Of a DNA stretch of 64,000 bases, positions 1 through 64,000 are shown one piece after another. The position numbers were made by a program, and so were the translations under genes. Position 1 is the first letter of the stretch, and each line of letters starts with the position of its first letter. The notes under the pieces are model-generated. The model did not search any database and was not told the origin of the DNA. It saw nothing but the letters and a program-made list of their open reading frames with translations. The DNA is taken from NCBI GenBank assembly GCA_028293625.1, contig JAQGOL010000035.1:310001-374000 (forward strand). Direction: 5' to 3'. The stretch comes from Chthoniobacteraceae bacterium (GTDB taxonomy: Bacteria; Verrucomicrobiota; Verrucomicrobiia; Chthoniobacterales; Chthoniobacteraceae).

Positions 1-449
1 TTCTCAAACAGGTTTGCCCAACGAATGCTTGCCGGTTCAAGCGGCAGATCGCGCCGGCCCCGCGAACGGCCGAACTCATCCAGGAGCCGCGCCTGGGAGC
101 CAACCAACGCCACGTCCGCGTTTTTTTCCAGGAACGCGAGCTGCGTGGCGAGGCGCTCGGGCATCGAAATGTCATCCCCATCCTGGCGCGCAATGAATTC
201 CCCTGAAGCGAGTCGAAGGCCGATGTTAAGGCTGCGCGTGAGGCCGAGATTCGCTGGATTGCGCACAACGCGAATCCGCCGGTCGCTGTAGGCTTCAATA
301 ATTGAGAGGCTCGAATCGGTGGAAGCGTCGTCAATGATGAGGAACTCAAAGTCGCGGTGTGTTTGGGCCAGGATGCTTTCGATCGCCGCGTTGAGATAAC
401 GCGCGCAATTATAGACTGGCATCAGGACCGTTACGGACGGGGTGCTCAT
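1..449 (-). CDS. Glycosyltransferase family 2 (partial, 3' end beyond window)
   Basis: The first 149 codons of a GT2-type (GT-A fold) glycosyltransferase are present; the rest lies off the left edge. The protein begins MSTPSVTVLMPVYNCARYL, followed by the nucleotide-sugar binding stretch FLIIDDASTDSS, an ANLGLTRSLN segment and the metal-binding region ARQDGDDIS (DxD-like DGD), which are classic GT2 signatures. It would transfer a sugar from an activated donor to a cell-surface or exopolysaccharide acceptor on the cytoplasmic side of the membrane. Its ATG overlaps the stop of the upstream GT4 gene by 3 bases (ATGA), so the two are translationally coupled in a minus-strand glycan operon. The specific sugar cannot be told. 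Confidence 0.9.
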   Translation of the reverse strand, partial: MSTPSVTVLMPVYNCARYLNAAIESILAQTHRDFEFLIIDDASTDSSLSIIEAYSDRRIRVVRNPANLGLTRSLNIGLRLASGEFIARQDGDDISMPERLATQLAFLEKNADVALVGSQARLLDEFGRSRGRRDLPLEPASIRWANLFE

Positions 450-1555
450 TGGCTGGTTAAGCGTTCGAAAACAGCGCGGTGCCGCTCAACCCAGAGCTCC
501 TTATTAAAAAGACGCTCGGCGCGGGCGCGTGCGGCCTGGCTGTGAATGGGCCACGACTGCATAAGCTCAATCACGGCTTCCGCCATCTGGCCGGGATCGG
601 GCGGGTGAAGGCGTTCCCATGTCTGTTCAGAAGGCGTCAGGAGCCGGCCGCCATCTTCTCCCACCAATTCCGGCATGCCGCCGCTCGCTGAACCGATCAC
701 CGGTAAACCGCACGCCATCGCTTCAATCACCACGGTCGGGCACGGATCATTGAACTTGGGATGCAATAAAAAGTGCGCGTCTTGAAAAAGCGCGACCGCT
801 TCCTTTTGCGTGTAGGCGGGATGCAGCGTGACGGCATTTTCCAATCCCAATCCGGCGACCATCGCTTTGATCTGCGCCTCCGCGCCCCGCCAGCGCAATC
901 CGCCGGCAATGGTCAAACGCGCATCCATTTTTTCGCGCAAAATCCGAAGGCACTCGATGGCGCTTGTCACCCTGTAAGGCTGATGATGGGTGCCCGCTGT
1001 CAGCAACCGCACGGGTGATGGAGGCGGCGGGTTTTTGGCGGGTGCGAATAACGCGGTATCCACTGGATTAAAGACCAGGCTGCTCCCGCACCGTGCCTCG
1101 CCCAGAAACCGGGTAGCCGATTGCTGGCAGAATGCGCTTTGGTAAAAAACATAATCAGCCATCCGGAGCAGCTCGCGCATTGGCCTGTTAATCTCCTCGA
1201 ACCCGGCGCCGGCCCATGCGGGAAAACCGACGCCGTTTTGATTCCAGACGAGTTTCACGCCGCGCGCCTTAGCCCAGCGTGCCAGTTCCAATCCGTGCGG
1301 CGGAATGGCGCTGCTTACCAGGTAAAGCAGGTTGAATTGATTGGCATTTTCGGGAAAAAGCCCGGTGAGATGCAGCAGCTTGACCTTGCCGCCCTGCACG
1401 ATGCCGCCCTTTGTTCTGGATAAAACGGAGCCGTAATTGAGCACCGGACGCTCCGCGGGCAGGGTAAACGGAATCCGATCCAGCCGGGCTTGAAATGCGC
1501 GGCGGGCCGGAATGGCGAGCAGGCGACGCACCGCGCGCGTGAAACGGCTAACCAC
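446..1555 (-). CDS. Glycosyltransferase family 4
   Basis: A 369-residue GT-B fold glycosyltransferase of the GT4/GT1 group. The C-terminal donor-binding half carries LLTAGTHHQPYR (about 185-194), LTIAGGLRWRG, and the diagnostic E-x7-E region PTVVIEAMACGLPVIGSASG (about 273-292). The N-terminal half holds LVWNQNGVGFPAW and VFYQSAFC, typical of acceptor-side domains. The start is a GTG that overlaps the end of the upstream methyltransferase gene by 8 bases; the stop overlaps the GT2 start. It likely adds a hexose during exopolysaccharide or lipopolysaccharide O-chain assembly. The family is certain; donor and acceptor are unknown. Confidence 0.9.
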   Translation of the reverse strand: MVSRFTRAVRRLLAIPARRAFQARLDRIPFTLPAERPVLNYGSVLSRTKGGIVQGGKVKLLHLTGLFPENANQFNLLYLVSSAIPPHGLELARWAKARGVKLVWNQNGVGFPAWAGAGFEEINRPMRELLRMADYVFYQSAFCQQSATRFLGEARCGSSLVFNPVDTALFAPAKNPPPPSPVRLLTAGTHHQPYRVTSAIECLRILREKMDARLTIAGGLRWRGAEAQIKAMVAGLGLENAVTLHPAYTQKEAVALFQDAHFLLHPKFNDPCPTVVIEAMACGLPVIGSASGGMPELVGEDGGRLLTPSEQTWERLHPPDPGQMAEAVIELMQSWPIHSQAARARAERLFNKELWVERHRAVFERLTSQ

Positions 1556-2387
1556 GCAATGGAAAGAGTTTTTCAGACTCGCATGCCCGAACCACGAACC
1601 CGGCCAGACGCCACCAAAGCATCCGGAGATTGTCGACGCTTGGACGCGGCGCGCGCAATTCGCTAAGCGCCACCATGCCGCGCGGAGTCGCGGTTGCCGG
1701 GCCGTAGATCACATTTTCGCTCTCGATAATTTCCACCGCATTGAACCAGCGCCGCGCGTGGGAAACGACCATGCAGGTGCCAATGCCGAAATCTTCCATC
1801 GGTGCGAAGTCATCCATGAGGATCATTCCGCCTTCATTGAGCAGACGCGCCGAGTAGCAAAGATCATAGACGACCGAAAAAAGGTCGTGCCCGGCGTCGA
1901 TGAAAATCAGATCGAAACGTTCATTGTCGCGGGCCAGTTTGGAAAGAACCTGCACCGAGGTCCCGGTCAGTTGGTGGACCGGTTGAAGCAGCTCGGGGTC
2001 AATGTGGGCCTGCCAGATTTCGTCCCGGCTCGCATGCACCACTTTCTTCTCGCCCTTCAGCTCGAGGGCCCAGCGGATTTTGCGATCCCGCGGAGTGATA
2101 TCGACGGTAAAGATTTCCGCCGGAGCACCGTGAGCGCGGCATGCGGCGGCCATGCTCAGGCAACCCAGCCCGCGGCCGGTGCCAATTTCAAGAATACGTT
2201 TGGGCCGGCGCACTTCAATCAGCCGGTCGAGGATCAGGCCCCTCTCAAAATTCGCGGGGGCAGGATCGCTTCCTTTGCGTTCGCGCAGCCCGGTGAGAAG
2301 CCCAAGATCCCAGATACGTTGACGGCGGACCGGATCCTCAAAAGCCTGGAACCATTCCCGCAATGAATTTTCTAAAATTTTGGCCAT
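1548..2387 (-). CDS. Class I SAM-dependent methyltransferase (Methyltransf_24-like)
   Basis: A 279-residue Rossmann-fold methyltransferase. Motif I is ILEIGTGRGLGCLS (about 65-78), a later strand is FDLIFIDAGHDLFSVVYD, and a LMDDF motif follows, as in the Methyltransf_24/CmcI-like group that often methylates sugars or glycan precursors. The ATG at 2387 is chosen; a GTG at 2411 would add eight residues (RGKLPSS) with no better ribosome site. It sits directly upstream of the GT4 and GT2 genes with an 8-base overlap, so a role in modifying a surface glycan is the simplest inference. The substrate is unknown. Confidence 0.8.
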   Translation of the reverse strand: MAKILENSLREWFQAFEDPVRRQRIWDLGLLTGLRERKGSDPAPANFERGLILDRLIEVRRPKRILEIGTGRGLGCLSMAAACRAHGAPAEIFTVDITPRDRKIRWALELKGEKKVVHASRDEIWQAHIDPELLQPVHQLTGTSVQVLSKLARDNERFDLIFIDAGHDLFSVVYDLCYSARLLNEGGMILMDDFAPMEDFGIGTCMVVSHARRWFNAVEIIESENVIYGPATATPRGMVALSELRAPRPSVDNLRMLWWRLAGFVVRACESEKLFPLRG

Positions 2388-2532
2388 GGAAGATGGCAGC
2401 TTGCCGCGCACGCTCGCGCAGTGGCGAGCGTTTTGTCAGCGATAAAATCGCTTTAAAACGGCCGGCATTCGGAGTCGGCGCACGTCGCCTGCCGAGCTGA
2501 CCCCGCGCCTTTTGCCAGGATCCGTAAAGCGA

Positions 2533-3222
2533 TTATTCCTGAGGCTCCATCGGATCGCTGATCGGCGGTTTGGGTGTGCCGAAGCGATTTTCGGTTCCCT
2601 CGACCAGGCGGGTGATATTTTCGCGATGCCGCCGGATGACAAGCAGTGCCGCGGCGCAGGCAAAGTAAAAATTGCCCCAGCCATGCAATCCCAGCGCATT
2701 GGGAAGCGGAAGGAGAAGGAGCGCCATCACGACGACCGGCAAAGCAACAGCGCCTGCGATGGAAGCAAGGGAGACGTAGCGGGTGGTTTTAAAAACCAAT
2801 CCCCAGATCGCCAGGACGATCAGGCTGGCCAGCGGCATCATTCCCAAAATGACGCCAAGCGAGGTGGCGACGCCTTTGCCTCCTTTAAACCCGAGCCAGA
2901 CCGGGAATGTGTGTCCGATAATGCAACCAAGCGCGGCGGTGATCCCGGCAAAGGTGAGATCCTGATTGGCGACGGGAAAAACGTGGGCGGCAATCCATTT
3001 TGCAAGAAGCACGGCCACCACGCCTTTTAGCACATCAAGAATGAAAGTGATGAGGCCCCATTTTTTCCCCAGCACACGCCAGACGTTGGTCGCACCGATG
3101 TTCCTACTGCCGTGCTCCCGAATGTCGATCCCCTGGGTGCGGGCGATGATTAAACCAAACGGGATTGAGCCCAGAAAGTAGGCGATGACAAAGACGAATA
3201 TGCCTGCAAGAAGGGTAATCAT
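2533..3222 (-). CDS. plsY: Acyl-phosphate:glycerol-3-phosphate acyltransferase PlsY
   Basis: A 229-residue integral membrane enzyme that moves an acyl group from acyl-phosphate to the sn-1 position of glycerol-3-phosphate, the first step of phospholipid synthesis in most bacteria. All three conserved loops are visible: GSIPFGLIIAR near residue 18, GSRNIGATNVWRVLG near 38-52, and GHTFPVWLGFKGGKGVATS in the middle. Hydrophobic helices alternate with these loops as expected for the five-to-seven-helix family. Its ATG overlaps the stop of polX by 4 bases. The downstream methyltransferase gene is separated by about 145 bp and may be independent. Confidence 0.95.
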   Translation of the reverse strand: MITLLAGIFVFVIAYFLGSIPFGLIIARTQGIDIREHGSRNIGATNVWRVLGKKWGLITFILDVLKGVVAVLLAKWIAAHVFPVANQDLTFAGITAALGCIIGHTFPVWLGFKGGKGVATSLGVILGMMPLASLIVLAIWGLVFKTTRYVSLASIAGAVALPVVVMALLLLPLPNALGLHGWGNFYFACAAALLVIRRHRENITRLVEGTENRFGTPKPPISDPMEPQE

Positions 3223-5003
3223 GAGGGGCGGAGGGCGGTGCGTTTGCGGGCCAGTTCGGCTTCAATCTGACCAAGCGGCAGGCAATTGACCACGTCGTTG
3301 CGGGTGAGCCATCCTTTGCGCGCGATGCCGACCCCGAACCAGAGGTTGTTCAGCTGCGAGCTATGGTGGGCATCGGGATTGATCGCGCAACGCACCCCTT
3401 TTTCTTTCGCCAGCGGCCACCAGCGCCAATCCATGTCGAGCCGCCACGGACTTGCGTTGAGCTCAATGATGGTGCCGGTCGCCGCCGCGGCGTCAATGAT
3501 CGCCGGCACATTGACCTGATAACTTTCCCGCGACAGGAGAATCCGCCCGGTCAAATGCCCCAGCATCGTGACATACGGATTTGAGATCGCGCGAATGATC
3601 CGGCTGGTCATTTCCGCCTCGGGCATTGTGAAAGAGGCATGGACGGAGGCGACCACGTAGTCGAGCTGGGCAAGCACTTCGTCGGGAAAATCGAGCGAGC
3701 CATCCTTGAGCACATCGCATTCAACACCCGCGAAAATCCGGAAATGGCCGCCAAACGTTTTGTTCAGTTCACGGATTTCAGCCACCTGCGCCAGGAGCCG
3801 GTCGGCTTCCAATCCATGCGCTTGAAAAGAGGCCTTGCTGTGATCGGCGATCCCCAAGTACTGCAGCCCGAGTTCCTGGGCGGCATCGGCCATCTCGGCA
3901 AGCGTGCATTTGCCATCGCTGGCCGTGGTGTGGTTATGGAAAGTGCCGCGCAGGTTTTCAACCTGCAACAGCTGGGGCAGCTCGTGCTTTTCGGCCGCGG
4001 CGATTTCCCCGCGGTCTTCGCGTAGCTCGGGTTCAATATAATCAAGCTCAAGCGCCCGGTAGAGATCGCGCTCCTCGTAGACGTCCGGGATGGTCTGGGG
4101 CGCGCCGCCTTTGGATTTCCTTCCTTCGAGTTTGGAAAGCTGTTCAAGCCGATACTCATTGAGCGTCCAGCCCCGCGCCAGGGCTCTTGAACGGAGCACG
4201 ATGTTGTGTTCTTTCGAGCCGGTAAAATAATTGAGCGCAAAGGGAAACTCGCTGGTTTTCACCACGCGCAGATCGGCCTGGATCCCTGACTTGAGCCGGA
4301 CACTCGATTTGGTGGCGCCGTTGACGATGATGCTCTCAACCTGCTCGTGCTTTATAAAAAAGTTGGAGACCTCCTCCGGCGCGTTCGTCGCCACGATGAA
4401 ATCGAGGTCGCCCACGATTTCTTTCCGGCGCCGGTAACTCCCCGCGATGCTCGCCTGGAGCACGTCGGGATGGGTGCGAAGTTCCTCCAAAAGCGCTTCG
4501 GCATCCGGGGCAATATCGCCGATGCGGAAGCGGCCGGCGTATTTGCTGCGCGCCTCGATGGCCGCGAGAATGTTGTCGGCGGTTTTTTTACCAAACCCGG
4601 GCAGCTCGGCCACGCGGCCGTCCTTGCAGGCGGCTTCCAGCTCGGGCACGGAAGTCACCCCGAGTTTTTCCCAGACCGCTTTGATCTTCTTCGGGCCGAG
4701 TCCCTGGATGTCGAACATTTCGAAAAGGCCCGGGGGAAAATCGACTTTGAGTTTGTTATAATAAGCGAGTTCGCCGGTCGCCAGCAGCTCCGTGATTTTT
4801 TCAGCGATTGCTTTGCCGATGCCGGGAATCTCCCCGAGCTGATTTTCGGCAACCGCTTTGGCGAGGTCGCCGGTGAACGTTTCCAAAGCACGTGCCGCGT
4901 TGGTGTATGCGCGGATCTTGAAAACGTTCTCGCCTTTGAGTTCGAGCAGGAGAGCGATGGCCTCGAACAATTCAGCGATTTCGTTTTTGGTAATCGTAGG
5001 CAT
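3219..5003 (-). CDS. polX: DNA polymerase/3'-5' exonuclease PolX
   Basis: A 594-residue bacterial family X polymerase with a C-terminal PHP domain, active in gap-filling DNA repair. The N-terminal 8-kDa-like and helix-hairpin-helix part carries LGEIPGIGKAIAEKI (about 57-70) and LPGFGKKTADNI. The palm has GSYRRRKEIVGDLDF (188-202) with the metal ligands D199 and D201 and a third Asp in IQADLRVV (D244). The PHP nuclease domain begins near 352 with TFHNHTTASDGKCTL and continues with GIADHS and VASVHAS metal-site motifs. The length matches the family. It is divergent from ilvB across a 145-bp promoter region and coupled to plsY by a 4-base overlap. Confidence 0.95.
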   Translation of the reverse strand: MPTITKNEIAELFEAIALLLELKGENVFKIRAYTNAARALETFTGDLAKAVAENQLGEIPGIGKAIAEKITELLATGELAYYNKLKVDFPPGLFEMFDIQGLGPKKIKAVWEKLGVTSVPELEAACKDGRVAELPGFGKKTADNILAAIEARSKYAGRFRIGDIAPDAEALLEELRTHPDVLQASIAGSYRRRKEIVGDLDFIVATNAPEEVSNFFIKHEQVESIIVNGATKSSVRLKSGIQADLRVVKTSEFPFALNYFTGSKEHNIVLRSRALARGWTLNEYRLEQLSKLEGRKSKGGAPQTIPDVYEERDLYRALELDYIEPELREDRGEIAAAEKHELPQLLQVENLRGTFHNHTTASDGKCTLAEMADAAQELGLQYLGIADHSKASFQAHGLEADRLLAQVAEIRELNKTFGGHFRIFAGVECDVLKDGSLDFPDEVLAQLDYVVASVHASFTMPEAEMTSRIIRAISNPYVTMLGHLTGRILLSRESYQVNVPAIIDAAAATGTIIELNASPWRLDMDWRWWPLAKEKGVRCAINPDAHHSSQLNNLWFGVGIARKGWLTRNDVVNCLPLGQIEAELARKRTALRPS

Positions 5004-5095
5004 GGGACCATCAATTCTATGGCTCGGGGCAAAGCGCTGTCACGCGGTTTGCCAGCGCCGTAAAAATTTAATCCAAGGAAGAGAAAAGCCGGTGC

Positions 5096-5124
5096 TTGCC
5101 CCATGCAAAAAAGACGACTAGTCT
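5096..5124 (+). promoter_or_regulatory. Candidate sigma-70-type promoter of ilvB
   Basis: TTGCCC (5096-5101), a 17-base spacer and TAGTCT (5119-5124) lie 25 bases ahead of the ilvB ATG in the 145-bp divergent polX/ilvB spacer. The -35 matches consensus well, the -10 only partly. No Shine-Dalgarno motif is seen ahead of ilvB. Confidence 0.3.
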
Positions 5125-5148
5125 CACGCCCCTTTTTAAGTTTTACGT

Positions 5149-6981
5149 ATGAGCACCACATCGACCACCCAAGCGAAACCAGCAGCCCCGCCTGAACGCG
5201 GCGAAATGATGAGCGGCGCGGAAATCCTCGTCGCCTGCCTGGAACGCGAAGGTGTCACTTCGATCTTTGCTTACCCGGGCGGCGCATCGATGCACATGCA
5301 TCAGGCGCTCACCAAATCGACCAAGATCCGCACCTACCTGCCGCGCCACGAACAAGGCGGCGTATTTGCGGCTGAAGGTTATGCGCGCGCCACGGGGCGG
5401 GCCGGCGTGGTGATGGCGACATCGGGTCCCGGCGCAACCAACCTGGTGACCGGCATCGCGGATGCTTATCTCGATTCCACTCCGCTGGTAGCGATCACCG
5501 GCCAGGTGCCGCAGGCGATGATCGGCAAAGGCGCTTTCCAGGAAACCGACGTATTCAGCGTGACGGCGCAGGTGGTGAAACACAATTACCTGGTGATGGA
5601 TGTAAACGACATCCCGCGCATCGTTAAAGAAGCTTTTTATATTGCTCAAAGCGGCCGCCCGGGCCCGGTGCTCATCGACATTCCCAAGAACATCCAGCTG
5701 GCGATGACCCAGCCGATTTTCCCCACCGAGGTGAACTTGCGCGGATACAATCCCGTCAAGCAGGCCGACGACGTGGCGCTGAATGAAGTCATGGGTCTGA
5801 TCCAGTCGGCCAAATGCCCGATGATCTATTGCGGCGGCGGCATCATTTCCGGTGAAGCTTCCGCGGAACTTTTTGAGTTCGTGGAGCGGACCGGTATCCC
5901 GGTGGCGACTACGCTCATGGGGATCGGTTGTTTTCCGGAGACCCACCCGCTTTCCCTTAAATGGCTGGGAATGCACGGCACCGTTTACGCCAACAATGCT
6001 GTGAACGAAGCCGATCTGCTCCTGGCCATCGGCGTCCGTTTTGATGACCGCGTGACGGGCAAGATCAGCGAGTTCGCCAAGCACGGCACGATTGTCCACA
6101 TCGACATCGATGACTCGGAGATCAACAAGAACAAGGTGGTCCGCCTGCCGATCCTCAGCGATGTGAAGTTCGCGCTCGCCCGGCTTAATGAAATGCTCGA
6201 GCTCGCCGGCAAGACGCGCACGACCAAGGATTTCAACGCGTTCCCCGACTGGTACGCCAAGATCTTCAACTGGAAGGAAAACTTCCCGTTCACCTTCAAC
6301 GATACCGACGACGTCATTCAGCCGCAGTACGCCATCCGTCTTCTTTATGAGTTGACCAAAGGCGAGGCGATCATCACCACCGGCGTCGGCCAGCATCAGA
6401 TGTGGGCCGGGCAGCATTACGACTTTGATAAGCCGCGCACCTTCCTAACCTCGGCCGGCCTCGGCTCGATGGGATTTGGTTATCCCTCGGCGATCGGCGC
6501 AAAGGTGGCTTGCCCGGACAAACAGGTGGTCGATATCGACGGTGACGGTTCGTTTTTAATGAACGTGCAGGAACTTGCTCTGGCTCATGTGGAAGGAATC
6601 GCCGCCAAGTGCATGATTCTTAACAATCAATGGCTCGGCATGGTGATGCAGTGGGAAGACCGCTTCTATAAAGGCAATCGCGGCCATACTTTCCTTGGCA
6701 ACCCGAAGCAGACCTACGAGGGGAGCCTTGAGGATCCGACCGGCATTTATCCTGATTACGTGAAGATGTGCGCCGGGTTCGCGGTGCCGTGTGAACGGGT
6801 CATGCATAAGAAGGATCTGGCCGCGGCCATCCAGCGCATGCTCGATTCCACCGAACCTTACGTCCTCGACGTGATGGTGCCTTACACCGAGCACGTCCTT
6901 CCGATGATCCCGGCGGGTGGCACTTACAAGGATGTGATTTACGAGGGCCGCCAAACCCTCCAGGCCGGCACCGGTCTCTAA
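5149..6981 (+). CDS. ilvB: Acetolactate synthase large subunit
   Basis: A 610-residue thiamine-diphosphate enzyme that condenses pyruvate with pyruvate or 2-oxobutyrate in branched-chain amino acid synthesis. The catalytic glutamate lies in LPRHEQGGVFAAEGYAR (E68), followed by VMATSGPGATNLVTGIADA. The central FAD-like domain has GVRFDDRVTGK, and the C-terminal ThDP/Mg site is DGDGSFLMNVQELA (about 463-476) with ILNNQWLGMV. Length and domain order are standard for IlvB/IlvI, preceded by a short Ala/Pro-rich extension. No small regulatory subunit (ilvN) follows; the next gene encodes an unrelated secreted protease, so ilvN must be elsewhere. Confidence 0.95.
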   Translation: MSTTSTTQAKPAAPPERGEMMSGAEILVACLEREGVTSIFAYPGGASMHMHQALTKSTKIRTYLPRHEQGGVFAAEGYARATGRAGVVMATSGPGATNLVTGIADAYLDSTPLVAITGQVPQAMIGKGAFQETDVFSVTAQVVKHNYLVMDVNDIPRIVKEAFYIAQSGRPGPVLIDIPKNIQLAMTQPIFPTEVNLRGYNPVKQADDVALNEVMGLIQSAKCPMIYCGGGIISGEASAELFEFVERTGIPVATTLMGIGCFPETHPLSLKWLGMHGTVYANNAVNEADLLLAIGVRFDDRVTGKISEFAKHGTIVHIDIDDSEINKNKVVRLPILSDVKFALARLNEMLELAGKTRTTKDFNAFPDWYAKIFNWKENFPFTFNDTDDVIQPQYAIRLLYELTKGEAIITTGVGQHQMWAGQHYDFDKPRTFLTSAGLGSMGFGYPSAIGAKVACPDKQVVDIDGDGSFLMNVQELALAHVEGIAAKCMILNNQWLGMVMQWEDRFYKGNRGHTFLGNPKQTYEGSLEDPTGIYPDYVKMCAGFAVPCERVMHKKDLAAAIQRMLDSTEPYVLDVMVPYTEHVLPMIPAGGTYKDVIYEGRQTLQAGTGL

Positions 6982-6986
6982 GTTTC

Positions 6987-7865
6987 ATGAGCCGCGCGAC
7001 GTCATGGCTGTGGGCGGTAATGCTCCTGGCCGGCGTCGCGCGTTCGCAAGCGGTGATCGTCTTCGGTTCCACCGAGTCCGATAACCTGATTGCGCCACTC
7101 AACGGCGCCCCATGGAAATACGTGGCGCGTCTGGATGAAAACAACGCTTCCGGGGTTTACCTCGGAAACGGTTTTTTGCTTACAGCCAATCATGTCAGCG
7201 TTCCCGCCACCGCGCTGATCAATGGCGGCACGTATCTGATCGACTCCTCTTACGCGCCATTCCAGATCGGCGGCGCGGACATCAAATTGCTGCGGATCCT
7301 GGGTGATCCCCAATTGGCTCCACTCTCGCTGATCGAACCCGGCGCCACCGGTTTAAATAAGGCGAGCACGATCATCGGATGGGGAGTTGGCAAGGGAAGC
7401 GAGGTGGCCAATCAGGGATGGAACTGGTCTGATAACAGCAGCCGCGCCGAGCGCTGGGGTTCCAACACCACGCTTTCGGATTATTACGTCAGCAATAACA
7501 ACCAGAGTTATCTGCTCACCTCTTTTGACCGGTTCCAGGGCAATGAAGAGGCTGCGGTCACTATTGGCGATTCAGGCAGCGCGCTCTTCCAAAAATTCGG
7601 GTCGCAATGGGAGCTGGCCGGGATCACTTCCAGTGTCGAAACCGGCGGACAATCGCTCTACGACCATGATCCGCTGAAGCTTCTCGATCAGCCGGACCAC
7701 AACTTTTTTATTCCGATCGCACTTTATCGCGACTCGATTCTGGCGGCGACCGCCGCACCACTTTCCATCCCCGAGCCGTCCTCCAGGTTCCTTCTCCTCT
7801 TCGGCTCGCTGGGGCTTTGGTTTGCGACAGCGCGCCGTCGCCCGCTCGCAAGGAATTTGAGCTAA
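6987..7865 (+). CDS. Secreted trypsin-like serine protease with PEP-CTERM tail
   Basis: A 292-residue chymotrypsin-fold protein. A signal peptide (SWLWAVMLLAGVARSQA) precedes the catalytic domain with H69 in GFLLTANHV, a plausible Asp98 in GGADIKLLRI and the nucleophile S196 in TIGDSGSAL, so the triad looks intact. The C-terminus is a textbook PEP-CTERM sorting signal: IPEPSS at 261-266, a hydrophobic helix (FLLLFGSLGLWFA) and an ARRR basic end. The protein should be exported, held by exosortase processing and act at or outside the cell surface. It starts 5 bases after ilvB. The frame just past its stop runs into an arylsulfatase remnant, so its 3' flank is a rearrangement scar. Confidence 0.85.
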   Translation: MSRATSWLWAVMLLAGVARSQAVIVFGSTESDNLIAPLNGAPWKYVARLDENNASGVYLGNGFLLTANHVSVPATALINGGTYLIDSSYAPFQIGGADIKLLRILGDPQLAPLSLIEPGATGLNKASTIIGWGVGKGSEVANQGWNWSDNSSRAERWGSNTTLSDYYVSNNNQSYLLTSFDRFQGNEEAAVTIGDSGSALFQKFGSQWELAGITSSVETGGQSLYDHDPLKLLDQPDHNFFIPIALYRDSILAATAAPLSIPEPSSRFLLLFGSLGLWFATARRRPLARNLS

Positions 7866-8073
7866 AGGGTATTGAGTGCACCGTACCGCTTCGTTTCTCG
7901 GCGGATGGAACGCTCGACATCGGCGAAGACACGGCACGCCAGTCAGTGAAGATTATCATGGGCTGTTCAAGTTCACCGGTGACTTGAAAAAGGTCATGAC
8001 CGAACTTAGCGGCACCAAGCTCGCCGCGGTAGAAGAAGAGGAAATCAAAAAGCCAGGGAGGCGGTTAGACTGA
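7850..8073 (+). pseudogene. Arylsulfatase C-terminal remnant with a one-base frameshift
   Basis: Two frames encode the well-known tail of family S1 arylsulfatases. From 7850 the frame reads KEFELKGIECTVPLRFSADG then TLDIGEDT. From 7933 a second frame continues GTPVSEDYHGLFKFTGDL and KKVMTELSG to a TGA at 8071-8073. The family motif is GEDTGTPV-x-EDY, and the frames join perfectly if one base is restored between 7932 and 7933. The sulfatase catalytic domain (C/S-x-P-x-R) is absent from this window, and the remnant overlaps the last codons of the protease gene. This is a decayed fragment, probably left after deletion or recombination. Assignment rests on recognising the motif by eye. Confidence 0.7.
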
Positions 8074-8156
8074 AGGATTGATTGAGAAACGGTTTTGGGA
8101 CACTCCTGAATTTCGTGCGCGTCGAGCGGTTAAGATCGTGGCGCTGCCAAGCGAGT

Positions 8157-8609
8157 ATGAAAAGCGACTACGAAATATCAACCGATCCAACCCGGCTGGA
8201 CATCAGCCTGATTCACGATTTCCTTGCCAACTCCTATTGGGCGCGTGGTATCCCGCGCAGCGTTGTGGAACGTTCCATTAAGCACTCATTGGCTTTCGGC
8301 GCTTATAACGATGCAAGACAGGTCGGGTTTGCGCGGGTCACAACCGACTTTGCGACGGTCGCCTATATCGGCGACGTTTTTGTGATCCCGGAGCACCGGG
8401 GCCGCGGCGTCTCCAAGCTCCTGTTGCAGGCGATCCTTTCACATCCCGAGCTTCAGGGTTTGCGCCGCTGGTTTCTCGCCACCAGGGACGCGCACGGACT
8501 CTACTCGCAGTTTAACTTTCAACCGCTGGCAGCGCCGGAGCTATTCATGAGCATTCATAATTCGGACGTCTATCAACAGGCTCAGGAGCCAAGCGGGAAT
8601 GGATCGTAA
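8157..8609 (+). CDS. GNAT family N-acetyltransferase
   Basis: A 150-residue GCN5-related acetyltransferase. The acetyl-CoA loop is VFVIPEHRGRGVSKLLLQAIL, a clear R/Q-x-x-G-x-G/A motif A, preceded by the strand AYIGDV and followed by RRWFLATRDAHGLYSQFNF (motif B-like). The N-terminus MKSDYEISTDPTRLDISLIH with SYWARGIP is typical of the small subfamily annotated as acetyltransferases of unknown substrate. The ATG at 8157 is chosen because the family starts there; the open frame extends 25 codons upstream without similarity. A rho-independent terminator follows at 8617. Confidence 0.85.
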   Translation: MKSDYEISTDPTRLDISLIHDFLANSYWARGIPRSVVERSIKHSLAFGAYNDARQVGFARVTTDFATVAYIGDVFVIPEHRGRGVSKLLLQAILSHPELQGLRRWFLATRDAHGLYSQFNFQPLAAPELFMSIHNSDVYQQAQEPSGNGS

Positions 8610-8616
8610 ACGCGAC

Positions 8617-8639
8617 AAAAGCGGCGGCTCCGCTTTTTT
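8617..8639 (+). terminator. Rho-independent terminator after the GNAT gene
   Basis: A perfect 8-bp stem AAAAGCGG / CCGCTTTT with a CGGCT loop (8617-8637) is followed by T residues (run 8634-8639), eight bases after the GNAT stop. Confidence 0.75.
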
Positions 8640-8687
8640 CCGCTAACAGCAGGTTGCGGTGTCGTGTTGAATGAGTCTCTCCTCCTC

Positions 8688-8720
8688 GTCGTAATCCTAC
8701 TCGTAATCGTAATCTTAATC
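8688..8720 (+). repeat. Short degenerate tandem repeat (CGTAATC-type)
   Basis: The leader of the next gene contains a simple repeat: CGTAATC, CTACT, CGTAAT, CGTAATC, TTAATC units in a row between 8688 and 8720. It lies between the terminator and the GH2-like gene. It may be slippage-prone low-complexity DNA; no function is evident. Confidence 0.5.
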
Positions 8721-8736
8721 GCGCCGAGTCCACCCC

Positions 8737-10518
8737 ATGAAAGTCCTTCTCACCCTTGCAGCCACTTCCCTCACTGCCTTTGCCGCTCCCGGCGAAGTCC
8801 AAATCGAAAACAAAAACGGCCATCTCGAACTCCTTAGAGATGGCAAACCGTACCTGGTCCGGGGCGGCGGCGGTTCGGGAGATGAAGCGTCTCTCAAGTC
8901 GCTGGCGGCGGCTGGCGGCAATTCGATCCGGCTCTGGGGCGACGAGAAATTGGGCGAGACGCTCAATGCGGCGCAAAAGCTCGGGCTCACCGTCACGGCC
9001 GGCATCTGGCTGGGGCAAGTGCGCCAGGGGTTTGACTGGGCCGACGCCGAGGGACTTGCCAAACAGCGCGAACATATCCGCGCCACGGTTGAGAAATATA
9101 AGAATCATCCCGCGCTGCTGGTCTGGGCGCTTGGCAATGAGATGGAAGATCCGCAGGGCAAAAACGGCGCGGTCTGGACCGCCATCAACAGCCTTGCCGT
9201 CATGGTCCGCCAGATTGATCCGCATCATCCGACCATGACCGTCGTGGCTGAGATCGGAGGCGATAAGGTGAAAAACATCCATCGGCTCTGCCCGGAGATC
9301 GATATTGTTGGCATCAACTCGTACGGCGGCGCCGCGTCGGTTGGCGAACGGTATAAAAAACTCGGCGGCACCAAGCCTTATATCCTGACTGAGTTCGGCC
9401 CGGCGGGAATTTGGGAAGTCACCAAGGACAAGCTTGGCGCATATCCCGAGCCGACGAGCACTGAAAAAGCCGACGCGTACCGCAATGCGTACCAAAGCGC
9501 GGTGCTCGGCCAGCCCGGCGTCTGCCTCGGATCGTATGCGTTTCTTTGGGGACAAAAACAGGAAGTCACGGCGACTTGGTTTTCGATGTTTTTGAGTGAC
9601 GGTTCACGGTTGGCCACCGCCGATGCCATCTCCGAGCTTTGGACTGGCAAACCTCCCGTCAACCGTTGCCCGACGCTCACCAGCCTGAAATTTGACACCC
9701 TTGCCAATGCAAAACCCGGTGCAGCCATTCGTGCATCGCTCACAGCCGCCGATCCGGAGAACGATCCGTTGAAAGTCACCTGGTCGCTTTTGCGCGATCC
9801 CGAGCAGTTCGGCGGCGGCGGCGACAAGGAGGAGGCGCCGCCCAGTTTTCCCGAGGCGATTGTGAAAAGCGATGCCACCAGCGCCGAGCTCGTTCTTCCC
9901 GATGACGGCGGCCTATACCGCCTGTTTGCGGTCGTTCACGATAACCATGGAGGAGCCGCCGTTGCCAATGTGCCGGTCCGCGTCGATGCACCCGTTGTGA
10001 TGCCAAAAAGCCGGCACGCCGAGTTGCCACTGATTGTGTATGGCGAAGCCAGCGATCCCGAAACCTACATTCCAGCCGGCTGGATGGGCGATGCCAAGGC
10101 GATCAAGCTCGATCCCGCTTTTGCTCAAAATCCGCAGTCCGGCAAGTTGTGCATGCGCTGCGAGTTTGGCGCGGAAGCGGGCTGGGGTGGTGTCGTCTGG
10201 CAGAGTCCGGTGGGCGATTGGGGCGACAAAAATGGCGGCTATGATCTGACCGGCGCAAAAAAACTGACCTTCTGGGCGCGAGGGGATAAAGGCGGCGAAG
10301 TAGTGAGCTTCCTCTTCGGCACGCTCGCAAAACCGAAACGGTTTTTTGATACCGGCAAAGGCGCGCTCGATAAAGTCGCCCTTACCCGTGAATGGAAACA
10401 ATATGAGATGCCGGTTGCGGGCCAGGATCTGAGCCGGATCAAAACCGGGTTTGTCTGGACGCTCGCCGCTTCAGGCCAGCCCGTTGTTTTCTACCTCGAC
10501 AACATTCGCTGGGAATAA
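8737..10518 (+). CDS. Secreted GH2-like glycoside hydrolase with C-terminal Ig-like and carbohydrate-binding-like domains
   Basis: A 593-residue protein with a cleavable signal peptide (MKVLLTLAATSLTAFAAPGE). Residues about 30-290 form a TIM barrel of the GH2 catalytic type: LVRGGGGSGDEASLKSLAA, a WALGNEME acid/base motif (E135) and an ILTEFGPAG nucleophile motif (E219). Residues about 310-420 look like a beta-sandwich resembling Ig/fibronectin folds (ADPENDPLKVTWSLL). The C-terminal 150 residues (GAKKLTFWARGDKGGE, ending VVFYLDNIRWE) resemble a galactose-binding-type module. It is probably exported to cut a plant or microbial polysaccharide; the substrate is not predictable. It belongs to a minimal GH2 set lacking the usual N-terminal sandwich domains. 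Confidence 0.8.
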   Translation: MKVLLTLAATSLTAFAAPGEVQIENKNGHLELLRDGKPYLVRGGGGSGDEASLKSLAAAGGNSIRLWGDEKLGETLNAAQKLGLTVTAGIWLGQVRQGFDWADAEGLAKQREHIRATVEKYKNHPALLVWALGNEMEDPQGKNGAVWTAINSLAVMVRQIDPHHPTMTVVAEIGGDKVKNIHRLCPEIDIVGINSYGGAASVGERYKKLGGTKPYILTEFGPAGIWEVTKDKLGAYPEPTSTEKADAYRNAYQSAVLGQPGVCLGSYAFLWGQKQEVTATWFSMFLSDGSRLATADAISELWTGKPPVNRCPTLTSLKFDTLANAKPGAAIRASLTAADPENDPLKVTWSLLRDPEQFGGGGDKEEAPPSFPEAIVKSDATSAELVLPDDGGLYRLFAVVHDNHGGAAVANVPVRVDAPVVMPKSRHAELPLIVYGEASDPETYIPAGWMGDAKAIKLDPAFAQNPQSGKLCMRCEFGAEAGWGGVVWQSPVGDWGDKNGGYDLTGAKKLTFWARGDKGGEVVSFLFGTLAKPKRFFDTGKGALDKVALTREWKQYEMPVAGQDLSRIKTGFVWTLAASGQPVVFYLDNIRWE

Positions 10519-10542
10519 GCGTTGATTTTCGAAACGGCAAGC

Positions 10543-11403
10543 CTAGCGAAGCAGTGATGCACGCCGGCGCCGAGCTCCGATCAGGGCGGTGCCAAGCAGC
10601 AGGAAAGCAGCGCTGCCGGGTTCAGGCACCGCGGCGCCGACCTGGAAATTATCCGACCACGAGATCGGAAAGTTGGCGCTGGTTGTGGAGCCCGTGTTGC
10701 CGACGCCGATGTATTGGTTGGAATAACCAAGGAACGATCCGCCATTAAAACTGGTCAGATCAATCGTGCCGCGCGATACCTCGTCCACATAGATATCGAG
10801 CAGGTTCAGGCTGAATTTGACCGCGTAATTGTGCCATTCGCCCGCCGCGGCGATCCCGGTGGTCAGCCCGGTATTAATTTCAGCCGCGCCGTTGTAGATC
10901 CCAATTTCCGGAAGCGCATGGCCGCTGTAGCGGAAAAATACGGAGAGACCGCCATTGATGTCTCCCGTTGTGCCTGTGAAAATATCGACGCGATCACCGG
11001 CCTGCACGCTATCGAATTGGACAACGAAAGCATTGCGGAGTCCGTAAACAAATGAAGCATCCCAGCCGCCGCCGGTCTGGGTAAAGCCGGTGGCGCTTCC
11101 CGCGCCATTGTCACCCGGGTAGCTCGATCCCGGGTAAGCGCTCGCATCGGTATTGAGACTCCAGCGTGCGTCGGGCCAGGAAACAAGGGGATTGCCGTAG
11201 GTTCTTTCGAGATTAATTCCCGGCTGACCCACCGGAAAAACGTTGTCAGGGCGGCCTGCGATCCCGCCATTGGCGGTGAGGGTGAAGGAATCGCTATAAT
11301 CGTAGGCACTAATCAGTTTGGAATTACCGGCCGAAACGGCGCCGTAACCGGCCAGTTCGGTGCCCAACAACATTAGGAAACAAGGAAGAAAAGAGATTTT
11401 CAT
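10543..11403 (-). CDS. PEP-CTERM surface protein with a LamG/concanavalin-like fold
   Basis: A 286-residue secreted protein. A signal peptide (ISFLPCFLMLLGTELAGYGA) is followed by a beta-rich body with a SDSFTLTANGGIAG start and repeated short strands such as GEWHNYAVKFSLNLLDIYVD and GGSFLGYSNQYIGVG. This pattern suits the concanavalin-like lectin/LamG fold but is not diagnostic. The C-terminus is a PEP-CTERM signal: VPEPGSA, hydrophobic AFLLLGTALIGA, then RRRR. It is convergent with the GH2-like gene (24 bp apart) and divergent from the sensor kinase. The function is unknown; a matrix or carbohydrate-binding role is an inference. Confidence 0.75.
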   Translation of the reverse strand: MKISFLPCFLMLLGTELAGYGAVSAGNSKLISAYDYSDSFTLTANGGIAGRPDNVFPVGQPGINLERTYGNPLVSWPDARWSLNTDASAYPGSSYPGDNGAGSATGFTQTGGGWDASFVYGLRNAFVVQFDSVQAGDRVDIFTGTTGDINGGLSVFFRYSGHALPEIGIYNGAAEINTGLTTGIAAAGEWHNYAVKFSLNLLDIYVDEVSRGTIDLTSFNGGSFLGYSNQYIGVGNTGSTTSANFPISWSDNFQVGAAVPEPGSAAFLLLGTALIGARRRRASLLR

Positions 11404-11460
11404 GATCAGGGGGAGAATAAGCGCGCGGAATAGCCGCCTTTTTACTTATATAAAATGGTT

Positions 11461-11486
11461 GTGACGCCGGTAGTCACGTGTTCGCG
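11461..11486 (+). promoter_or_regulatory. Candidate operator ahead of the sensor kinase operon
   Basis: The 147-bp divergent spacer holds an inverted repeat GTGAC-N7-GTCAC (11461-11477) directly joined to GTGTTCGCG (11478-11486). The same 9-mer recurs at 14181-14189, ahead of the DUF1549/DUF1553 gene of the same operon. This could be a response-regulator site, but the evidence is only two short matches. Confidence 0.25.
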
Positions 11487-11550
11487 TGAGCGCCCCGCAC
11501 TCGCGTATTTGCGTGATTGCCACCGGGTTCGCCGTGCGCACTATCCCCAA

Positions 11551-13530
11551 ATGCCACCCCCCAGCGTTCTTTTTCTTTGGCGTGGCATCGCTGCGCTGGC
11601 AGTGATCGCGTCGGGTCCGTTTGTGCATGGCGCCGAGACCGAGTTGCCGGAACGGCTGGCACGCTTGGTTTCAGGCCAGGTGAAAATGAATGAAGCGCAA
11701 ACCGCCGCCTGCCGCGCCGAGCTTGCCCTGCTGCCTCGCGAACCTGGCAACGAAAGCTCGGAGCGAATCGGCTGGCACAGCGCTTACGGCCCCGCATCCG
11801 GTTTTGCGATCCGCCATGTGCAGATCGACCTCGGCATCGTCGAAGATTTCGATGCCGTGGCGCTGGTCCCTGTCAATGTCGCCTACGGCACGCATCCGGG
11901 GCCGGGTTATGGATTTCCCGTTCGGTTTCGAGTCGAATCGGCCGAGGATGCAAGCTTTGAGATGCCGACGGTGCTGGGCGATTTTACCGAAAGCGATTTC
12001 CCAAATCCGGGGCAGCTTCCCGTTCTCATTAAGGCACCCGCCGGACATGGCCGTTTTGTGCGTGTCACGGCGACCCGCCTCTTTTTGCGCGAGGATCGGT
12101 CCCTTTTCGCATTGGGCGAATTGATGGTGCTGCGGGGAGACCGCAATCTGGCGGCAATGCAGCCCGTCGAGGTGAGCGACAGCTACAGCAACCCGCCGGC
12201 TTGGGATCCGCTAAATGCCACCGATGGGCAAAGCGTGCTCGGGCCGCCGCTTAAGCCCGGCAAGCCGCCTGGCAACGGTTTCCACGCCTTGATCGCGCAG
12301 CGCGGCGACGTGACAAAATGGGTGCAGCTTGATCTTGGAGAGGAGGCGCCCATCGACGAAGTGCGGCTTTTTCCCGCCGCCCCCGTCGATTTCCCGGCAC
12401 GGCGCGGATTCGGTTTTCCGAGCCGGTTTCGTGTCGAAAGCGATACGGAACCCGATTTTACCAATCCGACCATGCTCGCGGATTTTACCAGCGCCGACGT
12501 GGTCAATCCCGGCGCAAATCCGGTGACGATCCCGGGCGGTGGTACCATGGCTCGTTATATCCGCGTGACGGCCACGCGGCTCTGGCTTCGGGACCACGAT
12601 TTTGTGTTCGCCCTCGGTGAGATGCAGGTCTTTTCCAAGGATAAAAACCTCGCATTGGCGGGCCATGTGACCGCCCTTGACAGCACTGATTCGCCCACAT
12701 GGGACCGTGGGTTTTTGATTGATGGCTTTACCAGTCAGGGCAAGATCGTCGGCTGGGGGGAATGGCTGCGCGGACTTTCCAGGCGCCGGGAGTTGCTTCT
12801 GGAAATTGCCCGGCTCGAAGAGGCGCGCGCTCCTTTGCTTGCCGCATGGTTTTCCTCGCTTGGCCGGTGGGCCGCCGCCTCGCTGCTGGCCGCCTGCGTC
12901 ATCGTGATCTCCTGGCTGCGGCGCCAGCACCGGATCCGGGAGCGGGAAGTGCATCGGTTGCGCCAGCGCCTGGCCAACGATCTTCACGATGAAATCGGCA
13001 GCAACCTGGGCAGCATCACACTGCTGAGCCGGCTTGCCAGCGATCGCGGCGGCGCCCACGCCGATCTGGCTGAAATCCATCGGATCGCACGGGAAACCGC
13101 CGATTCGATGCGTGACATTGTCTGGCTCATGAAACCGGGCAGGCGTGCCGCGGCCGATCTGATTGTCCGGATGCGGGAAGTGGCCGCTTCGCTGCTGGCT
13201 GGAACTGAATGCAATTTTGAAGCTGAAAAAGTGACCGGCCCGTTCACCCTCGAGTTTGAACGGCAAACACTCCTTCTTTTTAAGGAAGCGCTTAACAACA
13301 TCCGCAAACATGCCGGGGCCCGCCGTGTCGATATCTTCGTTGCGCAGATTGGACGCGATTTTGAACTGCGCATCGCCGATGATGGGAAAGGGTTCGATCC
13401 AACCATGCCGAATGAGGGACTTGGCCTCGACTCCATGCGGCAACGCGCCGCGTCGCTCGGCGGCAGGCTCACCTTATCCACCGCGCGCGGCGATGGGACC
13501 CGCATCACGTTGCGCACCCCTTTTTCATGA
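11551..13530 (+). CDS. Sensor histidine kinase (HisKA_3/NarL type) with two discoidin-like periplasmic domains
   Basis: A 659-residue kinase. The ATG at 11551 gives a signal peptide (VLFLWRGIAALAVIASG); the frame is open 32 codons further upstream but that part is not export-like. Two tandem discoidin (F5/8 type C)-like repeats follow, each with a V-Q-x-DLG strand, G-x-GFP-x-RFRVES, a DF-x-NPG turn and RVTATRLxLR. A single membrane helix (AAASLLAACVIVISWL) leads to the dimerisation helix with phospho-His H479 in ANDLHDEIGSN and a C-terminal ATPase with NNIRKH (N-box) and IADDGKGFDP. Its stop overlaps the response regulator start by 4 bases. It should sense an extracellular ligand through the discoidin modules. 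Confidence 0.9.
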   Translation: MPPPSVLFLWRGIAALAVIASGPFVHGAETELPERLARLVSGQVKMNEAQTAACRAELALLPREPGNESSERIGWHSAYGPASGFAIRHVQIDLGIVEDFDAVALVPVNVAYGTHPGPGYGFPVRFRVESAEDASFEMPTVLGDFTESDFPNPGQLPVLIKAPAGHGRFVRVTATRLFLREDRSLFALGELMVLRGDRNLAAMQPVEVSDSYSNPPAWDPLNATDGQSVLGPPLKPGKPPGNGFHALIAQRGDVTKWVQLDLGEEAPIDEVRLFPAAPVDFPARRGFGFPSRFRVESDTEPDFTNPTMLADFTSADVVNPGANPVTIPGGGTMARYIRVTATRLWLRDHDFVFALGEMQVFSKDKNLALAGHVTALDSTDSPTWDRGFLIDGFTSQGKIVGWGEWLRGLSRRRELLLEIARLEEARAPLLAAWFSSLGRWAAASLLAACVIVISWLRRQHRIREREVHRLRQRLANDLHDEIGSNLGSITLLSRLASDRGGAHADLAEIHRIARETADSMRDIVWLMKPGRRAAADLIVRMREVAASLLAGTECNFEAEKVTGPFTLEFERQTLLLFKEALNNIRKHAGARRVDIFVAQIGRDFELRIADDGKGFDPTMPNEGLGLDSMRQRAASLGGRLTLSTARGDGTRITLRTPFS

Positions 13531-14171
13531 ATATTCCCAGTCCCCTTGAAGTGTGGCTTATCGAAGACAACGCCACATTTCGCCGCACCATCGCTCGTGT
13601 GATCGAATCCAATTTTCGATGTCCCGAAGGGTTTTCACGCTGCGAGGATGCCATTGAATGCCTTGCAAAAACCGGCGCGCGCCCGGACGTCATTCTGCTC
13701 GATGTGGCGCTGCCTGGAATGAACGGGATCGATGGCATTCCACTGCTGCGGCAAGCCGCGCCCGAGACACGGATCATCATCCTCACGGTGTTTGAAGATG
13801 ACGACAAAATCTTCCGCGCCATCTGTGCCGGAGCCGCCGGTTATCTTCTTAAGACGGCATCCCCGGAGGAGATCGTGCGCGCGATCCGCGATGTGCTGGA
13901 TGGCGGCGCGCCAATGAATGGTCGGATCGCAAGGCGGCTGCTGGAAATGTTTTCCCGCTTCAACAGGCCGCATAAGGATTATCATCTCACGATCCGCGAA
14001 CGCGAGATCCTCGAATTGATGGTCGAGGGCCGGATTAAAAAGGAAATCGCCAGCCGCCTCACGCTCAGTGTGCACACGGTTGATACCCATCTTCGCAATA
14101 TCTACGCGAAGCTCGAAGTCCATACCCGCACCGGTGCAGTTGCAAAAGCGTTGAAGGAAAAACTCATTTAG
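13527..14171 (+). CDS. Response regulator, NarL/FixJ family
   Basis: A 214-residue two-domain regulator. The receiver has the acidic pair in WLIEDN (E13, D14), the phospho-acceptor D59 in VILLDVALPG, the Thr in IIILTVFEDD and the Lys in YLLKTASPEE. The C-terminal LuxR-type helix-turn-helix covers about 148-210 with LTIREREILELMVEGRIKKE and SVHTVDTHLRNIYAKL. It is the cognate partner of the overlapping upstream HisKA_3 kinase. The likely targets are its own operon and the DUF1553/DUF1501 genes that follow 57 bp downstream, which is inference from position. Confidence 0.95.
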   Translation: MNIPSPLEVWLIEDNATFRRTIARVIESNFRCPEGFSRCEDAIECLAKTGARPDVILLDVALPGMNGIDGIPLLRQAAPETRIIILTVFEDDDKIFRAICAGAAGYLLKTASPEEIVRAIRDVLDGGAPMNGRIARRLLEMFSRFNRPHKDYHLTIREREILELMVEGRIKKEIASRLTLSVHTVDTHLRNIYAKLEVHTRTGAVAKALKEKLI

Positions 14172-14228
14172 CGGCATCCCGTGTTCGCGCGAATAGCAGC
14201 GCGCGTTTGATCCGCTACGCTGAGGCTT

Positions 14229-17216
14229 GTGAAGCTTTTTGTTCTCCCCGCCCTTCTTCTTGCCTGCGCCGCCATCGCGGCGCCCGTTGAGAAGCTTCCG
14301 CCTGCCATCGTCCGGCCGGTTGATTTCCTCAAAGATATCCAACCTATTTTCGAGGCCAAATGCGCCAAGTGCCACGGCCCGGAAAAACAAAAGGGCGGCT
14401 ACCGGCTCGACAGCAAGGCGGCGGCATTGACTGGAGGCGACGAGCACGCGCCCAATATTCTTCCCGGAAAAAGCGCGGAGAGTCCGCTCATCCAATTCGT
14501 TGCCGGACTCGACCCGGAAATGAAGATGCCGAGCAAGGGCGAGCCGCTTACCGCTGAACAGATCGGATTGCTGCGCGCGTGGATTGATCAGGGAGCGGTG
14601 TGGCCTGCTTCAAAAAGCGATATTGCAAAAAAAGATCCCCTCGATTGGTGGTCGCTCAAGCCGCTGGCAAAAACAGTGCCCGAGGAAAAAGGCGGGAATC
14701 CAATCGATGCATTTATCCGTGCAAAGCTGTCGGAAAAGGGGCTTGCGCCATCGCCTCAGGCCGATCCGCGCACATTGGCCCGCCGGATCTACTTTGATCT
14801 TATCGGACTTCCGCCCACCCAGGAGGAAGTCGACGCATTTGCCGCCGACTCTGCCCGGGATTCGCAAGCTGCGATTGGCAGCCTGGCCGATAAGCTGTTG
14901 GCGTCGCCGCGTTATGGCGAGCGCTGGGCGCGGCATTGGCTTGATGTAGTCCATTACGGCGACACCCACGGTTACGATAAGGACAAGCCGCGTCCCAATG
15001 CCTGGCCGTATCGCGATTACGTTATCCGTGCCCTGAACAGCGACAAGCCTTACAGCCGGTTCGTACAGGAGCAGATTGCCGGCGACGCGCTTTTTCCCAA
15101 TACCGAAGATGGCATGACTGCGCTCGGTTTCATCGCCGCCGGGCCGTGGGATTTTATCGGGCATGCGGAACTGCCGGAATCAAAAACCGACGGCAAGATC
15201 GCGCGCATGCTGGATCGCGACGACATGGTCGCCAACACGATGAACAGCTTCTGCGCGCTGACGGTGCAATGCGCGCGCTGCCATAATCATAAGTTCGATC
15301 CGGTGAAGCAGGAGGATTATTACCGGCTCCAGGCGGTATTCTCGGCGCTTGATCGGACCGACAAAAGCTTCGACATCGATCCGGCCGTCGCCCAGCGGCG
15401 CGTTCTCCTTGAAGCGAAGACAAAGGCGCTTGAACAACAAAAAAAGGATCTTGAGGCAAAGCTCGCACCGGGCGGCGGCAAGCTCGCATTGCTTGGAAAA
15501 CTGATCGACGAATCACGCAAGGCCGAGGCCGTCCAGCGGCCCGAGTTCGGCTATCACAGCGGGATTGAAGCCAGGCAGGAGAGTATCAAATGGGTGCAGG
15601 TTGACCTGGGCAAACCCGCCGCAATTTCAACGATCCTCTATGCGGGCTGTTATGATGACTTTAATAACATCGGCGCCGGGTTCGGATTTCCAATTCGGTT
15701 TAAAGTGGAAATCTCAAATGATTCGAAGTTCTCCGATGGCGTGACGGCCATTGAAGATCAGACACAAACCGACTTCCCGAACCCGGGAGTTAAGCCGCGC
15801 TCGATTGCCCTGAACGGAAAAACCGCGCGCTATATCCGCTTTACCGCCACGAAGCTGGCAACGCGGATGAATGACTATATCTTGGCATTGGCGGAAGTTC
15901 AGGCGTTGGATGTCGCCGGCCACAATCTGGCACTTGGCGCCACGGTGACTTCACTTGATAGCGTCGATGTAGTACCACGCTGGAGCCGTGGCAACCTGGT
16001 TGACGGCTATTATTACGGATACAAGGCTTCGCCTTCCCAACTCGCGGAACTGGAAAAGGAACGCAGTGAGTTGATGACACGGCGCCCGGACGATCCGGCC
16101 GTGGCGGAATTGGCCGGCGTTGAAAAGGAACTCGCTTCGGCAAAGAACGAATCGCAGAAGCTGCCACCGGTCAAAGTAGTCTATTCCGGCGGAGTATTCA
16201 GTGGCAGCGGCGCATTTGCCGGCACAGGCGGGAACGGAGGTAAACCGCGTCCGATCTTTGTCTTAAAACGCGGCGACGTGGGGCAACCGGGAGAAGAAGT
16301 CGGACCCGGCACGGTGCCTCTTGGCGCGCAGCTTCCCTCGAAGTTTGAAATATCGCCTGAACAGCCCGAGAGCGCACGCCGCGCGGCTTTGGCAAATTGG
16401 ATTACCGATAAGAACAACCCGCTGGCCTGGCGTGTAATTGTCAACCGTGTCTGGCAATATCATTTCGGCCGTGGACTGGTTGACTCGCCAAACGATTTCG
16501 GGCGCATGGGCCAGCTGCCAACGCATCCTGAACTACTCGACTGGCTCGCCACGGAGTTCCGCGATGGCAACCAATCGCTGAAAGCATTGCATCGCCTCAT
16601 GGTCACCAGCGCCACTTATCAACAGGCGTCGGCGGGCAACGCGGATGCGGAGAAGATCGACTCGAATAACACCCTTCTATGGCGCATGAACCGCCGCAAA
16701 CTTGAGGCGGAGGCAATGCACGACAGCCTGCTCGCCGTTGCCGGCAAACTCGACCTCAAAATGGGCGGTCCCGGCTACCAGGATTTTGTCATAGAGAAGG
16801 CAGAGCACTCGCCTCATTACGAGTATGGGCTTCACGACGTGGAAGATCCCAAGGCATTTCGCCGTTCGATCTACCGGTTTATCGTCCGTTCCCAGCCGCA
16901 GCCGTTCATGACGGTGCTCGATTGCGCGGATCCCTCAATGCTCGTGGATAAACGCAACGAGACAGTCAACGCCTTGCAGGCCCTTGCATTGCGCAACAAC
17001 AAGCTGACCATCGCGATGGCAATGCATTTCGCGGAACGCGTCGCATTGATTTCCAGCGATCCCAAAGCGCAGATCACCGCCGCGTACCGCCTCGCCTTTG
17101 AGCGCGAACCGGCCGCCGCGGAGTCCGAGGCATTGATTCCTTTCCTCAAAGAACACGGGTTGGCGAATGCCTGCCGGGTTATCCTCAACCTCAACGAGTT
17201 CGCCTTCGCGGACTGA
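14229..17216 (+). CDS. Planctomycete-type cytochrome c / DUF1549 / DUF1553 protein (PSD1 family) with an internal discoidin-like domain
   Basis: A 995-residue exported protein starting at GTG. After the signal peptide (FVLPALLLACAAIAAPV) comes a PSCyt1 heme domain with CAKCHG (C45-H49). The DUF1549 part has PLARRIYFDLIG-like sequence (LARRIYFDLIGLPPT), GERWARHWLDVVHYGDTHG and a second heme motif CARCHNHKFDP (about 347). A discoidin-like insertion at about 430-600 (WVQVDLG, GAGFGFPIRFKVE, DFPNPG, ARYIRFTATKL) precedes the C-terminal DUF1553 domain (LANWITDKNNPLAWRVIVNR). The family is abundant in PVC bacteria, is usually paired with DUF1501, and is linked to polysaccharide use, but its chemistry is not established. 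The insertion is homologous to the sensor domains of the upstream kinase. Confidence 0.9.
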   Translation: MKLFVLPALLLACAAIAAPVEKLPPAIVRPVDFLKDIQPIFEAKCAKCHGPEKQKGGYRLDSKAAALTGGDEHAPNILPGKSAESPLIQFVAGLDPEMKMPSKGEPLTAEQIGLLRAWIDQGAVWPASKSDIAKKDPLDWWSLKPLAKTVPEEKGGNPIDAFIRAKLSEKGLAPSPQADPRTLARRIYFDLIGLPPTQEEVDAFAADSARDSQAAIGSLADKLLASPRYGERWARHWLDVVHYGDTHGYDKDKPRPNAWPYRDYVIRALNSDKPYSRFVQEQIAGDALFPNTEDGMTALGFIAAGPWDFIGHAELPESKTDGKIARMLDRDDMVANTMNSFCALTVQCARCHNHKFDPVKQEDYYRLQAVFSALDRTDKSFDIDPAVAQRRVLLEAKTKALEQQKKDLEAKLAPGGGKLALLGKLIDESRKAEAVQRPEFGYHSGIEARQESIKWVQVDLGKPAAISTILYAGCYDDFNNIGAGFGFPIRFKVEISNDSKFSDGVTAIEDQTQTDFPNPGVKPRSIALNGKTARYIRFTATKLATRMNDYILALAEVQALDVAGHNLALGATVTSLDSVDVVPRWSRGNLVDGYYYGYKASPSQLAELEKERSELMTRRPDDPAVAELAGVEKELASAKNESQKLPPVKVVYSGGVFSGSGAFAGTGGNGGKPRPIFVLKRGDVGQPGEEVGPGTVPLGAQLPSKFEISPEQPESARRAALANWITDKNNPLAWRVIVNRVWQYHFGRGLVDSPNDFGRMGQLPTHPELLDWLATEFRDGNQSLKALHRLMVTSATYQQASAGNADAEKIDSNNTLLWRMNRRKLEAEAMHDSLLAVAGKLDLKMGGPGYQDFVIEKAEHSPHYEYGLHDVEDPKAFRRSIYRFIVRSQPQPFMTVLDCADPSMLVDKRNETVNALQALALRNNKLTIAMAMHFAERVALISSDPKAQITAAYRLAFEREPAAAESEALIPFLKEHGLANACRVILNLNEFAFAD

Positions 17217-17224
17217 TCCCAGTT

Positions 17225-18718
17225 ATGAACTCGCCTTATCATCGTTACATCAAACCGCAGCCGCAGACCCGACGTGAGTTCCTGTGGCGGTCAGGCGGCG
17301 GCCTGGGCGGCATTGCCCTTGCCTCGTTGCTTGGGAACAATGCGAACGCGGCCGATTCAGCGGCCCCCGGATCCACCCAGATCCTGCATTTCCCCCCGAA
17401 AGCAAAACGCGTGGTGCAGCTCTTCATGGCAGGGGCCGCGAGCCATGTCGATATGTGGGATCACAAGCCGGAGCTGCTCAAGCGCAACGGCCAGAAATGG
17501 GATCCGGGTGAATCCGTGGAACTCTTCCAAAGCGGCGTGGGCGCGACGTTTGCATCGCCATGGAAGTTCCAGCCTTATGGGCAGTCAGGCAAGATGCTCA
17601 GCGAGATCGTCGCCCCGCTCGGCAGTGTCGTGGACGAGATGGCATTTGTTCACAATCTTGTCGGCAAATCAGGTGTTCACAGCCAGGCGACCCTGTTGCA
17701 AACCACCGGCTTCGTCACTCCTGGTTTCCCGGGAATGGGCGCATGGGTTAGCTACGGGCTCGGTTCGCTCAACGACAATCTCCCTACTTTCGTCGTCCTG
17801 CCTGATCTTCGCGGCTATCCTTCCAATGGGCAGAAGAACTGGGATTCCGCGTTCCTGCCGGGGCAGCATCAGGGGACTATCGTGCGGGTGAATGCCGAGA
17901 ATCCAATTGAGGATCTATTTCCCGCGAAGGCCGATTTTATTACTCCCGCGGGAGAAACTGCCGGGCTTGATCTTCTCTCAAAACTCAATCGCTCCCATGC
18001 CGTTGACCGCGCTGACGATTCACGGCTGGAAGCTCGAATTCGCAGTTATGAGCTGGCGGCCAAGATGCAGCTTGCCGCGCCCGAAGCGCTCGATATTTCA
18101 AAAGAACCGGCCAGCGTCTTGGCGATGTACGGGATAGATCAAACCACCAAGCAATGGCCCAAGGAAATCAATGTGCCGGAGGAAACCGATGCGTTTGGCC
18201 GCAAATGCCTGGCGGCGCGCCGGCTCCTTGAACGCGGTGTGCGCTTTGTTCAGATCTGGTCGGGCAATGATAACGGCTTTCCGCGCCGCAACTGGGATTC
18301 GCATGAAGACATCGCCCGCGATCACGCGCCGCTGTCGCTTGGAATGGCGAAGGGGACTGCCGCCCTCATCGAGGATCTCAAACAACGCGGGTTGCTTGAA
18401 GATACAATCATCCTATGGACAACGGAGTTTGGACGGATGCCTTGCGCTCAAGGAGGAATGGGCCGCGACCACAATCCGTTTGTCTTCACTAATTGGTTAT
18501 GCGGAGGTGGAGTCAAAGGCGGAGTCAGCCATGGTCCAAGCGATGAGTGGGGCTACAAACCTGCTGATCGCGAAAATGCCACGGCAGTCTACGATATTCA
18601 CGCAACCATCCTGCGGCTGCTGGGAATTGAACATACCAAGCTCACATTCCGCCATAATGGCATCGACCGCAGGCTGACCGATGTCCACGGACACGTCATT
18701 GACGCGCTGATTGCCTGA
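17225..18718 (+). CDS. DUF1501 family protein (Tat-exported, sulfatase-like fold)
   Basis: A 497-residue protein with a twin-arginine signal (TRREFLWRSGGGLGGIALAS, R16-R17). The body matches DUF1501: VVQLFMAGAASHVDMWDHKP, FVHNLVGKSGVHSQATLL, GRKCLAARRLLERGVRFVQI, DTIILWTTEFGRMP and GRDHNPFVFTNWLCGGGVKGG, the alkaline-phosphatase-like metal-site segments. It starts 8 bases after the DUF1553 gene. DUF1501 and DUF1553 proteins are almost always encoded together in PVC genomes, presumably as a periplasmic pair. The last 23 bases overlap the DUF885 gene on the other strand. No enzymatic activity has been firmly assigned to the family. Confidence 0.9.
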   Translation: MNSPYHRYIKPQPQTRREFLWRSGGGLGGIALASLLGNNANAADSAAPGSTQILHFPPKAKRVVQLFMAGAASHVDMWDHKPELLKRNGQKWDPGESVELFQSGVGATFASPWKFQPYGQSGKMLSEIVAPLGSVVDEMAFVHNLVGKSGVHSQATLLQTTGFVTPGFPGMGAWVSYGLGSLNDNLPTFVVLPDLRGYPSNGQKNWDSAFLPGQHQGTIVRVNAENPIEDLFPAKADFITPAGETAGLDLLSKLNRSHAVDRADDSRLEARIRSYELAAKMQLAAPEALDISKEPASVLAMYGIDQTTKQWPKEINVPEETDAFGRKCLAARRLLERGVRFVQIWSGNDNGFPRRNWDSHEDIARDHAPLSLGMAKGTAALIEDLKQRGLLEDTIILWTTEFGRMPCAQGGMGRDHNPFVFTNWLCGGGVKGGVSHGPSDEWGYKPADRENATAVYDIHATILRLLGIEHTKLTFRHNGIDRRLTDVHGHVIDALIA

Positions 18719-20447
18719 CCTTCTCAATCCAGCCATCTGTCTGGCTTTCAAGCACCTCCAGGGGAAGCGCGCCTTCCTTAAGCAGCATGTCGTGGAACTC
18801 GCGCACGTCGAACTTCTCCCCAAGCGTTTTGGCGGCCCGGGCGCGCAACTCTTTGATCTTTAATTCCCCGATTTTGTAGGCGAGCGCCTGGCCCGGCCAC
18901 GAGATATAACGATCAATCTCGTTTTCAACATCGAGCACAGTCTTGGCGCTGTGATTGAGCAGGTAATCGATGGCCTGCTGCCGCGTCCATTTCATCGTAT
19001 GCATGCCGGTGTCGACTACCAGCCGGCAGGCGCGCCAGATCTCGTAAGTAAGCTGGCCGAACTTTGAATAAGGATCATCGTAAAGACCGAGTTCGTCTCC
19101 AAGCGATTCAGAGTAGAGCGCCCAGCCTTCCACAAAAGCAGTGTAAGCGCCATCGCCATAACGCCGGAAGTTCGGCAGGTTGCCTTGTTCAAATGCGATC
19201 GCGAATTGGAGATGATGCCCGGGAACGGCTTCATGCATGGCCAGCGCCATCATTTCATACCGGGGCCGCATCTGTGGCCGGTATAGGTTTACAAAGAAAG
19301 TGCCGGCGCGGGAACCATCGGCGGCGAGCGGCCGATAGTAGGCCGCCGTTGTATTCGGCGCCACATTGGCCGGGATCGCTTCGACGCCATACGGGGTGCG
19401 AGGCAGCGTTTTGAACACTTTCACCAGCGTTGGATCAATCATCTTCGCCGTCGCGCGATAAGCTTCCAGGAGTTCCTCGGGCGTCTTGCAGTAAAACCGT
19501 TTGTCGCCGCGCAAATGCTCGAAGAACTCAATGCGCGATCCTTTCCAGCCGACCTGTTCAATAATGCGATCCATGCCGGCGGTAATGCGCTCTACTTCGC
19601 GCAGGCCAAGCTCGTGGATTTCACGGGGTGTCATCCGGGTGGTGGTAAACTTGCGCGCTGCAAACGCGTAAACAGCCTCCCCATCGGGCCATTGCCAGGC
19701 CCCCACCTGTTCGGTGCAGGCCGGCTGATATTCGCGCTCAAAAAAGTCACCAAGCCTGCGATATGCCGGCACCACCTGCTCCTCAATCGCACTTCTCGCC
19801 TCGGCGCCGAGCCGCGCGCGATCAGCATCTCCAATAGCCGCCGGCCACCTCTTGAACGCCTCATAAAATGGACTCTCCGCTGCATTGGCAACCACTTGTT
19901 TGCGGATTTGCCCAGGCACCGGCTCCATGACCTGCCGGGCATGCGTCCGTTTTTCGGCGATCCCGATCCGCATCAAGGCGATAGTCTGGTCGACCTGGGA
20001 AGGCAATGCGCGCAGCCTGGCAATCCACTCCTCGTAATCTTTAACGGTTTCAAAACGCAGCGCGCCGGCAAAATCATCGGCAAGCTGGATGCCGTCCCGT
20101 TGATTGATGGGAAGCGTCCAAAGCCGGCTGGAGAACTCATCAATGCCAAGCTCGGTTTCAAATCGGAGTAGATCGTAGCTGACCTGATCTTTGGCACTGA
20201 GCCCGGCGCGCCGGATTGCGTCCAGGGCAACAAGCAGTTCTTTTGCGTGCTCGTTCCTGCGCGTCATTGCCTCAACGGAAAGGTCCGGCCAGCGATCGTT
20301 CCAGCGTCTGTCTCCAAGAAGCGAAGCCGTCGTGGGCGACTCTTTCATCGAATAATCCCATTCGCGATCGAGCAGGGAATGGAAGTCCTCCGGCTCGGCG
20401 GCAAAAGCGGCGATCGCTGTAAGAAGCAGTGCGAAGAGAGGTTTCAT
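18696..20447 (-). CDS. DUF885 family metallopeptidase-like protein
   Basis: A 583-residue exported protein with a signal peptide (PLFALLLTAIAAFAAEPEDF). The DUF885 core includes a zinc-site-like MHEAVPGHHLQ (H405-E406 and H411/H412), YGDGAYTAFVEGWALYSESL with a probable third ligand, and KYPGQALAYKIGELKI-like sequence (WPGQALAYKIGELKI), all hallmarks of this family. Length and motif order are normal. DUF885 proteins are regarded as zinc peptidases by motif, mostly without proven substrates. It is the last gene of the hisJ-folP-DUF885 run; its ATG overlaps the folP stop by 4 bases. Confidence 0.85.
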   Translation of the reverse strand: MKPLFALLLTAIAAFAAEPEDFHSLLDREWDYSMKESPTTASLLGDRRWNDRWPDLSVEAMTRRNEHAKELLVALDAIRRAGLSAKDQVSYDLLRFETELGIDEFSSRLWTLPINQRDGIQLADDFAGALRFETVKDYEEWIARLRALPSQVDQTIALMRIGIAEKRTHARQVMEPVPGQIRKQVVANAAESPFYEAFKRWPAAIGDADRARLGAEARSAIEEQVVPAYRRLGDFFEREYQPACTEQVGAWQWPDGEAVYAFAARKFTTTRMTPREIHELGLREVERITAGMDRIIEQVGWKGSRIEFFEHLRGDKRFYCKTPEELLEAYRATAKMIDPTLVKVFKTLPRTPYGVEAIPANVAPNTTAAYYRPLAADGSRAGTFFVNLYRPQMRPRYEMMALAMHEAVPGHHLQFAIAFEQGNLPNFRRYGDGAYTAFVEGWALYSESLGDELGLYDDPYSKFGQLTYEIWRACRLVVDTGMHTMKWTRQQAIDYLLNHSAKTVLDVENEIDRYISWPGQALAYKIGELKIKELRARAAKTLGEKFDVREFHDMLLKEGALPLEVLESQTDGWIEKVRQSARQ

Positions 20448-21283
20448 AACATGCGAGGCTGCTCAACGGCGGTGATGATGCGCAAAGTCTGGACGGCGGC
20501 TCTCACGTTATGCACGCGGAAAATAGAGGCGCCCTGGAGCATTCCCTGCACGATGCAGGCCACCGTGCCGGCATCCCGCTCCGCGGGGTTCGGGATATTC
20601 AGCACCTCGCCGATCACGGTTTTCCGTGACACCGGAAGAAGGATGGGGCGTTCAAACATGCGCAACCGGCCCAGCTCGCGATAGATTCGCAAGTTGTCAT
20701 CGCGCTGTTTGGCGAAATCAATGCCGGGATCTATAATGAGCGATTCGCGAGGCACACCGGCCGCTTCCGCCATGGCGATTTTCTCGGTAAAAAAGGTCTC
20801 AAGCCGCGCCATGATGTTGTCGTAACCAATATGGGTATGCGCCACTTTCGGTTCACCCAAGCTATGCATGATAAGAAGCGCGGCGCCGTTCCCGGCACAG
20901 ATGCGCGCGTTCTCGTCAGTGGGAAGCGCGCTGATGTCGTTAAGGATATCGCCGCCTGTTTCGAGCGCAGACTTTGCCACGCCGGGCCGCCAGGTATTGA
21001 TGGATAATAACGCGGCGGGCGCTTCGGCATTCCATCGGGAAATAAATGCACAAAGGCGTTCCGCTTCTTCTTCCTCGGAAATGGCGAGGCGATTGGTTCG
21101 CGCGCTCTCGGCACCGAGGTCGACAATGTCGGCGCCATTGGCGACCAAACCCCGCGCCTTGGTCAATGCGGCGTCTACATCATCAAGTCCATCGCCCGAA
21201 AATGAATCGACTGACAAATTCACAATCCCCATCACCAGCGGACGGGGAAACTCGATGCTCCGGCCGCGTGCAAGGAGTCTCAT
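20444..21283 (-). CDS. folP: Dihydropteroate synthase homologue (divergent active site)
   Basis: A 279-residue TIM barrel of the pterin-binding family. It keeps GIVNLSVDSFSGDG (N22), the LND motif (N115), IDPGIDFAKQ (D185), the PVSRKTVIG lysine (K221) and FRVHNV. Several usual residues are changed: the pterin-contacting Asp of SIDT is Asn in SINT (position 96, the same number as in E. coli), the ESTRPG loop reads ESARTNR, and the final HDV is HNV. It could be a true but drifted folate enzyme that joins pterin pyrophosphate with p-aminobenzoate, or a relative with another role. It overlaps both neighbours (hisJ and DUF885) by 4 bases. Confidence 0.8.
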   Translation of the reverse strand: MRLLARGRSIEFPRPLVMGIVNLSVDSFSGDGLDDVDAALTKARGLVANGADIVDLGAESARTNRLAISEEEEAERLCAFISRWNAEAPAALLSINTWRPGVAKSALETGGDILNDISALPTDENARICAGNGAALLIMHSLGEPKVAHTHIGYDNIMARLETFFTEKIAMAEAAGVPRESLIIDPGIDFAKQRDDNLRIYRELGRLRMFERPILLPVSRKTVIGEVLNIPNPAERDAGTVACIVQGMLQGASIFRVHNVRAAVQTLRIITAVEQPRML

Positions 21284-22107
21284 TTTGATGGTTCAGGCAG
21301 TGGCGCAAAAGAAAGTTTGCGGCGGTGAACCCGGCCGGTCTCAGTGTATCCGGCCGATCGAGCCAATGCGACTGCCTGATCAAAGCCGGCTCCAAGCTCT
21401 TCCACCGCATGCGCATCGGAGTTGATCAGAACCGGAATACCGGCTTTCCGGGCAAGCTCGACAAATTGGAAGCTTGGATAAAGTTCCCGGCACTCTTTGC
21501 GCATGCCGGCCGTATTGATTTCAAACGCACCTTTGCACTCGGCAAGCGCCGCGATCGCCGGCTCATAAAAGCGGCGCAGATCGCCTTCGGGCCGGTAGCC
21601 GAATTTCTTCGGAAGATCCGGATGCGCGACAAAATCAAAGAGTCCGCTGCGGATACATTGCCCGTAGGTTTTCCAGTAGCTTTCCCAGATCGGCTCGACC
21701 TCGCCCGCGTGCCGGCCGATATACTTGGGATGATCGACTTCCCAACCTTCAGGAAGGTAATGGACGCTGCCGATTAGAAAATCCCACTCCGCCATGGACG
21801 CCAGCTTTTCAATCCAAGCTTCTTTGCCGGGCAGATAATCGCATTCCAATCCAAGCCGGATGGTTAGCTGGGGGAACTTCGCGCGTGCCTCGGCTACGGC
21901 ATCGAGGTAGCGGGGAAGTTCGGCAAGGCTCATGCGCCAGTCATCAAAGTAATCGGGCATCGGGTTATGATCGGCAAAACCAATCTCTTTAAACCCGAGC
22001 TGAAGCGCGCGTTCGGCAAACTCCACAGGCCAGCCGGTGGCATGCGCGCAGAGCGGAGTATGGATGTGATAATCGGTCAGCGAATCAAAAAGCATGGAAG
22101 GCGTCAT
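21280..22107 (-). CDS. hisJ: Histidinol-phosphatase-type PHP domain protein
   Basis: A 275-residue PHP metallophosphatase. The metal site begins with DYHIHTPLCAH (H14, H16), followed by IGFADHNPMPD, the glutamate strand LGLECDYLPGKE, FLIGSVHYLPEGWEVDHP and the C-terminal NSDAHAVEELGAGFD. These match the HisJ/HisK type that removes phosphate from L-histidinol phosphate in histidine synthesis. The ATG at 22107 is used; an in-frame Met lies four codons later. No other his genes are nearby, so the histidine assignment rests on family resemblance only. It begins the hisJ-folP-DUF885 run, with a 4-base overlap to folP. Confidence 0.8.
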   Translation of the reverse strand: MTPSMLFDSLTDYHIHTPLCAHATGWPVEFAERALQLGFKEIGFADHNPMPDYFDDWRMSLAELPRYLDAVAEARAKFPQLTIRLGLECDYLPGKEAWIEKLASMAEWDFLIGSVHYLPEGWEVDHPKYIGRHAGEVEPIWESYWKTYGQCIRSGLFDFVAHPDLPKKFGYRPEGDLRRFYEPAIAALAECKGAFEINTAGMRKECRELYPSFQFVELARKAGIPVLINSDAHAVEELGAGFDQAVALARSAGYTETGRVHRRKLSFAPLPEPSK

Positions 22108-22185
22108 TTTAAGCGAAGGAAATGCCGGATGCGGAGTTTGAATTACCGGTTTGGCTCCTCCCGGCTGTAAACCAAGGCAGCTCGT

Positions 22186-23070
22186 TTATTCGAGGGCAAG
22201 ATGGCCGAGGGCTAGCAGTCCGTAGAAAGTATATTCCGCGTCGAGATCGTCATCGGCCCAATGGCCATGGAAGCCGCCTTTGTTTGTCCAGAGCGAGTCG
22301 ATAAAGTCGAGGCAACGTTCGCGCATTGGAGCCGGGATCACGGTCTGCATGCCGCTGAGGGCATGGAGGGTGGTCGCGGTTGAAAGAAGATCAGGCAAGG
22401 GGGCGGCGGGCATTGCAAGGAAACCACCCTGTTTATGCGCTCGCGCCAGGAGCCAGGCCGAAACGCTTTCATTGACCGGAATCCCAAGATGCCGCAGCAA
22501 CGTGACCGCCGCGGCGGTGGCGTTGGTGGAGCCGACCTTCAGACCGCGCGCGTTGGCCCAGGCGCCATCGGGGGTTTCAAGAAATTTGAGGCATTGAACC
22601 ATCCGCAACGGCTCGGGTAACTCCCGTTGCAAATCCTGATAGGCGCCAAGCGCGACAAAACAGCCGTAAGCATTTCCGAAACGGCCGCCAATATCCGCGT
22701 CGTAACCGCCATCGGACGAGCGGTGGCGTTCGAGGCGCTTCAGGATGGAGTCGGCGAGGGAATCCGGAACCTGCCCAATGGCTGCCCAGCAACGGGCCAG
22801 TGCGCCAAGATGCACAAAATCGAGATCGGCGCCGCTGCCAAATGATTCAAGAAAACGGGCGACCGGTTTGTCAGGCAGTTCGGCTTGTAGCGCTTGCAGT
22901 CCGGCCAGTGCGAAGATCGTGTAGTAAAGATCGGGCCTGCCATCCCGGTCCCGGCCCGCCCCGTTTTCATCGAGCTGGCTTAAAAAGAAGTCGCGCACCA
23001 GCCCCGCGGAATCACCGAGCATTTTGGGGGCAAGCCGGGCGACTTGCAGCATTTCGAGGCGAAGACTCAT
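22186..23070 (-). CDS. Prenyltransferase/squalene-cyclase-repeat (alpha-alpha toroid) protein
   Basis: A 294-residue protein built of prenyltransferase beta-subunit-type repeats: DLYYTIFALAGLQAL, SSDGGYDADIGGRFGNAYGC, TPDGAWANARGLKVGSTNAT, KQGGFLAMPAAPLPDLLSTA and WTNKGGFHGHWADDDLDAEY. The repeating G-G-[FY/W] pattern is the protein prenyltransferase / terpene cyclase QW-like motif, and the D-x-D/H positions resemble zinc ligands of the eukaryotic beta subunit. Bacterial proteins like this are usually annotated as prenyltransferase, without proven activity. No signal peptide is seen. It lies 78 bp upstream of hisJ on the same strand and may share its transcript. Confidence 0.75.
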   Translation of the reverse strand: MSLRLEMLQVARLAPKMLGDSAGLVRDFFLSQLDENGAGRDRDGRPDLYYTIFALAGLQALQAELPDKPVARFLESFGSGADLDFVHLGALARCWAAIGQVPDSLADSILKRLERHRSSDGGYDADIGGRFGNAYGCFVALGAYQDLQRELPEPLRMVQCLKFLETPDGAWANARGLKVGSTNATAAAVTLLRHLGIPVNESVSAWLLARAHKQGGFLAMPAAPLPDLLSTATTLHALSGMQTVIPAPMRERCLDFIDSLWTNKGGFHGHWADDDLDAEYTFYGLLALGHLALE

Positions 23071-23144
23071 GATGTGCGAAAAAAGGAGGGGGTGGCAGTC
23101 CGTTGTCAGACCGTGGTTTTATCCGGCCCCGATTTCTTTAGGCT

Positions 23145-23726
23145 ATGAAACATCCCTTAATCAATAAACGTGTTGCCATCCTTGCAGCCGACGGATTTGA
23201 ACAGGTGGAACTTGAGGAGCCCAAGCAGGCGCTTGAGGACGCGGGAGCCACCGTGACAATTGTTTCGCCCAAAAGCGGCAAGATCCAAGGCATGAACCAC
23301 CTCGAAATGGGCGATACTTTTGAGGTCGACATGGTTTTGGATGATGCAAAACCGGAGGAATTCGACGCTTTGCTGCTTCCCGGCGGCGCTGTAAATCCCG
23401 ACACCCTGCGTTCCACCCCGGCGGCCCTCGACTTTGTGCGGGCATTTTTCAACGGGGGCAAACCGATTGCCGCGATCTGCCATGCGCCTTGGGTTCTCGC
23501 GGATGCCGGGGTTCTAAAAGGCCGCAAACTGACTTCCTGGCCGGCAATTCAAAATGACCTCAAAAACGTGGGTGCCCTATGGGTTGATGAAGAGGTGGTT
23601 GTTGATAAAGGTTTGGTCACCAGCCGTAAACCGGCCGATATCCCGGCTTTTAACGCCAAGATGATCGAGGAATTCGTCGAAGGAATCCACGCCCGCAGCG
23701 GAACTCAGATGGCCTCCTCGCGGTAA
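23145..23726 (+). CDS. Type 1 glutamine amidotransferase-like protein of the PfpI/DJ-1 family
   Basis: A 193-residue flavodoxin-like fold protein. VAILAADGFEQVELEEP carries the conserved Glu, the strand FDALLLPGGAVNPD precedes a nucleophile elbow at AAICHAPWVLADA (C112, H113), and LTSWPAIQNDLKNVGALWVDEEVVVD is the usual PfpI tail. The group includes general stress protein YfkM/YhbO and DJ-1-like deglycases or chaperones; the exact activity (protease, glyoxalase or protein repair) is debated. It is a single-gene unit, 147 bp ahead of the SWIM cluster. Confidence 0.9.
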   Translation: MKHPLINKRVAILAADGFEQVELEEPKQALEDAGATVTIVSPKSGKIQGMNHLEMGDTFEVDMVLDDAKPEEFDALLLPGGAVNPDTLRSTPAALDFVRAFFNGGKPIAAICHAPWVLADAGVLKGRKLTSWPAIQNDLKNVGALWVDEEVVVDKGLVTSRKPADIPAFNAKMIEEFVEGIHARSGTQMASSR

Positions 23727-23873
23727 GCGCGGTTTTGAGCACGGTGGTTTTCCATTGTTAAAAAGCAGCGGGATTCAGCGGACGGTTTAAATTTGGCGGA
23801 CATCATTTTTTTGCCTATTGAATCCCGCCTTGCCTCCGGAGCGCTCTGAGGGTTTTCTCGCACCTCTCAGCGC

Positions 23874-25214
23874 ATGGAATTTCTGACTACCGAACAAGTG
23901 CTGGCGCTGGCTCCGGACGCAGCCTCGGTTAAGGCAGGGCAAGGTTTGGCTGGCCCGGGCAAGTGGGTGACACTTGGACGCGGCGGCCGTTCAGTTTGGG
24001 GTGAATGCCAGGGAAGCGGCAAACTGCCTTACCGCACACAGGCCGATTTGAGCGGACCGGCGTTCCATTGTTCCTGTCCGAGCCGGAAGTTTCCCTGCAA
24101 GCATGGGCTGGGGCTTCTTTTATTGCTGGCGGCAAATCCGGCGCGTGTGCTGGAAACGGAACCGCCTGCCTGGGTTGCTGAATGGATTGCCAAGCGCGAG
24201 GCCGGCGCCGGAAAAAAGGCGCCGCAGGCCGCGCCGCCCGATGCGGAAACGGCGGCAAAACGCGATGCCGACCGGGAAAAACGCGCCGCAAAACGCGAGG
24301 ACCGCGTCCGTGCAGGGCTGGCGGAATTGCAAACATGGATTGGTGATCTGCTCCGGCAGGGGCTTGCGTATGGAAAACAGCAGCCCGCACAATTTTATGA
24401 TGCCATGGCAGCCCGCATGGTGGATGCCCAGGCCCCTGGCATCGCGCGGCGGTTGCGCGGATTCCCAGGTCTTTTTGCGTCCGGTGACGGCTGGGCTGAC
24501 CGGACCCTGGAGGAAGCAGGCGCGCTGCAATGGCTGCTTCATGGATTCACGCATCTCGACACGCTGCCCGATGGGCTTCGCGCCAGCGTGCGCAACGCGA
24601 TTGGATGGACTGTCGCGGAGCACGAATTGACCGCAAATAAACCGGTGCGCGACCATTGGCAGGTCGCCGGCCAGATCGTCGAAGAGGAGGAGAAGCTGCG
24701 CGTGCAACGGACATGGTTGATTGGCGAGAAAACGCGGCAACCAGCTTTGAACCTCAGTTTCGCGGCGATGAATCAGGCGCTCGATGTGAGCCTGATCGCC
24801 GGCACCGTTTTTGAGGCTGACCTGACCTATTATCCCTCTCCATTGCGGGCGCTTGTTGGTGAAAGGCACGGCGAACCGCGTCCTTTAAAAAATCCGGCGG
24901 CGGCTGCTCACGCGAATTTTTCCGAGGCGTTGGATCAAACCGCTTCGTTTCTTGCAACTGATCCATGGCTTGAACGGACCCCCTGGCTGGTGCGCGATTG
25001 TCTGCCGCTTTGCGTGAACGAAAAATGGATGCTGCGTGATGCCGTGGGCGCGTTGGTTCCGCTGACCCGGACGTTTTTGAATACCTGGCCCCTGTTTGCC
25101 GTGAGCGGCGGCGCGCCGGTCACCATCTTTGGAGAATGGAACGGCCATGAGTTGCGTCCGCTCAGCGTTTTTGCCGGCGATCGTTTTATCCCGATGGGAG
25201 GATCATTGCCGTGA
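23874..25214 (+). CDS. SWIM zinc-finger protein
   Basis: A 446-residue cytoplasmic protein. The SWIM finger is FHCSCPSRKFPCKHGLGLLL, giving the CxC-x6-CxH ligands C66, C68, C75 and H77; it should bind zinc and DNA, RNA or protein. Residues about 100-160 form a charged Ala/Lys/Arg helix likely to be coiled. The rest is a long domain without recognisable motifs. It is the first gene of a six-gene overlapping run ending with a VWA protein and overlaps the next gene by 4 bases. The same gene types (SWIM, DUF5691, MoxR, DUF5682, VWA) recur together in many bacteria, to my knowledge without an established function. Confidence 0.85.
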   Translation: MEFLTTEQVLALAPDAASVKAGQGLAGPGKWVTLGRGGRSVWGECQGSGKLPYRTQADLSGPAFHCSCPSRKFPCKHGLGLLLLLAANPARVLETEPPAWVAEWIAKREAGAGKKAPQAAPPDAETAAKRDADREKRAAKREDRVRAGLAELQTWIGDLLRQGLAYGKQQPAQFYDAMAARMVDAQAPGIARRLRGFPGLFASGDGWADRTLEEAGALQWLLHGFTHLDTLPDGLRASVRNAIGWTVAEHELTANKPVRDHWQVAGQIVEEEEKLRVQRTWLIGEKTRQPALNLSFAAMNQALDVSLIAGTVFEADLTYYPSPLRALVGERHGEPRPLKNPAAAAHANFSEALDQTASFLATDPWLERTPWLVRDCLPLCVNEKWMLRDAVGALVPLTRTFLNTWPLFAVSGGAPVTIFGEWNGHELRPLSVFAGDRFIPMGGSLP

Positions 25215-26701
25215 GCGCATGGAAAGACTTCGTGACAGCGGCGTTGATCGGGACGGAAAAAGCCGCTTTGCCCCAACTGCCCGTGCCTCTCGACTCAGCG
25301 CTTAACGGCACCGTTACGATGGATCGGGAGATGCGTTTTCTCACGGAATCGGGAGCCGTGGCCCTCTCCCGGCGCGCCGGATGGAAGCCGTGCCTCAATA
25401 AAACCGAAATCCTTTTAGCAGAAGCCGAGTCGACCGGGGAGATCAGCCGCGCGAGCGCAATGCACCTGCGCGTGATGCTCGGGGGACGCCATCTGCCGCT
25501 GCTTTCCGAGTGGTTGATTGAATGCGCCCGGTTACAGCGCCATGTCCCGGCTGAACTTCTTCCAGCGTTGCTCGATCGTGCCGCCCAGGATCGCTCGTTG
25601 CGTCCACTCGCGCTCGGGGCGGGTGGACGGCGAATCCACTGGCTGGCGGCATATCATCCGGGATGGAAATTTGCCGCGGCCGACTCGCCGGAACTCTGGG
25701 AGACCGGCAGTCGCGATCAGCGAGTGGCAATTTTGCGGGCATTGCGTGCAAGCGCCCCGGAGGAAGCGCGCGCGAAAATCGAAGCCGTTTGGAAAACCGA
25801 GCCGGCCGACGTCCGCACAGCTTTTATCGCGGAGCTGCTTCCCAATCTTTCGGAGGAAGAGATCCCTTTTCTTGAGACGCTCCTTGATGATCGCAGCAAG
25901 GAAGTCCGGCGCGCCGTTATCGACTTGCTGGCGCGGCTGCCTTCCTCGCCGTTTGCCATGCGGATGATCGGACGCGTCAAGCCGCTTCTCGTTTACAAAA
26001 AAAGCGGGATCCTTTCCCGAGCGTCGATGGAAGTGACGCTGCCCGCCGATCCGGATCCGGCCGGCCTGCGCGACGGTCTGGACTCAAAGGCTTTTGGCCA
26101 GCAAAAAGTGCTTGGCGAGAAAGCCGTTTTGCTCGTGCAACTCATCGCGTCCGTGCCACTTGATCATTGGGGCGATTCCCCCGAGGCATTGTTAAAGGCC
26201 GCGGGAAAAAATGAGTTCGGCCGCGCGCTTGCGACTGGTTGGACGTGGGCGGCGCTGCGCCAGCGGGACGCAATGTGGGCGGAGGCGTTGCTCGATGCAA
26301 AAGTGCGCCCGCATGCCGAGTTGATTCCCGCGGAACCGCTTTTTGGCCTTCTGCCGGAGCCGGCCCGGATTGAGCGCCTGATTGCCATGCTCCAGGATGG
26401 GGCGCTGAAAAAAGGCGACAGCGCAACGTGGCATTCCCTGGCGGGAAAACTCGCGGCGTTTCCCGGACATTGGCCGGTGCGGCTTGGCCGTGAAGTGCTT
26501 GCGGCGCTCCGGCTTGCCGTGCACAACGGCATCCCGTGGCATCTGCGCGCCCTGTCGCAATCGCTCCTGACCGGCCTCCCGCCAGCCCTTTTACCGGAGG
26601 CAATGAGAGGCTGGCCGGTTGAAAAAGAAGGGGTTGGTGAACTCGTTGAGATGCTCACTTTTCGCCACGACGCACTTCTTGCATTCTCCCCACCGCCATG
26701 A
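25211..26701 (+). CDS. DUF5691 family protein
   Basis: A 496-residue protein, mostly helical. It starts MSAWKDFVTAALIGTEKA, the standard start of the family found beside SWIM/MoxR genes. The middle (about 165-260) has HEAT-like pairs of helices, such as SRDQRVAILRALRASAPEEA and LETLLDDRSKEVRRAVIDLL, which suggest a protein-binding scaffold. A later ATGWTWAALRQRDAMWAEAL stretch is also family-typical. No catalytic motif or signal peptide is seen. It is translationally coupled to SWIM upstream and MoxR downstream by 4-base overlaps. I infer a scaffold or adaptor role for the AAA ATPase. Confidence 0.8.
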   Translation: MSAWKDFVTAALIGTEKAALPQLPVPLDSALNGTVTMDREMRFLTESGAVALSRRAGWKPCLNKTEILLAEAESTGEISRASAMHLRVMLGGRHLPLLSEWLIECARLQRHVPAELLPALLDRAAQDRSLRPLALGAGGRRIHWLAAYHPGWKFAAADSPELWETGSRDQRVAILRALRASAPEEARAKIEAVWKTEPADVRTAFIAELLPNLSEEEIPFLETLLDDRSKEVRRAVIDLLARLPSSPFAMRMIGRVKPLLVYKKSGILSRASMEVTLPADPDPAGLRDGLDSKAFGQQKVLGEKAVLLVQLIASVPLDHWGDSPEALLKAAGKNEFGRALATGWTWAALRQRDAMWAEALLDAKVRPHAELIPAEPLFGLLPEPARIERLIAMLQDGALKKGDSATWHSLAGKLAAFPGHWPVRLGREVLAALRLAVHNGIPWHLRALSQSLLTGLPPALLPEAMRGWPVEKEGVGELVEMLTFRHDALLAFSPPP

Positions 26702-27777
26702 CCACACCTGTTCTTCGCTCCCATGCCGAAAACCAGTTCGCCGATGAACTAGCCGTGCTGGCGCGGCACGACGACAAACCAAAGCCGCCCAACTGGAAAC
26801 TTTCGCCGTGGGCCGTGGCAACCTATCTCTTGGGCGGCACCGCGGGCGGCATGCCGATTACACCCAAATACATTGGGCTCCGCCGGATCATTGAAATAGC
26901 CATCGCCACGCTTGCCACCGATCGGGCGCTGCTGCTGCTCGGCGTGCCGGGCACGGCGAAATCGTGGGTGGCCGAACATCTCGCGGCGGCCATCAGCGGC
27001 GATTCGACGCTGCTCGTGCAAGGAACCGCCGGGACGGCTGAGGAAGCGGTTCGTTATGGCTGGAATTATGCGCAGCTCCTTGCAAAAGGTCCTTCGCTCG
27101 ATGCGCTTGTCCCGAGCCCGATCATGCGCGGCATGCGGGAAGGCCGGATCGCCCGGGTCGAGGAACTGACCCGGATTCCCGCCGATGTGCAGGATGCCCT
27201 TATCACCATCTTATCCGAAAAATCGCTGCCGATTCCCGAGCTGGGCGATGAAGTCCAGGCGCGCAAAGGATTTAATGTCATTGCCACCGCCAACGATCGT
27301 GACAAAGGGGTCAACGATCTCTCCAGCGCGCTCAAACGCCGCTTCAACACGGTCGTCCTCCCATTGCCCGATAGTGTCGATGAAGAGGTGGAAATTGTCC
27401 GCACCCGGGTTGCCAGCCTTGGACGCGCCCTGGAGATCCCGGCTGAACCGCCTGCCCTGGAGGCGATCCGCCGGCTGGTGATCATCTTCCGCGAATTGCG
27501 CGCCGGCGCCACCGCCGATGGCAAAACAAAGCTTAAATCGCCCAGCGGCACATTGAGCACCGCGGAAGCCATCTCGGTCGTCAACCAGGGGCTCAGTCTT
27601 GCCGCGCACTTTGGCGACGGTTCGCTGCGCGCCTCGGACATCGCCAGCAGCGTGATCGGCGCCGTCATCAAGGATCCGGTTCAGGACAAGGTGGTGTGGC
27701 AGGAGTATCTGGAAACGGTGATCAAAGAGCGCGACGGCTGGAAGGATCTCTACCGCGCCTGCCGCGACGTGAGTTAA
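26698..27777 (+). CDS. MoxR-family AAA+ ATPase
   Basis: A 359-residue ATPase. Walker A is LGVPGTAKSW (82-89 core), sensor 1 is FNVIATANDRD, and the arginine-finger region is LSSALKRRFNTVVLPLP. Walker B is unusual: the strand that normally ends in DE reads IARVEELTRIPADVQ (EE with a charged residue in the strand). MoxR ATPases typically work with VWA-domain proteins (RavA-ViaA, CbbQ-CbbO, NorQ-NorD) to remodel or activate a target. Here the VWA partner is the last gene of the run. It overlaps DUF5691 by 4 bases, and a gap of 9 bases separates it from the next gene. Confidence 0.9.
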   Translation: MTTPVLRSHAENQFADELAVLARHDDKPKPPNWKLSPWAVATYLLGGTAGGMPITPKYIGLRRIIEIAIATLATDRALLLLGVPGTAKSWVAEHLAAAISGDSTLLVQGTAGTAEEAVRYGWNYAQLLAKGPSLDALVPSPIMRGMREGRIARVEELTRIPADVQDALITILSEKSLPIPELGDEVQARKGFNVIATANDRDKGVNDLSSALKRRFNTVVLPLPDSVDEEVEIVRTRVASLGRALEIPAEPPALEAIRRLVIIFRELRAGATADGKTKLKSPSGTLSTAEAISVVNQGLSLAAHFGDGSLRASDIASSVIGAVIKDPVQDKVVWQEYLETVIKERDGWKDLYRACRDVS

Positions 27778-27786
27778 ACGCAGGCC

Positions 27787-28866
27787 ATGAGAGCGCTATC
27801 CAAACAATCAGTCGCGGCACGACTTGCTGTAACCGTGCCTCTACAATATCTGCGCGCTGGCTCGTTGATGGATGAGGTCGCGGCGCGCTGGTGTGAACGC
27901 CATCGGGTATGGCACGGACCCGCGCACCTGCTGCGCATGCTGGATGAAATCAGCGCCCTTCCAGCCAGCGATGAGCGCGATGTTCTGCTGCTTGCAGCGG
28001 TTTATCATGATGCGGTCTACAATCCTCGCTCCGCGGACAATGAAGAACAAAGTGCCGCGCTCTTGCTTGCGCACGCAGCCGACCCGATGGATCGCACGAT
28101 CGTCCGGGCGGCGGAACTCATCATTGCATCAAAATGGGCGCGACCACCTGAATCGCCGTTGGCGGAGCGTTTTTTCGCTCTCGATTCATATCAGCTCGCA
28201 GAGGAATGCCCGCTGCAAGAGCGGCTTGCGTATGAACAGGCAATTTTTCGCGAATATCAATGGGCGGATTGGAATGGATACCGCGCAAAACGCCGTGAGT
28301 TTCTTGAAGGCTGGGCACGCATGTTTCCGGAACATCGGCGCGGCGTTGAAGAGTGCATTGAGCTGCTTCAAGGGTTGCGTCCCCGTGTTGCAATCTACCC
28401 GGGCAGCTTCAATCCTTTTCACCTTGGTCACCTCTCGATTCTGCGGCAGGCGGAAGCGGTCTTCGACAAGGTGATTGTTGCAGTCGGGATCAACCGGCAA
28501 AAATCCGCCGCGCTCGAATCTGCCGAGGCAAGATGCCTGGACCTGCAGAGCCGGCTTTGTTTCCACGAAGTGACTTCATTCGGCGGCCTGCTCACCAGTT
28601 TTGTTGACGCAATGGAACTGCCCGTCACCGTGGTCCGAGGCGTGCGCGACGGCACCGATCTTGAGGCGGAACTTCGTTTTGTCCGTTTTTTAAACGAACT
28701 CCGAGCCGATACCCGGGTGGTCTGGATGAGTTGCGAAGCCGAACTCCAGCATCTCAGTTCCAGTGCGATCCGAGAACTGGAATCAATCGCTCCAGGTGCA
28801 GGCCAGCGGTACGTTCCGGAAACTTCGATGGTTTACGATCTGATCCAATCGGCCACGCCTCAATGA
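27787..28866 (+). CDS. HD-type phosphohydrolase fused to CoaD-like nucleotidyltransferase
   Basis: A 359-residue two-domain protein. Residues about 20-190 resemble the small predicted HD-superfamily phosphohydrolases (COG4339): VWHGPAHLLRMLDE and LAAVYHDAVYNPRSADNEEQ supply the His/Asp metal ligands. Residues about 200-359 are a cytidylyltransferase-like domain close to phosphopantetheine adenylyltransferase: IYPGSFNPFHLGHLSI carries the HxGH motif, VVRGVRDGTDLEAELRF is the CoaD-type middle segment, and LSSSAIRELE the ISSTxxR-like motif. It may act on CoA, NAD or a related nucleotide. A metabolic fusion embedded in a SWIM-MoxR-VWA run is unexpected. Its stop overlaps the DUF5682 start by 4 bases. 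Confidence 0.8.
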   Translation: MRALSKQSVAARLAVTVPLQYLRAGSLMDEVAARWCERHRVWHGPAHLLRMLDEISALPASDERDVLLLAAVYHDAVYNPRSADNEEQSAALLLAHAADPMDRTIVRAAELIIASKWARPPESPLAERFFALDSYQLAEECPLQERLAYEQAIFREYQWADWNGYRAKRREFLEGWARMFPEHRRGVEECIELLQGLRPRVAIYPGSFNPFHLGHLSILRQAEAVFDKVIVAVGINRQKSAALESAEARCLDLQSRLCFHEVTSFGGLLTSFVDAMELPVTVVRGVRDGTDLEAELRFVRFLNELRADTRVVWMSCEAELQHLSSSAIRELESIAPGAGQRYVPETSMVYDLIQSATPQ

Positions 28867-31052
28867 GCGTCCATATTCTCGGCATTCGGCATCATGGACC
28901 CGGTTCAGCGCGGAGCGTGGTGACCGCGTTGGAGGCGATCCGGCCGCAGGTTGTGCTGGTGGAAGGACCGCCGGACGCGGACGATTTGCTCGCATTGGCC
29001 GCCCAAATGGAGATGCGCCCGCCGGTTGCATTGCTGGTTTACCGGCCGGATGAACCGAAACGGGCCGTTTTTTATCCGTTCGCGGCGTTTTCCCCCGAAT
29101 GGCAGGCGATTCGTTGGGCTCTGAAAAATGCCGTGCCGGTCCGGTTCATGGATCTGCCGCAACGGCATCGGCTGGCGGAGGAGTGCGAAGAGGAGGATAC
29201 GGAACGACTGCATGGTGATCCGTTCGCCATGATCGCGGAGGCGGCCGGTTATTCGGATGGCGAACGCTGGTGGGAAGATCAGTTTGAGAAACGCCATGCG
29301 GGCCCGGAGGTCTTTGAAGCGGTGCTCGAATTGATGACGGCGCTCCGCGAAGGAACACCAACGAATGCGGCCGAGGGACGGCGGGAAGCGTGGATGCGCC
29401 AGACTTTAAGGGAAGCCCAGAAGCAAGGCCACGAAAGGATCGCCGTGGTTTGCGGCGCCTGGCACGCGCCGGCCCTGGCCACAATGCCGACCGCCAAAGC
29501 CGATGCCGAAACGCTACGCGGTTTGCCGAAATGCGCGGTGGCGGCGACATGGCTCCCATGGACGCATCGGCGGCTGACGTATGTGAGCGGATACGGCGCC
29601 GGGATTCAGTCGCCGGGTTATTACGAGCATCTTTGGGCATTGGTGCAACCGGTGGAGCTGGCGACCCGCTGGATGACCCGTGTCGCGCATTTGCTGCGTG
29701 CCGAGGATCTGGAGAGTTCAACCGCGAGCATTATTGAAGCAACACGGCTGGCGGAGACGGCGGCCGTCTTGCGGGGATTCACCGTGCCGGGACTCGCGGA
29801 GTTCAATGAAGCGGCACAGGCAGTCTTTTGCTTCGGTGACAGCGCCCCAATGCAGCTGATCGCCGAGCGGTTGATTGTCGGCGATGTGCTGGGCGCCGTT
29901 CCGGAGGAGGCGCCGCAGGTCCCGCTCCAGCGCGATTTTCAAAAAGAGACCAAAAGGCTGCGACTGCCACCCGAGGCGCTTGACCGGACCCTGGAGCTCG
30001 ATCTGCGAAAACCGAATGATCTCGACCGGAGCCAGCTGTTGCATCGGCTGCGGTTGCTCAAGGTGGAGTGGGGCAAACCGATGTCAGCCCGTGGAAAAGG
30101 GACCTTTCGCGAAACCTGGCATCTTTGCTGGGAACCGGAACTGGAGGTGGCGCTCATTGAAACCGCGCCGTGGGGCAACACGATCGCCGAGGCGGCAACG
30201 CGATTCACGATTGAACGAGGCAGCCATTGCAGCGCGTTGCCGGAATTAACGGCGCTGGTTGAAGTGCTGCTTTTGGCGGAACTGCCCGAGGCGGTTGATC
30301 GTGTGATGCATCAGCTGGAAAACCAGGCCGCGCTCACCAGCGATATTGGCCATTTGATGGATGCTCTGCCGCCGCTCGCCGCGGTGTTGCGCTATGGCAA
30401 TGTCCGCCAGACCGACGCCTCAATGGTCGGGCATATCGTCAATGGCCTCGTGGCACGCATTTGCGCCGGGTTGCCGCCCGCCTGCACGGCGCTTAACGAC
30501 GATGCCGCCTCCGAGATGTTCATGCGGCTCAATGCCACGCACAGCGCGCTCGCCAACCTGGCCGATGAAACGCTGCGCGCCGGCTGGAACTCCACACTCC
30601 TACAGCTGGCGGACGATGACACCCTCCACGGCCTGCTCGTGGGCCGCTGCACGCGCCTTCTTCTCGATGAAGCGAAAATTGACGCCGACACCGCCGCGAC
30701 CCGGCTTTCCCGGCATCTTTCCCGGGCCAATGCGCCGGCCCAGTCGGCTGCGTGGATTGAAGGGTTCCTCGCCGGAAGCGGCCTGGTGCTGCTTCATCAG
30801 GCCCGGCTTTGGAACCTTCTCGATGGCTGGCTCGGCTCGCTCACAGCCGATCATTTCACCGAAGTGCTTCCGCTTTTGCGCCGGACATTTTCCACATTCG
30901 CTCCACCTGAACGGCGTCAGATGGGCGAACTCGCCAGGCGCGGCACCGGTGCTCCCACGACAATGGCCGTGCCAGTGGATGAGGATATTGAGCAGGATCG
31001 CGCCGATCGGTTGCTGCCCACATTCGCCCTTTTATTGGGTGCCACTCCATGA
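28863..31052 (+). CDS. DUF5682 family protein (TraB/EreA-ChaN-like N-terminus)
   Basis: A 729-residue protein beginning MSVHILGIRHHGPGSARSV at ATG 28863, which overlaps the previous stop by 4 bases; the frame is open for 44 further codons upstream but those lie inside the fusion gene. HHGPGSA (H10, H11), VVLVEGPPDADDLL and VVCGAWHAPALA form the conserved pattern of DUF5682 and resemble the TraB/PrgY-EreA-ChaN superfamily (H...GxExE...GxxH). The remaining two thirds are helical without known motifs (LLHQARLWNLLDGWLGSL). In this gene set it always stands next to the VWA gene. Hydrolase activity is possible but unproven. Confidence 0.8.
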   Translation: MSVHILGIRHHGPGSARSVVTALEAIRPQVVLVEGPPDADDLLALAAQMEMRPPVALLVYRPDEPKRAVFYPFAAFSPEWQAIRWALKNAVPVRFMDLPQRHRLAEECEEEDTERLHGDPFAMIAEAAGYSDGERWWEDQFEKRHAGPEVFEAVLELMTALREGTPTNAAEGRREAWMRQTLREAQKQGHERIAVVCGAWHAPALATMPTAKADAETLRGLPKCAVAATWLPWTHRRLTYVSGYGAGIQSPGYYEHLWALVQPVELATRWMTRVAHLLRAEDLESSTASIIEATRLAETAAVLRGFTVPGLAEFNEAAQAVFCFGDSAPMQLIAERLIVGDVLGAVPEEAPQVPLQRDFQKETKRLRLPPEALDRTLELDLRKPNDLDRSQLLHRLRLLKVEWGKPMSARGKGTFRETWHLCWEPELEVALIETAPWGNTIAEAATRFTIERGSHCSALPELTALVEVLLLAELPEAVDRVMHQLENQAALTSDIGHLMDALPPLAAVLRYGNVRQTDASMVGHIVNGLVARICAGLPPACTALNDDAASEMFMRLNATHSALANLADETLRAGWNSTLLQLADDDTLHGLLVGRCTRLLLDEAKIDADTAATRLSRHLSRANAPAQSAAWIEGFLAGSGLVLLHQARLWNLLDGWLGSLTADHFTEVLPLLRRTFSTFAPPERRQMGELARRGTGAPTTMAVPVDEDIEQDRADRLLPTFALLLGATP

Positions 31053-32236
31053 ATTCAAAAGAAGAACAGCTCCGCCGATGGCGCCTGGTCCTGGGTGCTT
31101 CGGGAAAAAGTGACGGTACCGAATGTGGATTGGCGGGCGATGATTTGCGAATGGATGCTGCCCTTGCCGCCCTTTACGACGGCCAGGGGTTCGGCGATGA
31201 AACCCGGGGAAAACGCAGCGCCGGCCTCGGTGCTTCTTCACCCAATGTGACGCGATGGCTTGGCGATATCCGGCGGTTTTTCCCAAAATCGATCGTGCAG
31301 GTGCTCCAAAAGGACGCCATGACCCGGCTCGATTTGAAGCGCCTTTTGCTCGAACCCGAGATGCTCGAAAATGTGGAGCCCGACGTGCATCTGGTCGGCA
31401 CGCTGCTTTCGCTTACCTCGGTGATTCCCGAGAAAACCAAGGCGACCGCGCGCATCGTGGTGCGGCGGGTTGTGGAGGAGCTCGAGCGACGCCTGGCCAG
31501 CCCGTTGCAACAGGCAATCATGGGCAGCCTGAACCGCTCGATCCGCAACCGGCGTCCGCGCCACAACGAGATCGACTGGCCGCGCACCATCCGGGCAAAT
31601 CTTAAACATTATCAGCCCGAATACAGCACCATCATTCCCGAGACGCGGATTGGGTTTGGCCGAAAGAGTTCGGCGCTGCGCGATATCGTGCTTTGCGTCG
31701 ATCAAAGCGGTTCAATGGCTGGCTCGATCGTTTATTCCAGCGTCATGGCCGCGGTGATCGGCTCGTTGCGCGCGGTGCGGACTTCGCTCGTTTTTTTCGA
31801 TACGGCTGTTGTCGATATGACCGAAAAACTCGCCGACCCGGTCGATGTGCTCTTTGGGGCGCAATTGGGCGGCGGCACGGACATTCATCGCGCGGTGACG
31901 TATTGCCAGGGATTGGTTACACGGCCGAAAGAGACGATTTTTGTGCTGATCAGCGATCTGATTGAAGGCGGAAACAAGGCGCAGCTTTACCAGCGGGTCG
32001 CCTCGATCGCTTCGAGCGGGGTCAACATGATCGCCCTGCTTGCACTCGATGACTCAGGCGCCCCGTGTTTTGATCACGAAGTTGCCGCCAACTTCACCGC
32101 GCTCGGCGTCCCGGCATTTGCCTGCACACCCGATCTTTTCCCGGATATGATGGCCAACGCGATCCAGCGGCGTGACATCAGCCAATGGGCCGCCACGCAG
32201 GGCATCAAGGTTGAGCGAGGCGAAAAACGCGGGTAA
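31049..32236 (+). CDS. VWA domain protein (CoxE-like), partner of the MoxR ATPase
   Basis: A 395-residue protein. The C-terminal von Willebrand factor A domain has a complete MIDAS: CVDQSGSMAGS (D218, DxSxS), GGGTDIHRAV (the Thr), and VLISDLIEGGNK (the second Asp). The N-terminal 200 residues form a helical region with LERRLASPLQQAIMGSLNRS and RPRHNEIDWPRTIRANLKHY, the usual segment of CoxE/ViaA-like proteins. It should bind a metal-dependent ligand and be regulated by the MoxR ATPase encoded three genes upstream. It ends the run; the next gene is convergent, only 3 bases away. Overlap with DUF5682 is 4 bases. Confidence 0.9.
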   Translation: MNSKEEQLRRWRLVLGASGKSDGTECGLAGDDLRMDAALAALYDGQGFGDETRGKRSAGLGASSPNVTRWLGDIRRFFPKSIVQVLQKDAMTRLDLKRLLLEPEMLENVEPDVHLVGTLLSLTSVIPEKTKATARIVVRRVVEELERRLASPLQQAIMGSLNRSIRNRRPRHNEIDWPRTIRANLKHYQPEYSTIIPETRIGFGRKSSALRDIVLCVDQSGSMAGSIVYSSVMAAVIGSLRAVRTSLVFFDTAVVDMTEKLADPVDVLFGAQLGGGTDIHRAVTYCQGLVTRPKETIFVLISDLIEGGNKAQLYQRVASIASSGVNMIALLALDDSGAPCFDHEVAANFTALGVPAFACTPDLFPDMMANAIQRRDISQWAATQGIKVERGEKRG

Positions 32237-32239
32237 AAC

Positions 32240-33940
32240 CTACACGACGGCTGCTTTGGGAGCGCCGTTTTCGAATTCCTTGCACCACCCTTTGATTTCG
32301 GTGTCGTTGAAAATCTTGCCGATCACCCGGCGAAGCAGCCCCTTGAGATTGGCATTCTCGACATCAACCAGGGAGCGGATAGCTTCCTCCTTATATCGCT
32401 CGAGCAGATCGCGGCAGCGTTCATCGGCTTTTAACTCAATAAAAAGCGCCTCGATTTCAGCGGAAGTCGAAGTGGAGAGCCGGCGCCAGTGCGCTTCGAG
32501 CTGGGTTTTCTGATCGTCCTTGGCGCGCTCAAAAGCCGTCGCCAGGAGCAGGCTCGGACGCAACCCTTCGATATCGTTGGTCTCGCCCGACTCGCCGAGA
32601 TCGCTCAAATCATCCCGGATCTGGTAGGCGATCCCGAGCGCTTCACTGTAAGCGCTGAGAACTTCATCCACCTCGTCCAACTGGCCCGCGTAGATGGCGC
32701 CGATCTTGAGCGCGACGGAAAAGGCCGGCGCGGTTTTCTTTCGGAAAATGTCGATCACATCCAGCGAACTGAGCGGCTCGGGATTGCGCGCCCAGCAGAG
32801 TTCGGCACCCTGGCCGCGGCAAAGTTCCCTCTGCCCTTCGGCCGCCACGCGCAGCATCTCAGCTTTCTGCTCAGCACTGGCGCGGCAGGAAGCGAGCAGC
32901 CGGTAGCCTTCGCCGATCAAAAGATCGCCCACGTTGAGGGCTACGCCGACGCCGTATTCCTCGTGCAACGTTTTCTCCCCGTAACGCGCCGCGTCGTTGT
33001 CTTCAATATCGTCGTGAATGAGCGAAGCTTTGTGAAAGCATTCCACCGCCACCGCGACTTTGCGCAAGTCTTCGGGCAGCGGCGCGCCAGGACTCGTCCG
33101 CAGCGCCTGGTAAGCCGCGACGGTCAGAAACGGCCGCCAGCGTTTGCCCGCCCGGCAAAGCCAGTCGCGCGCGATCTTTTCGCTCTGCCCCTCGGCGGGC
33201 CCCATGATCATGTCGAGGTTGAGCGGGGTAAACCAGAAATCGACTTCCTCGCGGGATTGGCTCAGGTCGAGCCGGCGGGTCTGATCGTCGCTGGTGAGAT
33301 GGATGTAATCCCAGATCCAATCAAGATCGACCGTCGTATCGATGCAATCGTCCTGAAGCAATGGGATCGCCACGCCCGGAATCGCCGCGGCTTCCATGTA
33401 AGGAAACGCGCGTTCAAGCACGCTGATGCAGGAGACACCAACGATTGCCTCGATTTTGCCGGTCTGAATAAGCGACATGACAATCGCCGAGCCTTCCGCC
33501 ACGAGCACCGCGTACCCGAGCCGCTCCGCCTCGGCCTGGAGATCCTGGATCGAACAAAGCCCGCATTGTTTGCACAAAAGGCCGAATTCATCAAAAGGCG
33601 CCGGGCATTTGCTCTCCACTCGCAAACATTTGGGCAAAAGAAGAAGACGCCGTTCAAAAGGAACCCCGGCGAGTTGTTCGCGCCAAAGCTCGTTATTGAG
33701 CAATACTCCGATGTAATCGCGGTAGATCGGATCGCACTCCAGTTCGGCGATCAGCCGATCGGCATGGACCTTGAGATCGGCGGCGGGCAACGGCGGCACC
33801 GGTTTGTGCTCGGCGACGTAAGCCCGGCAGCGCTCAAGGATGTGAGTCCGCTCAATTAAAGTTTGAGGAACGTTCTTCTTGGGCGCGCGAAAACGCTGCG
33901 GAGGAACGGGGCGGGGGAGCGTCAGCATAGCGGCCGGCAT
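32240..33940 (-). CDS. DUF116 - polyprenyl synthase fusion
   Basis: About 566 residues, two domains. The N-terminal part is DUF116: LPKCLRVESKCPAPFDEFGL, LCKQCGLCSIQDLQAEAERL (metal-type cysteines), GYAVLVAEGSAIVMSL, and AIVGVSCISVLERAF. The C-terminal part is an isoprenyl diphosphate synthase with both Asp-rich motifs: LIHDDIEDND (about 310) and IRDDLSDLGE (about 441), plus GKRWRPFLTVAAYQAL. It would condense IPP with an allylic diphosphate. ATG 33940 is chosen because the frame upstream offers only a TTG; no ribosome site helps. The iron-sulfur-like DUF116 half suggests a redox or regulatory coupling, which is inference. Convergent with the VWA gene. Confidence 0.85.
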   Translation of the reverse strand: MPAAMLTLPRPVPPQRFRAPKKNVPQTLIERTHILERCRAYVAEHKPVPPLPAADLKVHADRLIAELECDPIYRDYIGVLLNNELWREQLAGVPFERRLLLLPKCLRVESKCPAPFDEFGLLCKQCGLCSIQDLQAEAERLGYAVLVAEGSAIVMSLIQTGKIEAIVGVSCISVLERAFPYMEAAAIPGVAIPLLQDDCIDTTVDLDWIWDYIHLTSDDQTRRLDLSQSREEVDFWFTPLNLDMIMGPAEGQSEKIARDWLCRAGKRWRPFLTVAAYQALRTSPGAPLPEDLRKVAVAVECFHKASLIHDDIEDNDAARYGEKTLHEEYGVGVALNVGDLLIGEGYRLLASCRASAEQKAEMLRVAAEGQRELCRGQGAELCWARNPEPLSSLDVIDIFRKKTAPAFSVALKIGAIYAGQLDEVDEVLSAYSEALGIAYQIRDDLSDLGESGETNDIEGLRPSLLLATAFERAKDDQKTQLEAHWRRLSTSTSAEIEALFIELKADERCRDLLERYKEEAIRSLVDVENANLKGLLRRVIGKIFNDTEIKGWCKEFENGAPKAAVV

Positions 33941-34176
33941 AACGTCGAGTATTTGTTGATGAAAGCAGAAACGGCAAGCGTGGATCGCTCCAAGAAGCGG
34001 ACCCGTTAAAAAAGAGCATGCCGTCAATGAATCTCACGGAGCGCGTTTTTGTTAGGGACGACCGCTGGTGGGTTGCGCAGCACGCTTATTGAAAGGATAC
34101 GTCGGGATTGTTTGTTGTATTTAAAAAATAACAAAGTTTACATGACGGTGACTCGTTTTGCCGACTCATTACTCCT

Positions 34177-35325
34177 ATGAACCAACCCGATATTTTATTT
34201 CAAGCTAACCGTTTTGAACACGCTGCCGGCGCCTCAAAAAGCCGGGTCAGCCGTTTTAAGATCCTCGCCGTCTCACTCATGCTCACCGCCTCTTCCTCCT
34301 TTGGAGCCGAGTGGACCCTGCACAATACCCATGGACCCCGCCCCTCGGAGCGTTCCACCCCGGCAGTCAGCGCCATCGGCACGCAGGTTTACCTCTTTGG
34401 CGGCGTATTCGACAATTTCAGCGCGGGCGTGGACACGTTTTACAACGACCTTTTCAAATTCGATGCGTTAAAAGACAAATGGGTAAAGCTTCGCCCAAAC
34501 GGCCCAATTCCGGCTGCCCGGGCGTTTGCCGCCTCTGCTGCCCAGGAAGAGAGCGGGCGCTTTTTTGTTTTCGGCGGATCTTCTTACGGGCCGGATTTCT
34601 CGGACTTCCACGCTTTTGACGACCTTTGGGTTTATAGCACGGGATCCAATGCGTGGTCACAGATCCATGCAATCAACGCGGGGCCGAGTGGCCGGTCGCG
34701 GCCGGCGCTCTGGCTGGTCGGGAGCAAGATGTATGTCTTTGGAGGAATCACAGACAGTTTCGCCACGCTCAATGATCTATGGGTCTACAATTTGAATTCA
34801 AATGCATGGACCTTGCTCATCGCCGATGGCGCCGCAGGTTCGCCGCCTTCACGTCATGAAGCGATCTCGGGTTCGCGGCATCGGTTTGGCAAGCTGGTCA
34901 TTTACGGCGGCGAAACCCTCAGTGAAAACGGGTTTGAGATTCTGGCCGATACCTGGGAATACAATATTGCCTGCAACCGCTGGGACGATATCACCCCCGC
35001 GCCGCGGCATAACATTGATCCGTCCCGCAATTTTGCCGGCGCCGGTATTCTCGGAGGCGATCTTTACCTCCATGGCGGCGATCTGCCCGGCGGCTCGAAC
35101 TGTTGCGGGGCGCCTTTCCCGCAAAATGTGAGCGACGAGCTTTGGAAATTTGATCTCCAGGACGGCAACTGGCGCCAGGTGACGCGTTTCCGCGGTGATT
35201 CACCACAACTCAAACGGCATCGCGGGGTGGAAATTGGCAGCGACCTCTTCCTGTTCGGAGGCTACAATTTTGTCGATGGAATCGGCCAGGTCTGGAACCT
35301 TGACGTCTTTTCCTTCCGGCCCTGA
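34177..35325 (+). CDS. Secreted kelch-repeat beta-propeller protein
   Basis: A 382-residue protein with a long n-region and a signal helix (FKILAVSLMLTASSSFGAEW). Six kelch repeats follow, each with the gly-gly and Tyr/Trp pattern: QVYLFGGVFDN, FFVFGGSSYGP, KMYVFGGITD, KLVIYGGETL, DLYLHGGDLPG and DLFLFGGYNF, with partner strands such as NDLWVYNLNSNAWTLL. Together they would close a six-bladed propeller. Kelch propellers mediate protein or carbohydrate binding and in galactose-oxidase relatives catalysis; no copper-site motif is obvious here. It stands alone between two minus-strand blocks. Confidence 0.85.
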   Translation: MNQPDILFQANRFEHAAGASKSRVSRFKILAVSLMLTASSSFGAEWTLHNTHGPRPSERSTPAVSAIGTQVYLFGGVFDNFSAGVDTFYNDLFKFDALKDKWVKLRPNGPIPAARAFAASAAQEESGRFFVFGGSSYGPDFSDFHAFDDLWVYSTGSNAWSQIHAINAGPSGRSRPALWLVGSKMYVFGGITDSFATLNDLWVYNLNSNAWTLLIADGAAGSPPSRHEAISGSRHRFGKLVIYGGETLSENGFEILADTWEYNIACNRWDDITPAPRHNIDPSRNFAGAGILGGDLYLHGGDLPGGSNCCGAPFPQNVSDELWKFDLQDGNWRQVTRFRGDSPQLKRHRGVEIGSDLFLFGGYNFVDGIGQVWNLDVFSFRP

Positions 35326-35331
35326 TGACGC

Positions 35332-38109
35332 CTAAGGCTTGCGCATCCCGGCGGGGCTCCACTTGGCGCCGGAATGGGTGCCATTGAAGAGTTCCAGGGC
35401 AATGTGCTCGCCGAGCCGCCGGTAGCTTTCCCATTGGGCCTCGTCGAAAAACTGGTCGAGGGTCGATTCCTGGGGAAATGCCGGTTTTGAGCCGTGATAT
35501 TCGAGCACGTCGAGCGGTTCATCGCCGGTGAGACTCGGTTTGATTAACAGGATCAACGAGCCGGGCTCCGGATTTCCCTCGTAATAGACGAAGGCAAGGG
35601 TGGCGTGCGTGCTCGAGTAACGGGCCTCGGCAAACCGGCCTTCCCGGTCGGCAGGCGTGAGGCTTTCCGCTTTTTTCGAGCGATGGAGCTGTTGAAGCGT
35701 GCCAATGATCGGATGCAAGGAGTCGGGCAACAGTTCCTTAAGAGCCGAGTCATTGAGGAAAACGATCTCCGCGTTGAAATCGAGGCGCGCTTTTCTCACC
35801 AGATTGGCGGCGTCTTCGAAGGCATAATCGTCATCCTGGCCATCGTCGCAGATGATGATGAAAGGGACGCGGCGGCGCAGCAGTTCATACGCGGCGGTAT
35901 TTTCAAAGTGGCCTCCATCGGAGAGGTACCAGCGCCGCCTGGCCGAGCCATGGAACCGGGCGAGAAACTCATCAAGGAGATGCATCTGCGCGGGGAAAAA
36001 TTCGGTGATGGTGGCAAAGAGCCGCTGGGGCCACGGCGGCACGACGCGGCTGGAACGTTTATGCGGCGCAATGAGGCTGTCCCACCAATAACCACGGCGC
36101 ACATTAACGATGCCAGCCAGAAGCGACATTCCGAGATTGGTCCTCGCGCCAAGGCCCGTGCTGAAAGCGGCGCCGGAGATGGCGACCCATGTCCCAAGGT
36201 CGAGCCGTTCGACGCAGCGCGGGGCGGCGCCGTCATCGGAGAAATGATGGAATTCGCCAGCGCTCCTGATGATCGGCTCGATCTTGACGTAACGGCTGTC
36301 ATTGCCCCCATCGTGCCAGAGGGCATGGCTGCGAAGGCCGACACTCATTCCGCACGGGCCGATCGCCATCGGCAATCCTTTGCGATCCTGCTGTTCAACC
36401 TGCAACTTGCCATCGACGGTTTCATTCAAAGTCACGTTGATGAGATGCAAAGGGCCGCCGCTCTTGTCGGGCCGGTACGGCATGGCGGTTTCCGGGGCAA
36501 ACCCGCCGATTTCATCACCGTCGATCACTTCTGAAATTCGTTGTCCCTCGCCTTTCCATCGCGCCTTGTTCGAAGCGCCAAGATAAGCGCGTGAAAGCCG
36601 CGCGTTATAAATGGTCTGTTGCGAGGAAAGGTTCAGAAATTTCATGCTGCGCCCGAGCGTGGCCGACAGCAGAAAGGCGACTGTGAAAAAGGCGGCGATT
36701 GGCAGCAATGGAGGCTGCTCAATTTCTTCTCCCGGTTTTGCCGGCACGGGCGCTTGCGTAATGAAAATACGGCGTTCCGAGTCGAGCTGAACCTCGGGTT
36801 GCGGCGGCGAAGTGCGGGCAAGAATGCGAGCCGCCGGGTTTCCGGAAGGGATCTGTCCGGTCCAGAGCACCGCATGCGTGACGGTCGATAAAAAGGTTAA
36901 GATCGCAAAAGTAATCACGAGCGCCGCCACACTGCTGATCAGCGCGACCGGAAGACGGATGCGGCCGGCTTTCTGGCTCGGTTTTGGCGCAAGATGAACG
37001 ATGAGTTTCTGCGTCACACTCATAAAGGCGGCCAGCCCGGTGGCGCTGGCCAGGGTAATCAGAGGATGCGGATGGGCGAGATAAAGCGCGTAAACGGTTT
37101 GGCCGAGGGAATCGGTAAGAACCAAAAGGAGCAGGAATGCCGTCGCGCCCACCGCGGTTGCAAGCCAGAGCGAAAGCCGGTTCCGGGTTGAGCGCAACCG
37201 GGTTGCAGGTTCCATCGACCTGGCCACCTCGTCTGCGCGGCCCCAGAAGGCGAGCGCCAGAAGTGCCAGGAATGCAAGGAGTCCGGCCACTTTTTCTCCC
37301 AAATCCCATCCCTGCCGGTGCCAATAAAAAGTGAGCGCAATCCCCGCCACGGCGGCGGCAATGGTGACAAAAAGCGGCATTTTGCTACCCAGATCGCGGC
37401 TGTCGCGTTGGGTAAGCCAATAACTCCAGATCAACGGCACGACAAAAATGCCGAGCAGCAGTGCCGGGGCAAAAACAATCGGACTCCACCAAATGGATTC
37501 GCCAGCGTGATCAACCAACGTTTTTTCCCATGTTCGCCAGAGCCCGGACGTATTCCATGCGATCTGGCGAAGCAGGTTCAAGCCGGCAAAGGTCATCAGG
37601 AGAAAGACCGAAAGCAGAAACTGCAGGCCAATCCAGCTGCGGATATAAGTGGCGGTATCCAACAACGCGTCGCCTGCGCCGTTGGGGGAAAGGTAACGGC
37701 CATTTTCCCGCAGCCATTTCAACGGCTCGGAAAACGAGTTTTGCAGCGTTTCCTCCACGGTCTCGACGGCCGGTCGGCCGGCTTCCTCCACCCATGGCCG
37801 GGTAAAGATGGCGCCGAAGAAACCGCCGATATAACTGCCGCCCGAGACCGTGGAGAGATAGTCGATTTTTCCAATGAGCTTTTGTTTGGCCAGCGCCTGA
37901 AGCACCCCCAGGCAGAAGGTCGCGCTCCGAATGCCGCCGCCGGAAAACGCGAGGCCGACGGCATCGCCTCCGAGCGGTTGCCCGGCATTTCTCCGGCGTG
38001 CCTGAATCGCGCCCGCTTCGGCCGCTTTCAACTCCATGGGGAAGCCGGTCTCAAAACATGACACGTCGGGCTTGGAATCCGCGCCCGGTGCGGCCTGATC
38101 AGAGCTCAT
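35332..38109 (-). CDS. Patatin-like phospholipase with an internal multi-helix membrane insertion
   Basis: A 925-residue protein. The patatin oxyanion motif SGGGIRSATF (57-61) and nucleophile region LSTVSGGSYIGG (S89) lie near the N-terminus, while the catalytic Asp motif YLSDGGHFENTAAYEL sits near residue 731. Between them are about eight hydrophobic helices, for example LLSVFLLMTFAGLNLL, APALLLGIFVVPLIWSYW, ATAFLLLLVLTDSLG and LLPIAAFFTVAFLLSATLG. The Ser-Asp dyad is therefore intact but split by a membrane region. It likely hydrolyses acyl esters of lipids at the membrane. It is the last gene of a run with a diheme cytochrome and a GMC oxidoreductase (19-bp gap). Confidence 0.85.
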   Translation of the reverse strand: MSSDQAAPGADSKPDVSCFETGFPMELKAAEAGAIQARRRNAGQPLGGDAVGLAFSGGGIRSATFCLGVLQALAKQKLIGKIDYLSTVSGGSYIGGFFGAIFTRPWVEEAGRPAVETVEETLQNSFSEPLKWLRENGRYLSPNGAGDALLDTATYIRSWIGLQFLLSVFLLMTFAGLNLLRQIAWNTSGLWRTWEKTLVDHAGESIWWSPIVFAPALLLGIFVVPLIWSYWLTQRDSRDLGSKMPLFVTIAAAVAGIALTFYWHRQGWDLGEKVAGLLAFLALLALAFWGRADEVARSMEPATRLRSTRNRLSLWLATAVGATAFLLLLVLTDSLGQTVYALYLAHPHPLITLASATGLAAFMSVTQKLIVHLAPKPSQKAGRIRLPVALISSVAALVITFAILTFLSTVTHAVLWTGQIPSGNPAARILARTSPPQPEVQLDSERRIFITQAPVPAKPGEEIEQPPLLPIAAFFTVAFLLSATLGRSMKFLNLSSQQTIYNARLSRAYLGASNKARWKGEGQRISEVIDGDEIGGFAPETAMPYRPDKSGGPLHLINVTLNETVDGKLQVEQQDRKGLPMAIGPCGMSVGLRSHALWHDGGNDSRYVKIEPIIRSAGEFHHFSDDGAAPRCVERLDLGTWVAISGAAFSTGLGARTNLGMSLLAGIVNVRRGYWWDSLIAPHKRSSRVVPPWPQRLFATITEFFPAQMHLLDEFLARFHGSARRRWYLSDGGHFENTAAYELLRRRVPFIIICDDGQDDDYAFEDAANLVRKARLDFNAEIVFLNDSALKELLPDSLHPIIGTLQQLHRSKKAESLTPADREGRFAEARYSSTHATLAFVYYEGNPEPGSLILLIKPSLTGDEPLDVLEYHGSKPAFPQESTLDQFFDEAQWESYRRLGEHIALELFNGTHSGAKWSPAGMRKP

Positions 38110-38128
38110 TTTAAAAAGCGCTGATGAA

Positions 38129-40069
38129 TCAGCCAGGAATGGATGCCATGTTTTTGCGCGTGTCGGCGATGATCACATCGCTCGCCTTCTCGCTGATCAT
38201 ATAGACGGCGCTCACGATGAAGAGCCCCGGGATGTGCGGGAAGACCGAGGCGTCAACCACGCGCAAGCCGCTGACACCGCGCACCCGGAAATGTTGATCG
38301 AGCACGGCACGCGGATCGCCTTCCTTGCCAATCGGGCAGGTGCACGAAGCGTGATGACCCCATGCTTCATTTTTGATGAACTCACGCAACTCATCGCGGG
38401 TCTGGTATTTTGGGCCGGGCACTTCCTCCTCCTCGATCACCGAGGCGCTGCGTTTGGCCATGGCGCGGACAAACTCCACTCCATCGAGCACCGCTTCAAG
38501 ATCATCGCCGTTCGCATCGTTGCCCTCATCGAAATAAGCGAAGTTGATTTCCGGCCGTTCGAACGGATCGGCCGATCTCAGCCGCACATAACCGGCCGTG
38601 TTCTCGGTGTGACCCTTGAGAATGGCCCAGGTGAAGTGGTTGGCGCTGACTCCCTGGGAATAGCCGGGAAAGTAACCTTTGAAATAACCCGCCAATCCGA
38701 AGATGAGCAGGTCCGGGTCGCCTTTTTTCTCTGTGATCCGCTTGGAGCGTTGCACGATGCCAAGCACCGCGCCGTTGGTAGTGTAGACCCCTTTTCCATG
38801 CGTCCATTCCTCCCAGAGTTTGTCACCGGTTTCGCCGGTCGCCGGGGCCGCGAACGTGGCGCCTTCAACGATCTTGAAGTCGCTTTTCATCTTCCAGACA
38901 ACGCCCACTTCATAGCGGTCCTGGAGGTTGCCACCGACGCCTGGCAGATCGACCAGCGGCTTGATTCCAAGCGCGGTGAGATCCCCGGCGGGCCCGATGC
39001 CGGAGAGCATGAGAAGTTGCGGCGTGTTAAAAGCGCCTCCGCACAAAATGACTTCGTGCCGGGCATAGACTTTCCGGCGCGGCGCGGCAGCTCGGCGCGC
39101 TTTCATTTCCACAGGCCCGAGCGTTTCAGATTGCGGATTGCCATCGTAAAGCTTGTTCCCATCGGCGAACTCGACACCGATGGCGTGGGGCTGCGCCCCG
39201 GTTGTGTCGAAGAGGATCTGCGTGACAAAGGAATGCAACCGGATGAGCAGTTTGTCGGGATGCTCCTCGTGCACAGCGAGTACCCGCTCCCGAACAGCAT
39301 TGCGTTTGCCATCTTTTGTCGAGATTGGGATCAGGCAGATTCCCTCCGGACTCTCGTGCTGGGTGCGCCAGTCGTTCGGATCGAGATCGTGAAGAAAATG
39401 ACTGAGCGCCTTATGCCCGCGCGCTTGTTCAAGCAACTCGTCAAAGGCGGCCACTTTTAATACCTTAAGAAGGCTGTTATCGGTTAAAAGCAGCTTCGGA
39501 TCGGCTGTGTTGGTGTGCAGCCATCCGTTGTAACCGTGCCGGGCCGGATTGCTACTGCGCCAGATCACGCGGTCGATGAACTCCTTGATCTTTTCAGGCA
39601 ACGGAATTTTCGCCCTTCCATAGTCGCAATGTTCAAGCCGCTCAAAGTAGGCGCGCATCGGTTCTGAACGCCACGATTCATCGCCGACCGCATCCGCTAT
39701 CCGGTCCCAATCGCTGTCATGCGGATAGATGGTGATCATGGCATGATGGGTCGTGCAGCCGCCCAGGGAAGAAGCCCGCGGATAGAAGATTCCTTTTTCC
39801 GCAATATACTTGGAGTCGCGTTCGCGGTTGGTCTTGTAATGGTCTACAAAGAAATCCCACGAGAGGTCCGGGTGCTCAGACGCTTTGGGATGAAACACCG
39901 GAACCGAGTAGGCCGCCGGTTGATCTTTGCCGCCCGCTTCAAGCAGCAATACCTGGAATCCGGCTTGCGCGAGGTTGGCAGCCAGCGGCCCGCCGCCGGC
40001 GCCGGAGCCGATGATGATGAAGTCGAACTGTGCGCCCTCCGGGGCCGGATCGATAGTCTCGTTTGACAT
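38129..40069 (-). CDS. GMC family FAD-dependent oxidoreductase
   Basis: A 646-residue glucose-methanol-choline oxidoreductase. The FAD Rossmann motif is FIIIGSGAGGGPLAANLA (G21-G26 core) with LLLEAGG; a second FAD segment is SSLGGCTTHHAMITIYP, and the GMC signature 2 appears as EVILCGGAFNTPQLLMLSG. The C-terminal active-site region AWGHHASCTCPIG gives a catalytic His before the final VVDASVFPHIPG. No signal peptide is evident. It likely oxidises an alcohol and passes electrons to the cytochrome encoded 6 bases upstream rather than to oxygen. The substrate could be a sterol-, lipid- or sugar-type alcohol; the context with patatin favours a lipid, which is inference. Confidence 0.9.
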   Translation of the reverse strand: MSNETIDPAPEGAQFDFIIIGSGAGGGPLAANLAQAGFQVLLLEAGGKDQPAAYSVPVFHPKASEHPDLSWDFFVDHYKTNRERDSKYIAEKGIFYPRASSLGGCTTHHAMITIYPHDSDWDRIADAVGDESWRSEPMRAYFERLEHCDYGRAKIPLPEKIKEFIDRVIWRSSNPARHGYNGWLHTNTADPKLLLTDNSLLKVLKVAAFDELLEQARGHKALSHFLHDLDPNDWRTQHESPEGICLIPISTKDGKRNAVRERVLAVHEEHPDKLLIRLHSFVTQILFDTTGAQPHAIGVEFADGNKLYDGNPQSETLGPVEMKARRAAAPRRKVYARHEVILCGGAFNTPQLLMLSGIGPAGDLTALGIKPLVDLPGVGGNLQDRYEVGVVWKMKSDFKIVEGATFAAPATGETGDKLWEEWTHGKGVYTTNGAVLGIVQRSKRITEKKGDPDLLIFGLAGYFKGYFPGYSQGVSANHFTWAILKGHTENTAGYVRLRSADPFERPEINFAYFDEGNDANGDDLEAVLDGVEFVRAMAKRSASVIEEEEVPGPKYQTRDELREFIKNEAWGHHASCTCPIGKEGDPRAVLDQHFRVRGVSGLRVVDASVFPHIPGLFIVSAVYMISEKASDVIIADTRKNMASIPG

Positions 40070-40075
40070 GGTAAG

Positions 40076-42553
40076 TTAGAAGGTTTTTACGAACTCGATG
40101 AGTGCTGTTTTGTCTTCAGGCGGAAGTTCCGCGCCAAAGTTATGGCCGCGGTCGACCACCAAATCCGGGCATTTGGTTGCCTTCAGCAGATCGGCTCCGA
40201 CCTTCTCGCTTAGCAGGGCGCTGGCGGCTTCTTCATTCAGGTTGTTCTTCTTGATTTCCTTGAGTGTCTTCACCAATTGCCCGACCGCCTGTTTGAAGAC
40301 GGCTTTGTCTCCGTTGGGATTCAGGTTGCTAATCAATGCCACCGGCGTCCCTTTGGGAATCGGGCCCAATGTAAAGCCATCGCTCTTGTTGGAGATATGA
40401 ATTGATACGGCCAGTAGCGCGACGGCCAGCAGCACGAAAATAACCGAGGCGATCCGGCCCGCCCTTTTACCGGAGGTCGCCAGGATTACCGCGATGATGA
40501 CCAGGATGAGCGGCCCAAGCCACGGATGGCTGAAGAAGAGCTGGAGGTTGTCACCGGTTACCTGCATCAACAGGCCTGGCAGATACTTCGGCGCAATCTG
40601 CACGTAGGTGGTTTCTGTGGTCCTGCGGATCAAGCCGTGGTCATGCTCAAGTTGTTTTTGCAAAACCGGATCGGCCGATTTCCGGCGCTCTTCGTTGGTG
40701 GAAAGCAGCTTTGCAATTCCATCCTCGAACGCCGCCACCCGGCCTTTCACCGAGGGATCGCTGTTATAAATCCCAAGTTCGTTGTTATGAAGGTAAGGCG
40801 CGGTTGCCCAGATGCTGATCAGAGTAGGCACCCGATAGTAACCGGGGCCGCCATCCGGCATCATGTATTCCTCGTCTTTTTGCGTGTATGGATTGAAGTA
40901 TTTAACCGCTCCGATCGAGGGCGATGTCTTGTAGGTTTCCGAGGAGAAATTATCCCAGACATGGCCGCGGGTGGCGTTGTCGGCCCGCGCCCTCGCCGAG
41001 TTGGTGCCAATGAGAGAGACTGGATACCGCTGATCGGTGGAAAGATAGTTGCCTTCCAGAAAGTCCGGCTTGGCCACCTCGGCACGCGCCCACGTTAAGT
41101 AAGCTTCCTTCCTCGGCCCGCCTTTTGCCCATTCCGCAAACTCGCCCGGCTGCGGATATGAGCCGTCGGTAGGCTGCTTGCTTGAATGGCAGGTCATGCA
41201 ATGCTCCGCAAAGACCTGTTTGCCGCGAGTAAGCACCACTTGGTCCTTGGTGATATAGGGATCGCCTTCAGGCGCATCGGCCAGCTTCATCGGCGGCGTC
41301 GATTTGATGAAGAACTTGGCGAGGTTATTGACGCGGATTTCCGAAGTCTGCCAGTAAACCGAATTTTCCCGGGCGGCTTTGACTTCAAACGGTTTCTGAG
41401 GCTTCAGCCCAACCAGGGGATTGTGGCACTCATTCCAGAGCTGATGGAACTCACCGATATTGACATAGACCCGGGCAAGGGCAACCCAGACACCGCATGA
41501 ATCGGCGCCGTCCACAAGGATGTGGGGCACATGGCGTTCCTTGTTTTTTACCAGCTCATACTTGCCTTCATTAAGCAGCTTCTCGTAGTCGATGTCAGGC
41601 ATCGAGTTGTTGGCGTCGCTCTGCGTTTCCTTCGGATTTGAGAGGGCACGTTTGACCCGGGCCGGAACGTTGAAAACGGCGTTCATTGTGTTGGGATTGT
41701 TGATGCCGTCGGAGGCGATCAGCGAGGTATCGACCGTGCCAGGCTGGGCCGTGGAAAGGAGCTGTTTTACAAAGCTCGAGTTCGAGAGCTGCGCGCCGAA
41801 GACCGCCGTCGTCTTCCAGTATTGCGCCCCAATGTTACTTGAAAGGTTCGCCCATTTTGGCGCTTCGACATCAGCGGGCGGATAGAGCGGATGAAAGGAT
41901 GCATGGCAAAATCCGCATGACATTCCAATCCGGTAAGGACGCACCAAAGCCGGGTCCTCATAATAACTCGGGTCGTTGTAATAACGCTCGCCGTTCCACT
42001 TCGCCTTGGCTTTGTCATCAAAGTTCGGGTTGGGAAATAGCCGCAATCCGACAATGCCGGTCGGTTTTCCATAAACACTCGCTTCCACCCCAGCTATTTC
42101 GGGCGTTACTTGTTCATCCAGCCAGATGCCATATTCATCCGGCTTGGTAGCTTCCTTAAAATCGGGGTTATTAATAAGGCCGGTCGATTTGAAGCGCCCC
42201 TTCTTTCGAGTGCGCGAGTCGAGTGTCTTGATCAGGTCCGTCAACCCGTAGCTGCGCACCGCCATCCAATCCCAGAACGCTTCGTTGCCGCCGCACCAGA
42301 GCATCCAGGTGTTGCGTCCTTTGATTTCGTCGGCATCGAGCTTGACCGGGGTGAGCTCGCCGCCGGCCGCGGGTTTGAGCCCGTCCATTTGAGAAAAAAC
42401 ATCGACGGTGGCTTCGGCGAAGTTGGCCGGGGTTTTGCCCGCCGCCTTGGCTTCATCGATCGGGGTGGTGGTGGTTTTTGAGCAACTCAGGCCGGTGAAA
42501 ACCAGCGCCAGCAATGCGAGAGAACGCGAGATGAGAAATCCAGCTTTCATCAT
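40076..42553 (-). CDS. Diheme c-type cytochrome lipoprotein with a C-terminal membrane helix
   Basis: About 825 residues from ATG 42553 (a TTG lies four codons upstream). The N-terminus is a lipoprotein signal with the lipobox LVFTGLSCSK. Two heme sites are visible: CGFCHASFH (about 213) and CMTCHSSKQP (about 449), and YRVPTLISIWATAPYLHNNE resembles the distal segment of RoxA/BthA-type diheme cytochromes. A membrane helix (LGPLILVIIAVILATSG) lies near residue 680 with another (FVLLAVALLAVSIHI) just after. It is the first gene before the GMC oxidoreductase (6-bp gap) and probably accepts electrons from it. A dioxygenase-like role as in RoxA is possible but not supported further. Confidence 0.75.
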   Translation of the reverse strand: MMKAGFLISRSLALLALVFTGLSCSKTTTTPIDEAKAAGKTPANFAEATVDVFSQMDGLKPAAGGELTPVKLDADEIKGRNTWMLWCGGNEAFWDWMAVRSYGLTDLIKTLDSRTRKKGRFKSTGLINNPDFKEATKPDEYGIWLDEQVTPEIAGVEASVYGKPTGIVGLRLFPNPNFDDKAKAKWNGERYYNDPSYYEDPALVRPYRIGMSCGFCHASFHPLYPPADVEAPKWANLSSNIGAQYWKTTAVFGAQLSNSSFVKQLLSTAQPGTVDTSLIASDGINNPNTMNAVFNVPARVKRALSNPKETQSDANNSMPDIDYEKLLNEGKYELVKNKERHVPHILVDGADSCGVWVALARVYVNIGEFHQLWNECHNPLVGLKPQKPFEVKAARENSVYWQTSEIRVNNLAKFFIKSTPPMKLADAPEGDPYITKDQVVLTRGKQVFAEHCMTCHSSKQPTDGSYPQPGEFAEWAKGGPRKEAYLTWARAEVAKPDFLEGNYLSTDQRYPVSLIGTNSARARADNATRGHVWDNFSSETYKTSPSIGAVKYFNPYTQKDEEYMMPDGGPGYYRVPTLISIWATAPYLHNNELGIYNSDPSVKGRVAAFEDGIAKLLSTNEERRKSADPVLQKQLEHDHGLIRRTTETTYVQIAPKYLPGLLMQVTGDNLQLFFSHPWLGPLILVIIAVILATSGKRAGRIASVIFVLLAVALLAVSIHISNKSDGFTLGPIPKGTPVALISNLNPNGDKAVFKQAVGQLVKTLKEIKKNNLNEEAASALLSEKVGADLLKATKCPDLVVDRGHNFGAELPPEDKTALIEFVKTF

Positions 42554-42683
42554 TTTATAATCCAAAGGGGACTAATCGCTGATGAGCAAGCCGTTTTGGC
42601 CGTCGAACTTCTTGTTTAAGGAAATACGGTGGGGTGCGATGATTTCAGCGATTGCTGCTATTTATTCGTATTTTTATGAAAAC

Positions 42684-42703
42684 ATTGCAATAAATAGTGC
42701 AAT
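42684..42703. promoter_or_regulatory. Inverted repeat in the spacer upstream of the cytochrome gene
   Basis: ATTGCA (42684-42689) and TGCAAT (42698-42703) form a perfect inverted repeat around an 8-base AT-rich centre, in the 223-bp spacer between the cytochrome gene start and the end of the radical SAM gene. The region is AT-richer than its surroundings, so a promoter or operator for the cytochrome-GMC-patatin run is likely here. Confidence 0.3.
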
Positions 42704-42776
42704 CATTTGCGTGCGGTAGTGCAAAAAATCCCGTGACGCCACCCCACGCCGCGTCGCTGCGCGGTCGTTCCCAACC

Positions 42777-44024
42777 CTACTTCATCGCCTGCTGCAGAGC
42801 GCGCGCCTTTGCCTCCGCGTCGTGGGCCACGGCGGAATAGGCGTTGAAATCGTTGAACCAATACTTTTTCGCCCAGCGGTACATCCAATGGCGCTCGGGA
42901 ATTTCCTCGCCGGGAAGCCACTGGCTAAAGCGCGGCGTCATCGCATCGAGCTCGGCCATGGCGGTGCCGCGCATGGTCGTATCGCGGGCGCCATGTTTTA
43001 AAACGAGTTCCTTGACCAGATCGGGGCGCTCCATCACCACGCAGCCGCGCGTTTGGCCCGCGCTGACCTCGCGAAAATCCTTTAAAAAAGCGCTGTCCCG
43101 CATCGTGGCGAAAACGCCCCGTTCATCGCGGATGTTTTCCACTGCGAACTGGATGATCGGGCACGGCTCGATATCGCCGCGCGGATTAACATGATGGCTG
43201 ATGCCGGTCGACATCGGGCAGAGCGCGCGGCCTTCGCCATCGTAATAGGCGTCAATGATGCCGATCGGTACTTTGGCGCGCATTTCGACCACAAACTTGC
43301 GGACGCGCACAAGTTGATCGGGCCGCAGCGCAAGATCCGAGTTCATCTTGGGACCAACAGGCCGATAGGTATGGAACCAGGCGTAATGGACCCCGCGGGC
43401 AACCAATTCCCGCAACCATCCCTCAGTGCAGAGGTCATCAATGTTCGTCTGGCAGACACTGGTCGCCACACCGGTCAGAAGCCGCTCTTTGAGGCAGTTC
43501 TCCAGGCCGCGCAATGTGCGGGTAAAGACTTCCTTTTTCCCGCGGCGCTCATCGCTGACGATTTCGCGGCCTTCAATGGAAATCAGCGGGGTGGCGTTGC
43601 CGATCTGCCGAAGGCGTTTCGCTATTTTTTCAGTAATGAACTGCCCGTTGGTAAAGACCTGGAAATAACAATCGGGATGCGCGGCCAGCAGGTCGAGCAA
43701 CTCGGGGTGCATGAACGGTTCACCACCCAGGATCCCAAAGAATGAGCTCCCGTGGGCTTTGGCGTCGTTAATGGTGCGGTTGAGGGTTTCCAGGTCGATC
43801 TGTGTCCGCTCAGCCTCCACGTCGACCCAGCAGCCCTGGCAGCGCAGATTGCATGAGTTGAGGATTGAGAGATAAAGAAAGGGCGGGAAATATTCACCGC
43901 GCTTGATGCCGCGTTTGAATCGCTCAACCGACAGCATTCCTTTAAAACCGAAATTCCACATGAACTTTGCCAGAAGGCGCGGATCAGTGGTGCGAAGAAT
44001 TCGGGCGGCAAGTTGAGGAAACAT
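42777..44024 (-). CDS. Radical SAM/SPASM-type protein
   Basis: A 415-residue radical SAM enzyme. The [4Fe-4S] motif is SCNLRCQGCW (C58, C62, C65, CxxxCxxC), followed by FFGILGGEPFMHPELLDLL (the GGEP SAM-binding motif) and FQVFTNGQFITEK. A C-terminal region with CPMSTGISHHVNPRGDIEPCP may coordinate a further cluster as in SPASM-like enzymes. It is 30 bp downstream of the sialate O-acetylesterase on the same strand. The N-terminal AKFMWNFGFKGMLSVERFKR segment appears in PVC and deltaproteobacterial members annotated only as radical SAM. The reaction cannot be assigned. Confidence 0.85.
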   Translation of the reverse strand: MFPQLAARILRTTDPRLLAKFMWNFGFKGMLSVERFKRGIKRGEYFPPFLYLSILNSCNLRCQGCWVDVEAERTQIDLETLNRTINDAKAHGSSFFGILGGEPFMHPELLDLLAAHPDCYFQVFTNGQFITEKIAKRLRQIGNATPLISIEGREIVSDERRGKKEVFTRTLRGLENCLKERLLTGVATSVCQTNIDDLCTEGWLRELVARGVHYAWFHTYRPVGPKMNSDLALRPDQLVRVRKFVVEMRAKVPIGIIDAYYDGEGRALCPMSTGISHHVNPRGDIEPCPIIQFAVENIRDERGVFATMRDSAFLKDFREVSAGQTRGCVVMERPDLVKELVLKHGARDTTMRGTAMAELDAMTPRFSQWLPGEEIPERHWMYRWAKKYWFNDFNAYSAVAHDAEAKARALQQAMK

Positions 44025-44054
44025 GGAAAATAAAGAAACCGCGCCCGAACCGGC

Positions 44055-45596
44055 TTATTGCCAGTCGTCCGTGCGGAAAGGCGAAGCGAGCAGGCCTGCG
44101 CCGTTGATCAGATTACACTCGGGATTATTGCCCCAGGCGTAACGCACCGCGACGGGATCCTTAACATCGGGCGCTGAAAGGACGACCTTGTCGCCGTCGA
44201 TTTTCGCGGTCGCCCAGGCCCATTTTTTGTCCGCGCCGGCCACGATAAATCCCTTGAGATCGCCGCCCCGGGCCGCGAGTCCGCCGTTGGTGTTTTTAAA
44301 AGTAAGGATGGCTTCGGCGCCGTTGACCTGGAGCTTATCGTAGAAGGGGCCTGCGTATGGCAGATCTTTGCCGTAGACCTTCGCGAGCGCCCAAAGCGAG
44401 AGGCGCCGCCCGATCTCCTGCTTGTTCTTGGGATGAATATCGTTGGCTTCCCCAATGTCCATGTTGACGGTCATCCCGGTGTTGGGAAGCGCGAGCGTTT
44501 TTAACATGCTCTCCCGCACCGCCGCCCAGCCGCTCGGCGTGCCCGGCTCGGCGCTGCGGGCCATGAAATTGGGCAGCTGCACAAAACCAAAAGGGAAATC
44601 ACCTTGCTGCCAGCGCGCACGCCAGTCGTTGATCATCAACGGCAATTGCTGGCCGTAAAGCGGGCCATTGCCGGCGTTGGATTCGCCCTGATACCAAATC
44701 GCCCCGCGGATCGCATAGGAAAGAAGCGGCGCGATTTTTCCATTAAAAAGATTGGCCGGATGGTTGTTGTCGAGCCGCGAACGGCCCGCCCGCTGCGGAC
44801 CACGCGGCGCCGGTTTATTTTCGGCCTTCGCCTTTTCCACGAGTTCTTTCCACGCGGCGGTTTCAGCTTCAAAACGTGTCTTTGCCTCAGGCGCATCGTA
44901 CGCGGCGACTTCTTTTTCCCAGTGCTCAAGGATCGGTTTGAGTTCGGGCTTATTGGCCATCGCCTCCTGGCTGGTCCACGCTTCAATGGCCGTTCCGCCC
45001 ACCGAAGAATTAATCAAACCGACCGGCACTCCGAGGTTCTTGTGAAGTTCGCGTCCGAAAAAATAACCGGCTGCCGAGAAATTGCCGACGCTCGCCGGTG
45101 AGCAGACTTCCCAATGACCCGCGCATTTTTCCTGGGGGGAAACGGCCGCGCCCGAATCGACGGTATACATGCGGATCTGAGGAAACTTGGCCGCCGCCTT
45201 CTCGGCATCGGCGTCCATCGATTCGGTCACGCGCATCGACATATTGGACTGGCCCGAGCAGAGCCAGACCTCGCCAACGAGCACATCGTTGATGACGATG
45301 GTATTCTTGCCTTTTACGGTCAGCTTGTCGGGCTCCGCGCCCTGGAGTTTGTCAAGCTGCAGCTTCCATTTCCCGGCCGCATCAGCGGTCGCGCTTTTGC
45401 TTGCCGCTCCGATGCTGACGACGACTTGTTCTCCCGGATCGGCCCAGCCCCAGACCGGCACCACGATGTCGCGCTGCAGCACCATATGGTCGGAAAAAAT
45501 CGTCGGCAGTGTGACATCTGCCAGAGCGCGCGGCGTCAATGCCGTCGTGCCGATCAATACCGCGGAGCATATAAAATGACGGGAAAAAGAATTCAT
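44055..45596 (-). CDS. Sialate O-acetylesterase (SGNH hydrolase family)
   Basis: A 513-residue exported esterase. ATG 45596 gives a signal peptide (FICSAVLIGTTALTPRALA); a TTG lies six codons earlier. The family start TLPTIFSDHMVLQRD is followed by VPVWGWADPGEQV and the nucleophile block WLCSGQSNMSM (Ser117 in GQSN). Further SGNH blocks are SSVGGTAIEAW and IWYQGESNAG; the usual late D-x-H motif corresponds to EANDIHPKNK. It removes O-acetyl groups from sialic acids or other acetylated sugars of host or plant glycans in the periplasm. Families like this are multiplied in Verrucomicrobiota and Planctomycetota. It is followed by the radical SAM gene. Confidence 0.9.
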   Translation of the reverse strand: MNSFSRHFICSAVLIGTTALTPRALADVTLPTIFSDHMVLQRDIVVPVWGWADPGEQVVVSIGAASKSATADAAGKWKLQLDKLQGAEPDKLTVKGKNTIVINDVLVGEVWLCSGQSNMSMRVTESMDADAEKAAAKFPQIRMYTVDSGAAVSPQEKCAGHWEVCSPASVGNFSAAGYFFGRELHKNLGVPVGLINSSVGGTAIEAWTSQEAMANKPELKPILEHWEKEVAAYDAPEAKTRFEAETAAWKELVEKAKAENKPAPRGPQRAGRSRLDNNHPANLFNGKIAPLLSYAIRGAIWYQGESNAGNGPLYGQQLPLMINDWRARWQQGDFPFGFVQLPNFMARSAEPGTPSGWAAVRESMLKTLALPNTGMTVNMDIGEANDIHPKNKQEIGRRLSLWALAKVYGKDLPYAGPFYDKLQVNGAEAILTFKNTNGGLAARGGDLKGFIVAGADKKWAWATAKIDGDKVVLSAPDVKDPVAVRYAWGNNPECNLINGAGLLASPFRTDDWQ

Positions 45597-45763
45597 GGAC
45601 GGGAAAGTTTGCAAGTGTGTTGAGCCGGGCGTGCCGGGAAATCTTTGATATTAAATCCCTTGTTTTGACGAGCACCCGTCGTGAAAAGGTTTTCTAACAT
45701 TGCGTGAGCTATTTGAAAGTAGCGACTCGGGTGGCTCGCCAATGTTCTTTTTGAGTCGCGCAC

Positions 45764-46621
45764 TCAATTGGCTTTCTGCCAGGCAAGAGCCGCCTGCGCT
45801 TTGGCGGCGGCTTCCTCAGCCCGGCGTGCAATCTCTTCGGGCGAAGGGAGCGACATGAGCACCTCGGGCGGGATGTCGCCGGCCTGCGCGAGTTTTACGA
45901 GGCATTTTTGACGTTCGGTCAGCGCCTTGTTCTCATCGCGTTCCTTGCCAAAGCGCGAACGCGCTTTCTCGCTTCGAAGCCGGAGCATGTCATAGACGTC
46001 GCCTCCAAGAAGCGCTGAGATGTCGACCTTCATTTTTTCCTTTTGAAGATCAGCGTCACTCACCGTATCGCCGTTTATCGGGCCGGCCTTGTATTTGGGA
46101 AACATGATCGCCGCCTCGGGGCAAACACGCGAGCAAGCCGGACAATTGGTTTTACAGTTATCCTGGTTTTGAACCTGAATTTTACGCTCCTCATCGACTC
46201 CATAAACGCCGAATAAACAAAAACTCAGGCACTGCATGCAGTTGGTGCATCGATCGTAATCGATCACCGGGAACCACGGTTTCCATTCGCCATGCCGCGC
46301 CGCGCCAAGTTCAGTGCGCGCCGTCTCCACCAGATCAGCCACCTGCGCCGCGCTCAGGTTCGCGATGTCACGAGTCCGAATCTCGCTTTGATGATTTTGA
46401 TCGCTGAACTCAGGCGTGTTGCCCTCTCCGAACCGACCAAGCACCAGCGCGCTGCTTCGATCGGCCGGCGCCACGGCCTGCTCACCACCGGTGCGCGTTA
46501 CCGCGTAGCCCCGCTCCAGCAGCGCGCTCATGGTGGAAAAACGTTCTCCGGCCTCCAATGTTTCCGCACCGGGGCCCTCGTAAAGGATGACACGAAGCGC
46601 TGGCTGATCTCGTAAAGACAT
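45764..46621 (-). CDS. Protein with two [4Fe-4S] ferredoxin clusters
   Basis: About 285 residues from ATG 46621, seven bases after the upstream gene; the frame is open 32 codons further but inside that gene's 3' end. Two cluster motifs lie together: [11 protein letters not shown] (C125, C128, C131, C135) and [13 protein letters not shown] (C156, C160, C163, C167). The first 110 residues form an alpha/beta domain ([17 protein letters not shown]) of unclear type. The C-terminus is a charged Ala/Glu-rich helix ([18 protein letters not shown]) likely to be coiled. It probably shuttles electrons for the partner protein encoded upstream; no catalytic domain is visible. Confidence 0.8.
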
Positions 46622-46628
46622 GGGGAAT

Positions 46629-47126
46629 TTAGGATGTGCGCGGCTCCGAAGTGCGGGAGGCACTCTCATTCGGCCGCGATTCTTTGACTGGAAGGTTCGG
46701 TTTAATCTCAGAGCCAAGCAGTGCGCTCAAGACTTCTTCGGCAGGCTGCACACGCATGTTAATCACTTCCGTGCTGGCAGCCGGTAAATCCGCGCCGGCC
46801 TGATGGAAAAGTCCTTTGACCGCGCGCGGATAACAGGCAGCAATTTTTAAGGCGCCATCCGCCGCGAGTCGGTGAAGGGCCGGATCGTGCCGGGCCGCCA
46901 TCTCGCAAAGATCCGCGACAGCCTCAAACGCCACCCCTTCCTGGCACAACCTGCGCAACACGGTTTCCTTCACTTCTCTCGGCACCACCTGCGCATACTG
47001 GCAATGGCAATAGAGGATCCTATTCCCATCCCCAGAGGAGCGGGGGGGCGGCGGGGGCGCAAAAGAAGGAACGGGTAAAGCGGACGCGTCCGGAAGGGGC
47101 TGGGAGTTCGGGGAAGGCAGGCTCAT
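46629..47126 (-). CDS. Uncharacterised protein with CHCQYA motif, partner of the ferredoxin protein
   Basis: About 165 residues from ATG 47126 (a valine-coded start nine codons upstream is less likely). A Pro-rich N-terminus ([12 protein letters not shown]) precedes a compact domain with [20 protein letters not shown] and [20 protein letters not shown]. The spaced Cys residues and ACYPRAVK pattern faintly recall heterodisulfide-reductase or hydrogenase-delta electron-transfer segments, but I do not recognise a family with certainty. It is coupled to the two-cluster ferredoxin gene (7-bp gap), so an electron-transfer pair is the likely role. A promoter must lie in the 442-bp spacer upstream. 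Confidence 0.55.
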
Positions 47127-47358
47127 TGCAAAAAGGCGCCGCACTCTAACCAATCAGCCTCTCTCTGAAATGGATTTTATTCGCACAATTGAAAACGGAC
47201 CCCCGTGAACGGTTCCGATGCGCAAAAAACTCGATAAAGCAGAAGTTTGATAGCCGGATCGTAAGCGATACGGATATCTTTGTACATCAATCCATCCAAT
47301 CTGGATATTCCGTAAATTAAACCACAATATATATTAATAATAAAAAATAATAACCGTT

Positions 47359-47370
47359 TGGCAGCTGCCA
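47359..47370. promoter_or_regulatory. 12-bp perfect palindrome, candidate operator
   Basis: TGGCAGCTGCCA is a perfect 12-base palindrome inside the AT-rich divergent spacer. It stands out as a GC-rich island in AT-rich DNA, the usual look of a dimeric repressor or activator site. No regulator can be named. Confidence 0.35.
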
Positions 47371-47506
47371 GTGATCAGCCAGAAAGCAACTTTTTGCAGT
47401 CGACTTAATTCGGATTTTCCAAATCGGCATGGAGTTTTTGTTGGTCGTATAAAGTTTGTTATTTAAACATTAATCGCGGCCTCGAGGTTATCTGATCGTG
47501 GTTGGC

Positions 47507-47523
47507 ATCCAAGGTGCTTGGAT
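47507..47523 (+). promoter_or_regulatory. Leader hairpin before the ice-binding-like gene
   Basis: ATCCAAG-GTG-CTTGGAT forms a perfect 7-bp stem with a 3-base loop, ending 45 bases ahead of the ATG. There is no T-run, so it is not a terminator; it may be an operator or an mRNA leader structure. Confidence 0.35.
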
Positions 47524-47568
47524 TTAGCGGCAACTGGCGTTTGATTCCACTCACCCTCACAAATATCC

Positions 47569-48411
47569 ATGAAGATTCTTCTGTTTTCTGAGCCTCAAGC
47601 GAACACGCACGCATGCGGGCAGCCAAGGCATCTCAAAACCTTTGCAACGACAATGGTTTTTGGATTCCTTGCTCTCTGCCGGCCGGCAAGCGCATTGCCT
47701 GTTTCACTGGGCGCTTCTCAAAGTTTTGCCATCTTGGGGGCTGCAACGATTACCAGCACAGGTGAGACGGTTGTAATTGGAGATCTTGGCGTGAGCCCGG
47801 GCAGCGCCATCACCGGATTTCCACTTGGAATAGTGGTGGATGGAGCAATGCACTCAAATGATGCACAAACTGTCCAGGCCCAGCAGGACGCCCTTGCCGC
47901 TTACAATATACTGGCCGGTGAGACGCCTTCCTCACTGCTGGACTATTCGGCAATCGATTTGGATGGCTTAACACTTACACCCGGAACCTACTATTTTAGC
48001 ACCGGCGCGCAGTTAAGCGGAACGCTTACGCTCGATCACAGATCCAATCCGGGTGGTGCATTTCATTTCCAGATTGGCAGCACCTTAAATACGGCGGTGG
48101 ACGCCCAGGTCATTATGCTGGGCGGCTCCGATAACGACGTATTCTGGCAGGTGGGTAGTTCGGCTACGATAGGTGGCGGCACAGAGTTTACAGGCAATAT
48201 CATTGCCCACTCCAGTATCACTTTCGGCACCGGCGCCAGTGTGATCAACGGAAGGGCCTTTGCTCTGAATGGAGCCATCACATTGGACAATAACACTATC
48301 AGTGCTGCTGCTGTGCCGGAGCCGGGGAACTGGATATTCGGGGCTTTGCTTTTAGGCTTGGCTTGCACCCGGACTTTCGCGCGCTCGCTGCAAGTGGCGG
48401 GCAAGGTCTGA
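47569..48411 (+). CDS. Ice-binding-like (DUF3494) secreted protein with PEP-CTERM tail
   Basis: A 280-residue protein. A signal helix (MVFGFLALCRPASALP) precedes a DUF3494 beta-solenoid: VSLGASQSFAILGAATITST, VIGDLGVSPGSAITGFP, LTLTPGTYYFSTGAQLSGTL, GGAFHFQIGSTLNT, VFWQVGSSATIGGGTEFTGN and SVINGRAFALNGAITLDNNT are the diagnostic motifs. The C-terminus is a PEP-CTERM signal (VPEPGNWIFGALLLGLA then RTFARS). DUF3494 proteins bind ice in psychrophiles but also occur as adhesins in mesophiles, so ice binding is not certain. The combination places it on the cell surface or in the matrix. It has its own promoter region. Confidence 0.9.
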   Translation: MKILLFSEPQANTHACGQPRHLKTFATTMVFGFLALCRPASALPVSLGASQSFAILGAATITSTGETVVIGDLGVSPGSAITGFPLGIVVDGAMHSNDAQTVQAQQDALAAYNILAGETPSSLLDYSAIDLDGLTLTPGTYYFSTGAQLSGTLTLDHRSNPGGAFHFQIGSTLNTAVDAQVIMLGGSDNDVFWQVGSSATIGGGTEFTGNIIAHSSITFGTGASVINGRAFALNGAITLDNNTISAAAVPEPGNWIFGALLLGLACTRTFARSLQVAGKV

Positions 48412-48435
48412 GCCGCTTCCAACGCAGGATTGGGC

Positions 48436-48472
48436 GAAACCAGTGAACTCTTTTTTGCACCCAGCTGGTTTC
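48436..48472 (+). terminator. Possible 3' hairpin after the ice-binding-like gene
   Basis: GAAACCAG (48436-48443) pairs perfectly with CTGGTTTC (48465-48472) across a 21-base loop that contains six T residues. It lies 25 bases after the stop, in the convergent spacer with the P450 gene. The long loop and lack of a trailing T-run make it a weak terminator candidate. Confidence 0.3.
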
Positions 48473-48544
48473 CTGAGCGGCCAAGTCGTGACGCAGTGCC
48501 GCCATCGCTGTTGAATGTGCAATTTAAAAGGGGGCTTCGATGGC

Positions 48545-49942
48545 CTACGTCCCGCCTTCCAATTTGCGGCGCGATACGATTTGCAATCGCACTCCATGTT
48601 TGGGGCGCAGCGTGATGAGCGGGTCGGGTTCAACAAGAAAACCGGGCTCCAGCCGGAATGTGAAGTAACGATAAAAGACGGCGGTCATGATCACCATTTC
48701 CTGCAACGCAAAGTGATTGCCAATGCAGTTTCGGGGCCCGGCGCCGAAGGGAAAATAGATCATCGGTTCCGCCGCGGGACGCCTTTCCGGCGAGAAGCGC
48801 TCGGGATCAAAGCGCATAGGGTCGTTCCAATACCGTTCGCTCCGGTGAAAATGGAAAATCGGGACAACGACATTCATCCCCACCGGAATTTTGAAGCCGC
48901 CAATGGCGTCTTCCTCTCCGCATTGGCGGCCGACGGACCAGATCGTTGGGTAAAGGCGTAGCGATTCCTCCACGACCTGGCGCGTATAGGGAAAGTTGGA
49001 GATGCTGCCGGAACCGAGGCTGTCGGATGCCCAAGCCGCATCGATTTCCGCCGTTAATTTTTCTTCAATCTCCGGGTGTTGGGATACTAAAAACATCAGC
49101 CAGGACATTGCATTGGCGGTTGTTTCGTGGCCTGCCACAAAGATGGTCATCACCTCGTCGCGCAGTTGCACATCGCTCATTCCGCGCCCGGTCTCCTCGT
49201 CGCAGGCCGAAAGGAGCATTGCCAGCAGGTCGTCGTGCATATCCGCATTGCGCCGGCGCTCTGAAATAATGGACATCACAATTTTCTCCAGCTTTCGCCC
49301 TGCCGTGATCTCACGGTAGTTCAGCGGAGTGGGAATGCGCCGCGGGAGCAGGAACAGCCACGGCTGGCGCAGGAGTCTCAATGCGTATTCATTAAGAGCG
49401 GCGATATGCTCGCTGACTTCGGCTGCCCCCGCGTTCACATCGGTGCTGAACATCGCCCGTGAAATAATATCCAGCGTCAGATGGGAAAGCAGCGGGGCCA
49501 CATCAAGCGTCCTGCCGCCCCCGGCTTGCTGCTCAAAACGTTTCGCATACCTGAGGGTCTGCTCCACCATCATGCCAAAGATAAAATCGAGCCTGCGGCG
49601 GTGAAACGCCGGTTGAGCCAGTCTGCGCTGGCCCCGCCAAAACTCGCCCGAGCTTGTGACAAGGCCGTTTCCCATCAATAACCGCAGCACGACGTAAGCC
49701 TGACTTTTCTGCTGATAACGCGGGTAGGCATCCGCTAAAACCTGTCGGGCCCACTCCGGGCGTCCAAGGATCGTCGCCCGGCCTAATGGCGAGCTGACGG
49801 TAAATAAGTCGCCATATTGCTCAAACCATTTTGGAATCCATTTCAGCGGCTCCCGTTGCGCATAATAAGCGGGGCCGAAAAACCAGTGGCGCGGGTTGCG
49901 AACGACGGGGGGCAGGGGAAGCGTGGTGGAAATGGCTGCCAT
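48545..49942 (-). CDS. Cytochrome P450
   Basis: A 465-residue P450 monooxygenase. The I-helix oxygen-binding motif is FVAGHETTANAMSW, the K-helix ExxR is VEESLRLYPTIW, the PERF-like motif is FDPERFSPERRP, and the heme-thiolate loop is PFGAGPRNCIGNHFALQEM with the ligand C406. The sequence resembles the CYP4-like/CYP102-heme-domain group that hydroxylates fatty acids or similar lipids (HRRRLDFIFGMM region). It is cytoplasmic or membrane-associated without a clear anchor. No ferredoxin or reductase gene is adjacent; the two-cluster ferredoxin lies 2 kb away and is not obviously linked. Confidence 0.95.
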   Translation of the reverse strand: MAAISTTLPLPPVVRNPRHWFFGPAYYAQREPLKWIPKWFEQYGDLFTVSSPLGRATILGRPEWARQVLADAYPRYQQKSQAYVVLRLLMGNGLVTSSGEFWRGQRRLAQPAFHRRRLDFIFGMMVEQTLRYAKRFEQQAGGGRTLDVAPLLSHLTLDIISRAMFSTDVNAGAAEVSEHIAALNEYALRLLRQPWLFLLPRRIPTPLNYREITAGRKLEKIVMSIISERRRNADMHDDLLAMLLSACDEETGRGMSDVQLRDEVMTIFVAGHETTANAMSWLMFLVSQHPEIEEKLTAEIDAAWASDSLGSGSISNFPYTRQVVEESLRLYPTIWSVGRQCGEEDAIGGFKIPVGMNVVVPIFHFHRSERYWNDPMRFDPERFSPERRPAAEPMIYFPFGAGPRNCIGNHFALQEMVIMTAVFYRYFTFRLEPGFLVEPDPLITLRPKHGVRLQIVSRRKLEGGT

Positions 49943-50349
49943 TGGTTATATGGGTGAGGTGGCCGGCTGGCGTCCGTATTAGCCTTCACACGTTATGGAC
50001 ACAACAAGGCTCTCGACGCATCGGACTGCGAAGTGAGGCGCGGGTGAGCCGTTGCAAACGTTGCGGCACCAAGATCATGGAATTGAATGCAGATGTGGCT
50101 TTTGCGCGATGCAGCCGCCTTACGACGTTTTCATAAGAAAATTGCTGAGGTGCGCCATTGAATGAATCAGGCGGCGTCACTTACGCTCGTTCTCCTTGAA
50201 CTTCTGCCATGAAAGGCGCGCGGTCTGCTTCAACCCGCCGCCCTACTAACCATGATCGTCTCGTATATTTCTGTCTTCCTTGCCGCGCCGAAGTCGCCGG
50301 CAAAAGGTTCTCGAGAGGTCTGCGAGCTGTGAAGAACGAGAGATCCGCC
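49943..50349. other. 407-bp spacer between P450 and the giant kinase
   Basis: The divergent spacer must hold the promoters of both genes, but no clear -10/-35 pair or strong hairpin is visible. A 30-codon frame from GTG 50044 to TAA 50136 begins MSRCKRCGTKIMEL, a zinc-ribbon-like CxxC start, yet has no second Cys pair of the right spacing and no family match, so it is not called. Confidence 0.5.
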
Positions 50350-53300
50350 ATGGCGGCAAGCTGGCTTTGCCGGCTCCTGGTCATTCTCTGTTTTGCCCAT
50401 CCAGCCGGGCTTACCGCGGAAGCGCCGGCGTCGCGGGTTATCACCGCCTATGCCCTTACCCCGGATGGCCCGCCCGTGATGCCCTCCGAACCGGCCGCGT
50501 GGACGCTTCTGGCTTCCAATGACGGCCAATCGTGGAAGGAATTGGATACGCAAAAGGAGCAAAGGTTCAAGCTTGGCCAGAGACGAGTCTTTTTCATTGA
50601 GAATCGTGAGGCCTACCGGATCTATCGCTTGCAGATTGATGCGAATGTCGCCGGGGAGCCTCACGGAACCAGTCTGGCTGAATTGGAGTTGAACGGCCCG
50701 GTCGTACGCGCGGGTCCCGGCCCCGATCTCCAGGCAATCATTACCTCGTCGCGTGAGCATCCTCTGGTTGGAGCTGCATGGAATGCATTTGATGGTGATA
50801 CCGGCAGCAAATGGGTCGACTTTGGCCAGTTCAAAAACGGCGGATGCTGGATCCAATGCGAATACGTGGCCGACTCGGGATTGTTGATCAAAAGCATCAA
50901 TCAACTGAAAATTTTCACCCGCTTGACGGCCGCAAGCACGCTCCTGGCTGAGAAGTTCCCTGAAATCATTTCCAAGCTCTCCGTTTCCGAGCCGGCGCGA
51001 AGCCTGACCGGATACGCGATCACCTCAGCCAACGATGATCCCGATCGCGACCCCCGCGATTGGCAACTGCTCGGCTCCAGTGACGGCGGCAAGCGGTGGG
51101 AAACGCTTGATACCCGGCAAAATGAACTCTTCTCCACGCGGTTTCAGCGCCGGGTTTTCATGCTCGCAAAGCCAGCCGGTTGCGCGCTTTACCGGCTGCA
51201 GATTGAAGGCAAGCCAAACGGGGCGTATGCAACGCAATTGGCGGAACTGGAACCCATTTACGCCACCACCTTGCGGCCGGATCGACGGTTTTCACTCATT
51301 GTGTCGGCCGAATCGGAGAATCCACCCATGGAGCGAACCGAGATGGCGTTTGACGGGGATTTTTCCTCGAAATGGCTGGCATTTCACGCTCCGCAAAGCC
51401 GCTCCCATTGGATCCAGTGGCAATCGCTGCCGGCGGTGGAAGGGCTCCCGCTGATCAACCTGCGTCAGCTCACGCATTTGATGAAGTCGAGCGCCGACAG
51501 ATCCTTTCAAATAGGCAAGCTATCGCGAACGTTGCTGGGCTACGCGCTTGTTTCCGCGGGCGACGCGCCTGAGCGCGATCCTCGCGACTGGCGGGTGCTC
51601 GGGTCCAACGATGGCGGAGTTACCTGGGAGACCCTCGATCTCCGTCGCGGCGAGATGTTTAAAGGGCGTCTTGAAAGGCGCGAGTTCACTTTAAAAAAAC
51701 CGGCACCCTGCGCGCTCATTCGCTTTCAGACAGACTCGGTGATGGATCCCGCGACGGCCAATGCGGTGCAACTGGCTGGGCTTCTGCCTCGGTATGCGCC
51801 CGATCCGGGCGAAGCTAAATTTTCCACGGTCGTTTGGGCCGAAGGCGATCATCCACCCGACCAAGGAGTCGAAAACCTATTTGCCGGCGACCTGAAAAAC
51901 AAGTGGCTCCATTTTAGCAAAAACTCAAATTGCGCGAGCTGGATACAATGGTTTTTTACCACCGCTGACAAACACCCGGTAGTTCGAGCCGATGCCGGGC
52001 CGGTCTTGCAACCGGCAATGCCGCGCGCCATCCAATTGCAAATCGAAGGGGTCGCAATCGCCGCGGATGGCGCCTCGCTTTATTTCCTCGATGAAAGCGG
52101 CTTCCAGACATTTCAACTTGAACCGCCGATCGCAGTGCCAACCGGCCAGCGGATCCGGATCAGCGGCCAGGTGCGATTTGACGGCGATCATCCCCATATT
52201 GTGAATCCGGAAATCAGCTCCGGGGCTGCCCTGGCAGAACTCGCCGTCTCAAACGAACCGTATCCCGAGTCGGAGTCGTTGCTCGCGTGCACCATGGAGG
52301 GAAAAGTCACCGCGTTTTCCAATGGACCGATTTATTCCACGGTGCAAATGGAGCTCAGGGGCGGGCACCGGGTGAAGGCGAAGATTTTGAATAATAAGAA
52401 TGGTCCCCAGCCGGTGTTTTCCAATTGCCAGCTGCGTGTGAGAGGGATTGCGGAGCCTGTGTTTAATGGAAAGGGGATCCGCGTCGCGGGCATCATATGG
52501 GTTGCCAGCCTCGATGACGTGCTGCTTTTGCCGCCATCGGAAGCACAGTGGAATCAATGGGAGGAGTATCCTTCCAGAAACCCTTTGGAGAAAATCCAGG
52601 AGGGCGAACTTGTGCGGATGACAGGCACGGTCCGCCAGCAAGACGCCAGCCAGCGTCTGATCGTGGAGGCGGGAACCGACCAGATCGTTGTTTATACAAA
52701 CAAGATGCTGCCGCCCGGTTCAATCGTGGAAGCAGCAGGCTTCCTGATCAAGGAAGGGCCGACAACGACATTGCGTCCCGGATATGCGCGACTGGCCCTG
52801 GAAAGGCCGCGTCCCGTCCAGCCGCCTATTGTATATGATGAGAATCATCCGGTCACCGAGATCCGGCAGATTCACGAAGTTATGAGGAGCCAGCCCGACC
52901 GGCCTTTTGCGGTCAAAGTGCGAGGCGTCATTACTTATATCGATCTTGGGCTGGCCGAATGGTACTTGCAGGATGGCCCTGATAGCATCGTGGTCCAGGA
53001 CCAACTCGCGGCGGGATTGAGCCCGTTTTTGCAGCAGGAAGGAATGTATGTGGAAGTCCAGGGCCGGGTATGGGCCAAACGCTGGGCCGGGGTCTCGCCC
53101 ACCGCGTTTGTTTCCGTTCTGGGGCGGGGTCAAATGCCGGAGCCGATCCGCCGTTCATGGGATCATCTCATGACCGGCAGGGACGAGGGGCGGTGGGTAC
53201 AGGTTGATGGCATCGTGACGGCGTTTGAAAAACAGCGCCTCACATTGAATGTGAGCGGAGGCCAGATCATCGCCTGGGTTAACGAGATTGATCCTGGCGT

Positions 53301-55140
53301 GCAGAATCGACTGCTTGGCAGCATCGTGCGGGTAAGCGGCGTCTGCCGTGCCGTGCGCAACGGACGAGGCCAGCAGCTCGGTGTGCGGCTGCTTGTCCCA
53401 TCGGCCGAGCAGGTGGAGATTTTAAAGGCCAGCCCGGGAAACCCGTTTGATGTGCCGATGCTGCCGGTTGGAAGCATCATGCGTGTTCAAGCCAGAAACA
53501 TCGGATTTACCATTCAACTCGTGAAAACCGCCGGCGTTGTCACCCATAAAAATATGCGGCAACTCTTTGTCCAGGATGGCGCCGACGCGCTCCGGGTCGT
53601 CACCCGCGAAGACTCCAGCGTGCAACCCGGAGATCAGGTGGAAGTGGTGGGTCTGGCTGAGGCCGACGGCTTGTCGCCCAAACTCGTTCAGGCGTGGGTG
53701 CGTAAGACCGGTCAATCAGCGCTGCCTGCCATGCATCCAATCGATTTGCATCACATGGATTCCTCGGTGGCCGGCATCACTCAGGATTCCACATTGGGCT
53801 CGATTGAAGCCACCTACCTGGGCAGAAGCGCCAATGAATTTCTCCAGATTCTCGAACTCCAGGATGGGAAGGAAAAGAACCCCTTTTACGCGTATCTTCC
53901 CCTTGCGCAGGAGGCACCCTTTGAGCTGCCTATTGGCAGCCGTGTCCGCGTAAGAGGCGTGTTCAAGGCGAAAATCGATACGGTGCCCGATTTCGGGCAG
54001 GTGGTAACCGCCTTTGAAATGTATCTGAATTCGCCGGCGGATATCACTCTCCTTCAACGCCCGCCCTGGTGGACCACGCGGCACACGTTATGGAGTGGCA
54101 GCGCGCTCGGGTCGATCCTCCTTGGCGCTTTGGCCTGGGCGGGACTGCTCCGCAAACAGGTGCGCCGGCGCACGCGTGAACTTGATGCCAAGATTATCGA
54201 GCAACAGCAGACTGAATGGGAACTTCAGGCTCAAATCGCCGAGGGCAAACAGATGGAGATTGAGATTGAGAAAACGCATCAGGAACTCCTTGACGCATCG
54301 CGTCAGGCGGGAATGGCCGAGATCGCCACCAACGTCCTACATAATGTTGGAAATGTGCTAAATAGCGTCAATATTTCATGCTCCGTCATCGAGTCCACTG
54401 TCCGTAAATCAAATATCGGCAGCGTGGCCAAAGTCAGTGAATTGCTGGTGAAAAATTCCGACAATTTGCCCGACTTTTTCAGCGGCGATCCGATCGGCAG
54501 GAAGCTGCCCGATTTTTTTGGAAAACTTGCAGCGCGGTTGGAAAAAGAGCGGACGGCTGTGCTGGGAGAGGTCGACTCGCTGGGCCGGAATATTGAGCAC
54601 ATCAAGGCGATTGTCGCTTTTCAGCAAAACTACGCCAAAGGGTTTCGTGTCGGAGAATCGTTGCCGCTGGCAGATGTCGTCGAGCACGCCCTGAAGATTA
54701 ATGCCGAAGCGCTCACCCGGGCCCGCATTGAAGTGGTCCGTGATTTTCAACCCGTGCCGCCAGTGACAATGGAAAGGCACAAGGTTTTGCAGATTCTCGT
54801 TAATTTGATTCGAAACGCCAATCACGCTCTTACTGATGCGGATCAAGCCGAATCACGAAAGCTTTTTGTCCGAGTCGTTGGAGAGAACGACCGCGTATTT
54901 GTCACTGTTCGGGATAACGGGATCGGCATTCCGTTGGAGAACCTGACCCGGATCTTCGCGCACGGTTTTACGACCAGGAAAGAAGGCCACGGCTTTGGCC
55001 TGCACAGCGGAGTGCTCGCCGCGTCTGAGATGGGTGGGCGGCTCACAGTGGAAAGCGGCGGGCCCGGAAAAGGGGCGGCATTCACACTCGAATTGCCGAT
55101 CCACTTTGAGGCAGCGCTGCCGCGGCCATCCGAAGGGTAA
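50350..55140 (+). CDS. Giant sensor histidine kinase with discoidin-like and OB-like repeats
   Basis: About 1596 residues from ATG 50350 (signal peptide WLCRLLVILCFAHPAGLTA; a GTG seven codons upstream is possible). The outer part has three discoidin-like repeats sharing RDPRDWxxLGSxDGG-x-WETLD and an R-F-x-RRVF strand, then about five OB-like beta repeats (VRMTGTVRQQ, VKVRGVITYID, VQVDGIVTAFEK, KTAGVVTHKN, VRVRGVFKAK). One membrane helix (about 1248-1268) and a coiled coil lead to the phospho-His H1331 in TNVLHNVGNVLNS and the ATPase (NLIRNANHAL, VRDNGIGIP, GHGFGLH). It is an orphan kinase with no regulator gene beside it. Probably it senses an extracellular glycan. Confidence 0.85.
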   Translation: MAASWLCRLLVILCFAHPAGLTAEAPASRVITAYALTPDGPPVMPSEPAAWTLLASNDGQSWKELDTQKEQRFKLGQRRVFFIENREAYRIYRLQIDANVAGEPHGTSLAELELNGPVVRAGPGPDLQAIITSSREHPLVGAAWNAFDGDTGSKWVDFGQFKNGGCWIQCEYVADSGLLIKSINQLKIFTRLTAASTLLAEKFPEIISKLSVSEPARSLTGYAITSANDDPDRDPRDWQLLGSSDGGKRWETLDTRQNELFSTRFQRRVFMLAKPAGCALYRLQIEGKPNGAYATQLAELEPIYATTLRPDRRFSLIVSAESENPPMERTEMAFDGDFSSKWLAFHAPQSRSHWIQWQSLPAVEGLPLINLRQLTHLMKSSADRSFQIGKLSRTLLGYALVSAGDAPERDPRDWRVLGSNDGGVTWETLDLRRGEMFKGRLERREFTLKKPAPCALIRFQTDSVMDPATANAVQLAGLLPRYAPDPGEAKFSTVVWAEGDHPPDQGVENLFAGDLKNKWLHFSKNSNCASWIQWFFTTADKHPVVRADAGPVLQPAMPRAIQLQIEGVAIAADGASLYFLDESGFQTFQLEPPIAVPTGQRIRISGQVRFDGDHPHIVNPEISSGAALAELAVSNEPYPESESLLACTMEGKVTAFSNGPIYSTVQMELRGGHRVKAKILNNKNGPQPVFSNCQLRVRGIAEPVFNGKGIRVAGIIWVASLDDVLLLPPSEAQWNQWEEYPSRNPLEKIQEGELVRMTGTVRQQDASQRLIVEAGTDQIVVYTNKMLPPGSIVEAAGFLIKEGPTTTLRPGYARLALERPRPVQPPIVYDENHPVTEIRQIHEVMRSQPDRPFAVKVRGVITYIDLGLAEWYLQDGPDSIVVQDQLAAGLSPFLQQEGMYVEVQGRVWAKRWAGVSPTAFVSVLGRGQMPEPIRRSWDHLMTGRDEGRWVQVDGIVTAFEKQRLTLNVSGGQIIAWVNEIDPGVQNRLLGSIVRVSGVCRAVRNGRGQQLGVRLLVPSAEQVEILKASPGNPFDVPMLPVGSIMRVQARNIGFTIQLVKTAGVVTHKNMRQLFVQDGADALRVVTREDSSVQPGDQVEVVGLAEADGLSPKLVQAWVRKTGQSALPAMHPIDLHHMDSSVAGITQDSTLGSIEATYLGRSANEFLQILELQDGKEKNPFYAYLPLAQEAPFELPIGSRVRVRGVFKAKIDTVPDFGQVVTAFEMYLNSPADITLLQRPPWWTTRHTLWSGSALGSILLGALAWAGLLRKQVRRRTRELDAKIIEQQQTEWELQAQIAEGKQMEIEIEKTHQELLDASRQAGMAEIATNVLHNVGNVLNSVNISCSVIESTVRKSNIGSVAKVSELLVKNSDNLPDFFSGDPIGRKLPDFFGKLAARLEKERTAVLGEVDSLGRNIEHIKAIVAFQQNYAKGFRVGESLPLADVVEHALKINAEALTRARIEVVRDFQPVPPVTMERHKVLQILVNLIRNANHALTDADQAESRKLFVRVVGENDRVFVTVRDNGIGIPLENLTRIFAHGFTTRKEGHGFGLHSGVLAASEMGGRLTVESGGPGKGAAFTLELPIHFEAALPRPSEG

Positions 55141-55213
55141 GCGGCCATGCGCTCATTTCATTGCACCAGCGTTTGATACGCGCGGGACTTCGCGCCGCGT
55201 AACGTGCTCACGT

Positions 55214-55242
55214 TTGGACAAAAGTATTTTATCGAGTTAAAT
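55214..55242 (+). promoter_or_regulatory. Candidate sigma-70-type promoter of the cupin operon
   Basis: TTGGAC (55214-55219), a 17-base spacer and TTAAAT (55237-55242) match the sigma-70 pattern in the AT-rich 139-bp gap after the giant kinase, 37 bases ahead of the cupin ATG. Confidence 0.45.
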
Positions 55243-55279
55243 CTTTTAAAGCTGAAACGTAAAAACCCGGAAACCTCCC

Positions 55280-55828
55280 ATGGAACTAAACCCTAAATTG
55301 TTAGAGGCATTGATCGGGCATCGGAGCGAGCCTGAAAGCATTCTGGGGCTTTTAAAGGAGGCCGGCTTGGATTCGGCAAGGTTAAGCAAAATCAATTCAA
55401 CCGCCGACCCTGTTACTCCCTATTCGCGGGTGGTTTTGTCAGCGGCGCCGGGGTGCGAAATCATGTTGGCGCGGTGGACGCCGGAGCGAGTATGCGCCCC
55501 TCACGATCACGGAGTCTCCTCGGGATGGGTCTTCTATCTGGAACACGACTTCGAAGAGCGAAGTTACTCGTGGCAGGAGGGTGAGCTTGTTTCGGTGGGA
55601 ACCTTTTCCCATCGGGCCGGCACTTGTACGGAAGTCCGGAAGGAGGAGATCCATTCCTGCATGAGCAACGGCAGCGGATTAAGTCTGCATGTTTACTTTC
55701 CGCGGATTGAAAAAATGCGCGTTTACGATCTGAATGAACGGCGGACATTGGTTGTCGCCGACGATTGCGGGGCGTGGATTCCTGATCGGCCCGAACAACG
55801 CGTCGCGGAAATGGCATGGCCGGGATGA
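55280..55828 (+). CDS. Cysteine-dioxygenase-like cupin (thiol dioxygenase)
   Basis: A 182-residue cupin close to type I cysteine dioxygenase. The iron ligands correspond to H75 and H77 in CAPHDHGVSSGWVFYLEHD and H125 in EIHSCMSNG. The second-shell His/Tyr pair lies in GLSLHVYFPRIEKMRVYDL (H137, Y139), as in known thiol dioxygenases that oxidise a thiol to a sulfinic acid with O2. No Cys-Tyr crosslink cysteine is obvious, which is normal for bacterial members. It is the first of three overlapping genes: its TGA overlaps the ATG of the caspase-like methyltransferase as ATGA. The substrate may be cysteine, 3-mercaptopropionate or a thiol made by the operon. Confidence 0.85.
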   Translation: MELNPKLLEALIGHRSEPESILGLLKEAGLDSARLSKINSTADPVTPYSRVVLSAAPGCEIMLARWTPERVCAPHDHGVSSGWVFYLEHDFEERSYSWQEGELVSVGTFSHRAGTCTEVRKEEIHSCMSNGSGLSLHVYFPRIEKMRVYDLNERRTLVVADDCGAWIPDRPEQRVAEMAWPG

Positions 55829-57135
55829 CTGCCTGCATATTGATTCTCTACACGACGCTCTACCGGGAGGGCGGGGCGGAGTTTGAACTGGCTGCGTGTG
55901 AGCTGGAACGCGCCAGGCGCGCGGAGTTTCCAACCATGCCGGTTATCCGGAAAGCGGTTGAAAGCAAAAAGGATTTCATGTCGGAAATCAATTCGGTGGC
56001 GGGGCAATCGATGCGGATTTCCGAGCTTCATTTCATCGGCCATAGCGGAATGTATGGGATCATGTTCGGCACGACTTCGTGGCCGGAACAGTTCAGTCCG
56101 TTTGAATGGAAAAATATGAGCATCCCCTTTGCAGCCGATGGGAAAGCTTACTTTCATGCCTGCCGAACCGGCCGATGGTTCGCACCCTTCTTCGCACGCG
56201 TTTTCCAGGTAAAGGCATACGGCTATTTCTGGTATACGACCGTCTCCACGCAGGCCGACCGATTTGCATGGCGCGGAGTGCGGGCTCACGGCAATCCGAT
56301 TCATATTATTTCGGTGCCCGGCAAAAAATCGCATGGCCTGATTGGATCGATCAAAAAATACCTGTTCCGGCCGGATAGTTATCCGATGCTCGAATTTGTG
56401 CCGGTAAAGGAGGAGATCGACACCACTTATGACGGAGTTGCTTCCCTGTATGACGAGACCTTTGAGGACATCTCGGTGCGTGCCGACGAGTTGCGCTGGT
56501 TGCGCCGGCAGCTTTCCAAAACGTGCAACCCGAGGCTTCTGGATATAGGCTCTGGCACCGGTTCCTTTCTCCGTGCGATTGAGGATTTGGTTGATCGGGC
56601 TGACGGAGTCGATCTATCGGCGGGCATGGTGGCGCAGGCGCGAAAACGCTCGATTGAGGGCGGCAAGCTGAACTTCACCACGATTGATGGTCCGCGGCTT
56701 CCCTTTGCGGATGAGAGTTTCGATGTCGTGACTTCCATCTTGTCCTTTCGTTATCTCGACTGGGATCCGATCATCGCCGAAGTGCTGCGGGTTTTGAAAC
56801 CTGGCGGACGCTTGTTCATTATCGACATGGTGGCCGCTCCCGTGAAGTGGCGTCATTGGCCGCGCCTGCTCATTGACAAGTTGCGGCAGAGCCTTATGCA
56901 ACGAAAGCATCCTCACTATCGGCAGGCACTTCGTAAAATGGTCAGTGATCCCAGATGGAAAAAAATGCTCGAATACAATCCGATCCGCGCCGAGCACGAG
57001 ATGAAATGGTATCTGCAGAGCCGGTTTCCGGGCGGGCAATTGCAGGTTATTAATTACGGCTGGAACTCGCGGGTGCTCGCTTTCGCTTCACCGCCGCTTC
57101 ATGAGAAGAAAGTGGCGGCTCTTTCTTTCCCTTAA
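55825..57135 (+). CDS. Caspase-like N-terminal domain fused to class I SAM methyltransferase
   Basis: 436 residues from ATG 55825, which overlaps the cupin stop as ATGA (an ATG three codons earlier also exists). Residues 1-190 are not a standard methyltransferase part: a hydrophobic strand then a His in SELHFIGHSGMYGIMFG (H73), and 40 residues later a strand then a Cys in KAYFHACRTGRWFAPFF (C113), the spacing and order of the caspase/CHAT-type His-Cys dyad. Residues about 200-436 are a methyltransferase with LLDIGSGTGSFLRAI (238-252), GVDLSAGMV, LPFADESFDVVTS and LRVLKPGGRLFIID. The stop shares its last base with the racemase-like start. No characterised protein of this architecture is known to me. 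Confidence 0.75.
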   Translation: MTACILILYTTLYREGGAEFELAACELERARRAEFPTMPVIRKAVESKKDFMSEINSVAGQSMRISELHFIGHSGMYGIMFGTTSWPEQFSPFEWKNMSIPFAADGKAYFHACRTGRWFAPFFARVFQVKAYGYFWYTTVSTQADRFAWRGVRAHGNPIHIISVPGKKSHGLIGSIKKYLFRPDSYPMLEFVPVKEEIDTTYDGVASLYDETFEDISVRADELRWLRRQLSKTCNPRLLDIGSGTGSFLRAIEDLVDRADGVDLSAGMVAQARKRSIEGGKLNFTTIDGPRLPFADESFDVVTSILSFRYLDWDPIIAEVLRVLKPGGRLFIIDMVAAPVKWRHWPRLLIDKLRQSLMQRKHPHYRQALRKMVSDPRWKKMLEYNPIRAEHEMKWYLQSRFPGGQLQVINYGWNSRVLAFASPPLHEKKVAALSFP

Positions 57136-57917
57136 TGGCGATGATCGGAGTAATGGATTGGGGCATCGGCGGGCTGAGCGTCTATAAGGCACTCCGCGAC
57201 AAAAAACGCACTGCCGATGTGCTCTATTTTTCAGACTCGGGTTCGACTCCGTACGGCAAGCTATCCAAGGAGAAGTTGCGCGGGCGTTTCGTGGAGATAG
57301 CGGGTTACTTCCGCCAGCGTGAAGTAACGCAGGTCCTGGTCGCGTGCCATGCCGCGAGTTCAGCGGTGGAAGCGGATATAGAGGTCTTTGAAGGAGTTGC
57401 ATTCCACAGCATTATCCCGGCTGCTTTGCGCAGCGTGCAGCGAAGCCACGCGCGGCGGCTTGGAGTCATCGGCGGAGATTTTACCATTCAATCAAAAGTC
57501 TACGAACGCACCTTGGCGGGACTCGGCAAGCAGTTGGCGTTTTGCCCGGCCCAGCCGCTGTCGGCCTTCGTGGAGGCGGGCGAGCTTGAGTCCGAAGCAG
57601 TGGAAGCGGAAATCCGCCATTTGCTGGCCAAGCTGCATCCAATCGATTCGCTGCTGATAGCGTGCACGCATTATCCCGCCCTGACACCCATGTTCAGAAA
57701 AGTCGCCCCTAACCTGGAGCTTCTTGATCCAGGCGCCGATATGGCGGAGTCGGTGCGCGAAGAGGGCTCGAACTACTTTGAGTTTTTCACGACCGGAAAC
57801 CGAACCGGTTCGGCGCGCTCGGCGCAATTGGCGTTTGGAATCGAGATCCCTCCTCAAAAAAAACGAATCAGCGGCATAAATTCGCGGCCGGTTCGAACGC
57901 GGGGTTTTGGGATGTGA
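57135..57917 (+). CDS. Glutamate-racemase-like protein with altered substrate motifs
   Basis: A 260-residue Asp/Glu racemase-fold protein. Both catalytic cysteines are kept: C71 in VLVACHAASSAV and C177 in LLIACTHYPALTP, with H179. The MurI signatures are altered: the N-terminal FDSGVGG is MDWGIGG, and the ACNTAS motif is ACHAAS, positions that contact the substrate carboxylate and amine. The middle retains SDSGSTPYG and LGVIGGDFTIQS. It is translationally coupled to the upstream methyltransferase (1-base overlap). It could be a true MurI for cell-wall D-glutamate, but the changes and the operon suggest racemisation or a related reaction on another amino acid. The gene symbol is therefore withheld. 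Confidence 0.75.
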   Translation: MAMIGVMDWGIGGLSVYKALRDKKRTADVLYFSDSGSTPYGKLSKEKLRGRFVEIAGYFRQREVTQVLVACHAASSAVEADIEVFEGVAFHSIIPAALRSVQRSHARRLGVIGGDFTIQSKVYERTLAGLGKQLAFCPAQPLSAFVEAGELESEAVEAEIRHLLAKLHPIDSLLIACTHYPALTPMFRKVAPNLELLDPGADMAESVREEGSNYFEFFTTGNRTGSARSAQLAFGIEIPPQKKRISGINSRPVRTRGFGM

Positions 57918-57953
57918 CTTCGCCGCTGAGAGCCTTGCATCGCTTGACGGCGT

Positions 57954-58865
57954 TTGCCACGCTTTGGGACTGTGCAGACTGTCCCTTCAAGACCTCAATT
58001 TCTCGGCATCGGCGCGCAAAAAGCGGGCACCACGTGGCTCTGGGCGCAGCTGCAGCGGCATCCGAATGTCTGGATGCCGCCGCGCAAGGAGGTTCATTAT
58101 TTCGACCGCAACTTCCCGACCCCCAACTACCTGGGAGAGCCGCGGCTGCTGCGCCGGATTTTTGGCCGCGAGACGCATCACCGCGCCTGGCGGGAAATGA
58201 TGCAGGCCGACTTCCGACAGAGCTGGAAGGCAAAAGATCTCAAAGCACTCCGCTGGTATTCGCGATTCTACTTCGGCGCGCTGGACGACGACTGGTATCG
58301 CGCGCTTTTCCCCAAGGACGAGCATCTCATGTGCGGTGAGATCACGCCGGCCTATTCCATCCTCGCGGAGGAGGATGTGGCTCATATCGCTCGGCTTTTG
58401 CCAGAGCTCAAAATCATCCTGCTGCTGCGTAATCCGATCGATCGCGCCTGGTCGCAGATCCGTTTTGATTGGACCCGCGGGGCGCGTGCCGACATCACCA
58501 ACCTGGAGGAGATCAAAGCGTTTATCGATTCGCCCAAACAATCGTTGCGCAGCAGCTACTTGCGGATGCTTGAGATCTGGGGACGGCACTTCCCGCCGGA
58601 ACGCTTTCTGGTCGGTTTTTACGATGACATCACCACGCAACCGGCGCATTTGCTGGAGCGGGTGACACAATTTCTCGGACTCGAATCCGCGCCGGCGACC
58701 CCACAGGATCTCGGCCGCAAGGTGCATGCCTCCCGCGAAGCGCCGATGCCGCCCGAGATCCGCGCTTATCTTATTGAAAAATATGCGCCCGACCTTCGTC
58801 TGCTGGAAGAGCGTTTTGGCGCGCCGGTCTCCGAATGGCTCGCATCAGCGCAGGCAGCCAAATAG
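57954..58865 (+). CDS. Sulfotransferase (PAPS-dependent)
   Basis: About 303 residues. The 5'-phosphosulfate binding loop is LGIGAQKAGTTWLWAQLQ and the 3'-phosphate motif is LLLRNPIDRAWSQIRFDW; YFDRNF and RSSYLRMLEIWGRHFPPERF are further family segments. It would transfer sulfate from PAPS to a hydroxyl or amine, most likely on a surface glycan. The start is uncertain: a TTG at 57954 or a GTG at 57972, neither with a ribosome site. It begins 36 bp after the racemase-like gene and may belong to its transcript, or serve the glycan genes that converge on it from the right. Confidence 0.85.
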   Translation: MPRFGTVQTVPSRPQFLGIGAQKAGTTWLWAQLQRHPNVWMPPRKEVHYFDRNFPTPNYLGEPRLLRRIFGRETHHRAWREMMQADFRQSWKAKDLKALRWYSRFYFGALDDDWYRALFPKDEHLMCGEITPAYSILAEEDVAHIARLLPELKIILLLRNPIDRAWSQIRFDWTRGARADITNLEEIKAFIDSPKQSLRSSYLRMLEIWGRHFPPERFLVGFYDDITTQPAHLLERVTQFLGLESAPATPQDLGRKVHASREAPMPPEIRAYLIEKYAPDLRLLEERFGAPVSEWLASAQAAK

Positions 58866-58879
58866 TCCGCCCGGTTTGC

Positions 58880-59770
58880 TCAGGCATCGCCCAGCATCGC
58901 CCGGCAAACACGCAGGTTGTTTTTTGAGACTTTCGAAAACCAGAGTTTCGGCTCCGTGAGCCGCGCCAGCAAAGGGGCGCCAGGCACGCGCCATTTGCCG
59001 AGCCGGGCCGCCAATGCATCCCTGCGCCGGAGCGTCTCCCAATGTTTCATGGTGAATTGATAGGCGGCGATCTGCTCGGCGGCGGCATGGCGGCGCGCCA
59101 CGGAGAAGATTTCATCCCGGCGCGGCTCCGAGCCGTTACCCGACTTATGCGCCTCATGAAACCGGTAAGCGGAGAAGATTTCCGGGGACCGTATAAAGGT
59201 GCCGAGCGCGGCGGCGCGATTAAACCAATCCCAGTCAAACGCGTAACTCAGCGATTGATCGAGCGGGCCGGTTAATTCCCAAAGCCGGCGTGTCCAGAAT
59301 GCGCTCGGCTGGATGATATAACCGGTGAGTGCGAGCCGGGCGCGATCGTGCTGTTCGGGGCGAACCACTTTGGCCGCGCGCCCCTGATCCTGGAAAAAAA
59401 GGCAGCTGCCATAAACGAGCATCGATTCCTTGCCTTGCTCGGCAAAAAGCCGGCCGATTTTAAGAAGCGCCCCGGGAAGAAAAAAGTCGTCGCTATTGAT
59501 CCAGCAGAGGATGTCGCCGGTGGCGCGGGCAAACGCGGTATTGATGGCGGCGGATTGGCCGCCATCGCGTTCGGAAACCCAATACGCGATCTGCGACTCG
59601 TAGCGGCGGATGATTTCAACGCTCCCATCTTTGCTTCCGCCATCCATCACGATGTATTCCAGATTGGGATACTGCTGTCCGAGCACGCCCAGGATGGTCG
59701 CTTCCAGGAATTGGGCCTGATTAAAAGAGGGGGTCACCACGGTGATTCGTGGCAGGTTTGTGTCGTTCAT
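58880..59770 (-). CDS. Glycosyltransferase family 2
   Basis: A 296-residue GT2 enzyme. The N-terminal nucleotide-sugar domain has RITVVTPSFNQAQFLEATI, YIVMDGGSKDGSVEII and YWVSERDGGQSAAINTAFAR with the metal motif DILCWINSDDFFLPGAL (DD), all standard. It likely adds a sugar on the cytoplasmic side during glycan assembly. Its ATG overlaps the stop of the upstream GT4 gene by 4 bases. It is the last gene of a minus-strand run and lies tail-to-tail with the sulfotransferase, 14 bp apart. Confidence 0.9.
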   Translation of the reverse strand: MNDTNLPRITVVTPSFNQAQFLEATILGVLGQQYPNLEYIVMDGGSKDGSVEIIRRYESQIAYWVSERDGGQSAAINTAFARATGDILCWINSDDFFLPGALLKIGRLFAEQGKESMLVYGSCLFFQDQGRAAKVVRPEQHDRARLALTGYIIQPSAFWTRRLWELTGPLDQSLSYAFDWDWFNRAAALGTFIRSPEIFSAYRFHEAHKSGNGSEPRRDEIFSVARRHAAAEQIAAYQFTMKHWETLRRRDALAARLGKWRVPGAPLLARLTEPKLWFSKVSKNNLRVCRAMLGDA

Positions 59771-60951
59771 GGGGTGCGGGCGATCTCTAAAAAGCGCCGG
59801 CCAAAAGCCGCCTGCGCGAGGTGTGCCGCCTCACGGGCCGCCGCTTCTTTTTCAAGATCGGGGCCGGGGATTGCGGTTTCCCAAAGATGGGCAAGCAGCT
59901 CGGCGAGGCTTTCGGGGGAATGGCGATCAAAATAATGGGCGCCTGGCGGATTCTGTTCCTTATGCACATCGAGATCGGAGAGTGCCATCAGCTTGCCAAG
60001 GACGCGGGCATCTTCGACCACGGTGCTCCATCCTTCATACAGGGAAGGCTGCACGACGGCCAGGCTGCGGCGCATCAGCTGGATTTGTTCCTGCCGCGAG
60101 ATGAGCCCGAGCATGGAGACCTGAGCCGCCACGCCGTTTTCATGGAGCCGCTGAAGGATCACGTTGATGAAATTTTTGTCGCGAAAATCGGCCGGTTGCC
60201 CGGTGCAAACCACGTGCGGCCGGATTCCCCGGTGGCTTAAACGCTCCAGGGCGTCAAAGACCAGCATATGGTTTTTGTGCTGCCAGAGCTGGTTGCTGAC
60301 GAGGAAAAAACGGTCCGGCAAATGGTAACGCAGCCGCACTGCTTCCGGGTCTGCCTCATACCAGGCCGGGGCTGGTGAAGTGCAAAATCGCAGCACCTCC
60401 GCGCGCGCCGGCGATCCCGGGTAAAATGTGTGGAATTTGGCAGCCGCTGACTCGCTGCTGAACACAATGGAGCGCGCGTCCCTGGCAAGAAGGGCGATGC
60501 CGCGGTCGCGTTTCGCAATCTCGCGCTGCGCAAATAACTCGGGCAATTCGCGGTGTTGGAAATCGGGAATCCATCCGGCCCAACGGCACGGCGAGAGTTG
60601 CGAGCCGAGCGGAAGCGAAACTCCGAGGTTGTATTCGTTGTCGTAGGTAAACGGATAAGCGAATCCGATCCGTGAGCCCCTGACGGCGGCGGCCAGCGCG
60701 CGGTTCCCGATTTTCAAATAGCGGCCCACGGCACCGAAGCGTCGCGGCGGCAGTTGGATGAGCTCGCGCAACTCAGGCAATTCCTGTTTCCAGGTGGAAT
60801 CGAGCGCATGCCCGCTAATCAGGGAGACTTCAAATTTCTCCCCTTTTTCCTGCGCCGCCACCCGAAGCGCGTGCGCGAGGTTTTTGATGTATTCCGAGCC
60901 GCCCATCCAACCCGCGCCGCCTTGCATGATCAATCCAATATGAAGGCTCAT
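59767..60951 (-). CDS. Glycosyltransferase family 4
   Basis: About 394 residues from ATG 60951, which overlaps the upstream epimerase stop by 4 bases; the frame is open 37 codons further but those lie inside the epimerase gene. The N-terminus LHIGLIMQGGAGWMGGSEYI is a GT4 acceptor-domain start. The C-terminal domain has FLVSNQLWQHKNHMLVFDAL, HVVCTGQPADFRDKNF and the donor-binding E-x7-E region PSLYEGWSTVVEDARVLGK. The role is sugar addition to a surface polysaccharide, paired with the coupled GT2 downstream. The sugar type is unknown. Confidence 0.9.
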   Translation of the reverse strand: MSLHIGLIMQGGAGWMGGSEYIKNLAHALRVAAQEKGEKFEVSLISGHALDSTWKQELPELRELIQLPPRRFGAVGRYLKIGNRALAAAVRGSRIGFAYPFTYDNEYNLGVSLPLGSQLSPCRWAGWIPDFQHRELPELFAQREIAKRDRGIALLARDARSIVFSSESAAAKFHTFYPGSPARAEVLRFCTSPAPAWYEADPEAVRLRYHLPDRFFLVSNQLWQHKNHMLVFDALERLSHRGIRPHVVCTGQPADFRDKNFINVILQRLHENGVAAQVSMLGLISRQEQIQLMRRSLAVVQPSLYEGWSTVVEDARVLGKLMALSDLDVHKEQNPPGAHYFDRHSPESLAELLAHLWETAIPGPDLEKEAAAREAAHLAQAAFGRRFLEIARTP

Positions 60952-61865
60952 ACGCTGGCCAGCTCCGCTGAAGACCATGTGGCGACACTCCGTACCCCTT
61001 TTTCCAGGGAGATCGAGGGAGCAAAACCGAGCGCGGCAATCCGGCCAATATCGGCCCGCCAATATAAGGGATTGCCAGGCGTCGCGGCGCCGTCAAAGCG
61101 CGGTCTGGTTGAAGAACCGAGCGCATCAAGCAGCAGGGAGGAGAGCTCCTGGATGGTTGCTTCCCGGCCGCTGGCAACGTTGTAGATTTCGCCCCGGCAT
61201 GGCGCTTCCGAGGCGATGCAAAGGAGTGCACGGCCAATGTCGGTGGCGTGAATAAAATCGCGGCTTTCCCGGCCGGTGCCACGAAGCCGGAGTTCGCCGG
61301 TGGTGAGCACGCGCTCGCAGATGTCCCAGATTACCTGGCGGCGCAGCCCGGGGCCGTAAGCGGAAAAAATGCGGAGCGCCGCGGTCGGCAGTCCGAAGAT
61401 GGTGGAAAATTCTTCGCAGAGCAATTCGCACTGCCGCTTGTGATAACCGTACGGGGAAAGGGGCGCGACACGATGGGTTTCAGCTACCGGCAGCGATTCC
61501 GGGTTTCCGTAAACGGCCGCGCTTGAAAGGAAAAGAAACCGGCATGCGAGCGCCTCGCGCCGGAGCGCTTCAAGGATCTCGAAGGTCAGCACCGTGTTAT
61601 CGCGAAAATCGGAAGCCGGATCGTTCATGGAAAGCGGGACCGAGGCGCGTCCGGCGCAATGGATGCAAACATCGGGTTGTTGGGAGCGGAGAAGTTCATT
61701 GAATCCGGAAGAGGGAAGCGCCAGCCGGACGTAGCCGGCCCCCTGCGGCGCATTTTCGGGAGGAACGACATCGACACCCAGGATGCGCCATTCTTTCCGG
61801 GCAAACTCGCGTGCCACGTAGCGTCCCAGAAAGCCGGCAACCCCCGTAATCAGGACGGTCTTCAG
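60948..61865 (-). CDS. NAD-dependent epimerase/dehydratase, probable CTG start
   Basis: About 305 residues of an extended short-chain dehydrogenase acting on nucleotide sugars. The Rossmann motif TGVAGFLG (residues 7-14) is encoded upstream of the first ATG/GTG/TTG-type start (a GTG at 61817), so a start there would delete the NAD-binding loop. The only sensible start is CTG at 61865, six bases after a perfect GGAGGT (61872-61877), giving MKTVLITGVAGFLGRYVA. Downstream, FLFLSSAAVYGNP and PYGYHKRQCELL (YxxxK) complete the catalytic site. It overlaps the GT4 start by 4 bases. Product: an epimerised, dehydrated or reduced NDP-sugar for the glycan. Confidence 0.85.
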   Translation of the reverse strand: MKTVLITGVAGFLGRYVAREFARKEWRILGVDVVPPENAPQGAGYVRLALPSSGFNELLRSQQPDVCIHCAGRASVPLSMNDPASDFRDNTVLTFEILEALRREALACRFLFLSSAAVYGNPESLPVAETHRVAPLSPYGYHKRQCELLCEEFSTIFGLPTAALRIFSAYGPGLRRQVIWDICERVLTTGELRLRGTGRESRDFIHATDIGRALLCIASEAPCRGEIYNVASGREATIQELSSLLLDALGSSTRPRFDGAATPGNPLYWRADIGRIAALGFAPSISLEKGVRSVATWSSAELASV

Positions 61866-61877
61866 AACACTACCTCC
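61863..61877 (-). promoter_or_regulatory. Shine-Dalgarno and CTG start of the epimerase gene
   Basis: On the minus strand GGAGGT (61877-61872), then AGTGTT, then CTG (61865-61863). This is the clearest ribosome-binding site seen in the window and decides the start: no ATG, GTG or TTG lies in frame between the upstream TGA and the Rossmann motif. Confidence 0.7.
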
Positions 61878-62050
61878 ACCTCAGCCCGCGGGCCGCTACA
61901 ATGAACAAATCGCATTCCCGATGGTTTTCATGACCAAGGCCGGATTACCAGCCACGAGCGCCGGTTTTTTGCGTGGGATTGAGCAAAAAGCGGCAACACA
62001 CGGATCAAACGGGCGCCGAACATGGCCACTTCACCGAATTCAGGCAGTGA

Positions 62051-63118
62051 TCAATGCGGCAAAGCATTTGAGTTTTGAACGATCCCTCCAAAACGTTCCG
62101 CCAGTAACCGGGTGAAAATCGCGGCTCCTTTTTCATTAAGATGCGCGCCGTTGTAATGCATCGCTGGTTCAAACAAGACCGGGTGGAGATTGGGATCATT
62201 GAAGGCAAACAAAGGGACATTGCCGGGCGCCGCTTTGAAGTTCTCCAGAGGGTTGCAGTTGGGCGCGATGACAAAGAGCGGTTCGGCGCCGGCGGCACGG
62301 ATTTCGGCAATCAAATCAATCAGGGCATTACTTAGCGCGGGGCTCATGGGCGCTTCGGGCAGATTTCGCCGAACCTGTTCAACCTGCTGCTCAAAAAACC
62401 GGAGTTCCTCACCCGCCATTAAACTATCCGGGCCTGGCGTAAAACCTTCGGCACCGGCCCAGGCGGGCGATTTATCCCTGGCTGGCTTTTTTCCAAGCAA
62501 CTGGCCGTGCAACAGCTCGGCACTCCGGCCGAGAGCGGTGAACTGCTTTAAAAAAACAGTGCCGTGATCGACGGTGAGCTTCCATTTTTTAGGATCGTGC
62601 CCTTCCAAAGCATCAAGCCGGCGCCAAACCAGAAGAGTATGTCTCCAGTCATGCCAGTAAGCCATGCGAAGAGATTCGGTGGTCGCTTCGTTAAGGAGAG
62701 GATTGATGTCCATCAGCTCCACGACGACCCAGCGCAGGTTACGAGGCCGCAATGCCAGAAGTTTGCGCGTCAGAAAATAGCTTTCCGGCGGATAACAGCC
62801 GTCCCAGCCGAAGTTGAAAGAGCGGATCTTAACGCCGGTTGCTTTCTCCACCTGCGCGTCGAATTGCCGGGGAATGATCTGACGATAAAAGCGGCTTGAT
62901 CCAATAAAAAGCAGTTCGTAGTCGTCGCGATGGGCCGCAAAATAACGAAGCTTGGGTGCAATCCCATTCACCTCCGGAAACGGGTGCAGGCTTCCAATCA
63001 GCCCGCAAACCAGCGCCAGAAAGGCCAGGAAAACGGCGCTGTAAAGGACCATCCAAGCTCCCCTGGCGGGTGCCCTGGAGGAAGGGATGCTGTCAGCTGG
63101 CCCGGCAGGAGGTTGCAC
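62051..63118 (-). CDS. Membrane-anchored SGNH/AlgX-DltD-like protein
   Basis: A 355-residue protein starting at GTG. One N-terminal membrane helix (VLYSAVFLAFLALVCGLIG) anchors an extracytoplasmic alpha/beta domain: ELLFIGSSRFYRQIIPRQF carries the SGNH block I serine (S74 or S75), FNFGWDGCYPPESYFL follows, and HYNGAHLNEKGAAIFTRLL near the C-terminus is the D/N-x-x-H-type block. This is the arrangement of DltD/AlgX/AlgJ-like proteins that help O-acetylate exported polysaccharides. No MBOAT acyltransferase is adjacent in the window. It lies inside the glycosyltransferase run, so polymer acetylation is the likely job, by inference. Confidence 0.7.
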   Translation of the reverse strand: MQPPAGPADSIPSSRAPARGAWMVLYSAVFLAFLALVCGLIGSLHPFPEVNGIAPKLRYFAAHRDDYELLFIGSSRFYRQIIPRQFDAQVEKATGVKIRSFNFGWDGCYPPESYFLTRKLLALRPRNLRWVVVELMDINPLLNEATTESLRMAYWHDWRHTLLVWRRLDALEGHDPKKWKLTVDHGTVFLKQFTALGRSAELLHGQLLGKKPARDKSPAWAGAEGFTPGPDSLMAGEELRFFEQQVEQVRRNLPEAPMSPALSNALIDLIAEIRAAGAEPLFVIAPNCNPLENFKAAPGNVPLFAFNDPNLHPVLFEPAMHYNGAHLNEKGAAIFTRLLAERFGGIVQNSNALPH

Positions 63119-63190
63119 GGGCGCGGAGCATAGAAAGCCGGATTTTCACTTCAAGGAGATTACGGCGCACGGATGGCAAGCCATGACAGC

Positions 63191-64000
63191 TCAGGACGAG
63201 GCCAGCGCGCGTTGGATCACTTCCCGGTAGGCGATGCACATTTGATCCCCGGAAGGCGGAGCGGCCAGGACTTGCGTGCGCCATTGCGCATACTGGTTTT
63301 TCATCGCGTGCACGGCGCCGGCAACATCGTCCCGGAAACCGATTCCGAATCTTTTCCCAAGCTCCACGATGCCGCCGCCATCTTCGTGATAAATCATTGG
63401 CAGCCCGCATTGGAGGCCTTCAATAAAATGCATGCCACCCGGCTCGTGCAGGGAAGCGGTTACGTAAGCATGACACTGCCGCAAAAGGCCGGCGAGTGCG
63501 GCTCCATTAGCCGGCGGAAAAGTGCGGGCACTCTTCCAGCGAATGGTTTTTGGCCAGCGGCCGATCACCCAGAGTTCAACGTCCTTGAGTTCGCCTGAAG
63601 CGATGCGCTCATCAAGCTCGACGTATTGAGGAAACCCTTTCATCGGATTGTCAGACCAATGATGGGTGACAAAGCGCAGCGGTTCACCTGGTTTCCAGGG
63701 GTGGTTCCCCAAAGGATGAAAAATACTCGGATCGGCCCCGTTAAGAATGGTGCTATGAGGGCGGGCAGGATCAAACCACTTGGCGGCGTGATGATCGCGA
63801 AGCCAATCGGAGATGAAAACCGTGTGATCGGCCGTGGCATCAAAGCGCGCCAGCCGATTATCCATCTCGGTGGTTTTTTTGCGGACATCGTTATCGTTGA
63901 TCCGATGCACCACACGAACCGTGGGATGGCTGCGCTTATATGCGGCAATCTCCTCGACTCCAAAAGCCAGCTTCCCTGTCAGCCCGGAATGATTGATCAG
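63191..64000 (-). CDS. Glycosyltransferase family 4 (partial, 5' end beyond window)
   Basis: The C-terminal 269 residues of a GT4-type enzyme; the frame stays open through the right edge (LINHSGLTGKLAFGVEEIAA is the first visible part). VFISDWLRDHH, TILNGADPSIFHP and LRFVTHHWSDNPMKGF are donor-domain segments, and AYVTASLHEPGGMHFIEGLQ with CGLPMIYHEDGGGIVE is the donor-phosphate binding region. It starts the minus-strand glycan run seen here and ends 72 bp ahead of the SGNH-like gene. Its acceptor and sugar cannot be told. Confidence 0.85.
   Translation of the reverse strand: MINHSGLTGKLAFGVEEIAAYKRSHPTVRVVHRINDNDVRKKTTEMDNRLARFDATADHTVFISDWLRDHHAAKWFDPARPHSTILNGADPSIFHPLGNHPWKPGEPLRFVTHHWSDNPMKGFPQYVELDERIASGELKDVELWVIGRWPKTIRWKSARTFPPANGAALAGLLRQCHAYVTASLHEPGGMHFIEGLQCGLPMIYHEDGGGIVELGKRFGIGFRDDVAGAVHAMKNQYAQWRTQVLAAPPSGDQMCIAYREVIQRALASS

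Follow-up and report, generated by a model that had tools for sequence, protein, structure and literature searches.

A caspase-like/methyltransferase fusion protein and a glutamate racemase paralogue: very probably one undescribed two-gene enzyme unit

What holds a cupin, a methyltransferase fusion and a glutamate racemase homologue together in one short stretch of a chthoniobacterial genome, and what might they do in common? The question is raised by positions 55280-57917 of the window, by which we mean the whole 64,000-nucleotide stretch that was analysed, from a Chthoniobacteraceae bacterium (contig JAQGOL010000035.1). Three open reading frames lie there on the + strand: a cysteine-dioxygenase-like cupin of the Arg type (55280..55828, 182 aa), recognised by Pfam CDO_I and its active-site residues; a predicted caspase-like domain fused to a class I SAM methyltransferase, hereafter CASMT (55825..57135, 436 aa as counted from the ATG inside the ATGA overlap, a second in-frame ATG lying upstream at 55816); and a glutamate-racemase paralogue, hereafter RAC (57135..57917, 260 aa). 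An earlier note on this DNA had described three genes overlapping by 4 and 1 bases behind a good promoter candidate. The ORF coordinates bear out both overlaps, ATGA between cupin and CASMT and TAATG between CASMT and RAC; the promoter candidate did not hold up, a consensus scan of the 139 bases upstream of 55280 having returned no site.

Several other genes surround the three. On the same strand, a sulfotransferase-family gene (57954-58865) starts 36 bases past RAC and may be on the RAC transcript; it was not found at the corresponding loci of two related genomes (G013 and G028). Just upstream, also on the same strand, 50209-55140 encodes a very large histidine-kinase-type protein (1643 aa) that weakly matches F5/8 type C and OB-fold. 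The window also contains an ice-binding-like protein (47569-48411; PF11999, E 1.6e-54), a cytochrome P450 (48545-49942, - strand) and, at 58880-61817 on the - strand, two glycosyltransferases and an NAD-dependent epimerase/dehydratase, likely a surface-sugar cluster. A P450 with 38% identity to that of the window lies near a fusion relic of genome G042 (L036 10070-11467), possibly by chance.

The conserved unit is made of two genes, CASMT and RAC. A search of relatives returned the full-length fusion in genomes G013, G028 and G080 at 79, 78 and 54% identity, and an alignment of four fusions, scanned against one genome per species (84,980 species), gave 44 loci, or 42 homologous loci after removal of two generic methyltransferases (L079, L081); a contig scan with RAC alone as query gave no matches. 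The 42 loci belong to Verrucomicrobiota, Acidobacteriota (mostly Blastocatellia/Pyrinomonadaceae), Bacteroidota (mostly Flavobacteriales) and one unplaced bacterium (L041), nearly all of them in metagenome-assembled or uncultured genomes, and grouping in the CASMT tree follows phylum. RAC lies directly 3' of CASMT on the same strand at every fetched locus where the contig continues (41/41), as it does in the window; at the 42nd, L041, the contig ends 66 bases past the fusion. The distance from CASMT to the RAC start is mostly 0-130 bases, reaching about 700 at two loci. The unit is rare in wider samples, being present in 14/396 acidobacterial and 1/395 Bacteroidota genomes (each count including the seed genome).

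Presence and absence were compared in 119 genomes from the order of an acidobacterial member (G204), using one profile of the CASMT N-terminal domain and one of RAC. The former matches in 32 genomes; the latter gives 31 matches of at least 301 bits, separated by a clean gap from MurI-type matches of at most 134 bits. Both genes are found in 30 genomes and neither in 86, with RAC only in one and CASMT only in two, both as fragments (Fisher p 1e-24, uncorrected for kinship). In the sole RAC-only genome, G270, there is no fusion and RAC adjoins a radical SAM gene, which directly precedes it (L175 4270-6967). As for the CASMT-only genomes, the fusion of G267 is cut by the contig end, and that of G263 has a break immediately ahead of the catalytic Cys (L173 4539-4973), a RAC-clade gene not being found in that genome. 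In the relics of G042 (L176 1316-1730, L036 8359-8865), a RAC fragment of 26 residues comes after a truncated fusion; as G263 and G042 illustrate, decay takes away both genes. The divergence of CASMT and that of RAC are also coupled, with a distance correlation of 0.93 (r, 38 loci) and a partial correlation of 0.83 once the distance between the corresponding MurI proteins, used as a stand-in for kinship, is removed (17 loci; 0/2000 permutations as high). Given the co-occurrence, the shared relics and the distance correlations, the presence, loss and divergence of the two genes go together. CASMT and RAC very probably constitute one undescribed enzyme unit.

Does the cupin belong to it? The gene product scores 27.4 bits against CDO_I (cut-off 23) and its active site is intact: the 3-His iron site reported in the earlier note is there (His75, His77 and His125), together with Arg50 and Ser135-His137-Tyr139, so that it has the three His, the carboxylate-site Arg and the Ser-His-Tyr that mark Arg-type cysteine dioxygenases (PMC8050391). 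This intact site would suit an obligate three-enzyme pathway in which a sulfur-containing molecule undergoes thiol oxidation, methylation and epimerisation, as would the position of the gene, 4 bases from or overlapping CASMT in the window, L038 and L041, which represent two separate lineages. However, no such gene was found within the fetched stretches of all other CASMT loci, and in G028 (same contig as L039; L039/L034, around 2280-2400) an in-frame internal deletion has left a dioxygenase gene of 32 codons. The remnant still ends in ATGA over the fusion start, the flanks of the locus are common to G013 (L038), and CASMT and RAC still show the mark of purifying selection, with dN/dS at about 0.1 and 0.27 for L033 compared with L034. 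We consider the obligate pathway quite improbable; the dioxygenase-like cupin is an occasional accessory and not a core component. The sulfur-oxidation step of the small pathway that the earlier note had drawn from the three genes is not supported. The test it had set, co-location across phyla, comes out very strongly for the fusion and the racemase homologue, which stay together in three phyla; the cupin accompanies CASMT at three loci only.

The idea of a third conserved partner gene was rejected, since the neighbourhood varies from one phylum to another: the recurrence of DUF58-like, ABC transporter and META-like genes reflects acidobacterial synteny only, and the genes around the unit are diverse and point to no particular pathway. 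At five acidobacterial loci (L045, L050, L063, L067 and L072), the unit is preceded by a gene for a ~583-aa radical SAM protein that looks like a B12-type enzyme, as is the lone RAC of G270.

The N-terminal domain of CASMT (about residues 1-196, 55825..56412) falls in no Pfam family. When the domain (~190 residues) was searched for 23 members, no Pfam match of note, Peptidase C14 included, and no solved-structure match were obtained, and a fold search with the whole of CASMT gave a list filled by methyltransferase matches. Judged by the C14 profile, CASMT would not be placed in a named peptidase family. Conservation is strict: the His73/Cys113 pair that had been singled out in the earlier note (codons 56041..56043 and 56161..56163) is invariant in 40/40 sequences, as are Tyr9-Thr10-Thr11, Tyr13-Arg14, Gly72 before His73, Arg114 directly after Cys113, and Arg117-Trp-Phe-Ala; the residue that follows His73 is Ser or Ala. 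A model built on a 40-sequence alignment (mean pLDDT 88, compared with 45 for a 4-sequence alignment) shows the order strand, helix, strand, helix, strand-His, short strands, helix, strand-Cys, helix, strand, in which predicted strand 3 (63-71) leads to His73 and predicted strand 4 (102-111) to Cys113. In clan CD peptidases, the catalytic His and Cys stand at the ends of these same two strands (PMC4357240). When CASMT is aligned by hhalign with C14 peptidases from related genomes, EFHFVGHS falls on the catalytic His motif and HCCRSA on the catalytic Cys motif; the score, 26.7, exceeds those of all 200 column shuffles (maximum 22.1) and the probability of 9% makes this a weak match. Based on the model, a caspase-type fold is likely for this domain. 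DUF4347 (PF14252) was considered as the closest relative and rejected, hhalign against one sequence giving 2.5% with the dyad not aligned. Elsewhere in the genome of the window, away from the unit, there are two Peptidase_C14 (orthocaspase-like) matches (G000:C37:77318-77998 and G000:C40:52715-53296).

The methyltransferase domain (residues 200-427, 56422..57105) is more conventional. It matches Methyltransf_11 (E 8.7e-22) and superimposes on CmoA 4gek (Z 17.9, rmsd 3.8 over 211 residues), and motif I, D-I-G-x-G-x-G at residues 240-246, already recognised in the earlier note, is kept across CASMT sequences; CASMT thus has both the motif and the Rossmann-type fold of class I SAM methyltransferases. 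Its scores stay far under the equivalog cut-offs for UbiE (64.7 against 216) and BioC (52 against 184.95).

Other readings of the unit were weighed. Caspases carry an S1-site Arg after strand 1, and CASMT has its invariant Arg14 after predicted strand 1, a placement from which we would guess at an acidic ligand. Arg114 and Arg117 beside Cys113 would suit such a ligand as well, and RAC stems from an acidic-amino-acid racemase, so that the unit could be imagined to work in damage repair, removing or mending Asp/Glu-type residues of proteins or peptides that have turned into D- or iso-forms: the caspase-like domain would recognise acidic residues, the methyltransferase would activate the carboxyl and RAC would correct the stereocentre. 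Yet the methyltransferase is UbiE/Methyltransf_11-like, with PCMT a weak match (E 0.12), and a patchy presence within one order, 32/119 genomes, would be odd for housekeeping repair; we regard this possibility as improbable. The same patchiness, taken with a caspase-like domain, might instead recall a defence or conflict system in which a protease and a modifying enzyme act against phage or competitors. Against this, the only part of CASMT that PADLOC recognises is its generic methyltransferase domain (mad2, residues 223-333), and RAC has no PADLOC match; the viral contigs searched contained no homologues, the plasmids searched contained none covering 80% of CASMT (the matches being generic methyltransferases), and a racemase of metabolism would be unusual in a defence system. 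All of this makes a defence role very unlikely.

RAC, for its part, forms a clade apart from MurI. Its best solved relative is glutamate racemase 1b73 (E 2.9e-32), and both catalytic Cys, Cys71 (codon 57345..57347) and Cys177 (57663..57665, within the A-C-T-H-Y-P motif), are kept in 42/42 sequences. This, together with the shared fold, might indicate a second racemase, for glutamate or another amino acid, that supplies a free D-amino acid and is linked to an unrelated methyltransferase by co-regulation. However, RAC scores 110.9 bits against TIGR00067, below the cut-off of 146.65, whereas its genome has a separate murI that exceeds the cut-off with 238.8 bits, and such a murI is found above the cut-off in 22/22 genomes tested; and in the tree a single branch divides RAC from MurI (support 100/99, in 200/200 bootstrap trees). 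The cut-off of the cysteate racemase profile CuyB (NF052483) is not reached by RAC either (30.8 against 190 bits). Compared with MurI of the same genomes, Ser is replaced by Trp or Tyr at position 9 and Thr by Ala or Ser at position 73 in 41/41 RAC sequences, MurI keeping Ser and Thr in 18/18. Further changes are Gly to Ser (33), Ala to Gly (36) and Thr to Gly (114); Arg116 is gained in 39/41, and Gln140, Ser143 and Ala176 are present, while Asp8, Pro-Tyr-Gly, Cys71, Glu147 and Cys177-Thr-His are kept. Helicobacter pylori MurI uses Asp7, Ser8, Cys70 and Thr72 to deprotonate D-glutamate; for L-glutamate it uses Glu150, Cys181, Thr182 and His183 (PMC6927343). The L-glutamate set has an intact counterpart in RAC (Glu147, Cys177, Thr178, His179); two of the four residues of the D-glutamate set are replaced, Ser by Trp9 (codon 57159..57161) and Thr by Ala73, hence the RAC substrate should not be free glutamate bound in the MurI way. 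With, in addition, its near-perfect co-occurrence with CASMT, a RAC that merely supplies free D-amino acid appears distinctly unlikely. Judged by clade and residues, RAC is a MurI paralogue and not the cell-wall enzyme, even though it is probably annotated 'glutamate racemase' in genomes that have the pair. The altered glutamate racemase homologue of the earlier note is thus upheld by the separate clade, the changed residues and the normal murI; of the two motifs it had pointed out, DWG in place of DSG is family-wide (Trp in 40/42, Tyr in 2/42) and ACHAAS is local, since CH-A/S-AS is confined to the window and the two relatives closest to it, all others having Asn at the His position, mostly as CNAAS.

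We tentatively favour, at somewhat under even chances, a function in which CASMT and RAC tailor the same substrate; this is most likely a short peptide or a molecule derived from an amino acid. A shared substrate is the simplest reading because the enzymes are kept, lost and changed together, with the Cys pair, motif I and the His/Cys dyad intact; jointly acting genes may still work on different molecules. In the order that we infer, RAC, with a binding site remodelled on the D-glutamate side and intact on the L-glutamate side, would remove a proton from a carbon and return it via Cys71 and Cys177, which would amount to epimerisation; CASMT would bind and possibly cleave the same substrate with the dyad of its predicted caspase-type fold and would transfer a methyl group to it from SAM. 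In some Verrucomicrobiota, the cysteine-dioxygenase-like enzyme of the same operon would probably feed in or remove an oxidised thiol, the core being independent of it. A more specific and rather doubtful version is that a two-protein system present in at least three phyla jointly epimerises and methylates, and perhaps cleaves, a residue of a peptide or protein; if true, it would be a bacterial route to methylated D-residues that needs neither radical SAM epimerases nor NRPS. In any case, the pair is a compact and testable example of a MurI paralogue that has moved away from cell-wall synthesis, with residue changes in RAC from which the remodelled half of the active site can be predicted.

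Each component enzyme comes from a known superfamily; what is new is the unit formed by the fusion and the changed racemase through their linkage. No paper on the pair was found in the open-access literature, where a caspase-like domain fused to a methyltransferase and tightly tied to a second enzyme, an unusual arrangement, has no described counterpart. Comparison with known systems is possible part by part. (i), The CASMT model resembles clan CD (caspases and the metacaspases/orthocaspases of C14) in strand/helix order, in the placement of His and Cys and in the small strands after the His, and the profile alignment matches both dyad members to the catalytic motifs of C14; it differs in having His-Ser and not the usual His-Gly, in lacking a Pfam C14 match and in being always fused to a methyltransferase. 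(ii), With class I SAM methyltransferases (CmoA, CouO/NovO, UbiE-like) it shares motif I and the CmoA-type fold match, an invariant S-F-R-Y-L-D-W-D-P block and the N-terminal fusion being its own. (iii), RAC has the fold family, both catalytic Cys, Asp8, Pro-Tyr-Gly, Glu147 and Thr178-His179 of MurI/RacE (TIGR00067), and is set apart by Trp/Tyr9, Ala/Ser73, Gly114, Arg116, Gln140, Ser143 and Ala176, by its own clade under the family cut-off and by the normal murI beside it. (iv), The cupin resembles the bacterial Arg-type cysteine dioxygenases 3eqe and 4qm8 in its three His, the Arg at the Tyr-x-Arg position and the Ser-His-Tyr; unlike a part of the core unit, it is linked to CASMT in three loci only. 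For the pair as a whole, a precedent is found in oxepinamide biosynthesis, where OpaE, of the same racemase superfamily as RAC, epimerises a residue of a peptide product that OpaF then methylates (PMC12661438). While OpaE and OpaF are fungal, belong to an NRPS context and are without a caspase-like domain, and the racemase branch is that of allantoin/hydantoin racemases, the likeness, one of principle only, lies in the use of an Asp/Glu-racemase-family epimerase and a methyltransferase on one product.
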